Of a stretch of 64,000 nt of DNA, positions 1-64,000 are shown piece by piece. The translations under genes were made by a program, and so were the position numbers. Every line of letters begins with the position of its first letter. Within the stretch, counting starts at the first letter, position 1. The stretch is from Nitrospinia bacterium (lineage in GTDB: Bacteria; Nitrospinota; Nitrospinia; Nitrospinales; JAJDAT01), in NCBI GenBank assembly GCA_029261715.1, contig JAJDAT010000047.1:1-64000 (forward strand), given 5' to 3'. A model generated the notes under the pieces. It was not told where the DNA came from. It did no database searches and was given only the letters and a program-made list of their open reading frames with translations.

Positions 1-630
1 ATTATCTATGGCGGGTATTTAGCCTTGGCGCAGTCAGATCTTAAAAAGCTCGTGGCCTATTCTTCAGTTTCCCACATGGGTTTTGTTACTCTCGGAATTT
101 TTGTGTTCAATAGCCAAGGTATTCAGGGGGCCGTCTTGCAAATGTTTAATCACGGGATTACTACTGCAGCCTTATTTATTTCTATTGGACATTTGTACGA
201 GCGCACTCACAGTCGAGCGATTTCTACCTACGGCGGCTTGCATAAACCCATGCCAAGATTTGTTGCATTGTTTTTTTTGTTTTCAGTCGCCGGCTTTGGA
301 CTACCAGGCACCTGTAATTTCATTGGCGAATTTTTAGTCTTAGTAGGAACTTCCTATGTCAGCTTTGCCATGGTTCTTATCTCTATGGGCGGTATTCTTT
401 TAGCTGCAGCATATATGTTGTGGATGCTCCAAAGGCTGGCGTTGGGAGAGCCATCGACAGAAGCCGCCAAAGCGCTCCCAGATTTATCGAATCGGGAATT
501 GGCTACGTTGATTCCATTGGCTATCCTCGTATTGTGTATTGGATTGTATCCCGGACCATTGATGGAGATGATGGATGCAAGTGTGATTCGCCTCATCCAA
601 CAAACCACAGGTTTGGCAAATACTGGTTGA
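1..630 (+). CDS. nuoM: NADH-quinone oxidoreductase subunit M (complex I), 3' part
   Basis: The reading frame is open from base 1, so the gene starts before the window. The visible 209 residues are the C-terminal half of an antiporter-like proton-pumping subunit of respiratory complex I in the inner membrane. The stretch YLALAQSDLKKLVAYSSVSH followed by MGFVTLGIF is the NuoM hallmark, with the conserved helix Lys in DLKKL. GLPGTCNFIGEFLVL and several hydrophobic helices follow. Fit to NuoM is better than to NuoN or NuoL. nuoN normally follows nuoM, but here the next 900 bases hold only a decayed gene on the other strand, so nuoM is the last gene of its operon at this locus. Confidence 0.93.
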   Translation: MIYGGYLALAQSDLKKLVAYSSVSHMGFVTLGIFVFNSQGIQGAVLQMFNHGITTAALFISIGHLYERTHSRAISTYGGLHKPMPRFVALFFLFSVAGFGLPGTCNFIGEFLVLVGTSYVSFAMVLISMGGILLAAAYMLWMLQRLALGEPSTEAAKALPDLSNRELATLIPLAILVLCIGLYPGPLMEMMDASVIRLIQQTTGLANTG

Positions 631-722
631 GAGAGGTCTATCGATACTGTTAGGTACGCATTTCTTTTCAGTACACCATGATACGAAGATCGATGAAGTT
701 GAACTCTTTGAGTTAGAAGAGG

Positions 723-1030
723 TCCCTTGGTAACTATTAAAACGTCCGCTAATGCTGTTATGGGGATTAAGCTGACGAAAAGCAAAACCCAAATCCCATG
801 AAAAGTTGCTGATTATTGAGTTAGCGCTCTAGCAAGAATATTAGCTGAGCTTTTGACAATAACTTCAGTGATAGGTAACCCGCCTAAAAATCAGAGGTCA
901 AATTTGTAGTTCCTTAAACAAGCAACTCGCGGTTTAAATTTGATTCTCTGAGTTTCCCATCTCATTTGTATTTTAGAAGGTCAGTCGCGCGTGCTGTTAA
1001 TGAAAATTCCGCATTAGCAACCAAAGCGAT
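723..1030 (-). pseudogene. Relic of a SulP-family anion transporter
   Basis: Reading the minus strand from about 1030 down to 723 gives a broken but collinear match to the central and C-terminal core of SulP transporters. Visible pieces in order are IALVANAEFSLTARATD (compare FALIGSLESLLSAKAVD in the intact SulP at 9606), NRELLV-stop-GTTNL, LGGLPITEVIVKSSANI, then FHGIWVLLFVSLIP and ITALADVLIVT. Damage includes stops at 914-916 and 813-815, a one-base loss in the T run at 886-890, and a deletion of about seven residues that merges two LIP motifs. The N-terminal half and the STAS domain are not recognisable. It is convergent with nuoM and divergent from the LysR gene at 1610, which may once have controlled it. 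Confidence 0.8.
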
Positions 1031-1060
1031 GGTACCTCCTGTTTCCAGAATAAAGCTACA

Positions 1061-1609
1061 AACGTTACGTGTGTTACCGTTCTTTTGATAATTGGACTGT
1101 GCCAAAAGCCGTAAACGAAAATCCTTTGCGGAGCCTCGTTACTTTTTAGAACATTTTTAAACCAGTCGTATACTTTTTAAAAGATTAGGGAAATTATAAT
1201 TCTCTCTCTGAGAAAAGTTTAATGAAGTGATTAAAGTCTCGGGATCTTCAAGTAGTTGTTTTTATTAATTGGATATAGTACTTTTTACTATTTTTGGTTA
1301 TTCTATTAACTCTATGATCTATAAAACAGAAAATATTTGTGGTATGATTTGTTTTAAGCGAATTAATTTTTTTTGTGCTAGTATCTAGGTGTTGATGCCT
1401 TGAAGAAAGAATTTTTAGTTAGAGATGGACTCTTCATTCTTTAGATATTCGATAGGTATTTATAGGTAATTAAATCAGTATTCTTGTTTGAGCGTTGGAT
1501 GCAAGATTTTTTTTGTTTGTTTTCCGGAGTATGATTTAAAAACAAATTATTCCTAATTATTCATAGTAAATTGTTGTTAGTTCTTAAAAAACGAACTATT
1601 GGAGGCGTT
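1061..1609. other. AT-rich spacer, no gene seen
   Basis: About 550 bases with stops in all frames lie between the SulP relic and the LysR gene. The N-terminal half of the relic should lie here, but I could not recognise SulP motifs beyond about 1030. No RNA gene or convincing promoter was seen. Confidence 0.5.
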
Positions 1610-2497
1610 GTGAGGTTACTCAATTATCACCATCTTTATTATTTCCAAGCGATTGCAAATGCGGGCAGTATTGCTGAAGCGTCCAAAAAATTGAGGTTAG
1701 GGCAACCGACTTTGAGCGCTCAATTAAAAGTCTTAGAGGAAATTCTGGATACAAAGTTGTTTGAACGTAAAAACAAAAAGCTTTTTATTACGGAGGCGGG
1801 GCAGGTCTCGCTGGAGTATGCAAATCAAATTTTTTCTTTGGGCGATGAACTATTAGAAGTTATCGAAAGCAAAAAATTTTCAAAACGTTCTCACGTTCAA
1901 ATCGGAGCGTTGGAAAGCTTGCCTAAAAGGTTGATTCAACATTTAGTTCATTTCGCGCAAGATGGAGAAAAATGCGCGATTACGGTATTAGAGGGAACTG
2001 CCGATTATCTATTTAGAGAGCTCGCAGCGCATCGAATCGATTTAGTTCTTTCAAATTTTCCTCCTCACATTGGAGATGAAGGACAATTTAATTCAAGGCT
2101 TTTAGTAAGCGCTCCCATAGCGATATTTGGAACTAAGCGGTTTCGCCACTTACAGGGCAATTTCCCGCAGTCACTACAATCGCAACCGTTTATTTTACCT
2201 ACATTACACAGTAAACTTCGCCACGATTTAGATCACTATTTTCGCATTAACAATATAGCAATTGACCGAACTATTGAAACGCAAGATACCAGTGTTCAAA
2301 AGATTTTAGGTATTGAGGGGCTGGGGTTGGTTCCTTTACCAGAATTTGCAGGTCTTGAATTGGTTAAAGAAAAGAAGTTAGTAAACTTAGGGCCGCTTCC
2401 TGATATTAAGGAGGACTTTTGGATTATCTCTAGTGTTAGGAAAATTGCAAATCTCCAGGCGCAACGGTTGATGGACGATTTTGAGTTAAATATTTGA
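1610..2497 (+). CDS. LysR-family transcriptional regulator, NhaR-like
   Basis: This is a 295-residue DNA-binding regulator. The N-terminus LNYHHLYYFQAIANAGSIAE, followed by ASKKLRLGQPTLSAQLKVLE, is the winged helix-turn-helix of the LysR family, and the LNYHHLYYF opening is typical of the NhaR subgroup. The remainder is a co-inducer-binding domain. The start chosen is GTG 1610, with GGAGG at 1601-1605. An upstream in-frame codon at 1571 has no ribosome site and would add unconserved residues. The gene is divergent from the SulP relic, and LysR regulators usually control the divergent neighbour, so its original target may be lost. The ligand is unknown. Confidence 0.88.
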   Translation: MRLLNYHHLYYFQAIANAGSIAEASKKLRLGQPTLSAQLKVLEEILDTKLFERKNKKLFITEAGQVSLEYANQIFSLGDELLEVIESKKFSKRSHVQIGALESLPKRLIQHLVHFAQDGEKCAITVLEGTADYLFRELAAHRIDLVLSNFPPHIGDEGQFNSRLLVSAPIAIFGTKRFRHLQGNFPQSLQSQPFILPTLHSKLRHDLDHYFRINNIAIDRTIETQDTSVQKILGIEGLGLVPLPEFAGLELVKEKKLVNLGPLPDIKEDFWIISSVRKIANLQAQRLMDDFELNI

Positions 2498-2542
2498 TAG
2501 TGGCTATCTTTTAAAAGATCCTAGCTTAAATATATTTTTGGG

Positions 2543-2797
2543 CTATGCCCCTTCATTATTCTGGGTCATCGATTCCTCTTTAAACATAAGCCAGAAGATA
2601 TTGATATCGGTTTTTTTATGTAAGCGCGCAAGAGTCTCAAGTGAGGGCAAGGTTTTGTTTGTTTCAATTTCTGATAGAGTCGTTATTCCAGTGCCGAGCT
2701 TTTTAGCTAGCTGCGTGAGGGTGAGTTTTTGAAGTTTTCTCCATCTCCTCAGCCGTTCACCCAAGTCTGATTTTATAACCGAAGTTTTCCGTGTCAT
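2543..2797 (-). CDS. XRE-family helix-turn-helix regulator
   Basis: This small 84-residue protein has a Cro/CI-type helix-turn-helix: LGERLRRWRKLQKLTLTQLA, then KKLGTGITTLSEIETNKTLP. A short C-terminal tail (INIFWLMFKEES) resembles the dimerisation end of HipB-like or stand-alone XRE regulators. The start at 2797 is chosen because a GGAG lies seven bases upstream. A longer frame to 2851 has no such site. No toxin gene is adjacent, so it is a stand-alone regulator of unknown target. Confidence 0.8.
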   Translation of the reverse strand: MTRKTSVIKSDLGERLRRWRKLQKLTLTQLAKKLGTGITTLSEIETNKTLPSLETLARLHKKTDINIFWLMFKEESMTQNNEGA

Positions 2798-3223
2798 TTT
2801 AATTGCTCCACTTAGGTTGTGAGTGTAAAGATTGTATGGGCATTTGACCAAACTAGTTTTTGTAATAGATGCTATTCAACTAAAAATGACGGTTGTGAGA
2901 ACTGCGAAAGCGGCATTACAGAGTATCCAACCCAATATTATCTGATTCGAATGCTTAGGAGAGACACAACCGATCTATTTATTTTTCAAGTTAATATTTC
3001 TTCTTGTAACATAAAATGACCGAGTTGTGATAGAGATAATCGATCATATTTGATGTTTTACTGAAATTGACAAAATGGTTAATGCTATAACTTGATTTTA
3101 TCTTAGTTTTATCAAAACTTGGAAGGTTGTTTTCAAGGGAGTTTTGCCCAGTGAGCGAATAGAAAACACTTGAAGAAATACCATAGACTGATTGTGCTTT
3201 CTTGATTTGGAGGTGTGGGATCG
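2798..3223. other. Spacer with no supported gene
   Basis: These 426 AT-rich bases lie between the XRE gene and a small minus-strand ORF. A 66-codon plus-strand frame at 2819-3019 contains two CxxC pairs but lacks a good ribosome site and any recognisable fold, so it is not called. No RNA gene was seen. Confidence 0.4.
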
Positions 3224-3418
3224 CTATTCTTCTTTCTGCTCAATTCCGTTGATAATAGATTTCCCTTTGGGGGCGTTTTTCTCTAAATGTTCTCGGACTA
3301 AAGTTACTGCGTGGTTGTTGTCTAAAGCTTTCATGAAAATACAAAATTCGTCTTTTGAGTTGTCCTTTTCATATTTTAAGAAACCATTAATTTTAAAATA
3401 ATATTGTTTAGGGGGCAT
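3224..3418 (-). CDS. Small hypothetical protein, 64 residues
   Basis: This charged, soluble 64-residue protein has no family I recognise. The sequence (INGFLKYEKDNSKDEFCIFM then KALDNNHAVTLVREHLEKNA) has an amphipathic look compatible with a small alpha/beta domain. An AAGGA lies about ten bases before the ATG. It is 31 bases upstream of the CreA-like gene's end, but both are on the minus strand with CreA upstream, so the two could be co-transcribed. Confidence 0.5.
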   Translation of the reverse strand: MPPKQYYFKINGFLKYEKDNSKDEFCIFMKALDNNHAVTLVREHLEKNAPKGKSIINGIEQKEE

Positions 3419-3449
3419 GAATTAACAGGTCCTTTTTATTTGACGCTAG

Positions 3450-3905
3450 TTATTTCCAATTAATTATTGGAACGGTAGATATAGAGTTTTTAGGCGATCC
3501 GTCGATTAATTTATCGCTATAAACCAAATAGATTATTACGTTTCTTTTTTTATCTAAAAAACGTACTACTTGCATGGTTTTAAATAAAAGAGAAGTTTTT
3601 TTGTTAAATACTTTTTGGCCGTCTTTCAAGCTTTTTGGCAGTTGAATAGGGCCTATTTGCCGGCAAGCAATTGATGCGTTTGCTTTATCCTCCGCAATTC
3701 CCAATCCTCCTTTTAAACCGCCAGTTTTTGCTCGACTTAAATGACAGGCAACTCCAGGTATATCTGGGTCGTCAAATGCTTCAATAACAATTTTATGATT
3801 AGGTCCTAACATCTTAAAAGATGTATCGACTGAACCAATTTCTTCAGCGTTTAAAGAATAGGGAAATACGAAAAATACAAACAGCAAAAAATAAAAACGT
3901 GGCAT
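3450..3905 (-). CDS. creA: CreA family periplasmic protein
   Basis: A 151-residue CreA-family protein. The N-terminal 20 residues are a Sec signal peptide ([17 protein letters not shown]). The mature part carries the family's [40 protein letters not shown] and [15 protein letters not shown], with paired cysteines. Length and order match CreA. The molecular role of the family is not established, and the link to the CreBC regulon in enterics is only by name. A paired regulator is not present here. Confidence 0.88.
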
Positions 3906-4078
3906 AAAAAGTTCTCTTTTTTAAGGGGATAAATGGTTGTTAGTTGAATATTCAATTAAACTAAATAAATTACGTTCACAATTGAGGAATACTATTTTAT
4001 CACGTGTATTATTTTAAATATTTTGCTGTTGGGAAGTTTTTAAAGTTTAGTAGAAACTCTGAGGAATCAAAACACGTT

Positions 4079-4125
4079 AAAGGGAACCAACTTGTTGTGG
4101 GTTAAAGCTATATTGGGTTCCCTGA
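4079..4125 (-). terminator. Possible terminator downstream of CBS gene
   Basis: On the minus strand, AGGGAACC-C-AA pairs with TTGGTTCCCT (about ten base pairs with one bulge, loop about 23), followed by a T-rich stretch. It sits after the CBS gene that ends at 4179. The T-tract is weak. Confidence 0.4.
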
Positions 4126-4178
4126 GTCAGGTTATATAATCGAGGGTATACAGAATTTATATCGATCAATTCTAAACG

Positions 4179-4574
4179 CTAAAAGTTAGTTTTCTCATGC
4201 AGATGTAAATAATAGGTTTGTAAATCTTTTACCGACAACATTCCTACGATTTTGTTTTCTTCTGTTACCGCTATATGACGGAATTTTTTTTCTTCAATCA
4301 CTTCTGTCGCCTTAGACAAAGATTCATTCCTATCAATAGTGACTATGGGCGAACTCATTACATCGCCAACTTTAACCTTATGTGGGTCGCAGTCTCTTCC
4401 CAAAAATAGTTGCATCCAATCTGTTTTGGTGAAAATTCCAACAAAATCTTCGTTTTTCTTTATGAGCAAAGCGCCAATTTTGTTTTTATACATTTCCTCG
4501 ACGGCATCAAAAGCAGAGGTATCGGGAGTTGTGGAAAAAAGGGTGGTGCTCATGATGTCGCCAATTTTTTTCAT
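4179..4574 (-). CDS. Stand-alone CBS-pair protein
   Basis: The 131 residues are made almost entirely of two CBS motifs, IGDIMSTTLFSTTPDTSAFD through IGALLIKKNEDFVGIFTKTD, then VGDVMSSPIVTIDRNESLSK through RHIAVTEENKIVGMLSVKD. CBS pairs bind adenosine nucleotides and usually sense energy state for a partner protein. No effector domain is fused. GAGAG precedes the ATG by six bases. It is a clear paralogue of the CBS protein at 15729, sharing the PH-x5-VG-x2-MSSP stretch and RHIAVTE. The partner is unknown. Confidence 0.88.
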   Translation of the reverse strand: MKKIGDIMSTTLFSTTPDTSAFDAVEEMYKNKIGALLIKKNEDFVGIFTKTDWMQLFLGRDCDPHKVKVGDVMSSPIVTIDRNESLSKATEVIEEKKFRHIAVTEENKIVGMLSVKDLQTYYLHLHEKTNF

Positions 4575-4743
4575 TTGATATCTCTCATTGCGGGAAAGGG
4601 TGATTAATTTATTTATTGTTTAGTCTAATAAACTAGAAAATAGGATATGTACTGAGGAAATTCAAGAGTAATTTTTACGATTAATGATGAAACTTATTCG
4701 AGGATAAATCTATTTAGTTGAAAAGACGGGAGAAGTCGTGATT

Positions 4744-4786
4744 TTTGCATTTTCGGCGTTGCAGATTGCTACGCCGAAAATGCAAA
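4744..4786. other. Perfect 16-bp stem hairpin
   Basis: A left arm at 4744-4759 and a right arm at 4771-4786 are perfectly complementary over 16 bases around an 11-base loop. It lies just after the stop of the minus-strand gene ending at 4837, so it may end that transcript. There is no U-run on either strand after the stem. It could instead be a 3' stabiliser or a small inverted-repeat element. Confidence 0.7.
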
Positions 4787-4836
4787 GAAAAAGTGATGTG
4801 AAACAAGTTTTTGAAAATGTTTTTGCGCTAAGAAAA

Positions 4837-5493
4837 TTAATGAGCGGAGTACAATTGACTCGAAAGTCTTTTTTGGTCTTCAGTCAAAAGCTTAAGTAAT
4901 GAAATCTTGGACTCGATCTTTGCGCGAATCATTTGAGCTTTTAAGTTAATGAGTTTATCTCCTGCCGCGCGAATCGCAGATTCATCCATTGTTCCAGCAT
5001 GAAGTAGCCGGTCAATTTCCATTTTTGCAATTTGTTTTTCAGCTTTAAAATGAATTTTCTTCTTCTGATATTCAAAGCGCATTTCTTTTATCGTTGAAAC
5101 TTGAGCTTCGGTTAAACCCAGTTTATGTCTAAATTGCAAAAGATGAGTGAATTGACATTTGGAGTGGGAACCATGTGGGTGTTTTTTACTAGGGCTATAT
5201 TTTGACCCGCTTCCTTCTCTTTTGTGAGAATAGCCCTGTGGTTTGTGATGAGACTTGCTGCCGCTTCCTTCTTTTTTATGACTATAGCTTTTATGTTTTG
5301 AGTAAGCTTTACTTCCGCTACCTTCTTTCTTAATTGAAGGGCTTTTGTGTTTGTCTGCGGAATGATCATAGCTTCCAGAGCTCCCGGTTCCAATAGCATC
5401 CATGATGTTCGCAAGGGCTAAGTTGGAAAAGGTCAGGATAAAAATTGCCGAAAAGATTAAATAAAAGATAGATTTGAGCTTCCGATTTAGCAT
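4837..5493 (-). CDS. Secreted His/Lys/Ser-rich repeat protein with Spy/CpxP-like domain
   Basis: A 218-residue exported protein. Residues 1-28 are a signal peptide ending ALA. Residues about 45-105 form a low-complexity segment with imperfect repeats of KKEGSGSK or KREGSGSK separated by SYSH and HHK blocks, giving a basic, histidine-rich linker. The C-terminal half (LGLTEAQVSTIKEMRFEYQK and LLTEDQKRLSSQLY) carries two LTxxQ-type motifs and long helices, as in periplasmic Spy/CpxP/ZraP chaperones and metal sensors. The repeat tract suggests metal or polyanion binding, which is inference. The gene stands alone, with a strong hairpin after it. Confidence 0.75.
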   Translation of the reverse strand: MLNRKLKSIFYLIFSAIFILTFSNLALANIMDAIGTGSSGSYDHSADKHKSPSIKKEGSGSKAYSKHKSYSHKKEGSGSKSHHKPQGYSHKREGSGSKYSPSKKHPHGSHSKCQFTHLLQFRHKLGLTEAQVSTIKEMRFEYQKKKIHFKAEKQIAKMEIDRLLHAGTMDESAIRAAGDKLINLKAQMIRAKIESKISLLKLLTEDQKRLSSQLYSAH

Positions 5494-5575
5494 GAGTCCT
5501 CCTTAAAAGTTTCTTTAATACAATTTTAAATAATTTTTTGTTTGCGGGAAGTTTGAAGAAAATAATTTTAACTTG

Positions 5576-6763
5576 TTATTGCCATAGCCTTAACCGCTCC
5601 AACAACTTGTTAAAGCTTCCGTTTAATTCTCCGATTTCATTGTTGCTTGTGACTTCTAATTTTTTTAGTTTTCTATTACCCAAAGTCAGCTCTTTGAGGC
5701 CATGATTTAGATTTTTTATGGGTTCACTGATACTTTTAGAAATTGAGGTGCCTATAACGGCGGCGATAAAACTTCCTATGATTAAAAAAGCTGCTAATAA
5801 AATTTTTAAAATCCAAATTTGATATTCCGCGTTTAGTTCGTCATCAAGTAGGATCTTTTTTTCGCTGATTAACATTTGTCCTAATTTATTGATTATTTCT
5901 ATGGCGAGTGGAGCCGCTTTAGAAGCTAAATAGAAGTTCGCTTTATTCCATTCAGGGCTTTCGCGGAGATTTATCGTTTCAGTGGTTAATGCTTTAAACC
6001 GTGTTCTTTGGATTTCAAAGATTTGAAAGTGAGCCAATTGTTTTGTGCTAAACAGTGCAATTTTAGAACCTAAATCTGCGAGACGTTCGTCATTAGTTGT
6101 AATTAATGAATCGTAACGTTTTTTATAATTGATGTCGCCAGAAAGGAGATAAGATTCAACAGTAGATAAAATTTGACTAAAGGTAACCTCTAAATTACCC
6201 AACTTTACTAGCAGGGCTTTCCTTTCGGGTGTTGCTTTGAGAGACAATTCTAAGCTTGTGATTTCATTAATGTTTGCTATGGATTCTTTAGCGAGCGGCG
6301 CAGCTTTTTCAAATAAAATTTTGTGGGCTGGTAGGTTTTCTGAAGTATTGACAATATCTTCAATTTCTTGCTGGTATTTCTTAAATTTTAGAAGGTCGTC
6401 TTTCACAGCTTGGAACAATTTAATATTATTTGAGTCGGTCCAATCCATGGATAGCTTTTCGAGATTGTCTTCGGAAGGAATAATTTCTTCTTTCCAGACA
6501 TGGTGGCGTTCCTTTTTAAATTTTTCTTCCCCTAAAAGCATCCAACCTCTTAAAGCGGCTAAAGATTCATTCACGCCGTTTAATAACTTGTGGGTCTTTT
6601 GGACCGTTACCATTCTGTGGTGGATAACTCTATCTAAAATTACATTGAATTTTTTGAGTAGGATAATAACCGCAATAATAGCTCCTGCTAAAATGATGGT
6701 GTTTATGCTAAATCCTAAATTTATTTTATTACCTACGCTTAAGTCTCTAAGTTTCTTAATCAT
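5576..6763 (-). CDS. Membrane sensor with four-helix-type periplasmic domain and HAMP, no output domain
   Basis: A 395-residue protein with a transmembrane helix at about 17-36 (IILAGAIIAVIILL). A long helical extracytoplasmic region follows (about 40-310), resembling chemoreceptor ligand-binding bundles. A second membrane helix lies at about 315-338 (ILLAAFLIIGSFIAAVIG). A HAMP domain ends the protein (ISEPIKNLNHGLKELTLGNR to IGELNGSFNKLLERL). The C-terminus comes directly after HAMP. The methyl-accepting or kinase domain expected there is absent, and no such gene lies downstream on this strand. It is either a truncated receptor or a HAMP-only signalling partner. The ribosome site is weak. 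Confidence 0.8.
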   Translation of the reverse strand: MIKKLRDLSVGNKINLGFSINTIILAGAIIAVIILLKKFNVILDRVIHHRMVTVQKTHKLLNGVNESLAALRGWMLLGEEKFKKERHHVWKEEIIPSEDNLEKLSMDWTDSNNIKLFQAVKDDLLKFKKYQQEIEDIVNTSENLPAHKILFEKAAPLAKESIANINEITSLELSLKATPERKALLVKLGNLEVTFSQILSTVESYLLSGDINYKKRYDSLITTNDERLADLGSKIALFSTKQLAHFQIFEIQRTRFKALTTETINLRESPEWNKANFYLASKAAPLAIEIINKLGQMLISEKKILLDDELNAEYQIWILKILLAAFLIIGSFIAAVIGTSISKSISEPIKNLNHGLKELTLGNRKLKKLEVTSNNEIGELNGSFNKLLERLRLWQ

Positions 6764-7092
6764 TACAAAGTTTTCCGAAAAATAATTTAATGTTTCTTAG
6801 TCAATGTATTAAATTTTATTGAGAAGAGTCGATTGATTTTTAGTTCAACGCAGGAGATTTTTAGTAGTTGTCTATGCGGAAACGTTTTATCTCAGGGATG
6901 ATTTTAAATTTTTACTAAAAAACTTAGATTAATAATAATGTTTTTGGATCGCTCATTATAACTTAATTTTTTTTTTGAATATAGTTTTCAATCCTGAAAT
7001 CAGGGTTAGAAATGAATAAAACTAGGTGAAAGAAATTGTTTTTAAGATAGATAAATAATAATTGGGAAAGTTTTTATTATTCTAGCTAATTT

Positions 7093-7132
7093 TTTAGTAA
7101 AATCCACTTGCCTTACTTAATGCTTTTAATTA
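7093..7132 (+). promoter_or_regulatory. SulP upstream motif, copy A
   Basis: TTTAGTAAAAT at 7093-7103, exactly 20 bases, then TTTTAATTA at 7124-7132. The same two blocks with the same spacing occur twice before the second SulP gene. It lies about 80 bases before the first SulP start. It could be a promoter with an operator, or two half-sites two helical turns apart. Confidence 0.6.
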
Positions 7133-7211
7133 CTACATCATGTTTCTGCCTACCGGAAGATGGACGTTAAGCTTCTAAAGTTGGAAGTTGGCGAAGAGAG
7201 TTTTGTCCCCC

Positions 7212-8921
7212 ATGAATGAAAAAAATATTCGATTCGATAATTTGAGAGGCGACCTTTTTGGGGGGATAACTGCTGGTATTGTGGCTTTGCCTTTGGCTCT
7301 AGCTTTTGGCGTTCAATCAGGTTTGGGGGCCGCTGCTGGAATGTATGGAGCTATTTTTTTGGGGCTTATTGCCGCTATTCTGGGTGGGACTGCCAGCCAA
7401 ATAAGCGGACCAACAGGCCCGATGACCGTTGTTACGAGCATAGTTATTCTGACTGCAATTGAAAATTATGGAAGTATTGAACAAGGTTTCGGGTTTATTA
7501 TCGCTATTTTTGTGCTTTCCGGGCTTATCCAAATTGCATTTGGTATTTTTAAGTTGGGCGATTATATAAGATATATTCCTTACCCCGTAGTTTCTGGGTT
7601 TATGAGTGGAATTGGGATTATTATAATCATACTTTCCTTATTCCCATTTATGGGGCAAGCCTCTCCTAAAACAGTGATTGATGTTGTCATTCAATTACCG
7701 CAAGGTTTAGCTAACGCTAATTGGGATGCGGTCATTCTTGCGAGTATGACTCTTTTTGTGATTTACCTTTTACCAAAAATTTCGAAAGCAATTCCCGGTT
7801 CATTAATCGCCTTACTAGCAATCTCTCCTATGTCGTCAATCATGGGATTTGAAGTTCCTTTGATTGGGCCTATCCCTAACGGTATACCTGAGTTAAAAAT
7901 TAGCTCGATCTTAAGTTACGATATGTCTTATTTGAGCTTATTAGTTGAGTTAGCGCTGACTTTGGCTGTTCTAGGGGCAATAGACTCTTTATTGACTTCG
8001 GTTATTGCCGACAACGTAACTAAAACCAAGCACAATAGTAATCGAGAGCTTGTTGGTCAAGGTATAGGGAATATGATTGCAGGATGCTTCGGTGGGTTGC
8101 CAGGGGCGGGGGCGACGATGAGAACTCTGGTCAATGTCAATGCCGGCGGAAAAACAAGGCTGTCAGGAGTGATACATGGATTACTACTTTTGTTAATTTT
8201 AGTGGGATTAGGAGCTTTTGCCGAACAGATTCCTTTGGCAGTACTTTCAGGGATTTTAGTCACTGTTGGTATTGGTATCATCGATTATAAGGGAATTGGA
8301 CATATTAGATCGATTCCAAAAGCAGACGCTTGGGTTATGGTTATCGTATTGGGATTGACTGTATTTGTGGATTTAATTCAAGCTGTAGCCGCAGGCATGA
8401 TTCTTTCTTCCATTTTGTTTATGAAAAAAATGGGGGATCAAATAGGGAGTGAACTTAAAGTTCATCCGTTAAGAGAGGAAATGGGAACAGAAATTTTTTC
8501 CAACGATATTTCAGAAAAGATTTATATAAACCATTTTGACGGTCCTCTATTTTTTGGTTTCGCTCGCTCATTTCAAGAAGCGGCGGAAAAATTACCGGAT
8601 ATTAAGATGGTGGTTTTAAGAATGAATGACGTTCCTCATATTGATCAATCAGGACTTTATGCTCTTGAGGAAGTTATAAGCGTTTTATCAAAAAGAAGTA
8701 TTCAAGTGATAATCACAGGATTGAAAAAACAACCCAAGAGAATGCTTCATAGAATTAATATCGTTCCGGGACTATTGTCTGAACGAAATCTTTTCCCAAC
8801 GTTTGAAGATTTTATCTCTTGGTTAAAAGAGGGGATCAGAGACTTTGGTGACTCCGAGGAGTTTTTTGGGGATTTATGTAAATTAGAAAATGAAAAAGTT
8901 GGAATAAAGTATCGTTTGTAA
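7212..8921 (+). CDS. SulP family anion transporter with STAS domain
   Basis: About 569 residues of an inner-membrane SLC26/SulP transporter, which moves sulfate, bicarbonate or related anions. The N-terminus GDLFGGITAGIVALPLALAF and the next block with ISGPTGPMTVV are the classic SulP signature helices. FGGLPGAGATMRTLVNVNAG is the core motif near TM8. A STAS domain follows (about residues 440-540, with HIDQSGLYALEEV). The start is taken as ATG 7212. A TTG at 7188 is possible and has GGAAG close by. Whether the substrate is bicarbonate (BicA-like) or sulfate cannot be told. The shared upstream motif ties its regulation to the SulP gene at 9606. Confidence 0.92.
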   Translation: MNEKNIRFDNLRGDLFGGITAGIVALPLALAFGVQSGLGAAAGMYGAIFLGLIAAILGGTASQISGPTGPMTVVTSIVILTAIENYGSIEQGFGFIIAIFVLSGLIQIAFGIFKLGDYIRYIPYPVVSGFMSGIGIIIIILSLFPFMGQASPKTVIDVVIQLPQGLANANWDAVILASMTLFVIYLLPKISKAIPGSLIALLAISPMSSIMGFEVPLIGPIPNGIPELKISSILSYDMSYLSLLVELALTLAVLGAIDSLLTSVIADNVTKTKHNSNRELVGQGIGNMIAGCFGGLPGAGATMRTLVNVNAGGKTRLSGVIHGLLLLLILVGLGAFAEQIPLAVLSGILVTVGIGIIDYKGIGHIRSIPKADAWVMVIVLGLTVFVDLIQAVAAGMILSSILFMKKMGDQIGSELKVHPLREEMGTEIFSNDISEKIYINHFDGPLFFGFARSFQEAAEKLPDIKMVVLRMNDVPHIDQSGLYALEEVISVLSKRSIQVIITGLKKQPKRMLHRINIVPGLLSERNLFPTFEDFISWLKEGIRDFGDSEEFFGDLCKLENEKVGIKYRL

Positions 8922-8934
8922 TTTGCAAGTTACG

Positions 8935-8982
8935 GTTTGGCTTACTACCAAGTCCAATTTTGCCAAGCTATTTTTTTTTTGT
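8935..8982 (+). terminator. Weak terminator after first SulP gene
   Basis: TTTGGC pairs with GCCAAG across a loop of about 20 bases and is followed by TA and a run of nine to ten T. The stem is short, so confidence is low. Confidence 0.4.
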
Positions 8983-9081
8983 GTCAATAGGTTCTGCCCT
9001 ACGGAATGAAACAATAGAATATTATTTTGATCTTTCCAATTAAATGCTAGTTTTTCAAGGTTCCCTTTAAAGAGAGTAATT

Positions 9082-9090
9082 CCCCCCCCC
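9082..9090. repeat. C9 homopolymer tract
   Basis: Nine consecutive C in an AT-rich spacer, about 110 bases upstream of SulP motif copy B. Long C tracts are prone to slippage and are rare by chance at this base composition. Confidence 0.9.
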
Positions 9091-9199
9091 TGCCAAACTT
9101 TTCTAGCTTTCTATTTTAAACTTTCAATTGTATTCAAATCCTGAAGGCGGCCTAAAAAACTGACGGTCGATAGGAATATTCTTATTTTTTGAGTCAAGT

Positions 9200-9239
9200 T
9201 TTAGTAAAATACGTTAGTATGGTTTAGTAGTTTTAATTA
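9200..9239 (+). promoter_or_regulatory. SulP upstream motif, copy B
   Basis: TTTAGTAAAAT at 9200-9210, 20 bases, TTTTAATTA at 9231-9239. GTCAA precedes it, as it does in copy C. It lies about 370 bases before the second SulP start. The sequence after it also resembles that after copies A and C, so a segment of about 75 bases appears to be duplicated. Confidence 0.6.
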
Positions 9240-9442
9240 TGATGAATAGCTTCTTTATTCTGGAGTAAAAAGAAGGAGTCCTAATAGCGATATCAAGTGG
9301 AAAAAGGTTGTTTACTTACATAGATATTTGAAACTATTGGATATTAAGAGATTTTACCCACAATTACATTCAAACTTTGAGAACGGTTTCAAATCAAACT
9401 TTATCAACAAAAATCAGAAAGTTCTTAATTTTTTGGTCAAAC

Positions 9443-9482
9443 TTTAGTAGAATCATTTAGCTTCTTCTAGTAGTTTTAATTA
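9443..9482 (+). promoter_or_regulatory. SulP upstream motif, copy C
   Basis: TTTAGTAGAAT at 9443-9453, 20 bases, TTTTAATTA at 9474-9482. It is 124 bases before the second SulP start and 243 bases after copy B. The N20 of copies B and C both end TAGTAG. Confidence 0.6.
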
Positions 9483-9605
9483 TTACATCTAATTTCTTTC
9501 TGCTGTGAGTAAATTAAGCCCTGAATATTGAGGGTTATCCGAAGAGGTTTTCCAATATAAATAAAGAAATTATTAAGTTTGATAGCCTGAGAAACGATTT
9601 TACCC

Positions 9606-11267
9606 ATGAGTATGCCAACCGAAACGATTGAAAACCCTACAGAGAACTTTATTGGGCCAATACCTCCTGCCCAAAAACCTGTTTCCACTGAAATTCCTAG
9701 AGGAAACTTTAAAGGGTTTAAAACTAATGCCAAAACGGATGTTCTCTCTGGCTTTTTAGTTTTTCTCATTGCTTTGCCACTGTGTCTAGGAATTGCTCTG
9801 GCTTCTGGGTATCCTGCAATTGCTGGTATTTTATCGGCAATTGTTGGTGGAATAGTCGCCACCTTCTTTAGCAATTCGGAGCTTACGATAAAGGGACCTG
9901 CCGCTGGTTTGATTGTTATTGCCCTTGGTTGCGTCACGGAATTTGGGTTTACTGGAGGTGTGGATTCTGCGAAGGACTATCAGGCGTATCGTTTAGCGCT
10001 TGGCGTTGGGGTTGCAGCTGGCGTTGTACAAATTTTATTCGGAGTTTTTCGGTTAGGAATCCTTGGAGAGTTTTTCCCGTTAGCGGCTATTCATGGTTTG
10101 CTAGCTTCAATTGGAATTATCATTATCGCAAAACAGTTTCCTGTGCTTCTGGGGTTACATCCAGAGGGCGCTCCGCTTGAGTTGCTCGCTAATATCCCTT
10201 CCTTCATTCTAAATATGAATCCCGGAATTGGGTCAATTGGAATGATCAGTCTTATCATTATTTCTGGCTATACTTTGATAAAAAACCCAAAGTTAAGAGT
10301 AATTCCTGCGCCTATGATGATGTTATTGATAACGGTTCCAATGGGAATATATGTTGGAATTGGCGAGGAGAGGTCTTACACGTTTAATAACCAAATTTAC
10401 CAATTAGGCGAAAAGTTTTTAGTCAACGTTCCAAGCAATTTATTCAATGCTTTGGCTTTTCCAGATTTTTCAGGATTGGCCACGGAGACTGGAATTAGAT
10501 ACGTTGTTCTGTTTGCGCTTATTGGTAGTTTGGAAAGTTTACTAAGCGCTAAAGCCGTTGATCAGATCGATCCGTGGAAGCGAAAAACAAATATGGATCG
10601 CGATATGTTAGCTGTGGGATTAGGTAATACATTGTCGGCTTTCATTGGCGGATTGCCAATGATTTCAGAAATCGTTCGGAGTAAAGCTAATATTGATAAC
10701 GGAGCAAGAACTAGGTTTGCAAATTTTTTTCATGGGTTACTTTTACTATTTTGTGTTGCCTTGATCCCAGGGATAATTAATCAAATTCCACTAGCTGCTT
10801 TGGCGGCGTTATTGGTCGTTACAGGTTTTCGTCTAGCCTCTCCTAAAGAGTTTGTGCATATGTATCACTTAGGAAAAGACCAGTTCATTATTTTTCTGTC
10901 TACAGTAATTGGCGTATTAGCTACTGATCTTTTAAAAGGAATTGCTATAGGAATTGGAGCTAGAATTATCATCCATCTGATCAATGGAGTTCCCATTCGT
11001 TCATTCTTTAAATTGAATGCTCAGGTCGTGCATGAAAGTGATCAATCCGTCACGATTCATATACCAGAGGCAGCTATTTTTAGTACTTGGATTCCTTTGC
11101 GAAAGCGTCTTCACCGTTTCCATCAAGAGGGGAAGAAGGTCACTCTGGATCTTTCGAAAACGCGGCATATTGACTATACGGTTAAGTCTAAGATCGATGA
11201 GTGGATAAAAGAATTCAACGAGAAAGGTCTTGAGCTGTCAGTGCGAGGTTTAGATCAGCATCACTGA
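9606..11267 (+). CDS. SulP family anion transporter, second paralogue
   Basis: A 553-residue inner-membrane transporter. After a hydrophilic Pro-rich leader of about 40 residues come TDVLSGFLVFLIALPLCLGI, a block with IKGPAAGLIVIALG, and IGGLPMISEIVRSKANIDNG. The C-terminus is a short STAS-like domain (VTLDLSKTRHIDYTVKSKI). It belongs to a different SulP subgroup from the gene at 7212, since its core motif is GGLPMISEIVRSKAN versus GGLPGAGATMRTLVN. The relic at 723-1030 (GGLPITEVIVKSSAN) resembles this subgroup more. The start is ATG 9606. A role in bicarbonate or sulfate uptake is likely, but the substrate is undetermined. Confidence 0.92.
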   Translation: MSMPTETIENPTENFIGPIPPAQKPVSTEIPRGNFKGFKTNAKTDVLSGFLVFLIALPLCLGIALASGYPAIAGILSAIVGGIVATFFSNSELTIKGPAAGLIVIALGCVTEFGFTGGVDSAKDYQAYRLALGVGVAAGVVQILFGVFRLGILGEFFPLAAIHGLLASIGIIIIAKQFPVLLGLHPEGAPLELLANIPSFILNMNPGIGSIGMISLIIISGYTLIKNPKLRVIPAPMMMLLITVPMGIYVGIGEERSYTFNNQIYQLGEKFLVNVPSNLFNALAFPDFSGLATETGIRYVVLFALIGSLESLLSAKAVDQIDPWKRKTNMDRDMLAVGLGNTLSAFIGGLPMISEIVRSKANIDNGARTRFANFFHGLLLLFCVALIPGIINQIPLAALAALLVVTGFRLASPKEFVHMYHLGKDQFIIFLSTVIGVLATDLLKGIAIGIGARIIIHLINGVPIRSFFKLNAQVVHESDQSVTIHIPEAAIFSTWIPLRKRLHRFHQEGKKVTLDLSKTRHIDYTVKSKIDEWIKEFNEKGLELSVRGLDQHH

Positions 11268-11621
11268 TTCAAATGTCGCGACTCATATAGAACCGAAAAG
11301 ACGTGAAAAATAAAGCTTTTAATTCTTGGAATTTCCTGGGTTTAACTTTTATTTCTTAATTTATTTGAAAATTAGTCGTCTCAGTTTCAACCCCCTGCCA
11401 TTAATTCTTGTCATTACAATAAACAGACTTTGCCGCTGTCGTTTTTCATTCTACGTCAAAAAATAATAAAAAAATTGTAGTTCTGACTTGTAAACGCCAA
11501 ATGTTTTCACTGTTTTTGTATAGATTGTTTGTTCATTGGTATTTCCGATAAAACTTTGAGCTAATAATAAGGTATATTTAAATATTGTTACAGTTCCATC
11601 TTTTAACGGTTTGAGATTTTT
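11268..11621. other. Spacer between SulP gene and kinase
   Basis: These 354 AT-rich bases contain no supported gene. A 71-codon minus-strand frame overlaps the kinase start and looks like chance. The SulP motif found upstream of the transporters is not repeated here. Confidence 0.5.
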
Positions 11622-13007
11622 ATGTTTAAAAGTAAATTTAGAGTTTTGACCATTCCTTGGTGGCATTATTTGTTGATTGGCATTATTGGGTTAATGGTAA
11701 TTAAGGCCTTGATTATTAGCTATCAATATTCGATGCGAATGAACAGCCTTTATGCGCCCTTAATATACGCTAGCGTAGAAGTTGAACTGAATGTAACGAC
11801 AGCTCATTTACTTGTTGAAGAAATTCTAAATGGAGATCATTTCGAAGAGGAAGATGTTTGGAAGAAATATGCTCTTGCCGAATGGTATGTTCAGGCAATT
11901 CTAAATGGGGGAGAACAAGGACAAGAAAAAATCTTACCTTTGAAAGATAAAAAGCTTCGCTTTATTGTTCAAGATCTGGAGAAACGTCTTACGCAATTTA
12001 AAAATATTTCGGGCGAAAGATTGAAAAAAAGATCTGTTTCTGGGGCTGGATCTGAAATTGATCAAAGGTATAACAGAATTTTTAGAATTTTTTTAGACGA
12101 AGCGGAATCTGTTAAGAACCAACTCCAATTTGTGATGGTAGAAGACGTAAAAGACTTCCGCAATATTTTTATATCATTGTTAATAGTGGTACTAATATTG
12201 GGAATGGTTGTTATTTTTAACTTTTATCGACTGGAAAGGTTGCGCGTCAACGATATTAGGAGTCTACAGGACGCTAACGACGAGCTTCAGAGCGAGATTG
12301 AAGACCGTCGCCGAGCGGAAAATCAATTAAGAGATTCAAGAGAACAATTACGCAAATTGAGCAATCAATTACAGGTAATCCGTGAAAACGAAAAAACAAG
12401 AATCTCTAGAGAAATACATGACGAGCTTGGGCAAATTTTGACTGGATTAAAAATGGAACTATCTTGTTTGGAAGTTGAGTTAGATTCTCCAGAAATAGTT
12501 GGAAAATTGGAAGCGATGGGTGGGATGATTGATTCGACGATTAATTCTGTCCGGCGTATAGCAACTGAATTGCGTCCGCAAATTTTAGATACGTGTGGCC
12601 TTTTGGATGCTCTGGAGTGGCAAGGTATGGATTATCAAGCCAGGACTGGGATAGAATGTGAACTGGAATTACCGAAAAATTCTGTGAAATTAGACTCTCA
12701 ACTATCGACAACCATTTTTAGAATTTGTCAAGAAACTCTAACCAACGTGGCAAGACATGCAAACGCAAGCAAAGTTTCTGTGTCTTTAAAGTTTAATGAA
12801 AAAGATCTTTGTTTGCTTGTTAAGGATAATGGTAAGGGAATTGAACTTGATCAAATTTATAATTCCAATTCCTTAGGGTTGCTGGGGATCCAAGAGCGCG
12901 CTAACTATTGGGGTGGGCATGTAACGATTGACAGCGCTCCAGGAGAAGGCGCCTTATTCACGATTAATTTACCTTTAAACGGAAATCGTTCCTCAGAAAA
13001 TGTCTAA
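11622..13007 (+). CDS. NarX/DegS-type sensor histidine kinase
   Basis: A 461-residue kinase with a transmembrane helix at about 13-33, a periplasmic helical segment to about 185, and a second helix at about 187-205 (IFISLLIVVLILGMVVIF). A coiled coil leads into a HisKA_3 domain with EKTRISREIHDELGQILTGL, and the phosphoacceptor His is residue 266. The ATPase domain shows FRICQETLTNVARHANAS (N box) and DNGKGI (G1). It overlaps the next gene by eight bases, so the two form one translational unit. The signal is unknown. Proximity to SulP genes is suggestive only. Confidence 0.93.
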   Translation: MFKSKFRVLTIPWWHYLLIGIIGLMVIKALIISYQYSMRMNSLYAPLIYASVEVELNVTTAHLLVEEILNGDHFEEEDVWKKYALAEWYVQAILNGGEQGQEKILPLKDKKLRFIVQDLEKRLTQFKNISGERLKKRSVSGAGSEIDQRYNRIFRIFLDEAESVKNQLQFVMVEDVKDFRNIFISLLIVVLILGMVVIFNFYRLERLRVNDIRSLQDANDELQSEIEDRRRAENQLRDSREQLRKLSNQLQVIRENEKTRISREIHDELGQILTGLKMELSCLEVELDSPEIVGKLEAMGGMIDSTINSVRRIATELRPQILDTCGLLDALEWQGMDYQARTGIECELELPKNSVKLDSQLSTTIFRICQETLTNVARHANASKVSVSLKFNEKDLCLLVKDNGKGIELDQIYNSNSLGLLGIQERANYWGGHVTIDSAPGEGALFTINLPLNGNRSSENV

Positions 13008-13638
13008 TATAAAAGTATTAATAGCGGATGATCATGCTGTTGTGCGGCAGGGATTAAAACATATTATTGAGCGTGACTCCGGTATTGAGGTGATTGGCGA
13101 AGCTGAAAATGGTAATGAAGTTTTAGAGAGAGTTAAAGTGTTAGAGATAGACGTAATTTTAATGGACATTGAAATGCCAGAAAAAAATGGAATGGAAACT
13201 CTGGCCCACCTTAAGACATCAAATCCAAACTTACCCGTTATTATTTTAAGTATTTTTGCCGAAGAGCAATATGGTTTAAGGCTTATTCAATCGGGCGCAT
13301 CAAGTTACCTTTCTAAAACGTGCCCTCCTAGTCAACTTTTAGAAGCTATTCATAAAGTGGCTAATGGGGGAAAATACATAACTTCTTCTTTAGGGGAATT
13401 GCTTGTTAAAAATATGGACAATGAGGCGAATAAGCCTATCCATGAATCCCTCTCCAATCGCGAATATCAAATCTTTTTTATGATTGCCTCCGGCAAAAAA
13501 CAAAAAGATATAGCTTCGGAATTATCTATAAGCATTAACACGGTGAACGTTCACCGTGCGAATATTTTGAAAAAACTAAACGCTAAAAGTAATTCTGAAA
13601 TAATCCGCTATGCGCTTCAAAACGATCTCATAAAATAA
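13000..13638 (+). CDS. NarL/LuxR-type response regulator
   Basis: A 212-residue cognate regulator of the kinase it overlaps. The receiver domain (1-120) has the acidic pair (ADDH), the phosphoacceptor Asp in VILMDIEMPEKNG, and Lys in YLSKTCP. The C-terminal GerE/LuxR helix-turn-helix is LSNREYQIFFMIASGKKQKD followed by IASELSISINTVNVHRANIL. It should bind DNA as a dimer when phosphorylated. A strong terminator follows. Confidence 0.93.
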   Translation: MSNIKVLIADDHAVVRQGLKHIIERDSGIEVIGEAENGNEVLERVKVLEIDVILMDIEMPEKNGMETLAHLKTSNPNLPVIILSIFAEEQYGLRLIQSGASSYLSKTCPPSQLLEAIHKVANGGKYITSSLGELLVKNMDNEANKPIHESLSNREYQIFFMIASGKKQKDIASELSISINTVNVHRANILKKLNAKSNSEIIRYALQNDLIK

Positions 13639-13675
13639 ATTCCTTAGCTCGCTTAAAGAAAGTTGGGAAATAAAC

Positions 13676-13706
13676 AAAACCTGTGCCGCTCGGCACAGGT
13701 TTTTTT
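13676..13706 (+). terminator. Rho-independent terminator after the two-component operon
   Basis: AAAACCTGTGCC pairs perfectly with GGCACAGGTTTT around the loop GCTC, followed by seven T. This is the clearest intrinsic terminator of the first 40 kb. Confidence 0.93.
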
Positions 13707-13742
13707 AAATGATTTCACTATAAAAATCAGAGAACTTATTAA

Positions 13743-14693
13743 GTGGAAATTTATTCTGAAATTTTAAAAGCCGAAAAACGGATAAAAAAGTATGTCCGAA
13801 AAACTCCGTTAGAATTTTCTTCCTATTTGAGTAAACTCTGTAGCGCAAAAGTTTATTTGAAGCTTGAATCTGAGCAATTAACCGGTTCTTTTAAAATTCG
13901 AGGCGCGTTTAATAAGTTTCTGGCTCACAAAGGTCGATTGAAAAATGGATTTATTACCGCATCGACTGGCAATCATGGCAAAGCGGTAGGGTATGTATCA
14001 AAATTATTAGGTCTGAAAGGTACAGTCTTTGTCCCTGAAACAGTAGCGAAAGCTAAATTAGAAGCTATTCAATATTACGGAATGAATATTGAAAAGCATG
14101 CCGGTGATAGTGGTGAAGTAGAAATACACGCTAGAAATATTGCTCTTGAGAGAAACACTCCATTTATTTCTCCTTACAATGATCTTCATATTACGGCAGG
14201 ACAAGGGACGATAGGGTGTGAATTATTCGCTGAATTTCCTAGTACCGATATTGTAGTTGCGTGTATTGGGGGTGGAGGATTGATTTCAGGGATTGCGAGT
14301 TATATGAAGAGCAAAAAAAAAGAAATAAAAATAATCGGTTGCGAGCCTAAGAATTCATGCGAAATGTCCGCCTCCATTAAAGCGGGTAAACAAGTTTTTG
14401 TGAAGCATAAGCCAACCTTGTCCGATGGTTCGGCGGGAGGTGTAGAGCCAGACTCTATAACGTTCGATCTTTGCCAAAAATATGTCGACGACTATTTACA
14501 GGTTTCGGAGTTAGCAATAAAGAAAAGTATGTTCTTAATGATAGATAAACATAAAAAAATCGTTGAAGGCGCTGCGGCAGTTCCTATCGCCGCGCTTTTA
14601 GCAAATAAAAAAATGTTTATAGATAAGAATGTGGTGGTGATTATTTCTGGCGCGGGTGTAGGTATTGAAACGATTCGGAAAGTAATGGATTGA
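13743..14693 (+). CDS. Threonine/serine dehydratase-like PLP enzyme (fold type II)
   Basis: A 316-residue single-domain PLP enzyme without the regulatory ACT domain of biosynthetic IlvA. Visible motifs are LKLESEQLTGSFKIRGA, with the PLP-binding Lys in SFKIRGA, then TASTGNHGKAVGY for the substrate carboxylate loop, and CIGGGGLISGIA for the phosphate cradle. Translation starts at GTG 13743. It shares one base with the downstream cyclodeaminase-like gene (TGATG). That pairing is known from hydroxyectoine use (EutB/EutC) and the beta-hydroxyaspartate cycle (BhcB/BhcD), where the dehydratase makes an enamine/imine that the partner reduces. The substrate here is unknown and no ectoine or Bhc genes are nearby. 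Confidence 0.88.
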   Translation: MEIYSEILKAEKRIKKYVRKTPLEFSSYLSKLCSAKVYLKLESEQLTGSFKIRGAFNKFLAHKGRLKNGFITASTGNHGKAVGYVSKLLGLKGTVFVPETVAKAKLEAIQYYGMNIEKHAGDSGEVEIHARNIALERNTPFISPYNDLHITAGQGTIGCELFAEFPSTDIVVACIGGGGLISGIASYMKSKKKEIKIIGCEPKNSCEMSASIKAGKQVFVKHKPTLSDGSAGGVEPDSITFDLCQKYVDDYLQVSELAIKKSMFLMIDKHKKIVEGAAAVPIAALLANKKMFIDKNVVVIISGAGVGIETIRKVMD

Positions 14694-15649
14694 TGAAGCC
14701 TGTAATAATTGAGAAAGAAGAAATTATAAAGTTATTAGATTTTAAGGAAATTATTTCCGTTATTGAAAAAAGCTTTATCGACTTTTCTGAGGGGAAATTA
14801 GTAATGCCGCCACCTCAGGATATTGTGATTGAGGAGTTCCGAGGTGAGACACATATTAAAAGCGCTTATGTGGAGGGAAACGATTCTTATTGCGTCAAAA
14901 TAGCCTCTGGGTTTTATGATAATCCAAAGCTAGGTTTAAATTCGTCTCAAGGAATGATGATATTGCTTGATTCTAAAACAGGAGCGCCAAAGTGTATTCT
15001 TTTAGAAGACGGAATTTTGACCGATTATCGCACTGCTGCTGCGGGAGCGGTGGCCGCCAAATACTTAGCGCGTGCCGATAGCAAAAATGTTTTAGTTATT
15101 GGTTCTGGAATACAAGCTAGATTACAGGTTGAGTTTTTGCTTCAAGTTTTTGAAATTCAGCGACTCTGTGTATGGGGAAGAAATGAAGAGAGTGTTAAAA
15201 ATTATTGCGATTATATTTCAAAGTTTAATTTCTTAGATTTGGAAGTTTTAACAACTGTTCAGGATCACAAAGAAATTGACATTGTTATAACAACGACGCC
15301 TGCAAGATCTCCTCTACTTTCCGTAGTTGAAAAAGGAGCCCACGTAAACGCAGTAGGAGCCGACATGCCAGGGAAGCAAGAGTTGAGTCCTAAGCTTTTG
15401 GCGAAAGCTAAAATAATTACAGATTCAACATCGCAATGTGAAAAAAGTGGAGAATTACAACATGCATTGCAATCTGGCGATATTTGTTTGAAAGACGTTC
15501 ACGCCGAACTGGGTGAAATTGTGTCTAAAACAAAAAAGGGGCGAGAGTCATCGGATGAAATTACTATTTTTGATTCGACAGGACTGGGGATTCAAGATTT
15601 GGCTATAGCCAAGTATGTTTACGAAAAGTTTATTAATTTGGCAGAGTAG
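14693..15649 (+). CDS. Ornithine cyclodeaminase/mu-crystallin family protein, probable imine reductase
   Basis: A 318-residue NAD(P)-dependent member of the OCD/mu-crystallin family. Family motifs are MPPPQDIVIE, GETHIKSAYV, LEDGILTDYRTAAAGAVAAK, and the Rossmann loop VLVIGSGIQARLQ, then VNAVGADMPGKQEL and IFDSTGLGIQDLAIAKYVYE. ATG 14693 overlaps the dehydratase stop. Family members act as ornithine cyclodeaminase, alanine dehydrogenase, ketimine reductase (EutC, CRYM) or iminosuccinate reductase (BhcD). Coupling to a dehydratase favours imine reduction, which is inference. Confidence 0.87.
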   Translation: MKPVIIEKEEIIKLLDFKEIISVIEKSFIDFSEGKLVMPPPQDIVIEEFRGETHIKSAYVEGNDSYCVKIASGFYDNPKLGLNSSQGMMILLDSKTGAPKCILLEDGILTDYRTAAAGAVAAKYLARADSKNVLVIGSGIQARLQVEFLLQVFEIQRLCVWGRNEESVKNYCDYISKFNFLDLEVLTTVQDHKEIDIVITTTPARSPLLSVVEKGAHVNAVGADMPGKQELSPKLLAKAKIITDSTSQCEKSGELQHALQSGDICLKDVHAELGEIVSKTKKGRESSDEITIFDSTGLGIQDLAIAKYVYEKFINLAE

Positions 15650-15728
15650 TGGCCATTAAAAAATAAAAGCTTAATCGTAGGCGAGAAAATTCTAAAAAAC
15701 AGATTTAATCACGACAGCGCTAGATAAT

Positions 15729-16127
15729 TTATTTTTTCTTTTTAGGGGAAAATTTGTCGACGTAATATTTAGCGACATCCTTAAAGGAGACTGTCCCGAC
15801 AATTCTTTTTCTCTCTGTTACCGCTATGTGACGGGTGTTTTTTCTATGCATTTCTAAGAATGCAAATATCATTGATTTGTCGCCATCAATGGTATAAACG
15901 GGACTAGACATAGCTGCGCCGACTGTGAACTCATGCGGATGAAATTTTTGAGCGACAACTTTCTTCAGTAGATCTGTTGCAGTGAAGACCCCGACGTATT
16001 CAATACCTTCCTTAACTAATATTGAACTTGCCTTTTTCTCTACCATCAATTCACAGGCGGCTGAGACTGTTGTTTCAGGATCGACGCTCACGAAAGATTT
16101 CATCATAAAATCTTTAACTAATTCCAT
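15729..16127 (-). CDS. Stand-alone CBS-pair protein, second paralogue
   Basis: About 132 residues comprising a CBS pair (VKDFMMKSFVSVDPETTVSA; VGAAMSSPVYTIDGDKSM; RHIAVTERKRIVGTVSFKD) and a Lys-rich tail. The start at 16127 is favoured by GGAG six bases upstream. An ATG four codons earlier is also possible. It is a paralogue of the protein at 4179. It presumably senses adenylate and regulates an unknown partner in trans. Confidence 0.87.
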   Translation of the reverse strand: MELVKDFMMKSFVSVDPETTVSAACELMVEKKASSILVKEGIEYVGVFTATDLLKKVVAQKFHPHEFTVGAAMSSPVYTIDGDKSMIFAFLEMHRKNTRHIAVTERKRIVGTVSFKDVAKYYVDKFSPKKKK

Positions 16128-16522
16128 CAATTTCTCCATTCATCAAGGAATAAACTTCTCGAATTTCAATATTTTTCAATGACTTGATTGTAACCGATTT
16201 GCTCTAATATTTTATATTACTACCAAAATTTTTTGAATTTTTCTAGGTTTTCGTTTCCAATATTTTAAGTCATTGAGTTTAAAGTGGTTCAGCGGTTTCT
16301 CTGTTTATTGATATATTAAGAAAATATCTGATAAATTCAGTTTCTCGACTACTTAAAAAATATAGGCATTCGGGAAACTTATTTCTTTTTTATCAAAATA
16401 TTGTCCCTAATGACTTTACGGAAGAATTCAAAGATAGTTGATCTATTTTTGAATGAGTTTACAATTTATTTTTGTGACAAAATGACTTATGGAGCAATAT
16501 TCAAAATTTCAATTTTATTCAT
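16128..16522. other. AT-rich spacer, nothing recognised
   Basis: About 395 bases rich in A/T with short runs of T. No open frame with a ribosome site, RNA gene or strong hairpin was found. Confidence 0.5.
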
Positions 16523-16708
16523 ATGAATAGCGATAATAAAAAACCTGACATTATTGAATACGAGGCATTAGATATTTTAGAGGAAAGCGCTCGTAAAAGG
16601 GGGCGTTGGGTTTACAACATTTTGAAAATTGTAATTGGAGTTCTTCTATATAAAGTGTTATTTGCTGCAGTGCCTTATCTCAAAAGCTTTATAAAAATTT
16701 TTACGTAA
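16523..16708 (+). CDS. Small single-pass membrane protein, 61 residues
   Basis: An acidic N-terminal half (IIEYEALDILEESARKRGR) is followed by one hydrophobic helix (ILKIVIGVLLYKVLFAAVPY) and a short basic end, an arrangement common in small inner-membrane proteins. No family recognised. The ribosome site is poor, so the call rests on composition and topology only. Confidence 0.45.
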   Translation: MNSDNKKPDIIEYEALDILEESARKRGRWVYNILKIVIGVLLYKVLFAAVPYLKSFIKIFT

Positions 16709-16903
16709 TTATAAATCGGATATGTTCTTAGCATCCGTTAAGGCTAATAGGTTTTTATAAATGGCTTGCGCGTCTTTTTTGTCGAAATGACCTGGTTCGC
16801 TGTATTCTCCAAAATAAAAATCGATTCGACTGTCATTTACCAAACAAAAATGAGTGACTTTCTCAAAATCTACAGTTACGTTGTGCCCGATTTGTAAATA
16901 CAT
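16709..16903 (-). CDS. Small hypothetical protein, 64 residues
   Basis: A soluble 64-residue protein (VDFEKVTHFCLVNDSRIDFY, FGEYSEPGHFDKKDAQAIYK). The pattern of beta strands followed by a helix fits a small alpha/beta domain, but I do not recognise the family. GGGAG lies six bases before the ATG, a good ribosome site. It begins directly after the stop of the plus-strand small gene, so the two are convergent and abutting. Confidence 0.65.
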   Translation of the reverse strand: MYLQIGHNVTVDFEKVTHFCLVNDSRIDFYFGEYSEPGHFDKKDAQAIYKNLLALTDAKNISDL

Positions 16904-16959
16904 ATTCGTCTCCCGAAACTTACTAAAAAGTCATTTGATTACGTTTTTAATTTATGGTT

Positions 16960-17000
16960 ACAACCGTCGCTCTCTTTTACAAAAAAAGAGTGACGGTTGT
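16960..17000. terminator. Strong hairpin after dienelactone hydrolase gene
   Basis: The arm 16960-16979 pairs with 16984-17000 (ACAACCGTC and GACGGTTGT plus CTCTTTT/AAAAGAG) with one mismatch and a small bulge. It lies downstream of the minus-strand gene ending at 17092. There is no clear U-run after it. Confidence 0.45.
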
Positions 17001-17091
17001 TAAATAAAATAAGTAAAACTTTATGCGGCCTTAGCTGAAATTAAAAAAAATAGGCGACAGAAAATTGGAAAAAGTGTTAATTAAGATCCTT

Positions 17092-17883
17092 TTAATTCTT
17101 AAAAATTCTATCAAAAAAGTGTTGCATAGCCAGCCATGAGCGATCGTCGGCTTCCTTGTTGTATTTTAAATTTGCGATATTAAATTTCTTTCCGATTTCG
17201 TCCGCTTTAGGATTTGTATAACTATGCGCAACTCCGGCAAAACTTATATAGTTAAAGTCTGCATTGGCTTCGTACATGGCCTGCGCAAAAGAGGCCACCG
17301 CTTCAGGTTTAAGAAAAGAATCTTTTGAACCGTTTGCGACTAATATAGAAGCGGTTATCTTTCCTTTTGAACCGTCTGGCTCTATAGGCAATGCTCCATG
17401 AAAAGCCACGACCCCGTCCAAGTCAGAACCCCTTTGAGCCATTCGTAAAGATACTGCTCCTCCAAAGCAATATCCAATTGAAGCAATGTGGCTTGAGTCT
17501 ACTGTTTTATGAGATTGTAAAATTTCTTTTGCTTTTTCAAATCTGGCGCTAGCGGCGTCAAAATCTTTGAAAGCGGCCTGCATAAATTTGGACGCATCTG
17601 AAGGATGTTCAGCTAGTTTTCCCTCGCCATACATATCTACCGCAAAAGCTGTGTAGCCAAGTTTTGCGAGCTTTTTTGCTCGACTTCGAGCATATTCGTT
17701 ATGTCCCCACCATTCATGAACCACAAGTATTCCAGGACGTTTTCCTGAAATTGAGTCATCATATGCTAAATATCCTTTTAAATTGGCGCCGCCAGCGGCG
17801 TATTTAATTTCTTGAGTTTTAATTTCCGCCTGAGCAAACGTTGTTAGGCTTAACAGGAAAATAACAGAGAAAAACGTCTTCAT
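17092..17883 (-). CDS. Dienelactone hydrolase family protein, exported
   Basis: 263 residues. The N-terminal 18 form a signal peptide (FFSVIFLLSLTTFAQA). The alpha/beta hydrolase core has LVVHEWWGHNEY, IGYCFGGAVSL with the nucleophile Cys typical of dienelactone hydrolases, ILVANGSKDSFLKPE with the acid, and GVAHSYTNPKAD with the catalytic His. GGAG precedes the ATG at 17883 by six bases. An upstream ATG at 17895 is less good. The family includes exported hydrolases of unknown substrate and carboxymethylenebutenolidases. It is monocistronic. Confidence 0.9.
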   Translation of the reverse strand: MKTFFSVIFLLSLTTFAQAEIKTQEIKYAAGGANLKGYLAYDDSISGKRPGILVVHEWWGHNEYARSRAKKLAKLGYTAFAVDMYGEGKLAEHPSDASKFMQAAFKDFDAASARFEKAKEILQSHKTVDSSHIASIGYCFGGAVSLRMAQRGSDLDGVVAFHGALPIEPDGSKGKITASILVANGSKDSFLKPEAVASFAQAMYEANADFNYISFAGVAHSYTNPKADEIGKKFNIANLKYNKEADDRSWLAMQHFFDRIFKN

Positions 17884-18134
17884 AAAAGACTCCATTTGAA
17901 AGAGTTTAAAGTTTTAGCGACTATTTTGGGGTTTTCGATTATTTTAGATTTATTTTAATTTAAATTTCATCTTTTTTCGTTAAGTTATTTTTTTATTAGT
18001 AAAAAAAGCTTTAAAGCAAAAGTTCATTTTTTACTTGTGATGAAAATTAAACAAAACCCTAATCTCTGACTAAGCATTATTTATTAATTGCAACCGATAC
18101 TACTTCAATATAATTTATAAGGAGAATTAGAACT

Positions 18135-18371
18135 ATGTCATGCCATCAGTTCTCTAGTAGTTATACTGGATATGATCTTAAAAGTTGGTCTGAAAAAATC
18201 AAAGGTGTGGAAAGTTTCGATGAATTGCTGGATATTTCGGTCAAACTCAATAAAGAAATAGAGTATTTACCTGTTAGTGTTGTTGGAGATTTGCAGCTAA
18301 GGTTTAAAAAAAAGGCTTCCCAAATTAAAACTCATTTAAACGATAACCTAGAATTTGCTGAAATCACTTAG
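18135..18371 (+). CDS. Small hypothetical protein, 78 residues
   Basis: A 78-residue, mostly helical, charged protein (YDLKSWSEKIKGVESFDELL; LQLRFKKKASQIKTHLND). AAGGAG is well placed ten bases before the ATG, which is the main support. I do not recognise the family. Its neighbour downstream is a convergent histidine kinase gene. Confidence 0.6.
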   Translation: MSCHQFSSSYTGYDLKSWSEKIKGVESFDELLDISVKLNKEIEYLPVSVVGDLQLRFKKKASQIKTHLNDNLEFAEIT

Positions 18372-18548
18372 AGAATGATTATTGAGATTAAGTTGTATTA
18401 ACAAACAAATGGGAAGAGTAAGTTTAACCTTTCTTCAAGTTTATCTAAATTTTTTGTTGATTTGTTTTACAAACAGCTTTGGCGGGAGATGCGTTTAAAA
18501 GTTTAATCTGTGTTTAATAAAAGTTGAAGGATTGGGAGTGTATGGGGT

Positions 18549-19730
18549 TTAAATATTTTTGTCGTCTGCCAGTAAAAGGTCTATCGAGAAACAGCTTCCT
18601 TTGCTTAAAGTACTTTCTACCTTAATCGAACCCTTCATATGCTCAATGAAACTTTTTGCTACCGATAAACCTATACCCAATCCACTGTCATTAGAGAAGC
18701 CGTCGTCATATTGATTAAAGGGTCTAAAAATCGATTCAAAATCTTCTGACGGAATGCCAATACCAGTATCTATTAAGTTAATTCGCAAAAATTTGTTTTC
18801 TATCGTTTCACAGTCTATCGTTATTTTCCCGCCAGGTTTATTATATTTTATTGCATTTGATATTAGATTAATAAACGCCTGTTTCAGTCGTTCAGAATTT
18901 CCGTAAACTAAAGTAGCTTTATCCTCAAAGTTTTGTCTAATAACTTGAACCTCTTTTTCATCAGCTAAAGGTTGCAATAGATTAATCGCTCTCTCAAGGG
19001 GAGCCTTTATATCAAAGTTATTTAACGGGAATCTTAGTCGATTTGATTCTGATTCGGATAAACCTAATACATTGTTTAAAAATGAAAGCAAATGGCTACT
19101 TGCTTTTTGGATAAATTCTACTTTTGATCTTTGAATTTCTGTTAAGTCCTTAGAATAATTTAGTAAATCGGCGAAACCGATTATGGCATTCATTGGTGTA
19201 CGAAACTCATGACTCATCCTAGATAAAAAATCCGATTTGTTTTGACTATTCTTTTGAGCTTCCTCCCTTTTCAAATTCGCTTCTTTAAGCTCAAAAATGA
19301 GTTTTTTGTCTCTTTTTCTAAGAGCGGACAATTCAAGATGAGTTTTCACGCGGGCAAATAATTCGTCGTCATTAAAGGGCTTAACAATGAAATCTAACCC
19401 TCCTACTTTAAAGCCTTTAACAATGTCGGCAGGTTCGCCCAACGCGGTTAAAAATAGCACGGGTATATCTCTGGTCGTTTTTTCGGTTTTTAGTTGTTTG
19501 CAAACTTCGAATCCGTTCGGTTCTGGCATGACTACGTCTAACAGAATTAAGTCAGGCATAAAAGCTTTAGCTATTTCTAAGGCAGAATTACCTCCAAGCG
19601 ATACGGAAATTTTATAACCCTGTGCCTCTAAATTTTCTTTTATCGCGTCTAAATTAATCCGGACATCGTCAACTACCAGGATTTTTGATTCAGATAAATC
19701 TAGGTTTTCAGTGTGGGTTAGATCAGGCAT
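18549..19730 (-). CDS. Receiver-histidine kinase hybrid, N-terminal receiver
   Basis: About 393 residues with no membrane segment. A receiver comes first (ILVVDDVRINLDAIKENL, phospho-Asp in DLILLDVVMPEPNG, Lys in FIVKPF). A short coiled coil, a HisKA domain (FLSRMSHEFRTPMNAIIGF) and a HATPase domain (NLISNAIKYNKPGG, DTGIGIP, GLGIGLSVAKSF) follow. The start at 19730 is chosen over 19805 because GGAAG lies upstream and the extra residues look non-coding. It follows the large hybrid kinase at 19891 by 160 bases on the same strand. The large kinase could phosphorylate this receiver, giving a kinase-to-kinase relay. That is inference. Confidence 0.9.
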   Translation of the reverse strand: MPDLTHTENLDLSESKILVVDDVRINLDAIKENLEAQGYKISVSLGGNSALEIAKAFMPDLILLDVVMPEPNGFEVCKQLKTEKTTRDIPVLFLTALGEPADIVKGFKVGGLDFIVKPFNDDELFARVKTHLELSALRKRDKKLIFELKEANLKREEAQKNSQNKSDFLSRMSHEFRTPMNAIIGFADLLNYSKDLTEIQRSKVEFIQKASSHLLSFLNNVLGLSESESNRLRFPLNNFDIKAPLERAINLLQPLADEKEVQVIRQNFEDKATLVYGNSERLKQAFINLISNAIKYNKPGGKITIDCETIENKFLRINLIDTGIGIPSEDFESIFRPFNQYDDGFSNDSGLGIGLSVAKSFIEHMKGSIKVESTLSKGSCFSIDLLLADDKNI

Positions 19731-19890
19731 ACCTATGCTTCCGTGAAATATTAATTTTGATAATATTATAGACTTTAATTTTCTGAGGCAAAGACTAAAT
19801 GCCAAGTTATGCGAAAGAACTTAAATTTAGTTTGATTTTTCAATTGCTTATGAATTTGTTTTGATAGTGAAGCGAAAAGAGAAGAGTTTT

Positions 19891-22455
19891 TTAAGGATTG
19901 GAGGCTATGCTAGCTAAGGCTTCGCGGATTTGATTTAAAAAACTATTTATTCGAATGGGCTTAACTATATAGGAGTGAAATCCTATTTTTAAGGCTCGTT
20001 TGATATCCGAATCCATGGCGTTCGCGCTCACAGCTATCACCGGTATATGTTGAGTTTCCTCGTAGCTTTGTAAATGTTTATAAGCCTCAAGCCCATTCAT
20101 TCCCGGCAAATTGATATCCATTAAGATTAAATTGGGTGTGTTCTCCCGAGCAATTTCAATCCCGGTTTGGGCATTAGGAGCTGATAACAGTTTGATTGTG
20201 GTTTTAGAAGCTAAAATTTCTTCTATCAATGCTAAATTTGCTGGATTATCTTCAACGTACAAAATGGTCATTTGTTCTTCGATTGAGCCTTTCAACCCTG
20301 TTTCAGCGGAGACTTCAATATTCTCTTTTTGAGAAGTTTGAAGGGTTGAGATATTGCTCATTGGAAGGCTAATAGTAAACCTACTCCCGTGGTTTTCGCT
20401 TTCTACCTTAATAGAACCATTCATTAATTTTATAAGTTGTTTACAGATAGTTAGTCCAATTCCTGTACCTTCAATTTCGGTGGCCTCGGCGCCCAGTCGG
20501 TTAAAGGGTTCAAAGAGTTGAGCTATTTTTTCTTGTGGAATGCCGAGTCCAGTATCGGAGACTGTAATCGAATATTGAGTATCTTCTTTGATAAACCCAG
20601 ATATAGCTACGCTTCCATTCTCTCGATTATATTTAATGGCGTTGGAGATCAAGTTTAGCAAAATCTGTTTAAAGCGAGTTCTATCAGCAACAACAAAGGC
20701 TTCTGGCGTTTTAGTAATTTTATTATTTAAAGTAATTTTATACTGCTCAGAAATTGGAGCAATCTCGTTTAAAATTTCTTCCATTATTGAAAAAACTCCG
20801 ACTGCCTCTAAAGAAACAGCCATCTTGCCGCTTTCAATTCTAGATAAATCTAGGATTTCATTAATAAGGCTGAGTAAGTGGTTTCCCGCTTTTTTAATAT
20901 AAATTAAATTAGATTTTTGTTTTGTCGACAAAGGTTCTTTTCGGTCAGTTTCTAAAACCTGACAAAATCCTAAAATTGCATTTAAAGGAGTACGTAGCTC
21001 ATGGCTCATTTGCGATAGAAAATCTGATTTTGCACTGTTAGATCTTTCCGCATTTTCCTTAAGTTTTTTTAGAGATCTGGCTTGGTTTAAAATTTTATCT
21101 AAGGCTGTTTTGTATTGTCCCGTAAGCTGATGGTTTGGATAAAAGGATTCACCAGAAAGCATTTTAGAGGCAAATAACAAAAACGTCTGAAGGTTATTAG
21201 TTAGCTGATTGGTGGAAATCGCTAAATCTTTCAATTCATCATTTGAGTCGACAGTGATCTCATTCTGCCGGAACTCTCCTTTAGATATTTGAGTGAGATT
21301 GTTGGAAACAGCGACAACAGGTTTAACGATGAATTTCAAAATATAATAAGAAGAAAAAACTAAAACTAAAAATATAATCAAAAATGATATTTCAATCGCT
21401 GTTCTAACATTGACCTGATTTTGGTTGGCAATTTTATTGTAAATTTCAACCAACTCATGGCTTTTAGATTGGAGAGTGTTAGATCCATTAAGTATATTGA
21501 ATCCAGATTTGCGAAAGTCGTAAAAGTTGTTTTTTGAGTCGACTAGATCCTTGACATCCTCTTGGAAACTTGAAAGAAACTTTTGAATTTCGTTGATTTT
21601 ATTTTGAAATTTTTGATTCTGGACAGCGGAGATAAATGTGATTTCTTTCCCCTCCAAATCTAACGGATAGTTTCCCCCTTCTTTAAACGCAGATAAGGTT
21701 CTATTAAAAATATCTTTTGCATGCGTATATTCATCGAGCGCCATATTGGCTTCATTCAGTCCAAGCGCAGCGATATTTGAAAAATTAATTTGATATTTCC
21801 GCACTCCCAACAAATCTCCAACCTTGACGTCTTTATTTTTTAAAACCGAGTGGCATGTGGCGCATTCTTCGGTAGTTGCTTTATCTCTCTTATAGACTGA
21901 AAATGTTAAACCATTCTTTTCCTGTTTAATATGTTCAAATTTTTCTCCCTGATGCGATAAAAGAAATTCGTAGGCTTTTTTATCAGTTTCTGTTTTTAAG
22001 TTTTGCCTAGGGTTGACAGGGTTTTCAGAAATAATATCAACTAAGAAGTTAGGTGATTTAATAATTTGTTGGTTTACCAAGCGGCTAAAAGTTGCGGGAA
22101 AAGGAACTGCGGGAGAAGATTCTTGCGCGGGGTCCATGCTTACTTTTAGTCCTGCCTTATCGGCTGGAGAGAAAACCATTTGAGTATAAAGCTTTCTCAT
22201 CGATTCTATATATTGATCTAAAAAATCTATGTTTTGTTCAATAGTCGCTTTTTCTCCTTTGAACATGGCGTATCCAAAGGCGGCTTTGCCCATTAATTGG
22301 CTGAGCATACGTTGTCTTCCTAAAGCGGCTATTAAGTTGGCGTCTTCTTTTGCTTTATCAAGGGAATGGCTGATAAATAAGCCTGAAGTGACTAAAATTG
22401 AAAGTAGAACTCCAAAAATAATCAATGTCTTATGCTGGATAGAAATTCTTTGCAT
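19891..22455 (-). CDS. Haem-c-type membrane hybrid histidine kinase
   Basis: 854 residues. A membrane helix lies at about 10-29. A PilJ/NarX-type helical start follows (LIAALGRQRMLSQLMGKAAF). A DUF3365/Tll0287-like domain comes next with a covalent haem motif CATCH at residues 198-202 and NPVNPRQN before it. More helical sensor precedes a second membrane helix at about 355-375. Then come HAMP (VKPVVAVSNNLTQISKGEF), HisKA (FLSQMSHELRTPLNAILGF), HATPase (NLISNAIKYNRENG, DTGLGIP) and a C-terminal receiver (ILYVEDNPANLALIEE, LILMDINLPGMNG, VKPI). The haem faces the periplasm, so redox, O2 or NO sensing is likely. The target is unknown. Confidence 0.9.
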   Translation of the reverse strand: MQRISIQHKTLIIFGVLLSILVTSGLFISHSLDKAKEDANLIAALGRQRMLSQLMGKAAFGYAMFKGEKATIEQNIDFLDQYIESMRKLYTQMVFSPADKAGLKVSMDPAQESSPAVPFPATFSRLVNQQIIKSPNFLVDIISENPVNPRQNLKTETDKKAYEFLLSHQGEKFEHIKQEKNGLTFSVYKRDKATTEECATCHSVLKNKDVKVGDLLGVRKYQINFSNIAALGLNEANMALDEYTHAKDIFNRTLSAFKEGGNYPLDLEGKEITFISAVQNQKFQNKINEIQKFLSSFQEDVKDLVDSKNNFYDFRKSGFNILNGSNTLQSKSHELVEIYNKIANQNQVNVRTAIEISFLIIFLVLVFSSYYILKFIVKPVVAVSNNLTQISKGEFRQNEITVDSNDELKDLAISTNQLTNNLQTFLLFASKMLSGESFYPNHQLTGQYKTALDKILNQARSLKKLKENAERSNSAKSDFLSQMSHELRTPLNAILGFCQVLETDRKEPLSTKQKSNLIYIKKAGNHLLSLINEILDLSRIESGKMAVSLEAVGVFSIMEEILNEIAPISEQYKITLNNKITKTPEAFVVADRTRFKQILLNLISNAIKYNRENGSVAISGFIKEDTQYSITVSDTGLGIPQEKIAQLFEPFNRLGAEATEIEGTGIGLTICKQLIKLMNGSIKVESENHGSRFTISLPMSNISTLQTSQKENIEVSAETGLKGSIEEQMTILYVEDNPANLALIEEILASKTTIKLLSAPNAQTGIEIARENTPNLILMDINLPGMNGLEAYKHLQSYEETQHIPVIAVSANAMDSDIKRALKIGFHSYIVKPIRINSFLNQIREALASIASNP

Positions 22456-23043
22456 CAGACTTCACCAACTTATTTTGGTATTTGAAAGCTAAGTTCAAAT
22501 TCCCAAAAAATTAATAATTTAGAGAATCGAGAATGAAGAATATCTTTTCTTTAAAGTCCCTGAAGGATATTTGATCGACTCCTCTTAAAACGCTAAATGA
22601 ATCTATCGCTTGATAACATGGAAAAAGCTATTAACTGTTATTCTTATAAGTGTAGTAATTGTTCCTTATAAATAGGATATGCCTTCTTGCTCTGTTTGCA
22701 ATGGGCTTTAGTTTTTTTTAATGAAACCTTGTGGATCTCTTTAATCTACTTAATAAGAAGCCTAACTTCAAGTTTTAAACACAGTCTTTGTTAAGCTCTA
22801 AAGCTTCAAGTTGAATAACAAAGGTAAAAATTTGATTTTTAATTGAACGAAAAAAATAAATTAATTTCGTGATTCCAAAATATTGGTTGACATAAATAGG
22901 CTTGGTTTGTAAAAGTTATTTTAGAACATTTTTTGGAATTTCGAAATGTCTAAAAAGGTTGATTCTTTTTCTATAAAAGTTTATTCTGTGTAATGGAATG
23001 TAATTCTAGTTAGGGTTTTACAGAAACGACAAGGTGGAAAACC
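22456..23043. other. Intergenic region between divergent genes
   Basis: 588 AT-rich bases lie between the divergent hybrid kinase and HDOD genes. A TTGACA occurs at 22887-22892 without a good -10 at standard spacing. No ORF, RNA gene or hairpin of note was found. Confidence 0.5.
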
Positions 23044-23880
23044 ATGATAGATAAACAGGTACAGGAAGATTGGATACCGACGATGCCCCTGGTTTATGTG
23101 AGATTTCAGGAAGTCGTTAAAGATCCTCAGAGTACATTTAAAGATTTTGCTGACGTTATTGGAGGCGATACTTCGTTGACGTCTCGTCTATTGAAGGTCG
23201 TTAACAGTCCTTTTTATGGTTTTGAAGCAAAAATTGAAACCATTCCTCATGCTTTGTATATAGTTGGAACTGAAGAGCTACACGATATGGTATTGGCAAC
23301 TTCAGTCATGAACGTCTTTAAGGGATACCTAAAAGATTTAATCGATATGGAAGATTTTTGGCGGCATAGCATTGCGTGTGCGTTGGCCGCTAAAGAAATA
23401 GCCGGTTATATGGAGCCTGCGCAGCACGAAAACTTATATGTAGCGGGTCTTATTCATGATATCGGCAGTTTGGTAATTTATAACAAGATGCCGGATATTT
23501 CGGCAGGTGTTTTAAAGGAGAGTGAAAAACATAAAATTCCTCAGCACATAGTGGAGAAAAAAGCGTTTGGCTATGACCATGCCGTAGTTGGAGAAAGAAT
23601 CTTAGCGTCGTGGAATATCCCTCAAAGGCTTATAGAAAGTGTCGCTTATCATCACGATCCGTTTCGAGCTCCTAATTATCATCTAGAAGCCGCGATAATC
23701 CATAGGGCAGATGTGCTTGCCCATGAACTGGAGTTAGGAAATAGCGGCTCTCCTATACCTCCGAATTTGAACCCAGAAGTTGACGCTCTGTTGGGAATTT
23801 CAGAAGATCAATTAGAAGAAATTAAGGTTGAAGTTTGTGAACAATTTGAAGAAACCGTTTCATTGCTACTACCCGGTTGA
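23044..23880 (+). CDS. HDOD domain signalling protein
   Basis: 278 residues made of one HDOD domain, a degenerate HD-type fold used in bacterial signalling. Recognisable parts are LTSRLLKVVNSPFYGFEAKI, IPHALYIVGTEELHDMVLAT, FWRHSIACALAAKEIAGYME, and LYVAGLIHDIGSLVIYNKMP, which still contains HD. AGGTGG precedes the ATG. Such proteins often sit in chemotaxis or second-messenger regulation. It is monocistronic. Confidence 0.9.
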   Translation: MIDKQVQEDWIPTMPLVYVRFQEVVKDPQSTFKDFADVIGGDTSLTSRLLKVVNSPFYGFEAKIETIPHALYIVGTEELHDMVLATSVMNVFKGYLKDLIDMEDFWRHSIACALAAKEIAGYMEPAQHENLYVAGLIHDIGSLVIYNKMPDISAGVLKESEKHKIPQHIVEKKAFGYDHAVVGERILASWNIPQRLIESVAYHHDPFRAPNYHLEAAIIHRADVLAHELELGNSGSPIPPNLNPEVDALLGISEDQLEEIKVEVCEQFEETVSLLLPG

Positions 23881-23909
23881 AGAAGAAATGTCTCCCTGTC
23901 ATTTCTAAT

Positions 23910-23956
23910 GCATTGTGAGCGTCAAACTAGCTTTGCCTGTTAATTGAAAAAGGAAC
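23910..23956. repeat. Dispersed intergenic repeat, copy 1
   Basis: About 47 bases from CATTGTGAGCGTCAAACT through GCCTGTT to AAGGAACT match the segment at 30520-30566 with few differences. Downstream to about 24061, a CATCCTTG / GAAGGATCT arrangement around a small AGACT/AGTCT hairpin resembles the common GTCATTC...GAAGGATCT intergenic palindromes. Confidence 0.6.
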
Positions 23957-24105
23957 TGGCTCAATGGTTGCACGAAAAAAGATCTTGCTGCACGTAAAAG
24001 TCAAAAACGACGTCATCCTTGAACGAATAGACTGCGAAGTAGTCTAGAAGTGAAGGATCTAGGTTAATTTTTTCACTTGTTCCTCTGGAGGAGATCTGTT
24101 CAAGT

Positions 24106-24786
24106 CTATTTCTGTAGAATTACGAAGTTTTTATTATTATTAAAAATGATCTTTAAGCCGTAATGTTTTGCTACCCAGTCAAAAGTTTGATCTGAATAGA
24201 AAACGATATGCGTTGGGTCTCTTTTGTAATACCACCCCTTGAATAATTCCTTAGAAGTCGTTTTATTTTTAAACGAATAAAACTGGGTCATAACGGCTAG
24301 ATATCCAGTGGGAGAAAGTAAAGACGTCAATTGATCCAATTCTTTACCGGGATATTTGAAGTGTTCAAATGCTTCTGTAGAAATAATTAGATCGTAATTT
24401 TTCTGGAGATCTAATTCAGGGAAAAAGTTTTCGTCGTAAATATCTGTCTCATAACCATGCTTCTCCAAAAGCGTTTTCAAAACAGGTTCATATCCACAAC
24501 CGTAATCCAACACCGAACGAACGTTGCTGCATGAGTTTTTAACGCAGTCAATCGCGTTTTCAAACATAGCGACGTAGCCTTCGTTTTCTATATTATTTTC
24601 ATGCTCAAGGTATCGCCCGGTTTCCTCCTCGCACGATAAAAAATAATCAGAGGGTACAAAAATCATTGCGCAACAGGGGCACAAATAGTATTTCCGGTTT
24701 TCTCCTTCTTGAAAAAAGTCAGAAGGCGAAAAGCATAAGGGACAGTTATTTGGTTTTTGATTGAGAAGATCCGTTGTACTCTTCAC
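24106..24786 (-). CDS. Class I SAM-dependent methyltransferase with N-terminal zinc ribbon
   Basis: 226 residues. The first 45 have CPLC and CPCC pairs (NNCPLCFSPSDFF, YYLCPCCAMIF), a likely zinc ribbon. The rest is a class I methyltransferase with the SAM loop SVLDYGCGYEPVLKTLLEK, an acidic second strand (TDIYDENFF), and LIISTEAFEHFKYPGKEL as motif IV. This architecture is common in polysaccharide or O-antigen clusters, and some members act on sugar nucleotides. No such cluster is adjacent here. The gene is isolated and convergent with a repeat-rich spacer. Confidence 0.85.
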   Translation of the reverse strand: MKSTTDLLNQKPNNCPLCFSPSDFFQEGENRKYYLCPCCAMIFVPSDYFLSCEEETGRYLEHENNIENEGYVAMFENAIDCVKNSCSNVRSVLDYGCGYEPVLKTLLEKHGYETDIYDENFFPELDLQKNYDLIISTEAFEHFKYPGKELDQLTSLLSPTGYLAVMTQFYSFKNKTTSKELFKGWYYKRDPTHIVFYSDQTFDWVAKHYGLKIIFNNNKNFVILQK

Positions 24787-25014
24787 AGATAAGTTTTCCT
24801 TCTAAGTAAAAAAGCGTTTGTGGCATGAAATTTATAATGACCGATTAGTTTCTCGTCTCAAAATTATATTTTAGACGTTGCTCAAAAAACTTGAAAGGTT
24901 GTTTATAAACTATGAAATCAAGAAATACGGTTGGTTGAAAGAATCTATTAGATTTCTAGTTAAACTTATATAGAATTAGACTCGAAATCGAATTGTAATG
25001 GTGAGACTAAAAAA

Positions 25015-26031
25015 TTGAAAAATTCTGATATGGACATCGGTGAACAACTGAATACGATTCATCAGCGATTAGATGAGGATCGGCAATTCCTCAATCATTC
25101 TTTTATCCAATTCCTGTTACTGCCACTAGTGCAAGAACTCCATCGTTCAGGCAGATTCAGTGAAGGGCTTGAACTATTAAATAAAGCGTTAGACCGGCAA
25201 TGGACTCATAAAGATTTTCTGTTGCGTCAAGAAACGCTTGATTTAAAAGGTCAAGCATTGCTTGAATTGGGCGAGTTGCGGGAAGCTCAGGTTGTCTTCG
25301 AACATGTTTTAGAAGGTCTGGAGCAAGAAGTAGATTTAGACCATGCATTGATTTCTTCGGTAATGAATAACTTAGCTTTAGCCTACGACAAATTAGAGGA
25401 GTTTGATCGATCAGAGCCGTTATACTATCTCGCCCTTGAAAGGCATAAGAGAAATCTGGCCCCAGATCATCCTGAAGTGGCGACGGCATTAAATAATTTA
25501 GCTGTTTCTTATATGGTTCAGGGAAAGTTAGAAGAGGCGAGACCTTTATATTATAAAGCGTTAGATATTAGAAAAAAAAGCTTTGGAGAAGAGCATCCCG
25601 ATGTGGCTTTTAGTTTAAATAACTTGGCCGTTCTTCATCGTCGTCAAAAAGATTATGTCAATGCTGAGAAATGTTTCCGACAGGCTTTGGGTATTCGGAT
25701 TGATATTTATGGAAGAAACCATCCAGACGTAGCGCAAAGTTTGAATAACTTGGCGGTTTTATTTATAAAACAAGGAAATTATAAAGAGGCGGAACCTCTG
25801 CATCAAGAAGCTCTAGAAATTAAAACATATTTTTTTGGGGCGAATCATCCCGCTATTGCGGCAACTCTAAATAACCTTGCCATTCTTTACGTGAAGCAGG
25901 GTTTGATTAATAAGGCCATTCCACTGATTGAAACTTCTTTAGGTATTTTGGAACGTTCTTTAGGCTCAGAACACAGAAAAACGATAAACGTCAAAATAAA
26001 GCTAGAAAGCTTAAAGTCCAAAAAACTCTAA
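25015..26031 (+). CDS. TPR protein of the kinesin-light-chain type
   Basis: 338 residues. After a helical head, about five 42-residue repeats follow a strict pattern (NNLAxxYxxQGxxxEAxPLYxxAL, then HPDVAxxLNNLA), typical of the TPR_12/kinesin light chain-like group. It would act as a soluble protein-interaction scaffold. Translation likely starts at TTG 25015, with GGTGAG nine bases upstream. ATG 25030 has no ribosome site. The repeats begin at about residue 95. No partner is evident. Confidence 0.85.
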   Translation: MKNSDMDIGEQLNTIHQRLDEDRQFLNHSFIQFLLLPLVQELHRSGRFSEGLELLNKALDRQWTHKDFLLRQETLDLKGQALLELGELREAQVVFEHVLEGLEQEVDLDHALISSVMNNLALAYDKLEEFDRSEPLYYLALERHKRNLAPDHPEVATALNNLAVSYMVQGKLEEARPLYYKALDIRKKSFGEEHPDVAFSLNNLAVLHRRQKDYVNAEKCFRQALGIRIDIYGRNHPDVAQSLNNLAVLFIKQGNYKEAEPLHQEALEIKTYFFGANHPAIAATLNNLAILYVKQGLINKAIPLIETSLGILERSLGSEHRKTINVKIKLESLKSKKL

Positions 26032-26197
26032 GTAATTCAGAGTTTCCAGGAGACAAGTTCGTTAAATTAAAAGCCAATAATTTATAGATGCATAGGGTGT
26101 AATTGAAACTACTATAGACAATAACGTTTGTTTCATATATTTTATTTTGATTTTTAAAACGTCGAATAACTTTTAAAATTTGACGGTGGAAGGGAAA

Positions 26198-26581
26198 GTG
26201 GGAAAAAAATACTCTGTTATGGTTATTGAAGACGACCCAGCGTCTAGAGTTTTGATCTGTGAATTATTAGAGGCAATGGGTATTGACGATGTTGTTGAGG
26301 CTGGAGACGGTAAAGATGCGCTTCTAAAACTATATTGGAACGAGGTGGATTTAGTTATTTCAGATTGGCGGATGCCAGAAATGAATGGGCTTGAGTTTTA
26401 CAAAAAAGCTAAAGAAGAAGAATTGATAGAAAATACTGCTTTTTTAATGGTTTCCGCAGAAAATGAAAAAGTAAAAGTGATAGAAGCTGCCAAAGAAGGA
26501 ATCCGAGATTATGTTGTTAAGCCAATTGATTTAATGATCATGCAAAAAAAAATTAAAAGTTTACTAAAAATGCCTGACTAG
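26198..26581 (+). CDS. Stand-alone CheY-like receiver
   Basis: About 127 residues comprising a single receiver domain with the acidic pair (VIEDDPASR), phospho-Asp in DLVISDWRMPEMNGLEFYKK, Thr/Ser replaced by MVSAENE, and Lys in YVVKPID. The DWRMPxMNG loop is CheY-like, so a flagellar or adaptor-type output is likely. Several start codons (TTG 26180, GTG 26186, GTG 26198) are possible. GGTGGA fits GTG 26198 best. Confidence 0.88.
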   Translation: MGKKYSVMVIEDDPASRVLICELLEAMGIDDVVEAGDGKDALLKLYWNEVDLVISDWRMPEMNGLEFYKKAKEEELIENTAFLMVSAENEKVKVIEAAKEGIRDYVVKPIDLMIMQKKIKSLLKMPD

Positions 26582-26704
26582 AGAAGATTCAAAAATTTTA
26601 TTTTCCCTCCCACAAGTCATTGTCCAGGCGATAGGTTTAGTAAAAAAACAGAACCGAAAAAATCCCAAGTAAACCAAAAGCAAAAGATCTCTCCTTAAGC
26701 GGAC

Positions 26705-28390
26705 TCAATTATTAGTTTCAAACACAGGGGATCCTGTCTTATCAATAAATTGATTGTATAAGACTACCTGGTTCATAGTGCACAAGCCTATTTGATATGG
26801 GCCACTATCAAGCTCTTCAAATGGAATTAATCCAATAAATCCCCTGTTGAAAGAATTTTTTTGGAAATGAATTGATACTTCCATTTTCTCCTGCGGTCTT
26901 GTTGAAAACAGGAGACGCTCCGATTCAGATTTTAAAACGATAACCATCGCGTCCGAGCGGGAAGGCATATTTTTAAAGTTCGAGACGACCCCCTCCAAAC
27001 GAAAAAAATGTGAACCTCTTGTAGGCTTGACAATGAATCCATTGAAGCCTGCGACTATTTCTGATTTTCCATTTTCCTGACAGGTTTCGTTATTTAAAAT
27101 TCGTTGCGAATAAAACTCATCAGGAACAGAAAGAATGTGTTGAGGAAGTTTATATATTCCGCTCTGGATAGAAGAAACTAGTGTCCGGTTAGCTTCGGGC
27201 GGATTGTAAAAAAATAAACCATGGTTATGAATCACCCAATGATTGGTTCTGAAGTTAAGCAATCCTTTTTGAAACTTCATCTTGGGTAGGGCATCCATCG
27301 CAGAGCCTATATACAATATGGAAGTTAACGCGATTGCGCTAATAATCACAGATTGTTTGAGTTTGTCGCTGAATGAAAAAACGTCAGTGATCGAAAGATA
27401 GATCATGATAAGGAACGATGCGGAATAAATCTTGTACCTGTAAGAAAGTGACTGGTCGAGTCCGATCTCTGAACGGAAAAATGATGCGGTTAAAGCGGAA
27501 AAAAGAATCCATGCGATGAAGAGATAGATAAATGGATTTTTAAGATAATACTTATTCAGACTGAGATAAATAAAATATGAAAGGCATATTAGGCCCAGAA
27601 AAATTGAAACGCTAAAGTGCTTGAAAGCAAGGATCGATCCCAGGAAAGAGAAAAAATACAAAAAGTTTTGCCCCGGGTTTTCTAGGAAACCCGTCAACCC
27701 ATGCTCCTGACTGGCCGTTTCATAGTTATAAAAATAAAATATAAATAATAAGAGTCCACCCGCTGCCCAAATCACTCCCCCTTTAATTCTTTTGGTTGAA
27801 AATAAATAAATCACTCCAAGAATAGGAACCCCTAGTCCACCTCCTAACGTAAAAGGCGCTATGACGGCATGAAGAGTGGCGAGGAAAAAACTTTTGGGTG
27901 AGTTTTTAGTGAGCCAAAAAAAAGCCGCTCCAGAAAAATATAAAACCAAATAGTGATGGGTTGCGGCTATCCAAATCATATTGTGCCAGTTCTGAAGCTG
28001 GAACAGTATCAGGATTACGGGTAGAAAAAAAAGCAGCTTATTTCCGAATGCAGACCGGCTTTTAAAAAAAATGAATAGTAGGCCCAATAGAGCGATATTA
28101 CTGATGAACAATATGAGTTTAATATCAATTTCACCAAGAGCGGCGAAAGATAGAAGAAAGAGAACGCGGATAAAAGCCATTCTGGATTCGACATGTTTCT
28201 CGAAAATTAGGGAGAATTGTTGTCCTGTATTATCCGTTTCTAAGGTCTTTAGTACCGATTCGAGAAAATCATAATCGTCCCAAGAAGGGATATTAACGAC
28301 GTATTGCCAAGTGAAGAAAAAATAAATAACGATTGGCAGAGCGGAAAGAAGGAGTGGCAGGGCAGGGAGAATGTGCGGACGTTCTTTCAT
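26705..28390 (-). CDS. Multi-pass membrane protein, possible GT-C-type glycosyltransferase
   Basis: 561 residues with about ten to twelve hydrophobic helices over residues 1-390 and a hydrophilic C-terminal domain of about 170 residues. The first loop after TM1 has NIPSWDDYDFLESVL, an acidic periplasmic loop reminiscent of GT-C/PMT-family glycosyltransferases, where such residues bind lipid-phosphate sugar. The rest has no motif I recognise, so function is tentative. ATG 28390 overlaps the stop of the MscS gene by one base (TAATG), so the two are translationally coupled. Confidence 0.65.
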   Translation of the reverse strand: MKERPHILPALPLLLSALPIVIYFFFTWQYVVNIPSWDDYDFLESVLKTLETDNTGQQFSLIFEKHVESRMAFIRVLFLLSFAALGEIDIKLILFISNIALLGLLFIFFKSRSAFGNKLLFFLPVILILFQLQNWHNMIWIAATHHYLVLYFSGAAFFWLTKNSPKSFFLATLHAVIAPFTLGGGLGVPILGVIYLFSTKRIKGGVIWAAGGLLLFIFYFYNYETASQEHGLTGFLENPGQNFLYFFSFLGSILAFKHFSVSIFLGLICLSYFIYLSLNKYYLKNPFIYLFIAWILFSALTASFFRSEIGLDQSLSYRYKIYSASFLIMIYLSITDVFSFSDKLKQSVIISAIALTSILYIGSAMDALPKMKFQKGLLNFRTNHWVIHNHGLFFYNPPEANRTLVSSIQSGIYKLPQHILSVPDEFYSQRILNNETCQENGKSEIVAGFNGFIVKPTRGSHFFRLEGVVSNFKNMPSRSDAMVIVLKSESERLLFSTRPQEKMEVSIHFQKNSFNRGFIGLIPFEELDSGPYQIGLCTMNQVVLYNQFIDKTGSPVFETNN

Positions 28391-29490
28391 TACTTAGGTA
28401 GGTGATTCGCTTCCGGAATATGAATTGTGGAAGTTGGATAAGCGGTTTGGGCCCCCTCGGCGCTTATTATTGTTAAAACTTTGAGCATAATATCTTGTTT
28501 AACTTCATGGAAGTATATCCAATTGGTAGTTTTCGTAAAAGTGTAGATAAAAAAATCAAGAGAAGAGGGAGCAAATGAAACCAGGTTAACTATCAAAGTT
28601 TTATCGGTGTCGATTTCTGGATGATTGATGAGCATGTCTTTTACTTTTCTAATAATTTCTTCCATTTTAGAAGCGTCTTCATACCGGACACCTATAGTTT
28701 CATAGATCCGACGATTCGTCATTCTTTGGGGATTTTCCAAAGCGATGTTAGCGAACACCCCGTTGGGTACATAAAGCGGTCTTTTGTCAAAAGTTCTAAT
28801 CCGAGTTAAGCGCCAGCCAATGTGTTCTACGGTTCCCTCTATGTTTCTGTCCGGCGAACGAATCCAATCGCCAATTGCGAAAGGTCGATCGAGATAGATC
28901 ATCAAGCCTCCAAAAAAGTTTGCCAATAAATCCTTGGCGGCAAAACCTATGGCGATACCTCCGATACCTCCAAAAGCTAAAACCCCTGAAACGCTGAAGC
29001 CCAAAGTTTGCAAAAGCGCCAGAATAGTGATGATTATGATAGAAGCCCGGATTAGCTTGGACAAGGCGTCAACAGTTGTTTTGTCTGTCTTATCCTGTTT
29101 CTGAAATGATTGTTCAATGCGATTGGTCAGGCGCATAACGAACCAAGCTACAGCTCCAATGATGGAGGTACTGCGTATGGGATCTATAGCTTCAAAAATC
29201 ACAGCCTTGGTAGCGCTTTGGACGATCTCAGCGGCAAAGGATACTCCTGTCACCCAAATGATGAAGCTGAGGGGGCTTATTGCTGCGCCGACTATGGCGT
29301 CGTCCCATTTGTTTTTTGTTTTTTCGAGACGCCGGAGTAGTCGCCCTAAAGTTTTCCTCAGAACGTAATCGGCGGTGAAGGAGACTAGGATGACAATCAA
29401 GGCTTGTAAAATATATGACTTGATTTGTGGAGTGAGGCTTAAAATTTCATTCATAGAGATTTTTAAACTTTCGAGTATAGAGAACATCAT
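28390..29490 (-). CDS. MscS-family mechanosensitive channel
   Basis: 366 residues. Four predicted N-terminal helices precede the conserved pore helix and beta domain: GVLAFGGIGGIAIGFAAKDL, LANFFGGLMIYLDRPFAIGD, EGTVEHIGWRLTRIRTFDKR, LYVPNGVFANIALENPQRMT. It resembles the extended YnaI/YbiO-like group rather than minimal MscS. It gates solute efflux on hypo-osmotic shock. It is first in a two-gene unit with the membrane protein at 26705. Confidence 0.93.
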   Translation of the reverse strand: MMFSILESLKISMNEILSLTPQIKSYILQALIVILVSFTADYVLRKTLGRLLRRLEKTKNKWDDAIVGAAISPLSFIIWVTGVSFAAEIVQSATKAVIFEAIDPIRSTSIIGAVAWFVMRLTNRIEQSFQKQDKTDKTTVDALSKLIRASIIIITILALLQTLGFSVSGVLAFGGIGGIAIGFAAKDLLANFFGGLMIYLDRPFAIGDWIRSPDRNIEGTVEHIGWRLTRIRTFDKRPLYVPNGVFANIALENPQRMTNRRIYETIGVRYEDASKMEEIIRKVKDMLINHPEIDTDKTLIVNLVSFAPSSLDFFIYTFTKTTNWIYFHEVKQDIMLKVLTIISAEGAQTAYPTSTIHIPEANHLPK

Positions 29491-29647
29491 TAACCGGGTT
29501 TTCTAAATGGACATAAAGTTTATTTTACCGTCATTCCCACTCTCTACCTAAAATAAATGAATCTTTTATCTTGATTTTATCGTCATAAATAAAATAGCAA
29601 AAACTCTTACAAGCTAGAGTAAAAAAACGGCAAAACTTAAGCTTAAA

Positions 29648-30496
29648 TTGGAAGAAAACATTGACGGACATTTCTTCGTTGATTCCACTTGTATAGATTG
29701 CGGAGCTTGCAGAAAATTTGCTCCTGTTAATTTTGGGGCGACGGGAGAATTTGCGTTTGTAAAACAACAACCTCAAAGCGTGACTGAAGAATTAGAAGCG
29801 AAACAAGCGTTAGTAGCTTGTCCAACTGGATCTATTGGAACCACTCAAAAAACTAATTTAGAGAAAGCCCAAAATTCTTTTCCCCTGAAGATCGCTCCTG
29901 AAATTTTTATTAATGGATATAACGCCAGGGATTCTTACGGAGCGGATAGTTATTTTATTCAATCAAGTTCTGGGAATTGGTTGGTTGATAGTCCCCGCTT
30001 CACAAAAAAACTAGTTCGTAAATTTGAAGAACTGGTAGGCGTAAAATATATCTTTTTGACTCATCAGGATGATGTGGCCGATTCTGATTTGTTCGCAAAA
30101 TATTTTCAGGCGCAACGGATTATCCATAAATTAGATGCACATTCTTCAAAAGAAGCCGAGATTGTTTTATCGAGCGACGAAGATAGAATAATCGATCAAG
30201 GCAAAATTATTTTTACTCCAGAGCACACCAAAGGCCATCAAGTTCTATTGTGGGATGATAAGTATCTTTTCACGGGCGACCATTTTGCTTGGCTCAATCG
30301 TCGCAACCGGTTTGGTTCATTTCGCGACGCTTGCTGGCATTCCTGGGAAGAACAAATTAAGTCGGTAGAAAAGCTTAGATCTTTAACGGAAGTCCAATGG
30401 GTTTTCCCCGGTCACGGACATCGTAAACAAGTTGCCGATAATACTTTCGTTGAGATCATCGATGATGCTGTTGTTTGGATGAAATTAGTCGCTTAG
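29648..30496 (+). CDS. Ferredoxin-metallo-beta-lactamase fusion
   Basis: 282 residues. The first 70 form a 4Fe-4S ferredoxin-like domain (TCIDCGACRKFAP with CxxCxxC, and LVACPTGSIG for the fourth Cys). The remainder is a metallo-beta-lactamase fold with FLTHQDDVADSDLF where HxHxDH would be, then EHTKGHQVLLW, LFTGDHFAW and VFPGHGHR. The metal site is altered: homologues I know of read LTHxDDVADH, and here the last His is Ser. TTG 29648 is the only plausible start. The ferredoxin domain suggests redox coupling. The substrate is unknown. Confidence 0.85.
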   Translation: MEENIDGHFFVDSTCIDCGACRKFAPVNFGATGEFAFVKQQPQSVTEELEAKQALVACPTGSIGTTQKTNLEKAQNSFPLKIAPEIFINGYNARDSYGADSYFIQSSSGNWLVDSPRFTKKLVRKFEELVGVKYIFLTHQDDVADSDLFAKYFQAQRIIHKLDAHSSKEAEIVLSSDEDRIIDQGKIIFTPEHTKGHQVLLWDDKYLFTGDHFAWLNRRNRFGSFRDACWHSWEEQIKSVEKLRSLTEVQWVFPGHGHRKQVADNTFVEIIDDAVVWMKLVA

Positions 30497-30519
30497 ATTT
30501 AGCAGATTCGATTATTTGT

Positions 30520-30566
30520 CATTCAGAGCGTCAAACTGGCTTCGCCTGTTGATTGATTAAGGAACT
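30520..30566. repeat. Dispersed intergenic repeat, copy 2
   Basis: This matches 23910-23956 over 47 bases (GAGCGTCAAACTGGCTTCGC then CTGTTGATTG and AAGGAACT). It opens with GTCATTCAGAGCG, the common bacterial interspersed palindrome start. Confidence 0.6.
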
Positions 30567-30634
30567 AAAAGCAAAAAAATAAAAAATGTCACATTGAGGC
30601 TCTCGAAATGCGACCTCCATATTTTAGTTCCTTA
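30558..30634. repeat. 77-base element with 13-bp perfect inverted ends
   Basis: TAAGGAACTAAAA at 30558-30570 and its exact complement at 30622-30634 bound a block beginning GTCACATTGAGGCTCTCGAA. That inner block recurs as an imperfect direct repeat at 30683-30727 (GTCAGCCTGAGGCTCTCGAA). The arrangement resembles REP or miniature inverted-repeat elements. Confidence 0.6.
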
Positions 30635-30682
30635 GAAGTCTGTCGAAGTACTTGTCGAAGGGTTGCCTCGATATTATGAATT

Positions 30683-30830
30683 GTCAGCCTGAGGCTCTCG
30701 AAGGCCGACCACCTTCATTTAGTTTTTTTAGGTTAGAAAAGTAATCGCTAGTTAAAAGAAGACGTTACAAATCGCTCACCCCATGATCTGTCATTCAGAC
30801 GAGCCGTTTGCTGGCGAGGAAGAATCTCAT
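30683..30830. repeat. Further copies of interspersed intergenic repeat
   Basis: The second copy of the GAGGCTCTCGAA block lies at 30683-30727. A GTCATTCAGACGAGCC ... GAGGAAGAATCTC unit follows at about 30791-30830. Together with 30520-30634, most of the spacer 30497-30880 is repeat-derived. Confidence 0.5.
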
Positions 30831-30995
30831 TTTAATAAAGTTACTGGCTTTAAGTTTCGACTTGATTTTTTGGAGAGGTGAAAAAAAATCGTGATTTTAA
30901 GAAAATATGCTTGAGTATTATTTAATCTAATTTTATCCTATTAGCTAGGAATGATAATAAAATCTAAGGTGATAGAAAAAAAGGATTGAAATAAA

Positions 30996-31217
30996 ATGGC
31001 TAAATTTTCAATTACTATGCCGGATGACATGAAAGATTATATCCTACGGGCAATGAAAGTCCGCCAGTTCGAAAATACCAGCGAGTATTTTCGATACCTT
31101 GTCCGTCAAGATCAGGAACGGGATTTGCGAATGGTTATAGATAAAGCTCAGTCCAACGGAACAGGAGACCGCTCGGTCAAAGATGTTTGGCAGGAGGCGG
31201 AACGGCGTCGTGTGTAA
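30996..31217 (+). CDS. Orphan ParD/CopG-type antitoxin
   Basis: A 73-residue ribbon-helix-helix protein. FSITMPDDMKDYILRAM is the DNA-binding strand and first helix, and FENTSEYFRYLVRQDQERD the second helix, as in ParD antitoxins. The C-terminal tail, which would wrap a toxin, is present. No ParE-like toxin follows: the next 74 bases are non-coding and the next gene is convergent. AAGGATTG lies before the ATG. It may act on a toxin elsewhere or as a plain regulator. Confidence 0.8.
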   Translation: MAKFSITMPDDMKDYILRAMKVRQFENTSEYFRYLVRQDQERDLRMVIDKAQSNGTGDRSVKDVWQEAERRRV

Positions 31218-31291
31218 CGTTATAATGCCTTATTAATTGGTCTTTCTTCAACACCGAACTTAGCGCGGTCTCCCCTTCTAGGCGTTTAAGT

Positions 31292-32362
31292 TTAATTATA
31301 CAATTCGGTTTTTATTTCCTGAAAGATAATTTCCGCAAGGAGAGCTTGACCTAAATCTGTTAAGTGAACCGAATCTGTAAAGACAGTTTTTTCTTCTGCA
31401 TCAAAAGCATTTCGCAAATCTTTCCATTTTACTCCCGTTGATTCCGAGGTTTCTTTTAAGCTATTTCCCATGAGTGGATAGGTTGAACCCCACATCTTAA
31501 CCGCTTGAGTGCGGGATGTTTTGATGAACTTATTTTCTTCAGAACTTTTTTTAGATTTAAACTGTAATAACGGTTGTAAAAAGAAATAAGCGTCAACCCC
31601 GTTAGCTTTTAGAATTTGGGCGGATGCCAGCATGTTGCGCTTATAATGCCGGACTATGTTTTTTGTCGTTAAATCGATAGAAGAGGTTTTATATTTTTTT
31701 AACATATTTTTCAAATCCGTTAAAAAAACGCTTTCTCCCAGGGTTTGATCTAATTCCTTTTCCAATTTAGAAGCTTCCAAAGCTTTTTTTAAACTTTGGA
31801 AATAAAAAGGGAAGCCGGGACTCTCATTATATTGGGATACTGTAATCACGTCGTTAGCCCCATTCAAATGAATTGTCATATCGGGCTTAAAATCTAAAAC
31901 TCCATTAATGAGTAATGCGAGTTCCTGCCCCGAAACATAGCCAAGCCGTCCGGCGCTAACGACATTAAATTTTTTCTTAATAGGTTCGGGTTTATTGTCG
32001 TTTAATTTTTTTTCTAAAATTTTGTAATATTTTTTGTCAAGAGTCGAAGCTCCATAGCCTTGCGCAACGGAACCGCCCAAAATGAATATCCGGAATTCGT
32101 TTTGAGCTTTTTGAGCCGTAACTTTTTTACCGTCAAATTCAAAGAAAAAATTGTCATTAGGTCGAAGCTCTAAGCTCGGTAGTTTGCCAAAAAATGAATA
32201 GGGCGAGAGATCGTTTGAATTAAAGGCTAAACTTTCGGAGCCAGGTCTTTGTAGAGCGTCCTTAGGGAAAAATGCTTTCAAGGCTCTATCGCCAAATTCT
32301 AAAATCAGCAAAACTCCAAAGATAGCGGCGATGCTGAAAACGAATGTTTTTATACGAGACAT
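31292..32362 (-). CDS. SGNH/GDSL-family hydrolase, membrane-anchored
   Basis: 356 residues. One N-terminal helix (TFVFSIAAIFGVLLILEF) anchors or exports the protein. SGNH blocks are visible: ILGGSVAQGYGAS (block I, Ser nucleophile), AGRLGYVSGQ (block II, Gly), HLNGANDVI (block III, Asn), FTDSVHLTDLGQALL (block V, Asp and His). The family includes esterases and carbohydrate acetyl-esterases acting in the periplasm. It lies 34 bases after mazG on the same strand, so the two are likely co-transcribed, with no clear functional link. Confidence 0.88.
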   Translation of the reverse strand: MSRIKTFVFSIAAIFGVLLILEFGDRALKAFFPKDALQRPGSESLAFNSNDLSPYSFFGKLPSLELRPNDNFFFEFDGKKVTAQKAQNEFRIFILGGSVAQGYGASTLDKKYYKILEKKLNDNKPEPIKKKFNVVSAGRLGYVSGQELALLINGVLDFKPDMTIHLNGANDVITVSQYNESPGFPFYFQSLKKALEASKLEKELDQTLGESVFLTDLKNMLKKYKTSSIDLTTKNIVRHYKRNMLASAQILKANGVDAYFFLQPLLQFKSKKSSEENKFIKTSRTQAVKMWGSTYPLMGNSLKETSESTGVKWKDLRNAFDAEEKTVFTDSVHLTDLGQALLAEIIFQEIKTELYN

Positions 32363-32396
32363 GACAAAGGATAGATCATAGGTAGGTTGACTAGAA

Positions 32397-33191
32397 TTAT
32401 TTTTTTTCTAATACTTGTTTAGCTTCTTCCCAGAAGTGATTCATCCGGTCTAGAGACGCTTCTTCGAATTTTTCGCCCGACTCAGAAAATTGCTTTTCTA
32501 TATATTGGAATCTACGGATAAATTTATTGTTTGAAGATCGCAAAGCTTCTTCGGAATCTATTTTAAGACGTTGAGCGATATTCACCATGACAAATAATAA
32601 ATCGCCAAACTCATCTTCCATGGAAGAAGGACTTTTGCTAAGTACTGCCGACTTAAATTCGCCAACTTCCTCTTCCAATTTTTCAAAGATATCTTCTATG
32701 CGTTCCCAGTCAAACCCTTTTTTCGACGCTTTTTTTTGTAGTTGCTGAGCCCGCTTGAGAGCGGGAGATGATTTTGGAATTCCATCGAGAGCGGATTTCC
32801 TATTCTCTTGGCCTTTTTCCTTTTTCTTAATTTCTTCCCATTGCACGACGACTTGGTCGGGAGTCGTTAAGTTACCCTGATCGAAAACGTGCGGATGTCT
32901 TCTCACCATTTTTTCAGAGATATTTTCAACGACGTCTTGGATATCGAATTCTTTCTTTTGAGAAGAGATTTTTGCGTGGAAAATGATTTGGAAAAGTAAA
33001 TCCCCAAGTTCGTCTTTGATAGCATGAGCTTCGTTACTGTCTAAAGCTTCTAAAGTCTCGTAAGTTTCTTCCAAAAGATAAGGCTTCAGAGATTCTCTGG
33101 TTTGCACCTTATCCCACGGGCAACCGTCGTCGCTCATGAGCGAATCCATTATATCTGTTAGTTTTTTAAACGCCGCTCCAGTATCTTTCAC
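32397..33191 (-). CDS. mazG: Nucleoside triphosphate pyrophosphohydrolase MazG
   Basis: 264 residues with the two tandem MazG domains of the full-length housekeeping enzyme. Domain one shows CPWDKVQTRESLKPYLLEET and IKDELGDLLFQIIFHAK (ExxE and ExxD metal ligands). The RRHPHVF segment links to domain two with WERIEDIFEKLEEEVGEF and EDEFGDLLFVMVNIAQRL. It hydrolyses dNTP/NTP to monophosphate and pyrophosphate and cleans the nucleotide pool. First gene of a short unit with the SGNH hydrolase. Confidence 0.95.
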   Translation of the reverse strand: MKDTGAAFKKLTDIMDSLMSDDGCPWDKVQTRESLKPYLLEETYETLEALDSNEAHAIKDELGDLLFQIIFHAKISSQKKEFDIQDVVENISEKMVRRHPHVFDQGNLTTPDQVVVQWEEIKKKEKGQENRKSALDGIPKSSPALKRAQQLQKKASKKGFDWERIEDIFEKLEEEVGEFKSAVLSKSPSSMEDEFGDLLFVMVNIAQRLKIDSEEALRSSNNKFIRRFQYIEKQFSESGEKFEEASLDRMNHFWEEAKQVLEKK

Positions 33192-33378
33192 AATAATAAG
33201 TCCTAAAGTTGAAAAAGAATCATTATGATGCCTTCCGCAGAATAAAGTAAAGAAAGGATTTGCCTAAAAACTCTTTTCATTATTAGCGATAGAAAGGCTT
33301 TAAATGAGGTTATAGCAATTATTTCGGATGGAAAACTAAGGGAACCTAATAGATGAAACGGAAAATTCTGATTGAAGT

Positions 33379-33960
33379 CTAATTATCTTTAGCATTTAAG
33401 ACACAGCGAAAACCTTGTGATTCTACCCGGAATTCAGGCCACAGATAGGCTCTTCTGGACGAGTGCAAATACTCTAGGCTGTTTAACCAACTGCCTCCAC
33501 GGGATACTCTATACATACTGGGAGGAGGGCCCGGTGGATTCGTTTTTGGGCTTACAAGGTAATAGTTTGCCGCAAACCAGTCTTCCGCCCATTCTGAGAC
33601 ATTCCCTGCCATGTCATACAAGCCGAAAGGGTTTGGTGGAAACGAACCAACCGGCGAGGTCGATGGAAATCCGTCGTTGAAATCATAGTTTCTGCTTTCC
33701 TCGTTAGAGCACGAACTGTCGCAAAAGTTTCCTCCAGTTTTGGTATATTTGTCGCCGAAATAAAATTTGGTTTTGGTTCCTCCGCGCGCGGCATACTCCC
33801 ATTGCGCTTCTGTGGGAAGTCGCTTGCCTTTTTTCCTACAATATTCATCGGCGCCCACCCAGTTAACCCGTTCAACAGGTAAGTTGGCTCCAACGAATTT
33901 GGAGGGATTCCTATCCATGCTAGCTTGAAAAGCCGATTGGGTGACCTCGTATTTATCCAT
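33379..33960 (-). pseudogene. N-terminally truncated SUMF1/FGE-type protein
   Basis: 193 residues match the sulfatase-modifying-factor/formylglycine-generating fold from MDKYEVTQSAF onward: LPVERVNWVGADEYCRKKGK, RLPTEAQWEYAARGG, GLYDMAGNVSEWAEDW, YRVSRGGSWLNSLEY, SQGFRCVL. Family members normally begin 30-60 residues earlier with an F-x-MG strand and, if exported, a signal peptide. These are missing here, and a TGA immediately precedes the ATG. The ATG is seven bases from the oppositely oriented TPR gene, leaving no room for promoter or ribosome site. It is most likely the remaining part of a gene cut by a rearrangement, though a short functional form cannot be excluded. Confidence 0.7.
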
Positions 33961-33967
33961 TCAAAAA

Positions 33968-34666
33968 ATGTCCATAGCTCTTGGTGCCGTCGTTATAATA
34001 ATTGTGCTTTTAGGGCCATCCTCTATAAAAACTTTTGAAGCAAAGAATGTAAAAATTGAACGTTTCCGGCCTACTTCAGAAGATATAAACCTTTCCCACG
34101 TTGTAGTTCAAGATCAAATTTCTCCTGAAGTAGAACAAAAAATAGAAAAACTTGTTGGAGATGCAGAGCAGCGTCTAGAAGAAGCACGTTCTCCAGAAGA
34201 TTATTTGGTTTTGGCAACCGAGAAATGGCGAGCAAAAGACTACGATGAGGCGTTACGCTTAGTACATGCAGGTTTGAGTTTGAACCCTGAAGATATTCGA
34301 ACCCATGCCACTCTTATTCATAGAAAAGCTAGTATATATGTAGCACTTGGAAGTGAAAACCTTGGTATTAAGTATTATGAGGAAGCCATTAAACTGGACT
34401 CTCAATTTCCCATGCCGCATTTCAACCTGGGTACCCTTTATAGCGGTCAGGGTGAAATGGCAGAAGCAGAGGCTGAATATAAAGAAGCGATCCGCTTAGA
34501 TCCTAAAGATGCAGGTCCTCATAATAACTTGGGTATCTTATATAAAGATCAGGAGAAAATGGCAGAAGCGGAGGCTGAATTTAAAGAGGCGTTGCGATTG
34601 GATTCCAAACATACTTTAGTCCAGGAAAACCTTGATCGGCTTTATCGAGAAATGAAAAAAAGTTAA
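33968..34666 (+). CDS. Membrane-anchored TPR protein
   Basis: About 232 residues from ATG 33968. A hydrophobic N-terminal segment (IALGAVVIIIVLLG) acts as signal anchor. Then come a helical linker and about three to four TPR units, two of them near identical (GEMAEAEAEYKEAIRLDPKD and KMAEAEAEFKEALRLDSKH). No ribosome site is visible before the ATG because the upstream sequence is the head-to-head FGE fragment. The true 5' end may have been lost. Its stop overlaps the stop of the convergent partial hemW copy. Confidence 0.75.
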   Translation: MSIALGAVVIIIVLLGPSSIKTFEAKNVKIERFRPTSEDINLSHVVVQDQISPEVEQKIEKLVGDAEQRLEEARSPEDYLVLATEKWRAKDYDEALRLVHAGLSLNPEDIRTHATLIHRKASIYVALGSENLGIKYYEEAIKLDSQFPMPHFNLGTLYSGQGEMAEAEAEYKEAIRLDPKDAGPHNNLGILYKDQEKMAEAEAEFKEALRLDSKHTLVQENLDRLYREMKKS

Positions 34667-34945
34667 GGCATAAATTCTATAATAACCGAGTCGGCTAAAA
34701 AGAAGCCTTTTTTAGATAAGCGAATATACGAATCATCCATTTCGATAAGGTCTTCAGATTTTAAGTGTTTTAACTGTTTTGGAAATTGGTCCGATAATGA
34801 AACTCCATAGCGGTTTTCAAAATCTCCTAAATTAATCCCATCCGATAACCTAAGTCCCAACATCATTGTTTCGCCAATCGATGTAGCTTGATCAGGACTT
34901 TCTTCAAAGTCAATCGCATGTCCCGGTTTTTGAGTTTGCTTGGTT
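34663..34945 (-). pseudogene. Partial duplicate of the hemW 3' end
   Basis: About 270-280 bases encode the last ~90 residues of HemW again (FEESPDQATSIGETMMLGLR through KKGFFLADSVIIEFMP). They differ from intact hemW (35853 onward) at roughly one base in eight. Homology starts at the stop codon and fades near 34945. The radical SAM part is absent, so it cannot be functional. It is in the same orientation as hemW, forming direct repeats around the toxin-antitoxin genes. Confidence 0.9.
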
Positions 34946-35066
34946 CTTGTTTGTAAATACGATTTTTTCTTTTGAACGGTTGAAAACACAGTATAATTAT
35001 TGAATGAGAGTAATTCTCAGTGGAGCCGGTATTTGGGCTAGTAAACCAATTCCAATACGTTTGTAT

Positions 35067-35172
35067 TTAAGGGAACCTCTAAAAACTGTTTTTGGCTACG
35101 AGTGGGCCTTATGAAATAAGGGCTTGCGAGTTGCCGCAAGTAAAAATATTGAATTATTAGAGATACCCTTAA
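35067..35172. mobile_element. 106-bp inverted-repeat element, MITE-like
   Basis: TTAAGGGAACCTCTAA at 35067-35082 faces TTAGAGATACCCTTAA at 35157-35172 (13 of 16 complementary, extending inward with more matches). TTAA at both outer edges could be a target duplication. The interior is non-coding and contains a small hairpin around AAGGGCTTGCG. It lies directly before the DUF433 gene and may carry its promoter. Confidence 0.5.
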
Positions 35173-35187
35173 AATAATCAGGTTTTT

Positions 35188-35418
35188 ATGGACGAGCAAA
35201 AAAAATTTAATCGCATAACCTTTGATCCGCAAATTTTGGGAGGACGAGCTTGTATTCGAGGAATGCGGATCTCGGTGGCGGTGATCCTTGGGCATATTGC
35301 AAATGGGGCAATGGTCGAAGACATTTTAGGGGATTATCCGGACCTTGAAGCAGAAGACTTCAAGCAAGTATTGGAATATGCGGCTTGGCTAGCTAAAGAA
35401 GAAGTCCACCTCGCATAA
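35188..35418 (+). CDS. DUF433 antitoxin (VapB45-like)
   Basis: A 76-residue DUF433 protein: ITFDPQILGGRACIRGMRIS, VAVILGHIANGAMVEDILGD, YPDLEAEDFKQVLEYAAW. It is a winged-helix type domain found as the antitoxin half of DUF433/DUF5615 pairs. The toxin gene starts nine bases after its stop. The ribosome site is weak (CAGG). It lies between the two hemW 3' copies. Confidence 0.9.
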   Translation: MDEQKKFNRITFDPQILGGRACIRGMRISVAVILGHIANGAMVEDILGDYPDLEAEDFKQVLEYAAWLAKEEVHLA

Positions 35419-35427
35419 AAAATCAAT

Positions 35428-35796
35428 ATGCGATTCCTTGCGGACATGGGTGTTTCTATTAGAGTTGTGGAATGGCTTCGCTCCGAGGGCCATGAAGCTG
35501 TTCATCTCCGAGAAGAGGGTCTTCAAACTCTACCCGATCAAGCTATTTTTGAGAAAGCTGGAAAAGAAAGTCGAACTCTTCTTGCTTTTGACCTTGATTT
35601 TGGAGAAATTATAGCGCTTTCTCACGAGCGACTAATAAGCGTCATCCTCTTCCGGTTACGCAATACTCGGACTCCTTTTGTGATTGACCGTTTACGTAAG
35701 GTTATAGATGAATCCGAAAAAGCTTTGAAGGAGGGCGTTATTGTTACTGTTGAAGACTCTCGACATCGGGTGCGTTATTTACCATTAGGGAAATAA
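35428..35796 (+). CDS. DUF5615 PIN-like toxin (VapC45/Mut7-C type)
   Basis: 122 residues. MRFLADMGVSIRVVEWLRSE, HEAVHLREEGLQTLPDQAIF, and LLAFDLDFGEIIALSH give the acidic residues of a PIN-like nuclease (D6, E31 region, D71/D73). Presumed RNase toxin paired with the upstream DUF433 protein. Both lie on a segment bounded by direct repeats of the hemW 3' end, consistent with arrival as a unit. Confidence 0.88.
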   Translation: MRFLADMGVSIRVVEWLRSEGHEAVHLREEGLQTLPDQAIFEKAGKESRTLLAFDLDFGEIIALSHERLISVILFRLRNTRTPFVIDRLRKVIDESEKALKEGVIVTVEDSRHRVRYLPLGK

Positions 35797-35852
35797 GGAG
35801 GGAAAACTGTTTGAGACTTTTAGCTCTTATACTTTTTCTAATGAAGCCGTGG

Positions 35853-36992
35853 TCAGGGCATAAATTCCAAAATAACCGAGTCGGCTAAAAAGAAGCCCTT
35901 TTTGGATAATCGAATATGCGAATCGTTCATTTCGATAAGGTCTTCTGATTTTAAATATTTTAACTGTTTTGAAAACTGTTCCGATAATGAAACACCATAA
36001 CGGTTTTCAAAATCTCCTAAATTGATTCCATCCGATAACCTAAGCCCCAACATCATTGTTTCGCCAATCGATGTGGCCTGATCTGGGCTTTCTTCAAAAT
36101 CAACCGCTTGCCCTGTTTTTAAAGTTTGTTCTATATATTTAACAGGGCTGTTTATGTTTTTTCGTCTTTTCCCGTTCCAATAACCAGAGGCTCCCGCACC
36201 CAAGCCTATATAATTGCCGTTGTTCCAATAGTTGATGTTGTGTCGACATTCTTTACCCGGTTTTGCAAAGTTCGATATTTCATATTGATCGTAACCCGCT
36301 TCTGCCATGGATTTTAATGTGTGTTTGAACAAAGTGAGTTGTCGTTCATCGTTAGGCGGAGTCATTTTGCCGGATTCCATATACGAGTAAAATGCGGTTT
36401 TAGGTTCGAATGTTAAATTGTATGCAGAGATATGATTTGGGTTTAATTGAATCGCTTGCTTTAAAGAATAGTCCCAATCTTCTAATGTTTGATTGGGAAG
36501 GGCAAACATCAAGTCTACTGAAACGTTATCAAATCCTTCGTTTTTAGCTTGCTCAACCGTTCGGCCAATGGCTTCTGGCCCATGGATTCTTTCTAATAGT
36601 TCCAGTTCGTGTGGAATAAATGATTGCGCCCCAACACTGACTCTATTAAACCCAGCGCTTTTAACCTGTTCAAAATAACCTGGCGTTATAGTTCCTGGGT
36701 TTGCTTCGACTGTGATTTCTGCGTTTGCGGCAATGTTAAAAAAACGAAAACACCCGTCTAAAATATTAGCTAAATCGTCAGCCGGAAGAGATGTTGGCGT
36801 GCCGCCTCCAAAAAAAATGGTGGAAACTTCTTGTTTGGATTGAGTGTTTTTTGCGGCCCATTCGATTTCTTTTAAAATTGCGGCGGGATAATCCTCGGGT
36901 TGCTCCCCTTTGATAGCATGTGAATTGAAATCGCAATAGCCACATTTGCGTTCGCAGTATGGGATATGTAAATAGAGGCTGAAGGCTTTCAA
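35853..36992 (-). CDS. hemW: Radical SAM haem chaperone HemW
   Basis: 379 residues. The N-terminus SLYLHIPYCERKCGYCDFNS carries the radical SAM cluster motif CxxxCxxC with the extra HemW Cys. FFGGGTPTSLPADDLANIL, ITVEANPGTITPGYF and FNRVSVGAQSFIPHELELLE follow. The C-terminal HemW domain ends with GETMMLGLRLSDGINLGDFE. HemW binds haem and delivers it to respiratory enzymes, and was earlier named as oxygen-independent coproporphyrinogen oxidase-like. The gene is intact. Its last 270 bases recur at 34663. Confidence 0.95.
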   Translation of the reverse strand: MKAFSLYLHIPYCERKCGYCDFNSHAIKGEQPEDYPAAILKEIEWAAKNTQSKQEVSTIFFGGGTPTSLPADDLANILDGCFRFFNIAANAEITVEANPGTITPGYFEQVKSAGFNRVSVGAQSFIPHELELLERIHGPEAIGRTVEQAKNEGFDNVSVDLMFALPNQTLEDWDYSLKQAIQLNPNHISAYNLTFEPKTAFYSYMESGKMTPPNDERQLTLFKHTLKSMAEAGYDQYEISNFAKPGKECRHNINYWNNGNYIGLGAGASGYWNGKRRKNINSPVKYIEQTLKTGQAVDFEESPDQATSIGETMMLGLRLSDGINLGDFENRYGVSLSEQFSKQLKYLKSEDLIEMNDSHIRLSKKGFFLADSVILEFMP

Positions 36993-37099
36993 AGAGAATT
37001 CGCTTTCGAAAAATTAGATTTGTCCTATAATACAACACTGATGATCTAGAAAAGTCTTAAAAATTTTTTAAACTCGAATGCCTATGGCTAAAATATATA

Positions 37100-38008
37100 A
37101 TGACCCAACCGAAATCGTATAAATCGGGCTACGCGGCGATTATAGGGAAACCCAATGTGGGAAAGTCCACTCTCTTAAACCGTTTAGTATCAGTTAAAAT
37201 TGCGGCTACTTCAAAAAGTCCGCAAACCACCCGCAATAAAATAACCGGAGTTTGCCATTTTGACGAAGGGCAAGTAATCTTACTAGATACGCCCGGAGTT
37301 CATAAAGCGACATCCAAGTTCAATAAAATAATGGTTAAAGCGTCGTTTAAAACTTACGATGATGTTGATGTCATTGTTTTTGTAATGGATGCCAGGCAAA
37401 AGTTTTGCGAGGAAGATCAATACGTTTTAGAAACTTTACAAAAGTGTAAAGTTGAAAAGATTTTAGCCCTTAATAAAATAGATCTAGTTCCCAAAGCAGA
37501 GCTGCTTCCTCTAATCGAAGAAATGAGTGGTTTGGGAGAGTTTACGGATATTGTCCCAATCTCGGCATTAAAAGATGATGGCATGGATGTTTTGGTCAAA
37601 TCCTTGCTGAAAAGAATGCCCGAAGGCCCGCAGTACTTTCCGGACGGCTCTTATACGGATTGCCCAGAGAGTTTCCTTATTGGGGAGATTATTCGAGAAA
37701 AAGCTTTTCGTTTGACTCGGTATGAAGTCCCATATTCACTTGCGGTAATGGTAGAAAGTTTAGTGGAACGAGAAAATGGGATGACAGTTATTAAGGCAAC
37801 GATTATTGTAGAAAAGGATTCTCAAAAGAAAATTGTCATTGGAAAGAGTGGCGGAATGCTTAAAGAGATAGGTTCCAGCGCGCGTCGTGAATTTGAAAGA
37901 CGGCTTAATTGTAAAGTGTTTTTAAGCTTATTTGTTAAAGTAAAAGCCAATTGGCGCGAAAGCGATTACTGTTTAAAGGAGTTTGGGTACGGACATGATT
38001 CATATTAA
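37100..38008 (+). CDS. era: GTPase Era
   Basis: 302 residues. The G domain shows IIGKPNVGKSTLLNRLVSV (G1), SPQTTRNKITGV (G2), LLDTPGVHKA (G3) and LALNKIDLVPK (G4). The C-terminal KH domain contains IVIGKSGGMLKEIGSSARRE. Era binds 16S rRNA and helps assemble the 30S subunit. It overlaps the following map gene by 14 bases, so they are co-transcribed. Confidence 0.97.
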   Translation: MTQPKSYKSGYAAIIGKPNVGKSTLLNRLVSVKIAATSKSPQTTRNKITGVCHFDEGQVILLDTPGVHKATSKFNKIMVKASFKTYDDVDVIVFVMDARQKFCEEDQYVLETLQKCKVEKILALNKIDLVPKAELLPLIEEMSGLGEFTDIVPISALKDDGMDVLVKSLLKRMPEGPQYFPDGSYTDCPESFLIGEIIREKAFRLTRYEVPYSLAVMVESLVERENGMTVIKATIIVEKDSQKKIVIGKSGGMLKEIGSSARREFERRLNCKVFLSLFVKVKANWRESDYCLKEFGYGHDSY

Positions 38009-38756
38009 AACCGACGACGAAGTCGAAATTATGCGCAAAAGCTGTCAATTGGCGGCCAGTGTTTTATTGATGATAGAGCCTCATATAAAAGCGGGTGTTA
38101 CCACCAATTATCTGAATGATATTTGTCATGAATTCATTCTTTCTAAGGATGCCATCCCTTCGCCTTTGAACTATAAAGGATTTCCGAAGAGTATTTGTAC
38201 GTCGGTCAACGACGAAATTTGTCATGGCATTCCATCAGATAGAAAGATCCGTAATGGGGATATTGTGAATTTGGACATTACCTGTTATCTCAACGGATTT
38301 CATGGAGATACCAATAAAACGTTTTTCGTGGGTTCCCCGAGGAAAAAACCCGCTAAATTAGTGTCCGCTTGTGGACAAGCCATTCGCAAAGGCATATCGG
38401 TGGTTAAAGCCGGCGCTCATTTAGGCGATATAGGCGCGAGTATTCAGGAATATGTTGAAGCTCAAGGGTATTCTATTGTGCGGGAGTTTTGCGGTCATGG
38501 CATAGGTAGAAATTTCCATGAAGAGCCGCAAGTATTACATTACGGGACTTATGGCCAAGGGGTGGAGTTAAAAAAGAATATGGTATTTACGATAGAGCCT
38601 ATGATCAATGAAGGTAAACCTGATCTACGGATTCTTTCCGATAACTGGACAGCCGTTACTATGGATGGATCGCTCTCCGCTCAATTTGAACATACCATTC
38701 TAGTGACCGAAGATGGTTATGAAGTGATGACTGAAATTGAAGGCACCTCGTTTTAA
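37995..38756 (+). CDS. map: Type I methionine aminopeptidase
   Basis: 253 residues from ATG 37995. Metal ligands and motifs are NLDITCYLNGFHGDTNKTFF (two Asp), FCGHGIGRNFHEEPQVLHYG (His), FTIEPMINEG (Glu) and SAQFEHTILVTEDG (Glu). SVNDEICHGIP holds the substrate His. It removes initiator Met co-translationally. AAAGGAG lies 13 bases upstream inside era. It has no N-terminal extension, so it is a type Ia-like form. Confidence 0.95.
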   Translation: MIHIKTDDEVEIMRKSCQLAASVLLMIEPHIKAGVTTNYLNDICHEFILSKDAIPSPLNYKGFPKSICTSVNDEICHGIPSDRKIRNGDIVNLDITCYLNGFHGDTNKTFFVGSPRKKPAKLVSACGQAIRKGISVVKAGAHLGDIGASIQEYVEAQGYSIVREFCGHGIGRNFHEEPQVLHYGTYGQGVELKKNMVFTIEPMINEGKPDLRILSDNWTAVTMDGSLSAQFEHTILVTEDGYEVMTEIEGTSF

Positions 38757-38887
38757 AAGATTTTAGGAAACCTTTTAAAATTCAGATTTGCCAAGAGCCT
38801 AGCCTTTAAAATCAATAGCTAGGCGATAGCAAACCGAGAAAATGCAAACTATTAAAGGTTCTCGTTAAATATTTGAGAGGTGGAGAC

Positions 38888-41125
38888 ATGACCCTCAAAA
38901 CTGCAAATGTGTTAAAAATATTCCGCTTTTTTCCTCTTATTATCTTAATTTTTTTAGCTCTATTGGCCTCTCCGGTCAGTTCTCAAGAAAACACGCCAAT
39001 AAAACATTCCTTAGAAGTTTGGCTAGAACCCGAAAAAAATAAGATTGCTGTAGAAGACCAGATTACGATCCCACAATCGGTTTCCTCCCATCCTGGGGGC
39101 AAACTTTATTTTATGTTGCATGCAGGATTAAATCCCCTCTCTCTGACTTCTGGATTGCAGCTTAAACGGATTGATGAAAAATCAAACTCTCAGCAGTTTG
39201 ATAAGCTTTTAAAATTATTTTCTCCATATAACGGAGTCCCTCGGGATTTCTTTAGCGTAACCCTTCCGAGCGATCAAAAAACTTTTTCAATAAAATATCA
39301 AGGTAAAATTTATCATCCGTTAGAGCGGGGAGGTGGAACGCCCGGAACCATCTCTTCTGAAGGGATATTGCTGTCGGGAGCGTCGAATTGGTATCCAGAG
39401 TTTGTCGATCACCTAGTAGTGTTCAAGATGAAGGTTCATCTTTCTCAAAAATGGAATGCAGTAAGCCAAGGAGAGAGAGTTGAGTACGATCGCACTGAAA
39501 AGGAAACAAAAGTAGCTTGGGAATCTAAAAATCCACAAGAAGAAATTTTTTTATTAGGAAATTCTTTTAGTTATTACTCTAGGAAAAGCAGTTTGACCGA
39601 AGCTATGGTGTTCCTACGCCAACCGGATGAAGACCTGGCCAATAAGTATCTGGATGTTACTTCTCAATATATCGAAATGTATGAAAAACTTCTGGGCGCC
39701 TATCCCTACAAAAAGTTTGCTCTCGTGGAAAACTTTTGGGAAACAGGGTTCGGAATGCCATCCTTTACGCTTTTAGGACCCAGAGTAATTCGCTTTCCAT
39801 TCATTCTTCATTCTTCGTACCCGCACGAAATACTTCATAACTGGTTTGGCAATGGGGTTTACGTGGATTATGAAAAAGGAAACTGGGCGGAAGGATTAAC
39901 AGCTTACCTTGCGGATCATCTTATTAAAGAGCAACGAGGTAAATCGGCAGACTATCGGCGTGGGACTCTGCAAAAATATACAGATTATGTATCCAGTCAG
40001 AATGATTTCCCTTTAGTAGATTTCCGATCTCGCCATAGTTCATCAACGGAAGCTATTGGGTATGGAAAATCTTTGATGGTTTTTCACATGCTCCGGCAAA
40101 AGTTTGGAGACGAACTTTTTATAAAAAGTCTTAATGCGTTTTATGAAAAACACAGGTTCCAAAGCGCTGGATTTGATGATTTGCGCAAAATATTTGAAGA
40201 GACTAGCGCTACCAATTTGAAAGATTTTTTTAAGCGTTGGGTGTCTTTTTCCGGCGCTCCTGAATTGAAAATTAGGCAGACTAAAGTTCTTCAAGTTGCA
40301 AGTGAATACAGATTAAAAGCGACGTTAGAACAAATCCAGCCAGGAAAGCCTTATTCACTGCGAGTACTCCTTGCGGTTACTTTGGATGGAGAGCCCCAAG
40401 CTTATCAAACCGTATTTGAAATGAACGATAAGGTCCATGAAATAGAACTCAAGTTGCCAGCCAAACCTTTGCGTTTGGATGTGGACCCGGAGTTCGATGT
40501 TTTTCGTCGTTTGTCTAGAAATGAACTTCCTCCAGCGTTAACCCAGGTTTTTGGCGCGGATAAGGTTTTAGCGCTACTGCCTTCTAAGGAAAAATCTTTA
40601 ATCGATTCTTATAGGGATTTGGCTGAATCATTGAAACAATCTTATTCTGATGGCGTGGAAATTAAAATGGATAACCAGATCCAAGAATTACCTGTCGATA
40701 AAACGGTATGGATTCTTGGTTGGGAAAATCTTTTTTTACCTCGATTTTCCTCAGCGCTCAAAAGTTATGGACTAAAGATTGATAGCGCTGAAGCCGCTAT
40801 TGGCGAGAAACGATTGCTTCGTAAAGGACATTCTTTAGCGCTCACGACAAGGAATCCTGATAACTCAGAGTTAGGTTGGGCTTGGATTGGTATAGGTAAT
40901 CCAGAAGCCATTCCTGGTTTTGCGAGGAAATTACCGCATTATCATAGATACAGCTACCTTGGGTTTGAGGGAAGCGAACCAACAAATATTCTCAAAGGAA
41001 AATGGCCGGTTTTGAATTCTCCCATGACGGTTTTTCTTTCAAAAGGAGAGGGTAAAAAGCCAGAGATTGGAAAACTCCTTTCCAGAAAAGCTCTAGCTTA
41101 TCTACCACTTCCTTTTTCTGAGTAA
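38888..41125 (+). CDS. M1-family-like metallopeptidase, exported
   Basis: About 745 residues from ATG 38888 (GAGAGG seven bases upstream). Residues 10-36 are a signal peptide (IILIFLALLASPVSS). An N-terminal beta domain precedes the gluzincin site HEILHNWFGNG (about residues 313-323), with the third ligand in GNWAEGLTAYLADHL about 20 residues later. The peptidase helical domain follows to about 460. The last 280 residues (beta-sandwich-like, then an alpha/beta part with VWILGWENLFLP) are unusual for M1 enzymes. The exopeptidase GxMEN motif is not evident (GFGMPSFTLLGP stands in its place), so it may be an endopeptidase or divergent aminopeptidase. Confidence 0.82.
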   Translation: MTLKTANVLKIFRFFPLIILIFLALLASPVSSQENTPIKHSLEVWLEPEKNKIAVEDQITIPQSVSSHPGGKLYFMLHAGLNPLSLTSGLQLKRIDEKSNSQQFDKLLKLFSPYNGVPRDFFSVTLPSDQKTFSIKYQGKIYHPLERGGGTPGTISSEGILLSGASNWYPEFVDHLVVFKMKVHLSQKWNAVSQGERVEYDRTEKETKVAWESKNPQEEIFLLGNSFSYYSRKSSLTEAMVFLRQPDEDLANKYLDVTSQYIEMYEKLLGAYPYKKFALVENFWETGFGMPSFTLLGPRVIRFPFILHSSYPHEILHNWFGNGVYVDYEKGNWAEGLTAYLADHLIKEQRGKSADYRRGTLQKYTDYVSSQNDFPLVDFRSRHSSSTEAIGYGKSLMVFHMLRQKFGDELFIKSLNAFYEKHRFQSAGFDDLRKIFEETSATNLKDFFKRWVSFSGAPELKIRQTKVLQVASEYRLKATLEQIQPGKPYSLRVLLAVTLDGEPQAYQTVFEMNDKVHEIELKLPAKPLRLDVDPEFDVFRRLSRNELPPALTQVFGADKVLALLPSKEKSLIDSYRDLAESLKQSYSDGVEIKMDNQIQELPVDKTVWILGWENLFLPRFSSALKSYGLKIDSAEAAIGEKRLLRKGHSLALTTRNPDNSELGWAWIGIGNPEAIPGFARKLPHYHRYSYLGFEGSEPTNILKGKWPVLNSPMTVFLSKGEGKKPEIGKLLSRKALAYLPLPFSE

Positions 41126-41580
41126 AGAAGAGTTTGTCTATGAATGACTCCAATCACGACTGCCATTTTGTTTTTAAGTTTTGTGGAACTGGCGTCAAAC
41201 AAAATTGGATTCAGTCTAATTCCCATTCCCAACGCATGTCATTCTGAAGCAAACTTTTAAGTTTGGTGAAGGATCTCGCCTCGATTCAATAAAAACTCTA
41301 CCTTTAAAGTCCTTTCTAACTTGATAGCGCTTTTCAAATTCGATTTTATTTCTTGATCGATTCTACTATTAATCCCCCTGATTTATTTACAATAGTTCCC
41401 CTTTTTAGCTTCCGAAAAATAACTTTTTCAGTCTCTTATTGATACTTATACTCATTCCTCTTATCAATTGTAAATATTTATAAAATAATGGTTTACGGGG
41501 TTTTTGAAAATTGATAGACTGGCCTCAAATGAATGGATTTCATCGTGATTACAATTAATTTATAGTTTAGGGGGTAGACC
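41126..41580. other. Spacer with an interspersed palindrome
   Basis: 455 bases with no gene. At about 41238-41280 a unit beginning GTCATTCTGAAGC and ending GAAGGATCTCGCC contains the hairpin AAACTT/AAGTTT and belongs to the same kind of interspersed repeat as those near 23.9 and 30.5 kb. The rest is AT-rich. No Fur box was seen before bfr. Confidence 0.55.
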
Positions 41581-42051
41581 ATGAAAGGCGATTCTCAAGT
41601 AATTGAAGGATTGAACGAAGTTTTGATGGCCGAATTGACGGCGATCAACATGTACTATATTCACTATCGAATGAAGGAAGACTGGGGATTCGATAAATTA
41701 GCCGAACATGACAAAAGCGAGTCTATGGATGAAATGCGTCATGCGGATAAAATGATTTGCCGCATTCTTTATTTAGACGGTACTCCGGATATGCAAAAGT
41801 ACGATACCGTCATGGTTGGCAATTCGGTAGAAGAGCATCTAAAGAATCAATATAAAGCGGAATGTGATCATGTCGAAAGACTTCAAAGGATAATCGCTCT
41901 TTGTATTGAAAAAAGAGACTTTGGTTCTAAGGAAATTTTGGACAGTATTTTAGAAGATACCGAAGAAGCTTGTGATTGGTTGGAAACGCAATTTGAAAGA
42001 ATCAAAGGGGTTGGAATTCAAAACTACCTTGCCGAGCATATGCACGGTTAA
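41581..42051 (+). CDS. bfr: Bacterioferritin with intact haem ligand but degenerate ferroxidase site
   Basis: 156 residues, aligning without gaps to E. coli Bfr from MKGD to QNYL. Met52 (haem ligand) is present in SMDEMRHADK. Ferroxidase residues Glu18, Glu51, His54 and Glu94 are kept. Positions 127 and 130, normally Glu and His, are Thr and Ala (EDTEEACDWLE). The diiron site therefore lacks two ligands, and this is probably the haem-type subunit of a mixed 24-mer that stores iron, with a catalytic partner elsewhere. It is convergent with fur. Confidence 0.93.
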   Translation: MKGDSQVIEGLNEVLMAELTAINMYYIHYRMKEDWGFDKLAEHDKSESMDEMRHADKMICRILYLDGTPDMQKYDTVMVGNSVEEHLKNQYKAECDHVERLQRIIALCIEKRDFGSKEILDSILEDTEEACDWLETQFERIKGVGIQNYLAEHMHG

Positions 42052-42070
42052 TTTTAGGTTTGAAATATGA

Positions 42071-42120
42071 GGAAGCTAGGAGCAAAAGAGGAGTGAGGGG
42101 TTTTTGCTCCAGGCTTCCTT
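42071..42120. terminator. Bidirectional terminator between bfr and fur
   Basis: GGAAGCTAGGAGCAAAA at 42071-42087 pairs with TTTTGCTCCAGGCTTCC at 42102-42118 (15 of 17). The A/T ends give a U-run in both directions, serving the convergent genes. Confidence 0.85.
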
Positions 42121-42125
42121 GCTCT

Positions 42126-42554
42126 TTACGATTTGCAATCGGAACAGATGCCGTAGAGAGCCATTTGATGGTTTTGCAATATGAAGTCGTGTTTTAAAGC
42201 GACATCTTTTTGAAATTGCTCGATAAGAGGATGTTCAAACTCCACAATTTTCCCACAATTATTGCAAACTAGATGATCGTGGTGACCTTGCCGAAATAAA
42301 CGTTCATAAAACTTTTTGCCGTTGGGTAAAGAATTTTCCCGCGCCAGTCCGCATTCGGTTAAAAGATTGATAGTCCGATAGACTGTCGCTATCCCAATCG
42401 ATGAGTCTATAGCTTTTGCTCGATCAAAAAGCTCCTCTATTTCTAAGTGCCCTTCGTTTTCAATAAAAGCCTTTAATATAGACTCCCGTTGCGGAGTCAA
42501 TCTTAGGCCTTTTTGTTTTAGATAGTCTTTAAGGATAGTGAGTTCTTGATCCAT
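42126..42554 (-). CDS. fur: Ferric uptake regulator Fur
   Basis: 142 residues. The winged helix (GLRLTPQRESILKAFIENEG, SIGIATVYRTINLLTECGLA) is followed by the dimer/metal domain with GHHDHLVCNNCGKIVEFEHP and a second Cys pair (GICSDCKS), which make the structural zinc site. HHDH and FEHP supply the regulatory metal ligands. It fits Fur rather than Zur or PerR by neighbourhood: three Fur-type boxes lie in the next 5 kb in front of tonB-system genes. It is convergent with bfr. Confidence 0.93.
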   Translation of the reverse strand: MDQELTILKDYLKQKGLRLTPQRESILKAFIENEGHLEIEELFDRAKAIDSSIGIATVYRTINLLTECGLARENSLPNGKKFYERLFRQGHHDHLVCNNCGKIVEFEHPLIEQFQKDVALKHDFILQNHQMALYGICSDCKS

Positions 42555-42738
42555 CGTTTTTAGTTCGAATTAAGCAGAAATTGAATTAACGAGTGTGGTC
42601 GTTATCGCTATTTTAGAAAAATAGGGGGAGATACTTTTTTAATTTGTTAATGATTTTGAAATTCATTATGAAAAACTAGCTTATTTTTTTGACAAAATCA
42701 ACAAAAACTCAAAAATTATTTTTAGATCTTAAAAATAA

Positions 42739-42782
42739 TTGACAGACTAAGCTGTTTGTATTATTATTGATATTCATTATCA
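42739..42782 (+). promoter_or_regulatory. Fur-controlled promoter without an adjacent gene
   Basis: TTGACA at 42739-42744, 17 bases, TATTAT at 42762-42767, then a Fur box TGATATTCATTATCA at 42768-42782, starting at the base after the -10. Transcription would run rightward. The next gene on that strand is exbB 580 bases away, which has its own promoter. The product may be a regulatory RNA or a long leader. Confidence 0.7.
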
Positions 42783-43197
42783 ATAAAGGTTGTTTTTATT
42801 GAGTAATTGAAGAAATTAGATGTTTTGGCTAGCGGGTTATTGGTTGTTCTTCTTGATAATGGTTTTTAAAGTCGTTTTTGATTGATATAGCAAAAAGTCT
42901 CCGAAGGTCGGCGAGTTAAAAACTTCCTGATTTGCCCCTTATCCCCTTCGTTTTCAACTTGTCGACCTTTTCTGAGCTTAATTTTAAGTTTTTAGTAGAT
43001 CGCTTGAAAATCAAATCAATTAGTTGAGGGAGGTACTATTTTTTAGTTAATTAAGGAAAATTCTAGAAATAGTAAAAATTTTTAAGAGATTTAAAGATCT
43101 AACTGCTATGCAATCTGATGGATAATTTTCTAACTGACAAGTCTTATGAATGGGCTCATTTGAAAATTAATAGGTTGAAAGTAGAGGGTTTAACCAG

Positions 43198-43241
43198 TTG
43201 ACAAAAAAGCTTATTAATAATATCATTGATAATCGTTTTCA
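43198..43241 (+). promoter_or_regulatory. Fur-controlled promoter of the exbB-tonB operon
   Basis: TTGACA at 43198-43203, 17 bases, TATCAT at 43221-43226, Fur box TGATAATCGTTTTCA at 43227-43241. Iron-loaded Fur would cover the -10 and start site. It lies 120 bases before exbB. Confidence 0.8.
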
Positions 43242-43362
43242 AATTAGACTTAGATTTTCGTAAAAACTGTATCGGTTTTATGCCCTTTATTGGGATTTTT
43301 CTTTTTGATCAAAACTGTAAACACAGTTTGTTTGATAATTTTTTAGTAGGAACGAGGTAATA

Positions 43363-44067
43363 ATGTTTGAATCGTTAGGTATGTTGACCAAAGGTGGAGT
43401 CATTATGATTCCCATCTTTATTTGTTCGGTTGTTGGGTTGACCATCATTATTGAAAGGTTTATCTATTTTCGAAAATCTTCTGAAGATCCCGAAAAAATA
43501 TTCGCGTCTTTGACAAAGTTGTTAAAAGACGAAGGTGGATTCCATAATAAGGAGGGCGAGCACCCAGAAGCGGTCAAACTTTTTGCGGAGTCTCCGGGAC
43601 CGGTTGGACGTTTAATGCAAGCGGGACTGAATCACAAAGACGTTCCAAGGTGGAAACTAGAAGAAAAACTTTCGGTTGTTGGACAGGAAGAACTCAATAA
43701 TTTAGGAAAGAATATTCGCGGCTTAGAAGTGATTGCCACTATTTCTCCTTTGATGGGTTTGCTCGGTACTGTAATGGGGATGGTGCAAGCGTTTAATAAG
43801 GTTGCGCAATACAAAGGACAGGTCGATCCAAGTATCTTGGCGGGCGGTATTTGGGAAGCTTTGTTGACGACTGCGGCTGGTTTGGCAGTGGCGATTCCAG
43901 TGGTTGTGATGTTACATTTTTTTGATAGAAAAATTGAAAAAATATCTTTCCTTTTAGAAAAGTTTGGTCAATTGCTAATCCATCATTTTGATGAAGAGCG
44001 TGAAGAAGAAAACAAGAAAAAAGACTGGAAAGACAACCGACCTGAATTGGTTAAGGTACAAGGATGA
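43363..44067 (+). CDS. exbB: ExbB/TolQ-family proton channel subunit
   Basis: 234 residues with three membrane helices: GVIMIPIFICSVVGLTIIIE, the helix around LEVIATISPLMGLLGTVMGM, and LLTTAAGLAVAIPVVVMLHF. The last two carry the ExbB/MotA hallmark. With ExbD it harvests the proton gradient to energise TonB. It is first gene of the operon exbB-exbD-exbD-tonB-repeat protein, 18 bases before the first exbD, under a Fur-box promoter. Confidence 0.93.
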   Translation: MFESLGMLTKGGVIMIPIFICSVVGLTIIIERFIYFRKSSEDPEKIFASLTKLLKDEGGFHNKEGEHPEAVKLFAESPGPVGRLMQAGLNHKDVPRWKLEEKLSVVGQEELNNLGKNIRGLEVIATISPLMGLLGTVMGMVQAFNKVAQYKGQVDPSILAGGIWEALLTTAAGLAVAIPVVVMLHFFDRKIEKISFLLEKFGQLLIHHFDEEREEENKKKDWKDNRPELVKVQG

Positions 44068-44085
44068 TTTTGGTTTAGCTGAAAT

Positions 44086-44475
44086 ATGAAAATCATTAAA
44101 TACAAAAAGAACCAATACAAGTTGGACATGGCTCCATTGATTGATGTTGTTTTCCTTCTCCTCATCTTTTTTATGCTGACCTTTGCTATTCAAGGACAGG
44201 CAATGGATATTAAATTGCCTCAAGGTCAGTCGACTTCTAATCCGGTTCAGCAAAAAGATATAACTATTCGAATTTCTGCGAGCGGTGATCTGCTTTTAGA
44301 TAACTCGCCGGTTACTTTGGAAAAATTAGTCGATGAACTCAAAGTGAAACTTGCTTCAAGAACCGACAAATTGGTTAAAATTGAACCGGATAAAAAAGCA
44401 AAATACAAACAGTTTGCGATTGTATTAGATTACGCTCGGGTAGCTGGGGCCGAGGATTTTTCAATCGTTAGATAA
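44086..44475 (+). CDS. exbD: ExbD, first copy
   Basis: 129 residues. The cytoplasmic start and single helix are YKLDMAPLIDVVFLLLIFFM, with the essential protonatable Asp in LIDVV. A periplasmic ExbD/TolR domain follows (DITIRISASGDLLLDNSPVT). It works with ExbB in the energising complex. Nine bases separate it from the second exbD. Confidence 0.93.
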   Translation: MKIIKYKKNQYKLDMAPLIDVVFLLLIFFMLTFAIQGQAMDIKLPQGQSTSNPVQQKDITIRISASGDLLLDNSPVTLEKLVDELKVKLASRTDKLVKIEPDKKAKYKQFAIVLDYARVAGAEDFSIVR

Positions 44476-44484
44476 AATAAACTT

Positions 44485-44892
44485 ATGGCAATCAAGTTTC
44501 AGAAAGAAAACAAAAAAGAGTTTAAGATCGATCTGATTCCGATGATCAATATCGTTTTTTTATTGCTCATTTTTTTCATGCTCACTTCGTCGGCGATTCA
44601 GGCTAATCAGAAAATTCAGCTACCGAAGGCGCATTCTGCCGAGTTATTAAATGAACGTAATATCATTGTTGTGATTGATTCTAATGGTTCCTTAGAGCTT
44701 GATGGTGATGCGATTGCGTTGGAGTCTTTGTTGCCAGAATTAACCGAAAAATTAAAAAGTAAAGAGAAGAAGTCTGTGGAGATTCAAGGCGATCAAAGCA
44801 TTGAATTTGAAACTTTTGGGAAAATTATTGATATCGCAAAACAAGCGGGCGCTGTTGATTTTTTTCTAGCGGCTGAGCAGATTAAATCGTAA
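44485..44892 (+). CDS. exbD: ExbD, second copy
   Basis: 135 residues. FKIDLIPMINIVFLLLIFFM is the helix. Here the position of the essential Asp (PLIDVV in copy one) reads PMINIV, so Asp is replaced by Asn. The periplasmic domain is normal (NIIVVIDSNGSLELDGDAIA). The copies are clearly diverged paralogues. ExbD heterodimers occur in some tonB loci, and a copy lacking the Asp may be structural only. Confidence 0.9.
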   Translation: MAIKFQKENKKEFKIDLIPMINIVFLLLIFFMLTSSAIQANQKIQLPKAHSAELLNERNIIVVIDSNGSLELDGDAIALESLLPELTEKLKSKEKKSVEIQGDQSIEFETFGKIIDIAKQAGAVDFFLAAEQIKS

Positions 44893-44920
44893 TAAGCTAA
44901 AGCATTTTATTGAAGAGACA

Positions 44921-46045
44921 ATGTTCGAAAAATCTACCTTATTTTCATTTTCAGGATCGTTTGTATTTCATCTAGCCTTTGTTGCCCTTGCCGGCAACTA
45001 TATGCTTTCCGATCCGCCACCTCCGCCTCCAAAGAAAACTTACCGTTTGGAAGTTATTAAGAAAAAGCCTCCGGTAGAGAAGAAAAAAATCCAAGAGCGG
45101 AAGAAATTAAAAAGAAAAATCCCAAAACCGCTTAAGCCAATTAAACAACCGAAAAAGATAATGAAACAAGAGCCGTTGTTGATGGCGAAAGTTATGCCTA
45201 TGCCTGTTCCGCAAGTGAAACCAATGCAGCGCGAGCCTATTCCAAATGCTGTTGTTTCTCCGGTTGCGACAATGTCGTCGACGCCAATGACGGCTAGAGC
45301 CGTTTCAACGCCACGAAGATTGCAACCTGTATCAAATTATTCTCCAGCTGTGACGTCAAGCCGTGGCCCTGTTTCCTTTGTGCCTAGTTCTACAAAAAGA
45401 GTTGTGGTGGCGTCGATAGCTGCGCCTCGGGTTCAATCGAGTCCGGCGGTTTCTTCCTCTGGTTCTAAACGGTCGGCTTGGGTTTCAAAGAGTGTGCAGC
45501 GAGTCGCTTTACCTCAAACAGTTCCTCAAAAAATGGGGAGTTTAGAAAATGAAAATAAAGGTCCTGGGAAAATCGCGATGGTCGATACCAAACGCATTCG
45601 GGCTTTTTCGCTTCCTTCAGGAATGCCTATGAAACCTCAAAGCTTTGGAATTCCTACTTCGAAAGGAACTAGGGCAGCTTATTTTGAAGGAGGAAGCCAA
45701 AGAATCCTGATGGCGTCCATTGATCCTAGGGCTGTTCCTAATTTTACTGACGAGGGAGCTTTACGGGGGTACAAAAATAGGTTGGGACGAATTATTGCCC
45801 GCAATAAAAAGTATCCGAATTTATCGAGAAGGAAGCGCGAAGAAGGAAGAGTAGTTGTGTCATTTAATATATTGCGTAATGGGGAGATAGAAAATTTGGA
45901 TTGGGTAACGAAATCTCCATACGAAAGACTCAATCAAGAAGCTTTCAATGCGGTAAAGCGATCGGCTCCTTTTACTAAATTACCAAGTGAAATCCCTGGC
46001 GCTTCTTTGCAGATTGAATTGCCATTTAGTTTTAAATTGAACTAA
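44921..46045 (+). CDS. tonB: TonB-family energy transducer
   Basis: 374 residues. The N-terminal membrane helix (FSGSFVFHLAFVALAGNY, with the SxxxH pattern) leads to a Pro/Lys-rich stretch (PPPPPPKK; KRKIPKPLKPIKQPKK) that spans the periplasm. A long low-complexity Ser/Pro/Arg linker and a C-terminal TonB domain follow (YPNLSRRKREEGRVVVSFNI, then IENLDWVTKSPYERLNQEAF). The linker of about 200 residues is longer than in E. coli TonB. It energises the receptor encoded 1.1 kb downstream. Confidence 0.92.
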   Translation: MFEKSTLFSFSGSFVFHLAFVALAGNYMLSDPPPPPPKKTYRLEVIKKKPPVEKKKIQERKKLKRKIPKPLKPIKQPKKIMKQEPLLMAKVMPMPVPQVKPMQREPIPNAVVSPVATMSSTPMTARAVSTPRRLQPVSNYSPAVTSSRGPVSFVPSSTKRVVVASIAAPRVQSSPAVSSSGSKRSAWVSKSVQRVALPQTVPQKMGSLENENKGPGKIAMVDTKRIRAFSLPSGMPMKPQSFGIPTSKGTRAAYFEGGSQRILMASIDPRAVPNFTDEGALRGYKNRLGRIIARNKKYPNLSRRKREEGRVVVSFNILRNGEIENLDWVTKSPYERLNQEAFNAVKRSAPFTKLPSEIPGASLQIELPFSFKLN

Positions 46046-46105
46046 AAAAATATTTAAAAACTTCGTTTATGAACGATTCTGTATTTTTGATTATGGAGCT
46101 ATAAA

Positions 46106-46831
46106 ATGAATCGAAAAAAGGCAACGCTTGTAATAATATTTTGTTTCTTATTCATTTCGACGTCGATCGGCTTCGCTGAAGTTAATGAAGTGGATTCAAA
46201 TTTTGACGGTAAGATCGACCAGTGGCAACATTTAGGCGCCGACGGGAAGGTTACAAAAATAGAACATGACGGTAACTTTGACGGCAAGGTTGACCAGGTT
46301 GAACACTTCGCTGGAGATAAAAAATTAGCTCGCGTCGAATTTGATCGTAACAACGATGGAAATATGGACCATTTTCAACATTATAATAATAGTGGAAAGA
46401 TGGTTCGAGTAGAGAAATCTTCTAAACAAAATGGAAAAATTGATTGGAAAGAATTTTATTCCGACGATAAAAAATTACAACGTATTCAAATTGACGATGA
46501 TGGAGACGGAAAATTTGAAACCACCCAAGTTTACAACTCAAATGAGCAATTGGTTGAGATCGAGGGGGATGGCAATGGCGATGGCAAAGTAGACCGTTGG
46601 AGTAAGTTTGACGGCGATGCGTTGAAATTTACAGCATTCGATACTACGGGTAGCGGAAAGCCTGATCAATGGCAGCATTATGATAGTGGACAGAATCTTC
46701 AGAAGGCTGAATACGATACGAACAATGATGGAAAAGCAGACCGGTGGGAACATTTCAACGCTGGCAAATTGGCAAAAATTGAGCTTGATAGAAATTTCGA
46801 CGGTAAAGTCGATATGACTCAAAAAAAGTAA
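46106..46831 (+). CDS. Secreted DxNxDG-repeat protein in the tonB operon
   Basis: 241 residues. A signal peptide (ATLVIIFCFLFISTSIGFA) precedes nine tandem units of about 22-24 residues, each with an EF-hand-like loop and aromatic tail: DSNFDGKIDQWQH, DGNFDGKVDQVEH, DRNNDGNMDHFQH, a degenerate QNGKIDWKEF, DDDGDGKFETTQV, DGNGDGKVDRWSK, DTTGSGKPDQWQH, DTNNDGKADRWEH, DRNFDGKVDMTQK. The loops should bind Ca2+ or another divalent metal, and the acidic surface plus His/Trp is notable. It is 60 bases after tonB and before the operon terminator, so it is iron-regulated with the TonB machinery. No known family role; an envelope accessory to iron uptake is inferred. Confidence 0.8.
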   Translation: MNRKKATLVIIFCFLFISTSIGFAEVNEVDSNFDGKIDQWQHLGADGKVTKIEHDGNFDGKVDQVEHFAGDKKLARVEFDRNNDGNMDHFQHYNNSGKMVRVEKSSKQNGKIDWKEFYSDDKKLQRIQIDDDGDGKFETTQVYNSNEQLVEIEGDGNGDGKVDRWSKFDGDALKFTAFDTTGSGKPDQWQHYDSGQNLQKAEYDTNNDGKADRWEHFNAGKLAKIELDRNFDGKVDMTQKK

Positions 46832-46881
46832 TTGATTTAACCACTTCGAGATTATATTATTTAGACGCTTACCTTGTTTTT

Positions 46882-46915
46882 GGAGGCAAATAAAACTTTT
46901 GCCTCCACTTTTTAT
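46882..46915 (+). terminator. Terminator of the exbB-tonB operon
   Basis: GGAGGCAAA at 46882-46890 pairs perfectly with TTTGCCTCC at 46898-46906 around a seven-base loop, followed by ACTTTTTATCTTTT. It separates the operon from the receptor gene. Confidence 0.88.
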
Positions 46916-46990
46916 CTTTTAAAAACTTCCCTAAAATTATTTCACTAATTTTTAATCCGTAAAAAAATCCAAAAAATATTGATTATAATC

Positions 46991-47034
46991 TTGAAAATCG
47001 TTCTCAACACTGATATAAATGAAAACCGTTTTCA
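46991..47034 (+). promoter_or_regulatory. Fur-controlled promoter of the TonB-dependent receptor, two boxes
   Basis: TTGAAA at 46991-46996, 17 bases, TATAAA at 47014-47019. One Fur box (TGAAAATCGTTCTCA, 46992-47006) overlaps the -35 and spacer. A second, perfectly palindromic box (TGAAAACCGTTTTCA, 47020-47034) starts at the base after the -10. Box centres are 28 bases apart. The promoter lies 120 bases before the receptor start. Confidence 0.8.
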
Positions 47035-47156
47035 ATTTCATACACATTTAACTGTTTTTTAATTGTTGTTAACAATAGTTTAGAAATATAAGAAGCTTTA
47101 AGTTTTCCATTCCCAAGTTGGAAAGTTGCTATTCAATTTATAAGGAGGAGATTGGG

Positions 47157-49442
47157 ATGATTAGTTTGACTAGGAGAAGGGACGCCCAAATACAGGTGGC
47201 GTTTTTAATGGCCTTGTCGTTCTTTTTCACATTCGCAGTCCCAGCAGTTTGGGCTGAAGATAGTAAAAGAGTGATTCTAGACGAAGTGAAAGTAGTTGGT
47301 TCTAAATCGAACGTTAAAGATATAGCGTCATCTGCGGCTTATATCGATTCGTCAGATATTAAGAAAAATAGTTACGACAATATTGATCGGATCTTAAGAA
47401 AAGTTCCTGGTGTATATACTCGGGAAGAGACTGGAAGTGGTTTATTTCCTAATATTAGTATCCGAGGTGTTGATCCTGGTAGAAGTACTAAAGTTACTAT
47501 TATGGAAGATGGCGTTCTCACTTCACCAGCTCCCTACTCAGCTCCTGCTGCATATTATGCTCCAACGGCTGGAAGAATGGCAGGTATTGAAGTGTTAAAA
47601 GGTTCTAGTCAAATTAGGTTTGGACCGCAAACAACCGGTGGTGTCGTTAACTACCTTTCAACAGCTATTCCTACTCAGGAAGAATACTATTTAAAAGCTA
47701 CCTATGGCACCCAGGGTGAACTCCGAAATCATATGTATTTTGGTAATACCATCCGGTTAGATAGCGGTAACTTAGGGTTTGTTGTTGAAAATTATGACCG
47801 TAGAAATGAAGGTTTTCGAAGAATTAATGAGACTGTTGATTTTAGAAATGGAGATGAAGAGAATGGCTTAAAAAATACAGAGCCGATGTTCAAAATGTCC
47901 TATGAACCAAATAGCGATAAATACCAAAGATTTGAATTTAAATTTGGTTATACCAAGAGACAAGTCAATGAAACCTATTTGGGGTTGAACGAGTCATTAT
48001 TCAACGAAGATCCATTTCAAAGATTGGCTGCTAGCCGATTTGATAAAATTGATACAGAGCATTTTAGGACTTATTTGAGACATTTCTATGAAATGAGCGA
48101 TCAAACGAACATCGTTACGACTGCTTATGGTAACCATTTCTTCCGAAACTGGCAGAAGAGTCATGATTGTCGAAGCACTGGCTCTAGTCTGAGCGCTTGT
48201 ATTTCCAGTGATGCCGGTCAGGCTCTGTTAAATGGTACTGGGGCAGGTACTTGGAGATTACGCAATAACAATCGAAATTATTACTTGTATGGGGTTCAAA
48301 CATTAGCTACCCACAATACAAGTATTGGCTCCACTAAGCATAAGTTTTCTGCTGGTGCCCGATTACACTATGATCAGATTCGCCGATTCCAATTTAATGA
48401 AGATTATACCCAAGATTCAAGCGGCGCAATTATTAGCCGGTCCGATGGAGCTCCTGGTTCCGCTGGTAACCGAAGACAAAAAACAACCGCTTTGGCTTTG
48501 AATCTTGAAGATAAAATCCAATATGGTAAGTGGACCTTCAATCCTGGAATTCGTTACGAGCATCTATGGCAAAGGTTTCAGCAATTTGCACCGACAAGCG
48601 AAGCAGACCGGAAAAGAAATTATGGCGTGTTTTCCGGAGGCGGTAATGCTAGTTATGCGTTAAACGAAAATCAAAATATCTTTGGTGGCGTTTTCCGAGG
48701 AGTTTCTCTCCCGACCCCAAGTGGAGCAACCAAAACTGGTTCGGATCGTGTAGAAGAAGAGACCAGCATTGGTTATGAATTCGGAACGCGTTATACCCGA
48801 CCTGAGCACGGCTTTTTGGTTGAGTTAATTGGTTTTTGGACTGACTTTGATGACTTGGTTGTTTCAGATATTTCTGGAGCAGGCGGAGTTTTAGACGGTG
48901 AGACTCGGAATATTGGAGAAGTAACTTCAAGAGGTATTGAGTTCCAAGTCCAATATGATCCTTCTATTTCTCGAAAATGGAAATTTCAAAACCCTTGGTA
49001 TTTCACCATGACTTATACCAATGCAGAGTTTACTTCTGGGATTGCGTCTGGTTCGATTGGAGACGAAGGAATTTTCTCTGGGGCTGAAGATGGCAACGAA
49101 GTTCCATATATCCCAGAGGTACAGTTCGCCATTGGGACCGGGTTTATTTATGAAAAGTTCTCTCTTAATATTGACGGTCAGTACACTGCTGAAACTTTTG
49201 GTTCTGCAAGCAATGTTTCTACCGAGACTGACTTAAGTGGTGGTTCTGATCCAAGGTTTGGATTGGTAGATGATGTCTTTATTTTAGACGCTAGTATGGC
49301 ATATCAGTTTAATAAAAATGTGAAAGCGTTTACCAATTTTCGAAACGTAACAGATGAAACTTATATCGCAAGCCGATTACCTCATGGTATTCGAGCGGGC
49401 GCTCCATTTCAAATGTTTGGCGGAATGGAATTTCATTTCTAA
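47157..49442 (+). CDS. TonB-dependent outer-membrane receptor, FecA-like
   Basis: About 761 residues from ATG 47157, with AAGGAGGAG seven bases upstream. The signal peptide ends in AVWA. ILDEVKVVGSKSN is a TonB-box-like start of the plug (SYDNIDRILRKVPGVYTREE, ISIRGVDPGRSTKVTIMEDG, VLKGSSQIRFGPQTTGGVVN). A 22-strand barrel follows and ends in a terminal Phe (FGGMEFHF). The plug most resembles the FecA/iron-siderophore group. No FecIR signalling extension is present. Ligand is probably a ferric chelate, by the Fur boxes. Confidence 0.92.
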   Translation: MISLTRRRDAQIQVAFLMALSFFFTFAVPAVWAEDSKRVILDEVKVVGSKSNVKDIASSAAYIDSSDIKKNSYDNIDRILRKVPGVYTREETGSGLFPNISIRGVDPGRSTKVTIMEDGVLTSPAPYSAPAAYYAPTAGRMAGIEVLKGSSQIRFGPQTTGGVVNYLSTAIPTQEEYYLKATYGTQGELRNHMYFGNTIRLDSGNLGFVVENYDRRNEGFRRINETVDFRNGDEENGLKNTEPMFKMSYEPNSDKYQRFEFKFGYTKRQVNETYLGLNESLFNEDPFQRLAASRFDKIDTEHFRTYLRHFYEMSDQTNIVTTAYGNHFFRNWQKSHDCRSTGSSLSACISSDAGQALLNGTGAGTWRLRNNNRNYYLYGVQTLATHNTSIGSTKHKFSAGARLHYDQIRRFQFNEDYTQDSSGAIISRSDGAPGSAGNRRQKTTALALNLEDKIQYGKWTFNPGIRYEHLWQRFQQFAPTSEADRKRNYGVFSGGGNASYALNENQNIFGGVFRGVSLPTPSGATKTGSDRVEEETSIGYEFGTRYTRPEHGFLVELIGFWTDFDDLVVSDISGAGGVLDGETRNIGEVTSRGIEFQVQYDPSISRKWKFQNPWYFTMTYTNAEFTSGIASGSIGDEGIFSGAEDGNEVPYIPEVQFAIGTGFIYEKFSLNIDGQYTAETFGSASNVSTETDLSGGSDPRFGLVDDVFILDASMAYQFNKNVKAFTNFRNVTDETYIASRLPHGIRAGAPFQMFGGMEFHF

Positions 49443-49511
49443 AAATATGACTATATCTTAAAGACAGTTTTGGAGATTGCTACCTCCTTCAACTAGATTA
49501 AGATAAAATTG

Positions 49512-49554
49512 CGGCAACTTTCGCTTTTAAGCGAGGGTTGCCGTTTTTTTTTTT
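49512..49554 (+). terminator. Terminator after the TonB-dependent receptor
   Basis: CGGCAAC at 49512-49518 pairs with GTTGCCG at 49537-49543, with an inner TCGCTT/AAGCGA stem, followed by eleven T. Confidence 0.92.
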
Positions 49555-49629
49555 GCGTTAAAAAATTAGGGAAGAATTAGCTATGTTAAGCTAATGACAA
49601 AGAATTAAGAATAAATAAAGAAAATCGAT

Positions 49630-51126
49630 TTGAATATACCTGAAGAGATAAATAGAGCGGTCCAGTTTCATATTAAAGGACAGTTAGACGAAGCTGCAGC
49701 TTTGTATAAAAAAGTACTAAGTATTCAGCCGAATAATCCTGACGCTTTAAATTTATTAGGTGTTGTGTGTTTTCAAGTAGACGATTTGGAATCCTCTGAG
49801 GAACTCATTAATAAAGCCATTGAAGAAAATCCTTCCAATCATAATTTTCATAATAATCTAGGAAATACTTTACGTAACTCTGGAAAAGTGGCTCAAGCAG
49901 AATTAAGTTACCGCAGAGCTTTAGAGTTAGATCCACAAAATAGTGAAGCGCATGCTAATTTAGCGATTGTGCTGAGAGATTTGAGGAAACCTGATTTAGC
50001 CATTGCGTCTTGCCAAAAAGCAATTGAGTTGAACCCGAAAATTCCCCAACCATATAATACGTTAGGGAATTTATATTGCGAGCAAATGGCATGGGAAAAG
50101 GCCGAAGTAGTTTATAAGAAAGCTTTAGAGATTCAGCCGTTTCCAGAAGCGTTTAATAACCTTGGTAATGTTTTAAAAGATTTGGGTAAGCTGGACGACG
50201 CTGTTTTTAGCTATCAAAATGCGGTGTCTCTTAATCCTAATTATGCCGAAGCGTTTAACAATTTGGGCAATGTTTTGAAACTTCTGAATCAATTAGAGGA
50301 AGCAAAAGAAGCTTACGATAGAGCTGTGGAAATTTGGCCTGAGTTTTCCGAAGCTCATTACAACCTTGGAATTTTATTTAAAGAATCGGAGCATTGGGCG
50401 GCGGCAGAAAAAGAGTATCGGTTAGCGGCTGAATTAGATCCTTCTAATCATTCTGCAAAGCATATGTTGTCTGCACTTTCAAGAGAATCTGTTGAGGCGG
50501 CTCCTTTAGAATATATAGAAGGATTGTTTGATAGGTTTGCTCCAACTTTTGACGAAGAATTAGTAAACAAACTTAGTTATGGCACTCCTGATTTATTAAA
50601 AGAATTAATAAGGGAAGAAATTCAAGGTGAACTTAAATATCAAAACGTTGTTGATCTGGGTTGTGGGACAGGGCTATCTGGAAAGGCAATAAGGTGTTTG
50701 TCTCAAAATTTGATGGGAATTGACGCGTCAAAAAAGATGTTGGCTGTTGCTGGTAAAAAAAGTGTATATGATAAGCTTTGGCAAGGAGAGTTATGCGAAG
50801 CGTTATCCGCTAATAAAGAAACTTTCGATCTTTTTTTTGCGGCTGATGTTTTTGTGTACATTGGAAACTTAGAATCGATTTTTAATAAAGTGAGAGAACA
50901 TGCAAGAAAAGGCGCTTTATTTGTTTTTTCTACGGAGTCGCATCCGGGAGATGAAGATTTCGATTTGCGGGTTACCGGAAGGTTTGCCCATTCTCGCAAT
51001 TATGTAAAGAAGGTTGCTCAAAAAACTGGGTTTATGATAAAACAGGCAAAATCCGCAGATATTCGAAAAGATAAGGGAAAGTGGATCAAAGGCGATTTGT
51101 TTGTCTTAAAAGCTAAATCCGCGTAA
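49630..51126 (+). CDS. TPR protein fused to a SAM-dependent methyltransferase
   Basis: 498 residues. Residues 1-285 hold about eight 34-residue TPR units (NNLGNxLxxxGKxxxAxxxYxxAxxLxP). Residues about 310-495 are a class I methyltransferase (VVDLGCGTGLSGKAIR, LMGIDASKKMLAVA, FFAADVFVYIGNLESIF). The fusion occurs in several Gram-negative genomes and the substrate is unknown. Translation begins at TTG 49630, where no strong ribosome site is seen. Confidence 0.88.
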   Translation: MNIPEEINRAVQFHIKGQLDEAAALYKKVLSIQPNNPDALNLLGVVCFQVDDLESSEELINKAIEENPSNHNFHNNLGNTLRNSGKVAQAELSYRRALELDPQNSEAHANLAIVLRDLRKPDLAIASCQKAIELNPKIPQPYNTLGNLYCEQMAWEKAEVVYKKALEIQPFPEAFNNLGNVLKDLGKLDDAVFSYQNAVSLNPNYAEAFNNLGNVLKLLNQLEEAKEAYDRAVEIWPEFSEAHYNLGILFKESEHWAAAEKEYRLAAELDPSNHSAKHMLSALSRESVEAAPLEYIEGLFDRFAPTFDEELVNKLSYGTPDLLKELIREEIQGELKYQNVVDLGCGTGLSGKAIRCLSQNLMGIDASKKMLAVAGKKSVYDKLWQGELCEALSANKETFDLFFAADVFVYIGNLESIFNKVREHARKGALFVFSTESHPGDEDFDLRVTGRFAHSRNYVKKVAQKTGFMIKQAKSADIRKDKGKWIKGDLFVLKAKSA

Positions 51127-51150
51127 TCCAGAATTTTAGGGAGAAATACG

Positions 51151-51648
51151 ATGAATCAAAAGCAATTTTTGACGTTAGCTCTTTTAGCTAGTTGTTTTGG
51201 GTTATTGGGCGGAGGTTTATCTAATTTTTATTTTGGAGAAAAGGCTGAAGCTCAATCTTCGAATACTGTTATAGCTGATCGCTTTATTTTGTCTCAAGCA
51301 GGAAATGCTTTTGAGGCGGAACTGGGGTTTAATGATGAAGGGTTGCCTAGTTTTTTCTTTAAGGATGGTGACGGAAATAAACGAATTAATATGGGGTTGG
51401 ATAAGGGAGGGATTACTTACTTTTCTTTTTACGATCCTTTTAATAAAAATGAAAGGATGGCTTTTTATACCGCTTTTGATGGAGCGCCTTTTGTTCAACT
51501 AAACGATAAAAATGGTAACCCCAGAGCAATTTTAGGTATGGGCGATGAAGAAAACGTGATTTTAGAGTTTTACGACAAAAGCGCTCGGCCTGTTTGGTTG
51601 GTTCCAAAAATATTTAAGAAGAAAAAAAAGAAGAAAAAAAAGGGTTAG
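51151..51648 (+). CDS. Exported hypothetical protein with poly-lysine tail
   Basis: 165 residues. The signal peptide (LTLALLASCFGLLGGGLSNF) contains a Cys but no clear lipobox. The mature part has repeating strand-turn pieces with D-G-N-K turns (FFFKDGDGNKRINMGLDKGG, PFVQLNDKNGNPRAILGMGD) suggesting a small beta-solenoid or sheet. The last residues are VPKIF followed by eleven Lys in twelve positions. GGGAG lies eight bases before the ATG. It starts 24 bases after the TPR-methyltransferase gene, so it is likely co-transcribed. Family not recognised. Confidence 0.7.
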   Translation: MNQKQFLTLALLASCFGLLGGGLSNFYFGEKAEAQSSNTVIADRFILSQAGNAFEAELGFNDEGLPSFFFKDGDGNKRINMGLDKGGITYFSFYDPFNKNERMAFYTAFDGAPFVQLNDKNGNPRAILGMGDEENVILEFYDKSARPVWLVPKIFKKKKKKKKKG

Positions 51649-51836
51649 TCCATCGACCTATTTTTTTTAATGAGATCTGAAATCATAAAAAATGCGTAGA
51701 GAATTGCCCAACCAATAACGATATGTATGAGGCTTTGTTTAATGTCGCCGGATATTACGGCGATCATAAACCAGAATATAGATCCAATTACCCAAAATAT
51801 GAGGAAAATGGTGCGAGCGCCTCTATTTTCTTCCAT
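51645..51836 (-). CDS. Small two-helix membrane protein, 63 residues
   Basis: Two hydrophobic helices (TIFLIFWVIGSIFWFMIAVI and LIHIVIGWAILYAFFMISDL) are joined by a short loop, with charged ends. AAAGG is well placed before the ATG. It overlaps the end of the convergent exported-protein gene by four bases. No family recognised. Confidence 0.6.
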   Translation of the reverse strand: MEENRGARTIFLIFWVIGSIFWFMIAVISGDIKQSLIHIVIGWAILYAFFMISDLIKKNRSMD

Positions 51837-51927
51837 AAATACCTTTCGTCTGTGATTAGGTTTTAAGAGGCTTTATTAGTTGTTTGGGGATATTTGGTCT
51901 TAAGCCGAACAGTGTGTAGGAGTTTTA

Positions 51928-52854
51928 CTAAAATTTTTGAATTGAAACTAAAGCATTAATTTCCTCTTGGCCTATTTTAAAAGGAAGGACCAACTTAAAT
52001 GCTTCATCATCTGATTTCACATCATAACTTTCACCTTTTATTAAAGTAGGAAACCCCAAATCTAATTTAAGTTTGCGACCAGGTTCTGAGTTTTCTGCGC
52101 GATTGGGAAAGACCAAATCAAAAACGGTTTTAGAATGTTCCGTTAGAGTAGGTTTAATATTACCTCCTATAATATTACCTAGTTCCAATACAACTTCTCC
52201 CGAATCATCTTCATTCCGCTCCCCAAAAATAGTCTCATAAATGTCGCATGCGACAATCTCTGGAAAAAATAAAATAAGCGAGATTTTTATTTTCTCGTCA
52301 TGATCAGTTAAGTCGATAGAGGCATTCATATCGCCATAAAGACAATCGTTTTCGATGGGGTCGTCAGCCACTGCCGAAACCATGTACTGACTGAAGCCTT
52401 CAACAACGCTTTCTGAAATGGGACCAGACAAACCTGATAAATCCGAAACTTCTCCTTCAGTTGAAAAAGAGCTTTGAACGCCTTGCCGAATATCGTCATT
52501 TTTGAATGGCTTTTTTATAAATAGGTCATATTGAAATTCACCCGCCCATTTTTTGACGTCGTTTTCGTCTTCTGAACTAATAAAAATAAATGGGATATTT
52601 CGGATGGACTCAGTATCGCTGCTTCTAATTGTTTGTAGAAGTCCGCAACCGTCTTTAATTCGAAGATGCACTGATGAAGTGATCAAATCAAAGCTAACAA
52701 GAGTCATCAGGGCGTAGGCTTGATGACCATCTTGAGCAAACTTTATATTGTCCGGATGAAACCCCATTTTGGTCAGGACGTTAAAAATGATTCTATAAAT
52801 AACCGCCGAGTTCTCTGTAATCAATACCTTTTTGTCTTTAAAGTTACCTGACAT
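51928..52854 (-). CDS. Pseudo-receiver fused to CheC/CheX-type phosphatase domain
   Basis: About 308 residues. The first 120 are a receiver fold in which the phosphoacceptor Asp is Ser (FDLITSSVHLRIKDG) and the acidic pair is reduced (ITENS), while the Ser/Thr (FISSED) and Lys (FIKKPF) positions remain. The remainder is a CheX/CheC-like domain with VVLELGNIIGGNIKPTLTEH, matching the E-x2-N catalytic motif. Related proteins dephosphorylate CheY-P or bind it. ATG 52854 is taken as start. No chemotaxis operon is adjacent. The stand-alone receiver at 26198 is a possible partner. Confidence 0.82.
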   Translation of the reverse strand: MSGNFKDKKVLITENSAVIYRIIFNVLTKMGFHPDNIKFAQDGHQAYALMTLVSFDLITSSVHLRIKDGCGLLQTIRSSDTESIRNIPFIFISSEDENDVKKWAGEFQYDLFIKKPFKNDDIRQGVQSSFSTEGEVSDLSGLSGPISESVVEGFSQYMVSAVADDPIENDCLYGDMNASIDLTDHDEKIKISLILFFPEIVACDIYETIFGERNEDDSGEVVLELGNIIGGNIKPTLTEHSKTVFDLVFPNRAENSEPGRKLKLDLGFPTLIKGESYDVKSDDEAFKLVLPFKIGQEEINALVSIQKF

Positions 52855-53251
52855 TTTTTCTTGAACCAATTGCTTAAAATTTAATAGAGGCTGCTAGAGT
52901 ATCATTATTAGAGTTTTTTTTACATTTTTTTTGAATAAACTCTTAAGAGTAACTAGTTGAATTTTTAGCTTTAATCAGATTTAGTAGTTTTAAAGAATTT
53001 TCTCAAATAATGAGTTTTTTTGCCGTTAAGCTCTAAGATTACTCATTTAAGAGGGGTTGAGACCTAATAGTTGCAAATGTTTAACCAAATCGTAACAAAT
53101 CTAAGACATTAATCATAAAAAATGAACTAGAATCTCTTTACATTAGATGTTTTTTTAAGTTTGTATTTTGATACTGAGCCGAGTAATTAATCATAAATTT
53201 TTGATTGTTAAGTTATAGATCGGTTTTTTCCCCAAACGTTTAAGTTTTTTT
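52855..53251. other. Intergenic region, nothing recognised
   Basis: 397 AT-rich bases lie between divergent genes. No gene, hairpin or known box was seen. Confidence 0.5.
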
Positions 53252-54895
53252 ATGACTCAGATAACTAATTCAAAATTTTCAACTATTTCAAGAAATATTG
53301 TTTTATTTTCTTTAGAGATGTTTTTTGGATTTGCTTCTTTGTATTTAGCTTTTTTGTTGAAATATGACGGGGTTATTCCTCCGCAAGAGCTCAGTTTTTA
53401 TTTTCAAATCATTCCCCTCGCGTTTGCATTTAGATCGTTTTCGTTTTTATTTTTTCGATTTGACTCTCAATTTTGCAGCGACCCATGTTTGGAAAATACT
53501 AATAAAAAAATAAAGTCAGTTTTTGCGGGATCGTTATTAATTTTGCTCTTTGTTTCCGGCAGTACTGGAATTCGTGAAAATACCCAAGTTCCCCTCGCAA
53601 TTCTTATTATTGATGCCGTCATTTTGCTCGGACTTCAAGTTGGTTTTCAATTGTTTTGGAAAAAATTGCGCATTTTTATGGGACGTCAACAATGTGAAGA
53701 CGAATCAAAAGAGAATTCTGATGAGGTTACTGAGGTTTGTCGCAAAAACAATGTGAACTCTCAAATAGTTCCTTCTTATATGGATAGAGAGGAATCAGAC
53801 CAGGAATCTTATATTAGAAAGTTGCTAGGAAGAGAGCCTGTATACTTGAATATGGAGGCAATCCGAAATGTAATCCAAGGTCGAGTGATTCTGGTTACTG
53901 GAGCAGCCGGTTCTATCGGAACAGAATTGTGCGAACAGATTTTGGGGTTCAATCCCGCTTCTTTAGTTATGATAGATCGAGGAGAAAATTACCTCCACGA
54001 GTTAAAAGTTACTTTAGATAAATATGATACTAGTGTCCGAACTCATTTTGTTTACGGTTCGATTACGAACGAAGAAAAAATGGAAAATATTTTTGAGCGT
54101 TACCGACCCGATATTGTTTTTCATGCAGCAGCTAATAAACATGTTCCTATTATGGAACATAATATCGATGAGGCGATCTCTAATAATATTTATGGAACGA
54201 AAGTAGTTGCTGATCTTTCGGACAAATACGATGTTGACAGTTTTGTGCTAATTTCTACGGATAAAGTTGTTAAGCCGACAAGTATTATGGGCATGACAAA
54301 AAGGATAGCTGAGCAATATGTCCGGTTTCTATCAAAAAAGAGCCAAACTCGTTTTTCATCTGTAAGGTTTGGAAACGTTTTGGGAAGCAAAGGGAGCGTT
54401 GTGCCTATGTTTAAGGAACAAATTGCTCGCGGAGGTCCTGTTACCATTACCCATCCAAAAATGGAGCGTTTTCTTATGTTAATTCCAGAGGCTGTGGGAT
54501 TAATTTTGCAAACGACTGCTTTGAATAATTTCGGTGGAAAAACTTTTGTTTTAGAAATGGGATGTCCCGTCAAAATCATCGATTTAGCGAGAAAGATGAT
54601 TCAATTATCGGGGAAAAAAGGACAAGATAATATTAAAATAAAATATGTTGGTATTCGCCCTGGTGAGAAACTAAGGGAAGAGCTTGTCTTAGAAGAAGAA
54701 GAAATAATTCCTACATCTCACGAGAAAATCAAAATATTAGAATCTAACGTGCCTTACAATCCGCATTACGACGAGTGGTTAGATGCATTATGCCGACAAG
54801 CGACAGAGCCGTACCCGGAATCTGATAAAATAAAAAGTATTATGTCTGAAATGATTCCAGATTTACCCTCCCCAGTTTCTACAATCAAAAACTAA
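53252..54895 (+). CDS. Nucleotide-sugar 4,6-dehydratase, CapD/WbpM family
   Basis: 547 residues. Four N-terminal membrane helices (to about residue 140) lack the first nucleotide-binding fold of the longest family members. The catalytic SDR domain begins VILVTGAAGSIGTELCEQIL and includes HAAANKHVPIMEHN, VLISTDKVVKPTSIMGMTKR (catalytic Met-x3-Lys in place of Tyr, as in membrane 4,6-dehydratases) and FSSVRFGNVLGSKGSVVPMF. It converts UDP-GlcNAc-type sugars to 4-keto-6-deoxy forms for surface polysaccharide. No glycosyltransferase cluster surrounds it. Confidence 0.9.
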   Translation: MTQITNSKFSTISRNIVLFSLEMFFGFASLYLAFLLKYDGVIPPQELSFYFQIIPLAFAFRSFSFLFFRFDSQFCSDPCLENTNKKIKSVFAGSLLILLFVSGSTGIRENTQVPLAILIIDAVILLGLQVGFQLFWKKLRIFMGRQQCEDESKENSDEVTEVCRKNNVNSQIVPSYMDREESDQESYIRKLLGREPVYLNMEAIRNVIQGRVILVTGAAGSIGTELCEQILGFNPASLVMIDRGENYLHELKVTLDKYDTSVRTHFVYGSITNEEKMENIFERYRPDIVFHAAANKHVPIMEHNIDEAISNNIYGTKVVADLSDKYDVDSFVLISTDKVVKPTSIMGMTKRIAEQYVRFLSKKSQTRFSSVRFGNVLGSKGSVVPMFKEQIARGGPVTITHPKMERFLMLIPEAVGLILQTTALNNFGGKTFVLEMGCPVKIIDLARKMIQLSGKKGQDNIKIKYVGIRPGEKLREELVLEEEEIIPTSHEKIKILESNVPYNPHYDEWLDALCRQATEPYPESDKIKSIMSEMIPDLPSPVSTIKN

Positions 54896-55080
54896 TTAAG
54901 TTACAGTAAGTTAAGTGTTTAGCTATAAATTTAACCTCCCTTAACTCAAGTGAAGGTTGATTTTTTTATTTATTTTGATTGATCCTTAAAAGTAGGTAAT
55001 GGTAGTTTAAACTTATAAACTATTAACTGTATAATAAACCTATATCATTTTTCTCACACCTGCGTTAATCAAGAGGAACG

Positions 55081-55602
55081 ATGGACGAATTAGACTCTGA
55101 ATTAATAAAAGATTTTTGCGAAGAGGCATTGGAAATTGCCGATCAATATGGCGCTGAAGAAGGTTTATCTTTCTTGATTGGAAAAAAGTTTTTTGAAGTT
55201 TTACGAGACTTAAAAGAAGTTCAAAATAAATCGAAATTTTTAGTTCCTGTAGAGGGGAATGCGAACCTTACTTTAGAGCTTGATAAAAGAAGGAATATCA
55301 ATCTTTCGCTAACAAGCGCCCAAAGCCAAAATTACGGAGATTTTTTAGAAAAAATTGAAGGCTTAAAAAAAATAAGCGACATATTCGTCAAGGAAGTGAA
55401 AGAAACTTTCGACGCTAATGATATTGAAGACTATTTAGCTTCTTATCCTACTTTGGGAGAAGAGGAGTTATCGGCGTTTGATGCTGACTTTAGTTCAAAG
55501 CCTTTATCGGTTAACGCTACGTTAAATGAGATTAGAGATATTTTTTATATAGAAGAAATGAAAAAGATGTTCTTAGGATTTGAAAAAGACAAAGCGTTAT
55601 GA
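55081..55602 (+). CDS. Hypothetical acidic protein, 173 residues
   Basis: A soluble, strongly acidic protein with helix-rich start (DELDSELIKDFCEEALEIAD), a possible small beta region (FLVPVEGNANLTLELDKRRN) and helical end. No family recognised. AGAGGAA precedes the ATG. Its TGA overlaps the ATG of the next small gene by four bases (ATGA), so they are co-translated. Confidence 0.7.
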   Translation: MDELDSELIKDFCEEALEIADQYGAEEGLSFLIGKKFFEVLRDLKEVQNKSKFLVPVEGNANLTLELDKRRNINLSLTSAQSQNYGDFLEKIEGLKKISDIFVKEVKETFDANDIEDYLASYPTLGEEELSAFDADFSSKPLSVNATLNEIRDIFYIEEMKKMFLGFEKDKAL

Positions 55603-55760
55603 TCAAACCGGTAAATAAAAAGACCCGTTTAATTTTGGCTTTTTTTATCTTATGCGCCGCTACAGTTTCTATTCTCTATACGGGTCCTGAATTTAACTTT
55701 GTTTGGCAGGTAGTTTTTTCTTCAGCTTTGTTGTTTCTTTTATTTTGGTTGATCACTTAA
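55599..55760 (+). CDS. Two-helix small membrane protein, 53 residues
   Basis: This short frame opens with ATG 55599 inside the stop of the previous gene (ATGA overlap). It encodes 53 residues: basic start MIKPVNKKTR, helix LILAFFILCAATVSILYTG, loop PEFNF, helix VWQVVFSSALLFLLFWLIT. The overlap and clean topology support it as real. Function unknown. It likely acts with the acidic 173-residue protein. Confidence 0.65.
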   Translation: MIKPVNKKTRLILAFFILCAATVSILYTGPEFNFVWQVVFSSALLFLLFWLIT

Positions 55761-55770
55761 GTTTTTCTTT

Positions 55771-56268
55771 TTAGAAAAATGATAGAATTATAGCTATTAT
55801 TGACATCCCTAGCGCCGCAATTGCAAATATCTTCACCTGAGCCGCCTGTTTAGAAGCTTCGGCTAACCTTTCCTGAGTGAAGCTTTTCATTTCTTCTTGT
55901 ATCTCCTTAGTGGCATTTTCTTTGATTATGGCTGTTTTCTCGTCGATTATACCTTCTAGGCTTTCTAATGTTCTTTTAGTGAGCGGTTCAAACTTTTTTT
56001 CGATTTCTTCTTGCACGATGAGTTTACTTTCTTTTTGCCAGTTGGTGACTTTGTTATCAATTTGTTCTAATTTTTTCTGAATAAATTTTTCAACTTTTGG
56101 CTCAAGATTTTCTTGTATCAATTCCAGGCTATCTTTAGCGTTTGATATTGCTAAATGAAGGTTTTCTTCAATCTCTTCTTCAAGCGATTCCTTTTTCGTT
56201 TCAATGTAGTCTTTTAATTTTTCAATTTCTTCGTTTGCTTTATTTTCTAATTCGTCTGGTAATCCCAT
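55771..56268 (-). CDS. Tail-anchored coiled-coil protein
   Basis: 165 residues. Residues 1-140 are almost continuous charged heptads (NEEIEKLKDYIETKKESLEE, IEENLHLAISNAKDSLELIQ) forming a coiled coil. The last 20 (IFAIAALGMSIIAIILSFF) are a membrane anchor, so the coil faces the cytoplasm. It is convergent with the two genes before it, ten bases from the end of the 53-residue gene. Function unknown. Confidence 0.75.
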   Translation of the reverse strand: MGLPDELENKANEEIEKLKDYIETKKESLEEEIEENLHLAISNAKDSLELIQENLEPKVEKFIQKKLEQIDNKVTNWQKESKLIVQEEIEKKFEPLTKRTLESLEGIIDEKTAIIKENATKEIQEEMKSFTQERLAEASKQAAQVKIFAIAALGMSIIAIILSFF

Positions 56269-56460
56269 TTCGTTTTTCCAAGTTTTAGAATATATGGGTT
56301 TGCTTTTCCTGAGTTTATTTAAAAAAGCAGGGTTGTTTGACTAAATTCTATTTAATGATTATCAAAAAGCTATTAGTTGATAATCTTTCAATAGGATATG
56401 GGGGCGGGTTGATTCGTCTTGAGCTTGACTAACCTAAATCAGTCAGGTAACTTAGAAGTT

Positions 56461-57423
56461 ATGAAATTAACCTTTCCCGAATACGTTCAACTATTTAAAA
56501 AGTATATTATTGTTGAAAAAAATGTATCGAACCATACTATTACAAACTATTTGAGTGATCTCAATCAATTTTATTTATTTTTAAAAGAGTCGGGCCATGG
56601 TTCATTCGAGGAGGAAGCTGAGGTGTCCAAAATAGATCGTATTGCAGTTCGATCTTTTATGGGGTATTTATCCAAGAAGTCTTATTCTGGAGCCTCAATG
56701 GGCAGAAAGTTGGCATCTTTAAGCTCTTTTTTTAAATTCCTTTGTCGAGAGGGGTACCTTGAGAATAACCCGGCCAAGTCCGTTCCGATTCCCAAAAAGA
56801 ATACAAAACTTCCTAGTTTTTTGACTCCGGACGAAATATTTTCCATAATGGATTTACCGGCAAAAAATTCCTTTATAGGGACTAGAGATCAAGCTATACT
56901 GGAGCTTTTTTACAGCTCTGGTATTCGTGTTGGAGAATTGGTTGGCTTGTCGCTAGAACATATCGATGCCATTCAAAGAAACGTTCGAGTTTTGGGAAAA
57001 GGGAAAAAGGAAAGATTGGTTCCTTTTGGGAGTAAAGCCGCAGAAGCTATTAACTCTTATTTACTTTTTAGAGCGCAAATAATAGCAAAGCGAAAACCCG
57101 ATCCTTTACCTAATGCATTGTTTTTGAACTTTAGAGGACAAGGAATTACAAGTCGAGGCGTAAGAAAAGCTTTGACTCGTTATTTAAATCCATCTTTAGT
57201 TGCGGGGAGAGTGTCACCGCATACTTTTCGCCATACTTTCGCGACTCATATGTTGGAAGGAGGCGCGGACTTAAGATCAATTCAAGAGCTTTTGGGGCAT
57301 GCTCATTTATCGACTACGCAAAAATACACTCATTTAACCGTTGATCAATTGATGAAAACCTACGACCAAGCCCACCCAAGAGCTCAAAAAAGCATTACTG
57401 AGACTTCCTATCGAAAAGGATAG
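56461..57423 (+). CDS. xerC: Tyrosine recombinase XerC
   Basis: About 320 residues. The SAM-like N-terminal domain is [20 protein letters not shown]. The catalytic domain has the RKHRHY set: Arg in [14 protein letters not shown], Lys in [13 protein letters not shown], HxxR in [14 protein letters not shown], His in [16 protein letters not shown] and the terminal Tyr there. XerC resolves chromosome dimers at dif. The start is ATG 56461; a TTG at 56419 would add 14 residues. Followed by hslVU, the same order as codV-clpQ-clpY in Firmicutes and xerC-hslVU elsewhere. Confidence 0.93.
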
Positions 57424-57494
57424 TATTTTTTCGATCGCTACTAATTTGTTGGTCGATATTAATAATTTATAATTGCCAAATTGGAATTAACTAT

Positions 57495-58022
57495 ATGATG
57501 CGTGGAACCACTATATTATCCGTACGGCACAAGGGTAAGGTTGCCATGGCTGGAGATGGCCAGGTTACTTTAGGGCATACGGTTGTTAAGAGCACTGCTC
57601 GTAAACTTCGTAGAATGTACAATGACCAGATTGTGGGAGGATTTGCAGGATCTACGGCAGACGCTTTTTCTTTGTTTTCAAGATTTGAAGAAAAACTTGA
57701 AAAGTTTCAGGGGAATTTAACCCGGTCTGCCGTTGAATTAGCTAAAGATTGGCGCACTGACAAAATGTTGCGTCGTTTAGAAGCAATGTTAATCGTTATG
57801 GATAAAGACCAGTCTTTATTGCTATCGGGGACTGGCGACGTTATTGAACCCGACGATGGCATTATCGGTATTGGCTCAGGCGGTATGTATGCTTATGCAG
57901 CTGCAAAGGCGATGACCTTACATTCGGAAAAAGAAGCCAAAGAGATTGTTGAAGAATCAATGAAAATCGCTTGTGCAATCTGCATTTATACTAATTCAAA
58001 CCTCATTATTGAAGAGTTATAA
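57495..58022 (+). CDS. hslV: ATP-dependent protease proteolytic subunit HslV
   Basis: 175 residues. After the short leader MMRG comes [20 protein letters not shown], the N-terminal-Thr protease active site, so cleavage before Thr is expected. [31 protein letters not shown] and [16 protein letters not shown] match HslV. Forms a double hexamer capped by HslU. Five bases separate it from hslU. Confidence 0.96.
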
Positions 58023-58027
58023 AACTT

Positions 58028-59458
58028 ATGGAAAACTCGCTTGCCGCCTTTTTGTCTGAGGATATTGATAAAAATTCTCTAGGATCTATGACTCCTAAGG
58101 AAATTGTGGCGGAGTTAAATAAATATATCGTAGGTCAAAATAAGGCTAAAAGAGCTGTTGCTATTGCATTGCGCAATCGTTGGAGGCGACGCCAATTGCC
58201 TGAAAGCCTGAGAGATGAAGTTGCTCCAAAAAATATTTTAATGATTGGTCCTACAGGCGTTGGGAAGACTGAAATTGCGCGTCGATTGGCTAAATTAACT
58301 AATTCCCCTTTTATTAAAGTTGAAGCTTCAAAATATACGGAAGTAGGATATGTTGGGCGCGATGTAGAATCTATGATACGCGATCTTGTAGAGCTATCCA
58401 AAAATATGGTTCGCGAAGAAAAGGAAGCCGAAGTTCAAGAAAAAGCCAAAGCATTTGCGGAAGAGCGACTTTTAGATATTTTGTTGCCTCCTCACCCATC
58501 CATAACGACAGAAGATAATTCGGAAAATGATGAAGAGCTGAAAACTATTGAACTAGATTCCTTAGGTAAAAAACAATTTGAGCAAACTCGTGAAAAATTT
58601 CGAAATTATCTTAAAGAAGGCAAGTTTGACGAGAGGGTTGTTGAAATCGAAGTTCAAGAAAAACCCGCTTCAATGATTGAAATTATTGGTGGCCCGGGCA
58701 TGGACGATATGGATAACAACTTAAAAGATATGCTTGGAACTTTTATGCCTTCGAAAAGTAAAAGTCGGAAATTAAAGGTTCCCGAAGCCCTTAAAGTTTT
58801 GACTCAAGAAGAAGCTCAAAAACTGATAGACCAAGACCAACTGATACAAGAAACTATCGAAAAGGTTGAACAACAAGGAATAATTTTTATTGATGAAATT
58901 GACAAGATAATTGGTCGACAGGGAATGCAAGGACCCGATGTTTCGCGAGAAGGGGTGCAAAGAGACTTGTTGCCGATTGTTGAGGGATCTGCGATTAATA
59001 CAAAACATGGGATTGTAAAAACGGATCATATTCTTTTTGTTTGTGCCGGAGCGTTTCATTCCGCTAAACCGGCAGATCTGATTCCTGAATTCCAAGGACG
59101 TTTTCCGATTAGAGTTGAATTGGATTCTCTGACGACAGAAGACTTTATGCAAATTTTGACAGAGCCCAATAACGCTTTAATTAAGCAGTATGTTGCTCTC
59201 ATGAAAACCGAAGGCATTGAACTTGAATTTAAAGATACTTCAATTCGAGAAATAGCAGAGATGTCGGCTTCTGTTAACGAAAAAACTGAAAATATTGGAG
59301 CCCGAAGGCTTCAGACAATTATGGAAAAGTTGTTAGAAGATATTTCTTTTGACGCTCCAGATTTGGAAGCAAAGCAAATTCCCATCGATTCCGAATATGT
59401 TAGAGGTAAGTTAAAAGATATTATTCAAGACGAAGATTTGAGTCGTTATATTTTATAG
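58028..59458 (+). CDS. hslU: ATP-dependent protease ATPase subunit HslU
   Basis: 476 residues. [20 protein letters not shown] opens the protein. Walker A is [14 protein letters not shown], Walker [11 protein letters not shown], and [16 protein letters not shown] is the pore region. The I domain spans about 110-240. [20 protein letters not shown] is the sensor II region, and the C-terminus ends LSRYIL, the tail that activates HslV. Partner of the preceding gene. Confidence 0.96.
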
Positions 59459-59469
59459 CGTAGCTTCCT

Positions 59470-60363
59470 ATGGAAAAACTGATAGAAAAAGCCGAAATCC
59501 TCTTAGAATCCCTTCCCTATATTAAAAAGTTTTTCGGGAAAAATATTGTGATCAAGTATGGCGGAAATGCCATGGTTTCCGAAGAGCTAAAAGAGAGCTT
59601 CGCCCTAGACATTGTTATGATGAAGTATGTTGGGATTGACCCCGTTGTCGTTCATGGTGGAGGACCTCAAATTGGTAAAACTTTGGAAGCGCTAGGTATC
59701 GAGTCCACTTTTATTGATGGCCAACGCGTTACCAGTCAGAACATGATTGATGTAGTTGAAATGGTTTTGGGTGGAAAAATAAACAAAGAAATTGTTTCCT
59801 TAATTAACCGACATGGAGGAAAAGCGGTTGGGGTTACAGGAAAAGATGGGGGACTTATTCATGCTAAGCGATACAAAAAAGTAAAAAAGTGCCCGGAGAC
59901 AAATCGCCCTGAAATTATAGACTTAGGTCTTGTGGGCGAAATTACTCGAGTAGACCCACAGATTTTGCGAACTTTGGACCGCGACGAATTTATTCCAGTT
60001 ATCGCCCCTATTGGAAGGGGGGAAGACGGTGAAACGTTAAACATTAACGCAGATTTTGTCGCCGGAAAAATTGCCTCAGCGCTTAAAGCTGAAAAATTAG
60101 TTTTGATGACGGATGTTGAAGGGGTCAAGGACCAATACCAGAAACTTATACCTGAGATAGATATAAGGCAGGCAAAAGAATTAATCGATCAGGGAGTTAT
60201 TGCTGGAGGGATGACTCCAAAGGTTCGATGCTGTCTTGATGCGTTGACGGAAGGGACTCATAAAACTCACATTATCGATGGTAGAATTAAACACGCTGTC
60301 CTTTTGGAAATGTTCACTGAAGAAGGCATTGGCACTCAAATTGTTAAAGACGTAAGTTCTTAA
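59470..60363 (+). CDS. argB: Acetylglutamate kinase
   Basis: 297 residues. [20 protein letters not shown] (phosphate loop and catalytic Lys), [40 protein letters not shown] and [20 protein letters not shown] match the amino-acid kinase fold. The N-terminal helix before the core ([20 protein letters not shown]) is the feature of arginine-inhibited hexameric enzymes, so feedback control is likely. Second step of arginine synthesis. It starts 11 bases after hslU. Confidence 0.95.
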
Positions 60364-60371
60364 TTTTGATT

Positions 60372-60427
60372 TTGCCGCAGAGAATTTTTTGAAACGCAAA
60401 TTGTTAAAAAAATGGCGGCAACTTTTT
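60372..60427 (+). terminator. Possible terminator between argB and hrcA
   Basis: TTGCCGC at 60372-60378 pairs with GCGGCAA at 60415-60421 around a 36-base loop, followed by CTTTTT. The loop is long, so strength is uncertain. Confidence 0.45.
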
Positions 60428-60469
60428 ATAACTTGTAGAAAATTACAATTTTAAAATCGCTCTAGTCAT

Positions 60470-61519
60470 ATGACAGAATCTCTAAATGACAGAAGTAAAA
60501 ATATACTCAAAGAGATAATTCGCTCTTATATTGCATATGGTGAGCCGGTTGGTTCGCGATGTATAGCTAAAAAGTTACATGATAAAATTAGCTCCGCCAC
60601 GATTCGCAATATCATGGCAGATTTGGTCGATATGGGATATCTAGAACAACCTCACACGTCGGCTGGACGCATCCCTACAGACAAAGGGTATCGGTTTTTC
60701 GTCGATCAAATTAGCCAACCTTCTTTAAATTTTGATAGGAAGGAAATCCTGGAGAGTTGTGATATTCAAAGTTCTTCCTATGAAGATGTTTTATCTAGCG
60801 CTTGTGGGAAACTTTCGGCTTTATCCAATCAAACTGGGTTGGTGATGTTGCCCAGTTTTTCACAGATGTTATTCCAGCGCATAGAGTTTATTAAAGTGGG
60901 ACCAAGAGAAGCTTTAGCGGCTTTCGTTTCAGATATGGGGATTTTACAAAATAGACTTGTCCCGATAGAAGAGGAAATGACGGTTGACAAATTGGCGTCC
61001 ATTTCTCGGTTTTTAAATAAGGAGTTTAGCGGGAAATCGATTAAAGCCATTCGCCAGAATTTAGTTCAAAGAATAAATAATGAACGCGAACATTGTGATC
61101 AGTTGATGAGAAATGCGATAGAACTTTTGTTAACAAGTTTCCTAGAAGACGAAGATACAACGTTACTTGTTGATGGAGCTTTAAATTTTCTAGACTGCCC
61201 AGAATTAGCCGCCGATTTAAAGAGAATTAAAAAAGTTATTAAAACTGTCGAGGAAAAAACGAAATTGATTAAACTTCTCGATTTGTGCTTAGAACGTGAT
61301 GGTATGACAGTAATAATTGGGAACGAAAATAACGAAGAAGAGCTGGGAGAGTGTAGCCTCGTTGCGCAAAATTATCGAATGGGCGAATCGAGTGTTGGCG
61401 CTATGGCGATATTGGGGCATAAGCGTATGGATTATCAAAAAGTTATAGCCCTTGTAAATAACACCGCCGAAACTGTTTCAAAGTTATTATCTGAAAAAAA
61501 ACGAAAGGAGTTTGAGTAA
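60470..61519 (+). CDS. hrcA: Heat-inducible transcription repressor HrcA
   Basis: 349 residues. Winged helix (ILKEIIRSYIAYGEPVGSRC and SSATIRNIMADLVDMGYLEQ), GAF-like domain, and the family motif PHTSAGRIPTDKGYRFFVD. It represses heat-shock operons by binding the CIRCE palindrome. No CIRCE (TTAGCACTC-N9-GAGTGCTAA) is visible upstream of hrcA or anywhere I looked in the window. grpE follows directly. Confidence 0.93.
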   Translation: MTESLNDRSKNILKEIIRSYIAYGEPVGSRCIAKKLHDKISSATIRNIMADLVDMGYLEQPHTSAGRIPTDKGYRFFVDQISQPSLNFDRKEILESCDIQSSSYEDVLSSACGKLSALSNQTGLVMLPSFSQMLFQRIEFIKVGPREALAAFVSDMGILQNRLVPIEEEMTVDKLASISRFLNKEFSGKSIKAIRQNLVQRINNEREHCDQLMRNAIELLLTSFLEDEDTTLLVDGALNFLDCPELAADLKRIKKVIKTVEEKTKLIKLLDLCLERDGMTVIIGNENNEEELGECSLVAQNYRMGESSVGAMAILGHKRMDYQKVIALVNNTAETVSKLLSEKKRKEFE

Positions 61520-61523
61520 ATCG

Positions 61524-62240
61524 ATGAGTCAAGAAAAACCAGAATCTTCGGTTGGAGAAGATAAAGTAAAGTTTTCAGATGCAGCTACAAAAGCCTCAAA
61601 TGAGTCAGACGCGGAGGTTATTGAAGAAGGCGAAATTGAAGTAATCGAACCAGAAGTTTTGGACGCGGAAGAAGAAATTGACGGAGAAGAATTTTCTGAA
61701 GATGACGATGAGAAAGATCCACGAACAGAGCTTCTTAAATCGCTTCAGAAAGAATTGAAAGATAAGAATGAAGAAATTGCAAATTTACGTCGAGAGTTTG
61801 TAAAGCTACAAGCTGAAACTGAAAATTACAAAAAAAGAATGCTCAAAGAGAAGACTGATTTTGCCCAATTTGCAAATGAAAAGTTAATTAAGGCATTGGT
61901 CCCAATATATGAGAATCTGGACCGGGCGTTAAATGCTGAGGATGCGAATCCAGATAATTTGAAAATGGGCGTTGATATGATTTGTAAATCGTTCACTTCG
62001 TTTTTAGAAAAAGAAAAGGTTAAGCCTATACCTTCGGTAGGGGAAAAGTTCGACCCAAAAATTCATGAAGCATTGAGTCAGATAGAATCTGCAGATGAAG
62101 AAGAAAATACAGTGTTGCAAGAGTTTTCAAAAGGATTTTATTTAAATGATAGAGTTCTTATACCCGCCAAAGTAGTTATTAGTAAAAAACCCGTTGATTC
62201 TGAGGAAGCAGCGTCCTCCTCTGAAGAAGCAAGTTCTTAG
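61524..62240 (+). CDS. grpE: Nucleotide exchange factor GrpE
   Basis: About 238 residues. A long acidic tail of about 70 residues precedes the coiled coil (KDKNEEIANLRREFVKLQAE, TENYKKRMLKEKTDF). The beta domain follows (GEKFDPKIHEALSQIESADE, EFSKGFYLNDRVLIPAKVVI). GrpE frees ADP from DnaK. GGAG inside the hrcA end serves ATG 61524. dnaK, usually next, is absent; mutM follows after 137 bases. Confidence 0.93.
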   Translation: MSQEKPESSVGEDKVKFSDAATKASNESDAEVIEEGEIEVIEPEVLDAEEEIDGEEFSEDDDEKDPRTELLKSLQKELKDKNEEIANLRREFVKLQAETENYKKRMLKEKTDFAQFANEKLIKALVPIYENLDRALNAEDANPDNLKMGVDMICKSFTSFLEKEKVKPIPSVGEKFDPKIHEALSQIESADEEENTVLQEFSKGFYLNDRVLIPAKVVISKKPVDSEEAASSSEEASS

Positions 62241-62377
62241 CTTGTATTTTTTTTAAATTATCTTTTAAAGTTTGTTCCAGGTTGTCTTAGTTTTTCCTGG
62301 TTTGTTAAAAGGTTTTTTTCAGAAAATCGATTTTAAGCTATTCGCTAAATCAATTAACTTTAATCCAAGTTTAAAGA

Positions 62378-63196
62378 ATGCCTGAATTGCCGGAAGTCGA
62401 AACTCTACGGCGAGCTTTAGTTCCTCTTGTCGAAGGCAAGACTCTAAAAGAGATTCGATTCTTCCGTGACAATCTACGATTCCCCATCCCCGTTAAGGTA
62501 TTAGAAAAACAAGTTGTCGATAAAAAGATAGAAGCGGTTCGACGTAAGGGAAAATATTTATTATTTCAGATCTCCTCTGGAACTATGATTTTGCATTTGG
62601 GTATGAGTGGGCGAGTTGTCCAATGCGCTTCAAGTGAACCTGAGCAAAAACACACACACGTCGTTTTTCGCATTGAGAAAAATACCTGGTTTCATTTTGT
62701 TGATCCTCGGCGATTTGGTTGTCTAGTTTGGCAGGATATTGGAGAAGAGCATAAGCTATTACGTTTTCAAGGACCTGATCCATATTCTCCAGAAGCTAGT
62801 GCAACGGCAATGAAACAAGTTGCGCAAAATTGTAAGGGACCTATAAAAACTTTTTTAATGAACGGCCAAAAGATCGCAGGGATAGGAAATATTTATGCCT
62901 GCGAATCTTTGTTTAAGGCTGGGATACATCCCAATAGACCTGCCGGCCGATTGTCCCTAAAAAGTTGGGATCGACTTTTGTCTGAAGTTCGCGCAACTTT
63001 GGATCGCAGTATCGCCGCTGGAGGGACAACTTTAAAAGATTTCTTTGATCCGTCTGGAAGTGTAGGGTATTACGTTTTACAGTTATCAGTATATGGTAAA
63101 GAAGGCAAGCCGTGCTCAGTGTGTGGGGCAATTATTGATAGAATAGTCCATTCGAATCGATCAACATTTTTTTGTAAGCAATGTCAAAAAAGATAG
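62378..63196 (+). CDS. mutM: Formamidopyrimidine-DNA glycosylase
   Basis: 272 residues. Met removal exposes PELPEVETLRR with the catalytic Pro1 and Glu. Other family parts are KGKYLLFQI, LHLGMSGRV, DPRRFGCL, GIGNIYACESLFKAGIHPNR and a C-terminal zinc finger (CSVCG ... FFCKQCQKR). It removes 8-oxoguanine from DNA. Start ATG 62378. Confidence 0.96.
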   Translation: MPELPEVETLRRALVPLVEGKTLKEIRFFRDNLRFPIPVKVLEKQVVDKKIEAVRRKGKYLLFQISSGTMILHLGMSGRVVQCASSEPEQKHTHVVFRIEKNTWFHFVDPRRFGCLVWQDIGEEHKLLRFQGPDPYSPEASATAMKQVAQNCKGPIKTFLMNGQKIAGIGNIYACESLFKAGIHPNRPAGRLSLKSWDRLLSEVRATLDRSIAAGGTTLKDFFDPSGSVGYYVLQLSVYGKEGKPCSVCGAIIDRIVHSNRSTFFCKQCQKR

Positions 63197-63237
63197 AGAC
63201 ACTTTGATCATCTGGATGATTTAGGTTTAAAAATACT

Positions 63238-64000
63238 ATGAGTTTGAACGTTGGCATAGTTACATTGAACGCAAAATATATTCATACGTCCCTTAGTCTT
63301 CGCTATTTGCGAAACGCAGCTATAAATGCTGGATTTGTGAATACTTGGATTTCTGAATATGAGATAGATAAGCCGGTTTGGAAAATAGCGGCTGATATTC
63401 AAAATAAAAAACCAGATGTTGTTGGCGTAAGCGTTTATATCTGGAATCGAATCCAAAGCTTTCAATTAGTTGAAATTTTGAAAAAACAAAACCCAAGTTT
63501 AAACGTGATTGTTGGAGGGCCGGAAGTTTCCTTTGAAGATAAATTAGTGAATGATTATTTTGTTATTGGAGGTGAGGGAGAAGGTAAATGGGTCGAAGCC
63601 CTAAGCCTTATAGAAAAAGGAAAAACTCCAGACGATAAAACGTTGAATCGGTGGAAAACTTACGGTAATGATTTGCCGGAGCTAGCGCCACCTTATAATT
63701 CCAAAGATGAAGACCTGATAAAAAATAGGATTGCGTATATTGAGACCTCAAGAGGTTGTCCCTACTTGTGCTCGTTTTGTTTGTCTGCCCTGGATGAAAA
63801 GGTTCGTTATTTTGACGATATTTTAATTAAAGAACAAATTAAATTTTTAGTTGGCGCTGGAGTTAAAACCATAAAGTTCATTGATAGAACTTTTAACTTA
63901 AAACCCAAACGGGTTATGGAATTGATGACTTGGTTGATTCATTTTGAAGGGACTTCGTTTCATTTCGAAGTTGTTGGAGATATTTTAACTGAGGAAATTT
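63238..64000 (+). CDS. B12-binding radical SAM protein, 5' part
   Basis: Open from ATG 63238 to the window end, 254 residues visible. The N-terminal cobalamin-binding type fold is LNVGIVTLNAKYIHTSLSLR with VGVSVYIWNRIQSFQ and IVGGPEVSF. The radical SAM cluster motif is RGCPYLCSFCLS (CxxxCxxC), followed by VRYFDDILIKEQIKFLVGAG and KFIDRTFNLKP. It resembles the B12-binding radical SAM group with a C-terminal DUF4080. The substrate is unknown and the end lies outside the window. Confidence 0.88.
   Translation, partial: MSLNVGIVTLNAKYIHTSLSLRYLRNAAINAGFVNTWISEYEIDKPVWKIAADIQNKKPDVVGVSVYIWNRIQSFQLVEILKKQNPSLNVIVGGPEVSFEDKLVNDYFVIGGEGEGKWVEALSLIEKGKTPDDKTLNRWKTYGNDLPELAPPYNSKDEDLIKNRIAYIETSRGCPYLCSFCLSALDEKVRYFDDILIKEQIKFLVGAGVKTIKFIDRTFNLKPKRVMELMTWLIHFEGTSFHFEVVGDILTEEI

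Follow-up and report, generated by a model that had tools for sequence, protein, structure and literature searches.

In the E. coli long-term experiment, an rnk-citG duplication puts citT under the rnk promoter (PMC5918244), and the activation of silent genes by tandem duplications has been reviewed (PMC11111574). Promoter propagation, or mobile promoters, in prokaryotes is attributed to Matus-Garcia et al. (2012) in the account given in PMC11111574. Among transporters, a marine nitrite oxidiser, Nitrospira marina, is reported to have sets of BicA-like SulP proteins (PMC8115632).

The locus considered here carries two SulP-family genes, SulP1 and SulP2, and lies in a 64,000-nucleotide stretch of Nitrospinia DNA, the whole of which is called the window. 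As judged from its sequence, the arrangement appears to be duplication-mediated promoter capture, an already known kind of event, and would be a well-preserved example of it. We consider it likely that a HAMP-SulP1 segment was copied before SulP2, decayed and was tandemly duplicated, and that both genes would use the same promoter type. The likeness to the rnk-citT capture (PMC5918244) and to the tandem-duplication cases (PMC11111574) is that a duplicated putative promoter, together with the truncated 5' end of its donor gene, stands before another transporter gene. Unlike rnk-citT, the present locus is ancient (60-72% identity), its copy has been tandemly duplicated again, and SulP1 and SulP2 were already neighbours and functionally related. 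Mobile promoters, as far as they are summarised in PMC11111574, resemble the locus in that near-copies of promoter DNA stand before non-homologous or distant genes, but the copies here are local only and accompanied by donor coding relics, with no genome-wide dispersal.

The two SulP genes and the bipartite motif

SulP1 (7212..8921, plus strand; ATG at 7212, with the listed open reading frame starting at TTG 7188) is a BicA-like anion transporter with the Pfam domains Sulfate_transp and STAS. Among solved structures it is closest to BicA (PDB 6ki1, E 4e-97), whereas it scores 453 bits against the NCBIfam BicA model NF050096, below the cut-off of 880. SulP2 (9606..11267, plus strand; Pfam Sulfate_transp) is a divergent member of the family and much further from BicA. 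Participation in bicarbonate uptake is plausible. The two belong to separate subfamilies of long standing that occur throughout the order, in many cases as neighbours and accompanied by HAMP and CBS-domain genes, with orthologue identities across Nitrospinales of ~60-67% for SulP1 and 69-75% for SulP2. The initial annotation had rightly called them distant paralogues: they share 27% identity, and the DNA common to their upstream regions was not inherited from the ancestor of both. Directly behind SulP2 lies a NarL-type sensor kinase and response regulator pair (11622-13638), the response regulator occupying 13000-13638.

The motif TTTAGTARAAT-N20-TTTTAATTA has exact plus-strand matches at 7093-7132, 9200-9239 and 9443-9482, which bears out the earlier description of one copy before SulP1 and two before SulP2 with a constant spacing of 20; zero matches are expected in the shuffled window. 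A genome scan for the motif and its genomic positions had been proposed in the same annotation, and it confined the motif to this one locus: across the whole genome (5,332,540 bases), with a spacing of 18-22 allowed, the exact matches are these three only. When up to three mismatches were permitted genome-wide, 14 forward and 5 reverse matches were obtained, which is background, as a control pattern gave 13 and 14. An 88-position profile built from the three copies gives them 73-76 bits, and nothing else in the genome scores above 15. The exact motif was likewise absent from the 63 other Nitrospinales genomes searched. A genome-wide regulon was considered and rejected, no sites being found beyond this locus.

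Duplicated leaders, coding relics and the HAMP gene

The motif is only the best-preserved core of longer duplicated DNA, and the exact 20-base spacing is explained by the shared descent of the copies. Three 88-bp cores were delimited on the plus strand: c1 before SulP1 (7066..7153; boxes 7093-7103 and 7124-7132), c2 as the outer tandem copy before SulP2 (9174..9260; boxes 9200-9210 and 9231-9239), and c3 (9417..9503; boxes 9443-9453 and 9474-9482). Their pairwise identities are 60% (c1/c2), 66% (c1/c3) and 72% (c2/c3).

The similarity between c1 and c3 extends well past the core. Positions 7066-7258, comprising the core, the leader, the ATG and ~16 codons of SulP1, align with 9417-9601, directly before the SulP2 ATG, at a score of 90 and with small gaps only (shuffles 34.1±5.4, 0/300 as good). 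The SulP1 leader (7154..7211, plus strand) is collinear with the homologous c3 leader (9504..9556, plus strand), and the leaders alone reach a local score of 44 (shuffles 22±3.8, 0/300). Outside the 88-bp core, the SulP1/c3 alignment has a global score of 25, compared with a random mean of -25.7 and a maximum of 17 among 7483 segments. A relic of SulP1 codons 1-16 follows at 9557..9604 (plus strand), in which ATG has become ATA and which abuts the SulP2 start. Among the 127,809 ungapped 48-mers of the window, the best match to the first 48 coding bases of SulP1 lies at 9557, with 30/48 identical positions and exact collinearity. In the SulP1 frame, the SulP2 leader reads INKEIIKFDSLRND, its counterpart in SulP1 being MNEKNIRFDNLRGD, and the relic peptide at 9557 scores 40 against a shuffle maximum of 33. 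By eye, the final ~17 nt of this relic look like the native ribosome-binding stretch in relatives, and they may be native SulP2 ribosome-binding DNA. Three marks of promoter capture are found together: a copy of the donor upstream region before the recipient (7066-7211 homologous to 9417-9556), truncated donor coding sequence at the junction, and a derived arrangement without counterpart in relatives. The flanking similarity mentioned in the initial annotation as weaker is real; its extent was understated, since the c1/c3 likeness continues through the leader into SulP1 coding sequence.

The c2 unit, beginning at 9174, repeats the c3 unit in tandem at an offset of 243 bp. Local alignment of 9174-9404 with 9417-9652 gives a score of 105 (shuffles 31.8±4.7, 0/300). 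Behind the c2 core, a decayed leader (9261..9404, plus strand) contains a relic of the first ~16 codons of SulP2 with a dead start, ACCCACAATT at 9356-9365 instead of ACCCATGAGT; taken by itself, this leader is matched as well by 10/3721 random segments. Both gaps, between HAMP and SulP1 and between SulP1 and SulP2, have a G+C content of ~28-31%, which might invite the view that AT-rich promoter DNA is alike by chance, but every comparison with shuffled sequence and with other parts of the genome excludes this, and we regard its probability as practically nil.

Further evidence comes from the gene that diverges from SulP1, which encodes a HAMP/CHASE3/4HB membrane sensor-like protein without an output domain (5576..6763, minus strand; Pfam HAMP, 4HB_MCP_1 and CHASE3). 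Between the SulP1 stop and c2 lies a frameshifted and stopped relic of it (8955..9156, minus strand) covering ~residues 67-138. At the DNA level, the relic aligns with 6361-6563 at a score of 75 (shuffles 25.6±3.9) and 60% identity; at the protein level, it scores 92 against the window's own HAMP protein and at most 52 against the HAMP proteins of 15 relatives. The order of the relics repeats that of the divergent block, with HAMP on the left on the minus strand and the SulP1 start on the right on the plus strand, and ~500 bp missing between them. Because the HAMP relic and the SulP1-start copy keep this order and orientation, we read most of the 684 bp between SulP1 and SulP2 as a decayed copy of the divergent HAMP-SulP1 block, so that this intergenic region is mostly accounted for piece by piece. 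The relic at 8955-9156 could have come in a separate event. The shared DNA had been taken to speak against recent duplication; this reading does not hold, as the block includes the SulP1 leader and ~16 codons and has a broken HAMP piece beside it, which indicates that a segment of DNA was copied. An exactly spaced motif can thus be a duplication fossil and need not be the mark of a regulon.

What the DNA shows directly is which stretches are homologous, how they are ordered and oriented, and that they do not occur elsewhere; from this we infer the following order of events. A segment with the 5' part of HAMP, the divergent promoter region and the SulP1 start would have been copied next to SulP2. 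The copy would then have lost ~500 bp, its HAMP part becoming a broken relic and its SulP1 start codon being lost, so that the promoter region and leader of SulP1 ended up fused to the SulP2 start. Afterwards this SulP1/SulP2 fusion would have been duplicated in tandem over 243 bp to give the outer copy c2; fusion is placed first because c2 carries the relic of SulP2's first codons.

Three insertions of a mobile promoter or small transposable element would also leave a short non-coding block in triplicate, and the similar left edges of the blocks (7066, 9174 and 9417) fit such an origin. We nevertheless judge it very improbable, since only three copies exist, all at a single locus of the 5.3-Mb genome, and the block includes SulP1 coding DNA and lies collinearly beside a HAMP fragment, which is not the make-up of a mobile promoter or MITE. 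A candidate fourth copy before the HAMP gene (~6909-6938, minus strand) shows weak likeness to the c1 core, 3/500 shuffles being as good. Further TTTTTTAGTAAAA/TTTTTAGTAGTT stretches occur in the same divergent region, at 6909-6938 (minus strand) and 6861.

Across Nitrospinales families, a 4HB/CHASE3-HAMP membrane protein lacking an output domain is conserved beside SulP1 or SulP2, in many cases together with CBS-domain proteins (the window and loci L050, L053-L056, L058-L062, L064, L065, L067 and L069-L071), and it might act with the SulP transporters as a regulatory partner. In L069, near 9993 (minus strand), a second copy of the first ~13 codons of the HAMP gene, its start dead, stands immediately before the gene (39 bp, score 55); L050 presents a weaker case of such 5'-end duplication with a dead start near 2611.

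Constraint and putative promoter function of the cores

Box 1 contains a -10-like hexamer, TAAAAT in c1 and TAGAAT in c3, that agrees with the consensus at 5/6 positions, whereas the -35 element is weak (2-3/6 at a spacing of 17-18; in c3, TTAATT 17 bp upstream), and a sigma-70 scan at 9 of 12 consensus positions lists none of the three cores. The promoter layout would be a -10-like TARAAT within box 1, a weak -35 ~17 bp upstream, and box 2 ~20 bp downstream in the early transcript, with c1 a probable promoter region. Since identity of c1 with c2 and c3 (60-66%) does not exceed the general level of the duplicate, HAMP and its relic being 60% identical, the case for constraint depends on the contrast between core and leader and on a run test. 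Identity is higher in the core than in the leader next to it for c2/c3 (72% against 44%, Fisher p 9e-5) and c1/c2 (60% against 39%, p 0.003), and less clearly so for c1/c3 (66% against 52%, p 0.08), which suggests that each of the three copies, c2 among them, has kept a functional core. Within the cores, no invariant runs are longer than the boxes (9 and 7; P 0.011 for both), though these are only mildly more invariant than expected.

Those runs could also be read as a two-part operator of a dedicated NarL- or LysR-type regulator, evolved independently before both SulP genes. TTAGTA is indeed frequent in both intergenic gaps, which together hold 7 within 1,132 bp against 39 across 64 kb, and candidate regulators are at hand in the NarL-type pair downstream and a LysR gene at 1571-2497. 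Such an operator is improbable, however, given that the genome has no further sites, let alone before several unlinked genes, that the similarity runs beyond the boxes into coding sequence, and that no NarL-type two-component pair was found beside SulP genes in the loci of relatives. The earlier proposal of a common regulator or promoter class survives in its second half: a promoter common to SulP1 and SulP2 through duplication is plausible, while a regulator with its own set of sites is not supported, since the genome and the order hold no further sites.

With one core before SulP1 and two before SulP2, both genes would probably be transcribed from the same promoter type. For SulP2, we infer that the c2 and c3 cores may act as promoters, and transcription from c3, perhaps also from c2, is somewhat more probable than its absence. 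Should the copies be active, one control region acquired by duplication would govern two transporters presumed to supply carbon fixation in marine nitrite oxidisers. Box 2 and the leader would then fall in the 5' untranslated region, as would suit a conserved riboswitch-like leader RNA controlling both transporters; this is extremely improbable, as an Rfam search gave no match, the copies fold no better than shuffles and share no common structure, and relatives are without the stretch.

The locus in relatives

The SulP1 and SulP2 leaders of the window show no consistent homology to the respective leaders of relatives, and the motif is not found elsewhere in the order; the duplication is for these reasons regarded as lineage-specific. 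Relatives have F(D/N)N(L/I)RGD-type sequence (FDNLRGD) as a native part of their SulP1 coding region, which points to copying from SulP1 to SulP2.

Of the ten genomes with both genes that were searched for a SulP1-start copy before SulP2, only the window's and G005 have one (negative: L050, L054, L061, L062, G003, G040, G047 and G049). In G005 (locus L056, JAJDBF010000068.1), SulP2 is preceded by 61 bp that copy the genome's own SulP1 start at 93% identity, taking in the SulP1 ribosome-binding region, the ATG and the first nine codons (11782-11842 against 9954-10013, minus strand). The gene order there is SulP2 then SulP1, and we hypothesize that order and scar go back to a tandem duplication of a SulP1-SulP2 pair in which the leading SulP1 body and the trailing SulP2 were lost. 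It is possible, though rather doubtful, that the copying of SulP1 starts before SulP2 took place separately in two or more Nitrospinales lineages (the window's and G005), through repeated selection for expressing two BicA-like/SulP transporters from one control region or because the locus is prone to duplication; the apparent recurrence is testable in more genomes. The G005 copy makes an open 45-codon leader ORF that overlaps the ATG of SulP2.

The SulP2 leaders of family f2 (L062, L064, L067, L182, L186 and L193) are unlike that of the window and have conserved promoter-like boxes, CTTAAC-N17-CACAAT; they also share GGATTNGTTTT...AGGAAACNATATCC before the ATG. Within SulP2 of the window, a short internal repeat of the N-terminal coding sequence (9629-9656 and 9689-9716; TEIPRGNFKGF/TENPTENFIGP-like; score 28, shuffle maximum 27) is a possible reason why its N-terminus is longer than in relatives.
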